8,340 bases of DNA from Prevotellaceae bacterium (GTDB lineage: Bacteria; Bacteroidota; Bacteroidia; Bacteroidales; UBA932), in contig JAIROQ010000014.1 of NCBI GenBank assembly GCA_031257455.1, forward strand, positions 1-8,340, read 5' to 3'. The position numbers and the translations under genes are program-made. The notes below the pieces were generated by a model. That model had not been told where the DNA came from, searched no databases, and worked only from the letters and a program-made list of their open reading frames with translations. Shown one piece after another: positions 1-8,340 of this stretch (within the stretch, counting starts at the first letter, position 1; each line of letters begins with the position of its first letter).

Positions 1-128
1 AGCGTAGCGGAGCGAAGTCGAGGAATCTCCTGCGATGACCCACTGTCCTTCCCAAACGCCTTGCGTTGGGGAGTAGATTTCTCCACTTCGCGCGCTCATT
101 CTTCGCGCGCTCCGGTCGAAATGACGGC
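1..128. repeat. Dispersed-type imperfect inverted repeat
   Basis: This non-coding stretch has two arms. The left arm (about 9-27, GAGCGAAGTCGAGGAATC) resembles the reverse complement of the right arm (about 76-97). The right arm carries a perfect 12-base direct duplication, CTTCGCGCGCTC, at 86-97 and 101-112. Between the arms is a small hairpin, CCCAA(A)CG at 51-58 pairing with CGTTGGG at 64-70. The pattern (AGATTTCTCC, GGTCGAAATGACGG) looks like the short dispersed repeats common in Bacteroidota intergenic DNA. That family link is from memory; only the symmetry is seen directly. No ORF or RNA gene is recognised here. Confidence 0.6.
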
Positions 129-131
129 TTA

Positions 132-274
132 GTTGAAAATTGAAAGTGGAAAATTGAAAATGGCGGCAGGCGCACTGTCGAATATCGAGTATCGAAAATC
201 GAATATCGAAAAGTCGTCTGTCGAATATCGAGTATCGAAAAATCGCAAATCGAATATCGAAAAGTCGAGTATCG
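132..274. repeat. Degenerate word-repeat array before yifB
   Basis: Two simple repeats lie end to end. Positions 132-161 are built on the word TTGAAAAT/TTGAAAGT. Positions 178-274 repeat TCGAATATCGA, TCGAGTATCGA and TCGAAAAG: one 20-base block starts at 178 and again at 221, and a second 18-base block starts at 199 and again at 250. The array is open in the yifB frame from 133, where it would encode a repetitive SNIEYRKSNIEKSS peptide. That reading is an artefact: the peptide follows the DNA repeat, and the conserved YifB start is at 355. Confidence 0.75.
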
Positions 275-324
275 CAAAGAAGCTCCGCTATTCCTCATTT
301 TTCCTGAATTACCTTATTTTTTCT

Positions 325-332
325 TATCTTTG
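325..332 (+). promoter_or_regulatory. Bacteroidota -7 box (TATCTTTG) for yifB
   Basis: TATCTTTG matches the Bacteroidota -7 consensus TAnnTTTG. It lies 22 bases before the yifB ATG and just after the word repeats, so transcription would start near 338-340 with a short leader. No TTTG or TTG is seen at the expected -33 position (about 302-305), so only half of the promoter is supported. Confidence 0.5.
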
Positions 333-354
333 CCGTTGTTCAAACGATACAACC

Positions 355-1893
355 ATGTTGGTAAAAACATTTGGAAGCGCATGTTATGGTGTCAAAGCCA
401 TTACAATAACCATAGAAGTGGACGCTTCACCGGGTTTTGGCTTTTCTATGGTCGGGTTGCCCGACAATGCAGTGAAAGAAAGCCAGCAGCGAATCAGCAC
501 TGCCTTACAAACTATCGGGCTACGGATGCCCGGCCGCAAAATAGTCATCAATATGGCGCCTGCCGATATCCGTAAAGAAGGCTCGGCGTATGACCTGCCG
601 CTGGCTGTCGGTATGCTGGCGGCATCGGAACAGTTGAATCCCGGACAGGTGGGGCGGTATGTGTTAATGGGCGAGTTGTCGCTTGACGGGTTTTTACGCC
701 CTATTGCCGGCGCATTGCCCATTGCCATTCAGGCGCGGAGCGAGGGATTTCAGGGATTTATCCTGCCTAAGGAAAATGCGCGTGAAGCGGCGGTAGTAAA
801 TAAACTGGACGTCTATGGCGTGGACACCCTGCAGGAAGTAATTGATTTCTTCAATGGCGCAGGCACGTTGCAGCCGTTGGCTGTAAACACGCGTGAAGAA
901 TTTGCCCGGCAATCCATCGCCTGCGATGTAGATTTTTCGGACGTAAAAGGACAGGAAAATGTGAAGCGGGCTTTGGAAATAGCCGCTGCCGGCGGGCATA
1001 ATATGATTATGATAGGGCCGCCGGGCGCGGGAAAAACAATGCTCGCAAAACGGCTGCCGACTATTCTTCCGCCGCTGTCGCTGCAGGAAGCGTTGGAGAC
1101 AACCAAAATCCATTCGGTCGCCGGGAAATTAGGGAAAAATACCGGATTGATTTCACAACGTCCTTTCCGTTCGCCGCACCATACTATTTCCAACGTGGGA
1201 TTAGTGGGCGGCGGCAGCAATCCGCAACCGGGTGAAATTTCACTGGCGCATAACGGCGTGCTGTTCCTTGACGAGTTGCCGGAATTTCAACGGACGGTGC
1301 TGGAAGTAATGCGGCAGCCGTTGGAAGACCGCGAAATTACGGTGTCGCGTGCAAAATATTCGGTGGATTACCCGGCCAATTTCATGCTGGTGGCTTCGAT
1401 GAATCCTTGCCCCTGCGGCAACTACAATCATCCCGAGAAGAAATGCCTTTGCCCGCCGGGCGCGGTGCAAAAGTACTTGGGACGCCTGTCGGGGCCATTG
1501 CTCGACCGCATAGACATACACATTGAAATCGTGCCTGTGCCGTTTGCCAAGCTGTCGGAAATGGAAGCGGCGGAAAACAGCGCGGCAGTGCGCGGGCGCG
1601 TCATCCGTGCGCGGCAGGTGCAGGAACGCCGGTTTGCCGCAGAGCCCGGCATTCACAATAATGCCATGATGCCGGCGCGTTTGTTGAAAAAATACTGCGT
1701 CCTGAACAGCGAGTGCAGCGTCCTGCTGAAACACGCGATGGAACGCATGGGGCTTTCCGCCCGCGCCTATGACCGTATTTTGAAAGTATCGCGTACCATC
1801 GCCGACCTTGACGGCGCAGAAAACCTGTCTCCCGAACACCTGGCGGAAGCCATCCAATACCGCAGCCTGGACCGCGAAGGATGGGCCGGGTAA
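355..1893 (+). CDS. yifB: YifB/ComM family Mg-chelatase-like AAA+ ATPase
   Basis: The 512-residue protein begins MLVKTFGSACYGV, the usual start of this family. An open frame reaches back to 133, but that part is only translated repeat DNA. Residues about 1-180 form the N-terminal Lon-protease-like (ChlI) domain. The AAA+ core has Walker A GPPGAGKT at 221-228, Walker B LFLDE at 303-307 and the family-typical QRPFRSPHHT at 268-277. Next come the cysteine pairs C352/C354 and C364/C366 (CPCG...CLC, probably metal-binding) and LSGPLLDRIDIHIE near 378-391 with a probable arginine finger at R385. The C-terminal Mg-chelatase helical domain runs to the end. Known of the family: ComM is a hexameric helicase that promotes branch migration during natural transformation. 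YifB proteins are widespread outside competent bacteria, so the role here is uncertain. All motifs look intact, and a TATCTTTG box lies just upstream. Confidence 0.93.
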   Translation: MLVKTFGSACYGVKAITITIEVDASPGFGFSMVGLPDNAVKESQQRISTALQTIGLRMPGRKIVINMAPADIRKEGSAYDLPLAVGMLAASEQLNPGQVGRYVLMGELSLDGFLRPIAGALPIAIQARSEGFQGFILPKENAREAAVVNKLDVYGVDTLQEVIDFFNGAGTLQPLAVNTREEFARQSIACDVDFSDVKGQENVKRALEIAAAGGHNMIMIGPPGAGKTMLAKRLPTILPPLSLQEALETTKIHSVAGKLGKNTGLISQRPFRSPHHTISNVGLVGGGSNPQPGEISLAHNGVLFLDELPEFQRTVLEVMRQPLEDREITVSRAKYSVDYPANFMLVASMNPCPCGNYNHPEKKCLCPPGAVQKYLGRLSGPLLDRIDIHIEIVPVPFAKLSEMEAAENSAAVRGRVIRARQVQERRFAAEPGIHNNAMMPARLLKKYCVLNSECSVLLKHAMERMGLSARAYDRILKVSRTIADLDGAENLSPEHLAEAIQYRSLDREGWAG

Positions 1894-1967
1894 AATGAAA
1901 AGTTAAAAACGAAGAGTTAAGAATGCTAACGCCAGAGTTAGCCATTAACAATCAGAAATTAGGAATT
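1894..1967. repeat. A/T-rich word repeat with hairpin between yifB and porW
   Basis: The 74-base spacer consists of AAAAGTTAAAAA / AGAGTTAAGAA / ATTAGGAATTATGAA words of the kind found before other genes in this window. It contains a two-part hairpin: GTTAA at 1916-1920 pairs with TTAAC at 1945-1949, and GCTAAC at 1925-1930 pairs with GTTAGC at 1937-1942 around a GCCAGA loop. No T-run follows, so it is not a standard terminator, and no promoter box is seen. Its end, AATTATGAA, supplies the porW start codon. Confidence 0.5.
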
Positions 1968-4691
1968 ATGAATACCGGCGACTGCCAAACCAGCAAACAA
2001 CAATCAACAACCGGCCGTTTGACGGCTTATTACGTCCGTTTTGGAAGTAAGGGAATTTTTATAACCGTCCTGCTATCGCTGTGCGCAGCGGGATGTTCCA
2101 CCAAAAAAAATACATGGGCGTCCCGTGCTTACCATAATGTAACGTCAGAATTCAACGTGAAATTCAACGGCAACGAAAACTTCAAGGAAGGCGTACGGAA
2201 AGCCGACCGGTACACGCCGGAAGAATATGAACAGCTACCGCCGGTGTTTTCCTACGCCCACAAGGATATTCCCGGCATAGTGTCGGGTGAAATGGACCGC
2301 ACCATAGAAAAATGCGAAAAATTAATCCTCAAACATTCTATCACCGCAAAGCCGGCGAAGAAGCCGGACAGCAAGGCCAGCCGGAAAGAACGGGATTTCT
2401 ATAACCGGAAAGAATTTAATTCGGTGGTGGACGATGCTTACCTCCTTAGCGGGAAAGCCCATTTATACCTGCACGAATACGACAAGGCCATACTGGTTTT
2501 TGAACACCTCTTAACGGAATACCCGAAATCGTCTTCCGCACCGGAAGCGCGGATACGCCTTGCCGCCGCCCTCATCCATACCAATGATCCGGAACGCGCG
2601 GAAGCGCTCCTGGACGCCGCCGGGAAAGAAAAGAAATCGCTGTCCAAAAAATTAATTACTCTCATGGACGCTACTTATGCCGTATGGTATATCCAACAAA
2701 AAAACTACCGCCAGGCCGCTATCCACCTGGAAAACGCCCTGAAGCAGGAAACAAAAAAAGGCATTAAACTCCGGTATTATTTTATCATGGCGGAACTCTA
2801 CAGCCAAATCAACGACTACGACAAAGCGACTGCCTGCCTGAATAAAGTTATACAGTCGAACCCGTCCTACAGCGTGGCGTTTGCGGCGCAAATGCGCAAA
2901 GCGGCGCTCTACAACCCGGATGCAAAGGATACGCGCCTGAAAGAAGAATTGCTCCGGATGCTGGATGACGAGAAAAATCAAGAATACCGCGACCAGGTGT
3001 ATTTTTCGCTTGCGCAGGTGGAACACCGATCGGGGAATGATACCCTCGCGATGGAGTACCTGAAAAAATCCATTGCCGCAGAAAGCAGCAATGAACACCA
3101 GAAAGCGTTGGCCTATATTATGCACGCCCATTACGCTTATGCCTACAAGCAATTCCCCGAAGCCTATGCCGCCTACAAGGAAGCGCTGACGCGGCTTTCT
3201 AACGACTATCCGCATTATGACTCGCTCGAAAGAACCGCCAATGGGCTACAGCGGCTGGCTGAAAACACGGCTATCATCCGGCGCGAAGACAGCCTGCAAC
3301 GCATCGCGAAAATGCCCGCCGAAGAACGGAATAAATGGATTGCCGGCATCATCGCGGAAATTACGGCGGCAGAAGAACAGCAGCGGCAACAACAACGGCA
3401 ACAACAATACTTCATGTACCAGGAAGAATACAGCCGTAGCGCAGGACAACAGGACGCCAAAAGCAATTCGTGGTACTTCTATAATGTATCGTCTGTCAAT
3501 TCGGGATTGTCATCGTTCAATATGCGCTGGGGGAAACGGAAGCTGGAAGACAATTGGCGGCGCAGGAATAAACAGGAAATGTCATTCGCCGCGCCGGAAG
3601 AAAATAAAACCGCCAATGACGGCACGCCCGAACTGTCCAACAAATCGGCCGAATACTATACCCGCGACCTGCCTCTCACGCCCGAAGCAATGGCGGCGTC
3701 TGACGAACGGTGGAGCAATGCGCTGTTCCGTCTGGGCGAGGCATACAAAGACGATGTCCACGAGCCGCTGCCGGCCATTGCCACTTTCCGCACCCTGGAC
3801 AGCCGCTTTCCGCAAAACGACAACCGCGCTTCGGTATATTACTATTTATACAGCCTCTATACCGAAACGCATAAACCCGACAGCGCCGGCTATTATAAAG
3901 AACTCTTGATAGCCAACTATCCGAAAACGCCGCTGGCGCAACAGCTGACCAACCCGAACTATTTCGCGGAACAGCAAGCGGAAAAAGCGGCTATGGATGC
4001 ACAGTACGAAAAAGTATTTGAAGCCTACAATGCCCAACGCTACGCCGAAGCCGGCGCACTGGCGCAGCAGATGACCGAACGGTTTCCCAACAGCTTATTG
4101 CAGCCGCAACTGGAATTTATCCGGGCGGTAAGCGCCGGAGACGGCGGAAACATTGCCGCCTATAAAAGCGCCCTGGCGGCGGTGGTAAACCAGTATCCCT
4201 CGTCTGACGTGGCCAAGACCGCCGCCGAAATGATTGCCCTGCTCGAAAAACAGGAATTGCAATATACGCCGCCGCCGGACAAACCCGGCGCTACTGCTCC
4301 TGCTCCTGCGCCGGTAACGCCGGCAGCGGCTACGCCCTACCTGTTTTCCGACAAGGAACACTACGCCGGCGTGATTTGCGAAAACACAAAAGATACGGCG
4401 GCCTTGCTCTTTGCCTTTGAAATCTACAATGCCGACACCTATATCGAGAAAAACCTCGAAACGGAGATTTATAAAATCGGGGAAAACTATGTGATGACGG
4501 CCATACGCGCCTTCCCCACGCTTGGCGAGGCAAAAATCTATATGGACGGATTGCAACAGCACGCCGCACTGGAAAAATTCCCGCCGCAGGAGTACCGGAA
4601 AGTACTTATAACCCCCGAAAATTTAAACCTGTTAATACAGTCGAAAGACATTGCAGCTTACTTGAATTTCTTTACAAAAAATTATTTATAA
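1968..4691 (+). CDS. porW: T9SS periplasmic lipoprotein PorW/SprE (TPR protein)
   Basis: The 907-residue protein is a probable lipoprotein: a hydrophobic segment at about 29-42 ends in a lipobox-like AAGC with Cys43. The following residues, STKKN, lack the acidic surface-export signal, which suits a periplasm-facing location. Family hallmarks are visible: an N-terminal NTWASRAYHNVTSEFNVKFN region, tetratricopeptide-type helices (for example about 153-203, 267-301 and 341-408), a Gln-rich stretch at about 469-480, WYFYN at 502-506 and WGKRKLEDNWRRRNK at 521-535. A Pro/Ala linker (about 767-794) leads to a conserved C-terminal domain. Known of the family: PorW (Porphyromonas) and SprE (Flavobacterium) are needed for type IX secretion, and SprE also for gliding; PorW interacts with the periplasmic PorK/PorN ring. 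ATG 1968 is chosen because an earlier in-frame ATG at 1923 lies in repeat DNA. The 28 or so polar residues before the hydrophobic core are unusually long, and a TTG at 2019 is an alternative start. tsaE follows after two bases. Confidence 0.9.
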   Translation: MNTGDCQTSKQQSTTGRLTAYYVRFGSKGIFITVLLSLCAAGCSTKKNTWASRAYHNVTSEFNVKFNGNENFKEGVRKADRYTPEEYEQLPPVFSYAHKDIPGIVSGEMDRTIEKCEKLILKHSITAKPAKKPDSKASRKERDFYNRKEFNSVVDDAYLLSGKAHLYLHEYDKAILVFEHLLTEYPKSSSAPEARIRLAAALIHTNDPERAEALLDAAGKEKKSLSKKLITLMDATYAVWYIQQKNYRQAAIHLENALKQETKKGIKLRYYFIMAELYSQINDYDKATACLNKVIQSNPSYSVAFAAQMRKAALYNPDAKDTRLKEELLRMLDDEKNQEYRDQVYFSLAQVEHRSGNDTLAMEYLKKSIAAESSNEHQKALAYIMHAHYAYAYKQFPEAYAAYKEALTRLSNDYPHYDSLERTANGLQRLAENTAIIRREDSLQRIAKMPAEERNKWIAGIIAEITAAEEQQRQQQRQQQYFMYQEEYSRSAGQQDAKSNSWYFYNVSSVNSGLSSFNMRWGKRKLEDNWRRRNKQEMSFAAPEENKTANDGTPELSNKSAEYYTRDLPLTPEAMAASDERWSNALFRLGEAYKDDVHEPLPAIATFRTLDSRFPQNDNRASVYYYLYSLYTETHKPDSAGYYKELLIANYPKTPLAQQLTNPNYFAEQQAEKAAMDAQYEKVFEAYNAQRYAEAGALAQQMTERFPNSLLQPQLEFIRAVSAGDGGNIAAYKSALAAVVNQYPSSDVAKTAAEMIALLEKQELQYTPPPDKPGATAPAPAPVTPAAATPYLFSDKEHYAGVICENTKDTAALLFAFEIYNADTYIEKNLETEIYKIGENYVMTAIRAFPTLGEAKIYMDGLQQHAALEKFPPQEYRKVLITPENLNLLIQSKDIAAYLNFFTKNYL

Positions 4692-4693
4692 TC

Positions 4694-5104
4694 ATGAATA
4701 TTTCCATTTCCGGATTAGAAGACCTGCCGCTGGCAGCCAAAGCCCTGTTGCCGGCTTTGCAACACACGAAAGTAATGGCTTTCCACGGCGAAATGGGCAT
4801 CGGGAAAACCACGTTGATAAAAACACTCTGCCAAATGCTCGGCGCTGCCGGCACAGTGAACAGCCCGTCCTTTGCGCTCGTCAACGAATACCGCGACAGC
4901 GAAGAAACGCCGGTCTATCATTTCGATTTTTACCGTATCCAAGACATCAGTGAAGCCTATGACTTGGGATACGAAGAATATTTTTACGGCGGACATATAT
5001 GCCTTGTCGAATGGCCTGAAAAAATACTGACCCTCCTGCCGCCCGATACGCTCCACGTGTACCTGTATTTTGCAAAAGACGGCCGCCGGATTGTCCGGTT
5101 TTAA
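4694..5104 (+). CDS. tsaE: TsaE, tRNA t6A-modification ATPase
   Basis: The 136-residue protein has the full TsaE signature: P-loop GEMGIGKTT at 32-40, SPSF at 57-60 (switch I region), YHFDFYR at 75-81, GYEEYF at 92-97 and VEWPEK at 105-110. Length is normal for the family. TsaE is a cytoplasmic P-loop ATPase that works with TsaD and TsaB, which are not in this window, to attach threonylcarbamoyl to A37 of ANN-decoding tRNAs. Only two bases separate the porW stop (4689-4691) from this ATG, so the two are probably one transcript with coupled translation. No separate promoter is seen. The gene looks complete. Confidence 0.94.
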   Translation: MNISISGLEDLPLAAKALLPALQHTKVMAFHGEMGIGKTTLIKTLCQMLGAAGTVNSPSFALVNEYRDSEETPVYHFDFYRIQDISEAYDLGYEEYFYGGHICLVEWPEKILTLLPPDTLHVYLYFAKDGRRIVRF

Positions 5105-5128
5105 CAGGAAAATTCCAGAAATAAACAA

Positions 5129-5136
5129 TATATTTG
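5129..5136 (+). promoter_or_regulatory. Bacteroidota -7 box (TATATTTG) for thioesterase
   Basis: TATATTTG matches TAnnTTTG exactly and lies 33 bases before the ATG at 5170, in the 65-base gap after tsaE. The predicted transcript would start near 5142. No TTTG is seen at the expected -33 position. The box contains the TTG at 5134 that could be mistaken for the start codon of the gene. Confidence 0.5.
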
Positions 5137-5169
5137 CAGAGAAATACTGTCCCATTAAAAAACATTTGC

Positions 5170-5928
5170 ATGGACGCCGCTCAAAAAATACTTGTGGAAG
5201 AATATACCGTACCCACTTACCATGTGGATTTCGACCGGAAAATAACTGCGCCGAGCCTCCTGTTATTATTGCAGGAAGCCGCATGGAAACACGCCAACCA
5301 ACATGGTTTCGGATATACCCGCCTGCAAGAGAAAGGCGCATTCTGGGTGTTGGCGAAACTGCGACTGGTCATGTACCGCTATCCGCAATGGCAGGATACA
5401 TTGCGCATCGAAACATGGGGAAAAGCGCCGGAACTGCTTACGGCTTTCCGCGACTTTGAAGGCTTCGACCGGGAAGGCAATAAACTTTTTGCCGCGACTT
5501 CGGCATGGCATATCCTGAGTATTTCCGGCAACCGCCCGCAATCAATGGAATTTTTCAAAAACGCCTTTCCCATTGCCGAAGGGAAACATGCTATCGAGGA
5601 AAAGCCCGCCAAAATCCCCGCCGTTACAAATCTGCAGCAGGCGTTACCGGCCGCCGTCCTCCCAAGCGACATCGACATGAACCTGCACGTGAACAATACG
5701 CGTTATGTGCAATGGATAATAGACCGCTTCGATTTCGATTTTCTACAGCAGCGCCGGTTAATGGAAATGGAAATAAATTTCCTGTCGCAGGCAAAAATGG
5801 GCGATAGCTATACCATTACTACCGACAACCTGTCCCCTAACGAATTTATTTCATCGGTACACTGCGGCGACTACCACAAAGAATTGGCACGGGTACGCAC
5901 CCGGTGGGAGAAAAAGGGTTTCCTGTAA
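5170..5928 (+). CDS. Acyl-ACP thioesterase (FatA/FatB-like double hotdog)
   Basis: The 252-residue protein hydrolyses acyl-ACP to free fatty acid and ACP in the cytoplasm, judged by family. The N-terminal hotdog half (about 8-130) has the characteristic YHVDF at 17-21, LLLLQEAAWKHA at 31-42 and WVLAKLRLVMYRYPQW at 59-74. The C-terminal half carries the strongly conserved active-site segment DIDMNLHVNNTRYVQWIID at 167-185, with D169, N171 and H173 as the expected catalytic residues. In plant FatB a Glu lies 34 residues after the His. Here that position is Q207 within EINFLSQAKMGD, so the Glu may be replaced (by-eye placement). ATG 5170 is chosen because the open frame back to 5134 uses a TTG inside a promoter box. 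The gene probably has its own promoter and no link to tsaE. Free fatty acids may serve lipid turnover or export; the substrate length cannot be told. Confidence 0.88.
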   Translation: MDAAQKILVEEYTVPTYHVDFDRKITAPSLLLLLQEAAWKHANQHGFGYTRLQEKGAFWVLAKLRLVMYRYPQWQDTLRIETWGKAPELLTAFRDFEGFDREGNKLFAATSAWHILSISGNRPQSMEFFKNAFPIAEGKHAIEEKPAKIPAVTNLQQALPAAVLPSDIDMNLHVNNTRYVQWIIDRFDFDFLQQRRLMEMEINFLSQAKMGDSYTITTDNLSPNEFISSVHCGDYHKELARVRTRWEKKGFL

Positions 5929-6062
5929 AATCCTGTATTCAGGCATATCGTTTAGTCAGCCGGCATAAACAAACCTGTCCCACAAGCGTAATCGGCATGG
6001 CAAGCCCCTTCGGAACTTTGAGAATTAAGAATTGGCTGCCAAAAATAAAATTTGCAAAACTG
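5929..6062. other. Intergenic, no gene supported
   Basis: Nothing coding is supported after the thioesterase stop. A weak stem, CCTG at 5932-5935 with CAGG at 5940-5943, is too short and lacks a T-run, so no terminator is called. At 6018-6034 a fragment, TTGAGAATTAAGAATTG, looks like a remnant of the A/T word repeats seen elsewhere. An open frame from 5904 to 6137 overlaps the thioesterase end and has no recognisable protein features. Confidence 0.5.
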
Positions 6063-6093
6063 TTTGCAGATAAAAAATATTGTTTTATATTTG
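6063..6093 (+). promoter_or_regulatory. Strong Bacteroidota-type promoter with no ORF
   Basis: A -33-like TTTG at 6063-6066 is followed after exactly 19 bases by a -7 box TATATTTG at 6086-6093, a full match to TAnnTTTG. This is the only place in the window where I see both boxes at the expected spacing. Transcription would start near 6098-6100. The next credible ORF begins at 6646, so the promoter points at the structured segment at 6168-6322 rather than directly at a protein gene. Confidence 0.6.
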
Positions 6094-6097
6094 TGCC

Positions 6098-6322
6098 GTT
6101 ATTATGCTTCTTTGACATTTTGAAATTGATATATTAAAAATATATCGCTTTAACTTTTATTCGACGAGATTTCTGGAATCAGGAAAATTTCAACTATCGG
6201 TGAATAATAAGTAAAAGCAACCCTGCCAAGAGTGGAAATGGGTTGTTGTACTTATTCCGATAGTGGGTTTTCCTGAACCTCAGAAATCAATATGTACAGC
6301 ACTCATTCCACTCTTGGTTTTT
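6098..6322 (+). ncRNA. Candidate structured non-coding RNA
   Basis: A rod-like imperfect hairpin can be paired by eye: 6168-6175 with 6281-6288 (8 bp), 6179-6187 with 6268-6276 (9 bp), 6193-6200 with 6257-6264 (8 bp), 6206-6213 with 6249-6256 (8 bp) and 6217-6223 with 6240-6246 (7 bp including a G-U). Small internal loops and a 5-base bulge (6201-6205) separate the helices. The 16-base apical loop holds CCAAGAGTGG (6226-6235), exactly complementary to CCACTCTTGG at 6308-6317, which is followed by TTTTT (6318-6322). A small AU hairpin, GATATAT/ATATATC, lies at 6128-6146. The 5' end is set by the promoter at 6063-6093, or by a weaker one (TTG 6126-6128, TAACTTTT 6151-6158) that would start beside the closing stem. 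Possible identities are a 6S-like RNA or the Bacteroidales-1 motif, a leader or attenuator, or a decayed mobile-element end. The structure is seen; transcription and function are inferred. Confidence 0.45.
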
Positions 6323-6553
6323 CAGTGGCATAAGGACAAAATCATAGTAAAAGTTGAAGAAATGAATTGTAGAAAGTATTCAATAGAACATTCTGCAATC
6401 ATTGGCAGCGAATAAAAATTCGTAGCAGGGGTGTTTTTTAGATTACGCGGATTTATGCGGATTACGTGGACATAGTGCGGAATGAGGGATTGTTTTGATG
6501 AGTGTTTGTTTGGGGATAAATTAAGTGCAAAGCAATCCCGAAACCGCAAAAGA
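6323..6553. other. Intergenic A/T-rich stretch with one short repeat
   Basis: I see no supported gene. At 6441-6467 is GATTACGCGGATTTATGCGG followed by ATTACGT, which holds two forms of the word ATTACGCGGAT. The same word occurs inverted at 6973-6985. A minus-strand open frame (6322-6603) crosses the repeats, shows no recognisable protein features and is not accepted. Confidence 0.5.
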
Positions 6554-6581
6554 GGTATGAAGTATGAGGTATGAAGTATGA
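6554..6581. repeat. Perfect 14-base tandem duplication
   Basis: GGTATGAAGTATGA occurs twice in tandem (6554-6567 and 6568-6581) without mismatch. Each unit is itself built from the seven-base word GTATGAR, so it looks like slipped-strand expansion. It lies 65 bases before the lipoprotein start codon. Confidence 0.8.
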
Positions 6582-6592
6582 GCGCTGACGCC

Positions 6593-6648
6593 AAATTAAA
6601 CAATTAAACAAATAAACAATTCAACAATTCAACAAATAAACAATTATG
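6593..6648 (+). repeat. Octamer array running into a start codon
   Basis: Six eight-base units, AAATTAAA, CAATTAAA, CAAATAAA, CAATTCAA, CAATTCAA and CAAATAAA, fill 6593-6640. They are followed by CAATTATG, whose last three bases are the ATG of the lipoprotein gene. This takes the place of a Shine-Dalgarno site; A-rich leaders are known to favour initiation in Bacteroidota. The array may be part of a dispersed repeat, since AATTATGAA also begins porW and the gene at 7028. Confidence 0.65.
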
Positions 6649-6819
6649 AAAACAAAAATTTTCTTTCTTCTTGCGTGCCTGTTGCTGTTGGCGGCAGGTT
6701 GCGCTACACGAAAAACAACCACTTCCAATGTGGCGTGTCCCGTTTACTACAACGGTAATGACGAGCCGGCGGCGTCTTCCGGCGTGGTGGCCTATCCGGG
6801 AAAAAGGGAAATCCCGTAG
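6646..6819 (+). CDS. Small lipoprotein, possibly truncated by a repeat
   Basis: This 57-residue ORF starts MKTKIFFLLACLLLLAAGC, a clear lipoprotein signal with the lipobox cysteine at C19. The mature part, only about 39 residues, is TRKTTTSNVACPVYYNGNDE followed by a short tail. It has no acidic export signal after the cysteine, so a periplasm-facing inner-membrane or outer-membrane anchor is likely. I recognise no family. The last residues and the stop codon (6817-6819) lie inside a palindromic repeat: TAG falls in the loop of its first stem. The original reading frame may therefore have been longer and been cut by insertion. No promoter box is seen; the start is preceded by an A/T octamer array. 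It could also be an intact tiny lipoprotein. Confidence 0.6.
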   Translation: MKTKIFFLLACLLLLAAGCATRKTTTSNVACPVYYNGNDEPAASSGVVAYPGKREIP

Positions 6820-6964
6820 GGATTACCGTTCGGTAGAAAATGTACCGTATCTGCCCTTGCATTCCGTCAGGAATGCATCCAACCGCAAAAGGACGCATAC
6901 CCTACGGGATGCGGAGGCGAGGATGACCGGCATTTTCTACCGAATGTGCATCCCTGACGGGATG
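6810..6964. repeat. Composite palindromic (REP/BIME-like) element
   Basis: Four short palindromes occur in series: AATCCC-GTA-GGGATT (6810-6824), GCATTCC-GTCA-GGAATGC (6859-6876), GCAT(A)CCC-TAC-GGGATGC (6895-6912) and CATCCC-TGAC-GGGATG (6949-6964). A perfect 14-base inverted repeat, TTCGGTAGAAAATG at 6829-6842 and CATTTTCTACCGAA at 6931-6944, encloses the middle two. The loops alternate GTA, GTCA, TAC, TGAC, so the third and fourth are the reverse complements of the first and second. The whole is a near head-to-head arrangement, as in BIMEs. Such elements are moved by RAYT-type IS200-like transposases in other bacteria; none lies in this window. The element overlaps the 3' end of the lipoprotein gene. 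Confidence 0.75.
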
Positions 6965-6972
6965 ATTTCCTA

Positions 6973-7008
6973 AAATCCGCGTAATTCGTACTAATCCGTG
7001 TAATTCAT
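6973..7008. repeat. AATCCGCGTAAT word repeat
   Basis: AAATCCGCGTAAT at 6973-6985 and TAATCCGTGTAATTC at 6992-7006 are two forms of the same word. The first is the exact inverted copy of 6442-6454. With the A-rich AACAAAAAAAACAATTATG tail at 7012-7030 it forms the leader of the next gene. No TAnnTTTG box is visible. Confidence 0.6.
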
Positions 7009-7027
7009 CTTAACAAAAAAAACAATT

Positions 7028-8224
7028 ATGAAAAAAATTCTTCTTCCTTTTCTTTCCCTTACGGGACTGGGCTTTTCTGCTTTGGCACAAAGCCACATTA
7101 ACATCGAACTGCTCAGTGCGACTTACACTGCGCCGGCGGTGCAATTCCGCGTATCATGGAACAGCATCCCTGCTGCAGACGGTGAAACGCACCATTCCAA
7201 AATCTGGCTGTGGGTGGATTTTCGTAAAATAGAAAACAACCAGCCCTCCGGCACGTGGACACGCGCTACCGTTTCCAGTCCTTCGCCCGGAACAGTTGCG
7301 CCGGAAACAACCAAAGGTTTCTGGTTGCAAGGGAACAGCGGCAGTTATAGCCAAATCGTAACGGTAGCATTACCGGATATCCCGGCAAATACCAAATTCA
7401 ACTGGTGCGCTTATGCTTCCGACTGTCCACCGAATGTAACGGTGACGAACGGCACATATACTTTCAAAGGCACGCCGCCGTTTACATTGATAGCATCCGA
7501 CGGGACAACAACCCAAACAGTAACCGGAACAACACTCGCAGCTTCGGCATTGACCGTTACGCCGACCACAATAAGAGATAAAACGGAATGTCCGGGCGTT
7601 TTCTGTATTTACACCGGCAACGATTTGTATATAGATGTCGACCACCTTTGCCAACAGCGCACCGGCGGTGCAAAGAATTGGGAAGCATATATTAAAGACA
7701 TTCGAGATAATCATGTTTATCGCATTGTACAAATGCCAACCAATACCTGGTGGATGGCTGAAGATTTAATGTGGGACGGGAAACCCAGCCCGTCAGCCAC
7801 AGGTTATACAATTCGTGGGTATGCCCGCAGTTGCGGCACACATTATGGATGCGGTCGTTTTTATGCAGCTACCGCGCTCGGTCATGGAATATATGCGGGT
7901 GATGCAAATAGCCGCGGCGCCTCCGATGTATGCCCGACAGCCTGGGCAATACCGTCCGTGAATGAATTGTGTCCATATGCTAATAGCACTGATAGCCCCC
8001 AACCGTATTTGGGTTCCGATGAATTTGGCGGTCCCGATACATACGGTTTATCGTTGTGGTTATGCGGCACCTCGGGCTGGACCTGCGGCACAGCTCATAC
8101 AAGTTATCCTGGGGGTTTCGGCGGCTGCTTTAGGTTCTACCGGAATACTCGCGTGGGTGAAAACGGCTGTGGTGAGCAGAGCACTGCAGGAGGTCGCAAT
8201 GTCCGCTGCGTGCGGGACTTGTAA
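7028..8224 (+). CDS. Secreted Cys-rich protein with C-terminal FISUMP domain
   Basis: The 398-residue protein has a Sec signal peptide with an AXA site (A18-L19-A20, cut before Q21). Residues about 22-180 are a Gly/Ser/Thr-rich, beta-like module containing KIWLWVDFRKIEN (58-70) and TKGFWLQGNSGSYS (95-108); I cannot name its family. Residues about 222-398 match the FISUMP (Fib_succ_major, TIGR02145) pattern: IRDNHVYRIVQMPTNTWWMAEDLMW (225-249), DVCPTAWAIPSVNELC (300-315) and the terminal VRCVRD (392-397). It holds 14 cysteines, 12 of them from residue 188 on, suggesting disulfides and an extracytoplasmic location. The end lacks a recognisable T9SS C-terminal sorting domain, so export beyond the periplasm is unproven. 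FISUMP domains have a C-type-lectin-like relation and in some genomes are targets of diversity-generating retroelements. No promoter or terminator is seen, and the gene appears intact. Confidence 0.8.
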   Translation: MKKILLPFLSLTGLGFSALAQSHINIELLSATYTAPAVQFRVSWNSIPAADGETHHSKIWLWVDFRKIENNQPSGTWTRATVSSPSPGTVAPETTKGFWLQGNSGSYSQIVTVALPDIPANTKFNWCAYASDCPPNVTVTNGTYTFKGTPPFTLIASDGTTTQTVTGTTLAASALTVTPTTIRDKTECPGVFCIYTGNDLYIDVDHLCQQRTGGAKNWEAYIKDIRDNHVYRIVQMPTNTWWMAEDLMWDGKPSPSATGYTIRGYARSCGTHYGCGRFYAATALGHGIYAGDANSRGASDVCPTAWAIPSVNELCPYANSTDSPQPYLGSDEFGGPDTYGLSLWLCGTSGWTCGTAHTSYPGGFGGCFRFYRNTRVGENGCGEQSTAGGRNVRCVRDL

Positions 8225-8340
8225 TTTGCTTAAAAGAATATAACAAGCATGAAGCAAGAAAATAGTGCTTTCCAATAACGTCATGCCTTGCGTTTATTAG
8301 GGTTTCCCCGCGCAACCATGAAAAAATAAAATGTTCTTTA
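8225..8340. other. Downstream intergenic end of window
   Basis: No gene is supported. A weak stem, AAGCA at 8252-8256 with TGCTT at 8266-8270, is not followed by a T-run. ATGAAAAAATAA at 8318-8329 stops at once. An ATG at 8331 is cut off by the window edge after three codons, so a next gene cannot be judged. Confidence 0.4.

Follow-up and report, generated by a model that had tools for sequence, protein, structure and literature searches.

A widespread structured RNA of the Bacteroidales, apparently undescribed and predicted to be a cis-acting leader upstream of FISUMP-type genes

What is the long rod-like hairpin that lies in a gene-free region of this Prevotellaceae genome, and what might it control? 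The window, the whole 8,340-nt stretch of DNA analysed here, is contig C2 of draft genome G000 (1.59 Mb, 225 contigs, 80% complete; G and L numbers are our labels for genomes and loci). A preliminary description had placed five stacked helices in a stretch without a credible gene, and both points hold: 5929-6645 contains no credible gene, and the rod comprises 41 pairs in five helices from 6168 to 6288, closed by a 16-base loop at 6224-6239 (Table 1). Folded in silico, 6160-6330 reaches a minimum free energy of -59.5 kcal/mol, whereas shuffled versions average -36.1 (z -6.32, with none of 200 shuffles equal), and the fold of 6100-6441 gives z -6.63, equalled by none of 100 shuffles. The rod forms the centre of a longer conserved unit, about 340 nt in length (6100-6441), that extends past the interval delimited earlier, 6168..6322. 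This unit includes a pairing absent from the earlier account, in which the apical loop at 6226-6237 is fully complementary to 6306-6317 and would form a 12-bp pseudoknot.

Table 1. Positions of the RNA element, its parts and the genes discussed in the text (window coordinates unless a locus is named)
Feature	Position	Strand	Remarks
Acyl-ACP thioesterase gene	5134-5928		upstream flank of the RNA element
Predicted promoter, TTTG (6063-6066) and TATATTTG (6086-6093)	6063..6093	+	read from sequence; conserved in the 71-copy alignment
boxA-like site TGCTTCTTTGACA	6105..6117	+	just past the predicted start; TGCTCTTTGACA in some other copies
5' hairpin GATATA/TATATC	6128..6146	+	96.1% of cells paired; both-side change in 2 of 6 pairs
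Closing stem	5' strand 6148..6159, 3' strand 6348..6359	+	97.9% of cells paired; both-side change in 4 of 12 pairs
Rod-like hairpin, five helices	6168..6288	+	folding and pair covariation; kept across genomes
Rod helix 1	6168-6175/6281-6288		8 bp
Rod helix 2	6179-6187/6268-6276		9 bp
Rod helix 3	6193-6200/6257-6264		8 bp
Rod helix 4	6206-6213/6249-6256		8 bp
Rod helix 5	6216-6223/6240-6247		8 bp
Pseudoknot, apical-loop strand CCAAGAGTGGAA	6226..6237	+	87.7% of cells paired; both-side change in 9 of 12 pairs
Pseudoknot, 3' strand TTCCACTCTTGG	6306..6317	+	followed by a T run, 6318-6322; own-versus-swapped complementarity
Possible competing hairpin CCACT/AGTGG	6308-6312 with 6324-6328	+	89.0% of cells paired
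3' hairpin ATTGTAGAA/TTCTGCAAT	6366..6399	+	93.1% of cells paired; both-side change in 5 of 9 pairs
Small hairpin GCGAAT/ATTCGT	6408..6423	+	near the end of the conserved block in the window copy; 84.9% paired; both-side change in 3 of 6 pairs
FISUMP-type gene, downstream of the element	7028-8224	+	signal-peptide-like start by eye; front conserved, end variable
UG38-class RT genes, GIIM domain	L112:4980-6116 (G002), L113:2391-3533 (G001), L114:5315-6451 (G007)		PADLOC RT_UG38

Is this fold kept among homologous copies? An nhmmer search of 80 fetched loci returned 102 matches, some of them to flanks only, and 71 were counted as full length; omission of the two shorter than 270 nt gave alignment A1 of 69 genus copies, 45 of which make up alignment A3 (less than 80% alike, the two most divergent omitted). 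Across the 86 pairs of the structure, 91.9% of the cells in A1 can pair, compared with 82.6% in shuffled and 37-46% in slid alignments. Both sides have changed in 49 of these pairs, and the cells with such a change number 558 against 179 when shuffled; for neither measure was any of 500 shuffles as high. RNAalifold, given A1 unaided, drew 68 pairs, 39 of them with compensatory changes, which make up the closing stem and much the greater part of the rod; it missed the AATAAGTA/TACTTATT helix in that alignment, and the program cannot draw pseudoknots. The pseudoknot is also supported by swapping strands: across families, 3' strands fit the apical strand of the copy they belong to better than apical strands taken from elsewhere (21.0 versus 18.5; 0 of 2000 permutations as good). 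Across genomes we used alignment A4, which holds 39 chosen matches from 39 sources, namely 27 of 28 order-wide loci (the near-duplicate L188 was omitted) and 12 others. In A4, which was fitted to the covariance model and leans towards that model's structure, 92.1% of cells pair versus 61.2% when shuffled, both sides change in 38 of 40 pairs, and the covariation score is 0.739 versus 0.173. Covariation, which the preliminary description had wanted sought in homologues, is strong both within the genus and across genomes.

The copies differ in how they end and in how the apical region pairs. The block that they share starts at the promoter, near 6055, and reaches about 6441 in the window copy; most other copies continue into a further hairpin (GGGTTGTTTT...AAAACAACCC, then GCTGC), the 3' side of which the window copy does not have. 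In the widespread form of the element, the apical hairpin is often GCTCACGC-TACG-GCGTGGGC and the 3' strand is CCCACGC-TTTTTT, and the two compete because both use the same arm. Copies of the genus form have the apical loop as the partner of this strand instead, and the apical stem is not competed for. For the possible competing hairpin at 6308..6328, covariation in the genus alignment is not clearly above that of shuffles.

How common is the element? BLAST found it at 28 places in the window genome, the window copy included, the others being 70-98% identical. Among eight relatives in the genus, there were many matches in G001, G002 and G007, four weak ones in G005, and none in the other four; among 31 genomes of other genera, only G038 gave any, two short matches. 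More came to light with R1, a covariance model built for the rod from 45 sequences. At E <= 0.001, weak matches included, it returned 47 in G000, 107 in G001, 61 in G002, 64 in G007, 11 in G005, 18 in G038 and 84 in G415 (Candidatus Symbiothrix sp. isolate Hs463_bin48), one each in G003, G006 and G008, and none in G004, G414 and G416; these counts come from at most 150 scored candidates per genome, and a few of the weak matches can be the same hairpin read on the opposite strand. Counted as non-overlapping places among the 150 matches listed (to about 75 bits), there are at least 24 in G000, 66 in G001, 26 in G002, 28 in G007, five in G005 and one in G038. In a sample of the order, at least 88 of 393 genomes and at least 65 of 207 genera have an R1 match (E <= 1e-5, the window's own genome included), a lower bound since only seven candidates were scored per genome. 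In a sample of the phylum, 12 of 296 genomes have a match at E <= 1e-6, again including that of the window. A phage origin was also considered and set aside: a single exact consensus pattern gave no match in viral contigs, a result that speaks to that pattern only.

Does the element belong to a known RNA family? None of the Rfam 15 families reaches its threshold in the window, and in a relaxed-E search the best matches lay far below threshold; this result covers families that have a model, unlike motifs such as Bacteroides-2 and GUCCY-hairpin of PMC2864571, whose motif table names several Bacteroidetes RNAs, two of them without an Rfam number. Our Rfam comparisons yielded only tRNA, 16S rRNA, DUF805 RNA and below-threshold matches, and every Rfam family was rejected as an identity for the element. 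Among these are 6S RNA and Bacteroidales-1, the candidates first put forward, neither of which matched. A literature search on structured RNAs, covering mostly papers outside subscription, found no title on the element among the matches listed. The element thus appears to be a real, widespread and apparently undescribed structured RNA. The rod shape and size of its core, along with the T run behind the pseudoknot strand, would suit a free-standing regulatory RNA, for example a 6S-like one. We regard that reading as barely plausible, given the missing Rfam match and the dozens of copies, most of those with room lying directly upstream of a same-strand gene. The original proposal of an undescribed structured RNA is supported; what we would amend is that the element looks more like a cis-acting mRNA leader than a free-standing RNA.

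What lies downstream of the copies? The protein encoded at 7028-8224 belongs to a family found after other copies of the element; its match to TIGR02145 (E 7e-8, 33.4 bits) is below the cut-off of 41.65. That cut-off is passed by six of eight other downstream proteins, seven from the FISUMP-type family and one from Symbiothrix, with none from the cysteine-rich subgroup; the two below it are those of L073 (35.9) and Symbiothrix L168 (23.4). In the genus, 34 copies leave 700 nt or more of contig on their downstream side; for 29 of them a same-strand gene of the FISUMP-type family follows no more than 700 nt away, although in three of these the mechanical frame starts inside the end of the leader. 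The five exceptions are L029, L030 (copy at 1772), L056, L061 and L101, that of L061 being the first copy of a tandem pair. The window itself has, between leader and FISUMP-type gene, a 57-aa lipoprotein-like frame (6646-6819), and L179 has a similar 83-aa frame in the same position; between the small frame and the gene runs an inverted sequence, TACCGTTCGGTAGAAAATG ... CATTTTCTACCGAATG (6824-6946). We also note repeats around GAATATCGAGTATCGAAAA at 130-280 of the window, upstream of a Mg-chelatase-like gene.

Outside the genus, the genes after the element are varied. Ten downstream proteins from the order-wide loci were scanned, and their matches include FISUMP, BspA-type repeat, lectin-like, Kelch, S74-peptidase-type and LytTR; two of these also carry a secretion sorting tail, and the other four proteins have no Pfam match. 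The orientation is constant: 27 of the 28 order-wide loci have their first downstream frame on the element's own strand, and the remaining locus is frameless over its 179 nt. The nearest upstream frame, by comparison, is on the same strand in 14, on the opposite strand in 11 and missing in three. G006 and G008 have one weaker match each, placed some 500 nt ahead of a frame that by eye resembles nuoA. A cis-acting leader would be expected to sit upstream of genes in a fixed orientation, and the element is most likely such a leader RNA.

Could the copies instead be mobile, as a MITE-like or other repeat or as a recombination cassette, with promoter and hairpin carried along by chance? In favour, single genomes have dozens of scattered copies, and 35 of 69 have less than 700 nt of contig downstream, so that the assemblies break there. 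Yet copies up to 30% apart in sequence retain their pairing by compensatory changes, the conserved block begins at the promoter, the orientation to the downstream gene is fixed, and in two clear cases (L088/L059 and L073/L098) the same two upstream gene families recur in two genomes. Identity of 70-98%, compensatory pairing and fixed orientation before genes together disfavour a MITE, and we consider a mobile repeat highly improbable.

How would a leader of this kind act? The promoter recognised earlier, which we take to be of the Bacteroidetes type with the consensus TAnnTTTG, is indeed present and is common to the other copies of the family. In A1, the promoter TTTG...TATATTTG is followed by a boxA-like TTCTTTGACA or GCTCTTTGACA, a designation that presumes the letters of E. 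coli boxA. The pattern TAnnTTTG, with [TC]TC[TC]TT 13-16 nt later, occurs in 68 of the 71 genus copies, and within the fetched loci a boxA-like site follows 86 of the 91 TAnnTTTG sites that lie inside elements and 6 of the 597 that lie outside; the genus copies being homologous, these counts are not independent. By eye, four of the six sites outside look like further unrecognised leaders. The 16S leader of G005 has a similar GTTCTTTGATAA after a TATACCTTTG promoter. We also looked at 59 other copies, 39 being those of A4 and the remaining 20 coming from the genus and from Symbiothrix. A boxA-like hexamer lies upstream in 26 of them, versus a shuffled mean of 11 and maximum of 17, and promoter and boxA lie within 35 nt in 18; with the hexamer in only 26 of 59, boxA is not a universal part of the element. 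On the + strand, the region 5930-7030 yielded no call of a simple intrinsic terminator.

We tentatively propose, with slightly less than even confidence, that the element is a boxA-type antitermination leader controlling the downstream FISUMP-type gene in cis. First, the element would be transcribed from the promoter at 6063..6093 as the 5' leader of that gene. Second, its boxA would recruit NusB-S10, and the rod-and-pseudoknot fold would set whether RNA polymerase reads on. The switch may be a swap in which the apical pairing and the 3' strand, which the T run follows, replace each other. Observation supplies the starting points of this proposal: the fold with its covariation, the promoter-boxA spacing in the genus, the orientation, the amplification and the spread across the order. 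Against it count the patchy presence of boxA in the 59 other copies, the lack of a called terminator, the genus-form pseudoknot that leaves the apical stem uncontested, the five genus copies with room but no same-strand FISUMP-type gene, and the varied genes beyond the genus. A cis-acting leader could also work by another route: the conserved internal loops of the rod may be the binding site of a protein or small molecule through which translation or attenuation is controlled, with boxA incidental. By eye, the internal-loop letters (GAAA...ACCTC and TTTCAA...GGGT) are kept across genera while the helices change freely, boxA is missing from many other copies, and, where the element has its widespread form, the apical stem faces competition from the 3' strand with its T run. 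This route leaves the fixed promoter-boxA spacing of the genus copies unexplained, and we judge it rather unlikely, if worth serious consideration.

Which other genes might share the leader? A PF00078 search found reverse transcriptases (RTs) in G001, G002, G005 and G007, and none in G000 (80% complete), G003, G004, G006 and G008. The RTs of L112, L113 and L114 match PADLOC RT_UG38 with E values of 1.4e-51 to 2.5e-54; identity to the G002 protein is 75% for G001 and 87% for G007. In L112 and L114, a divergent RNA copy with promoter and boxA-like site lies upstream of the RT gene, and in L124, from Symbiothrix G415, a copy lies just downstream of the RT. In L113, the RT gene comes after an ftsY-like frame, with no RNA copy directly upstream. 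In L112 and L114 alike, a short membrane-like ORF separates the leader from the RT gene (about 4855-4965 in L112 and about 6470-6580, on the - strand, in L114), and repeat-like frames lie 3' of the UG38 RT in L112 and L113. Among about 5.8 billion proteins, a word-based search turned up 59 homologues of the UG38 RT; the named hosts are Prevotellaceae and Tannerellaceae MAGs, Candidatus Symbiothrix, a Bacteroidia bacterium and Dysgonomonas termitidis. Literature searches, covering mostly papers outside subscription, found none on the UG38 reverse transcriptase and none joining FISUMP and reverse transcriptase.

These neighbourhoods raise another possibility, that the RNA is a substrate or guide of the UG38 RT and that the FISUMP-type mRNAs are thereby targets of reverse transcription and diversification. 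The RT is present in the copy-rich G001, G002, G007 and G415 and was not found in G003, G004, G006 and G008, which have 0-1 copies; a divergent copy adjoins the RT gene in G002, G007 and G415; and the genes that follow the element combine a conserved front with strongly divergent ends. N-terminal parts of the FISUMP-type family align well (L080 and L085, from one genome, are 90% identical over 601 nt), and L053 and L084 align further (about 1030 columns, 73%), while the C-terminal parts of the cysteine-rich subgroup share little except the cysteines. Yet, read by eye in seven sequences, the codons at the FISUMP ends vary at all three positions, with no adenine-type or NNC-only pattern, which tells against adenine-directed mutagenesis of these ends. 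In part of the family the C-terminal divergence is extreme and framed by cysteines.

The distribution speaks against a guide RNA as well. In the sample of 393 genomes from the order, a search for the UG38 RT (E <= 1e-10) gave only two weak matches, of 21-33% identity, against the many genomes with the RNA fold, and a one-to-one linkage of RNA and RT was not found. G038 (96% complete) has its 18 RNA matches without a UG38 RT, and G414 has the RT without a model match. G000, with many copies, and G005, with 11 matches, also gave no UG38 RT, although completeness is only 80% for the first and 63% for the second. Where a genome carries dozens of copies, finding one beside an RT gene is not very unlikely, and the RT gene of G001 has none directly upstream. 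The order-wide searches, together with G038 and G414, make an RNA of the UG38 RT no more than a rival reading, which we hold to be improbable. The RNA being far more widespread than the UG38 RT, we read the RT as one more gene likely under the same predicted leader, that is, as a member of its regulon.

Finally, if the leader is such a switch, what would follow? The RNA class is large and backed by covariation, it occurs in at least about a fifth of the order's genomes in our sample, and Rfam 15 lacks it. Dozens of copies before a variable repertoire of predicted surface proteins suggest one shared RNA switch for that repertoire. Furthermore, the divergent copy before the UG38-class RT gene makes a link between expression and diversification directly testable. 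In a bolder form, which we think quite improbable, the leader would both switch on and mark the mRNAs of hypervariable surface proteins for diversification by the co-expressed UG38-class RT; dozens of dispersed genes would then be diversified from their own messages, by a distributed, template-free relative of diversity-generating retroelements (DGRs).

How does the element compare with known systems? Like the ncRNAs of retrons and DRT systems, it is a structured RNA with a closing stem and pseudoknot, near a UG-class RT in some genomes; unlike them, it occurs in many genomes without a detected RT and in dozens of copies before other genes. Like DGRs, it is associated with FISUMP-type variable proteins, and by eye G005 has a DGR-like locus (L111:3-3831) with a FISUMP gene bearing a VR-like end, an Asn-rich TR-like frame and a different RT; unlike in DGRs, no template repeat was noticed near the UG38 RT, and the window genome, 80% complete, has no RT match. 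In L161 of G038 we noticed, again by eye, a DGR-like RT beside a formylglycine-enzyme-like variable gene. DUF805 RNA (RF03081) is likewise a leader element near start codons in genomes of the same order. It differs from the element in sequence, and its model has no match in the window. In L194 and L199, two of 20 loci scanned, it lies 38 and 44 nt downstream of the element, and we considered whether it is the 3' half of the same RNA. With the element upstream in only two of 30 DUF805 loci (L233, which is the same place as L199, and L236), that idea was rejected, and the two are separate leader elements. A search for literature on DUF805 RNA or DUF805b, covering mostly papers outside subscription, found none.

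Two further parallels are leaders that govern termination. To our knowledge, the rod with its pseudoknot has no counterpart among boxA antitermination leaders, and we know of no structure common to the element and the UpxY-controlled leaders. The element resembles the boxA leaders of rrn operons and lambda nut in having a boxA-like sequence right behind the promoter and then a structured leader, with a similar site in the 16S leader of G005; it differs from them in that no boxB was recognised and boxA is absent from many other copies. PMC10250234 describes boxA as necessary and sufficient for rrn antitermination complexes. The UpxY-controlled capsule operon leaders of Bacteroides fragilis, in which UpxY proteins prevent termination according to PMC7819879, resemble the element in placing control in a 5' leader, in serving parallel surface loci and in belonging to a related group of bacteria.
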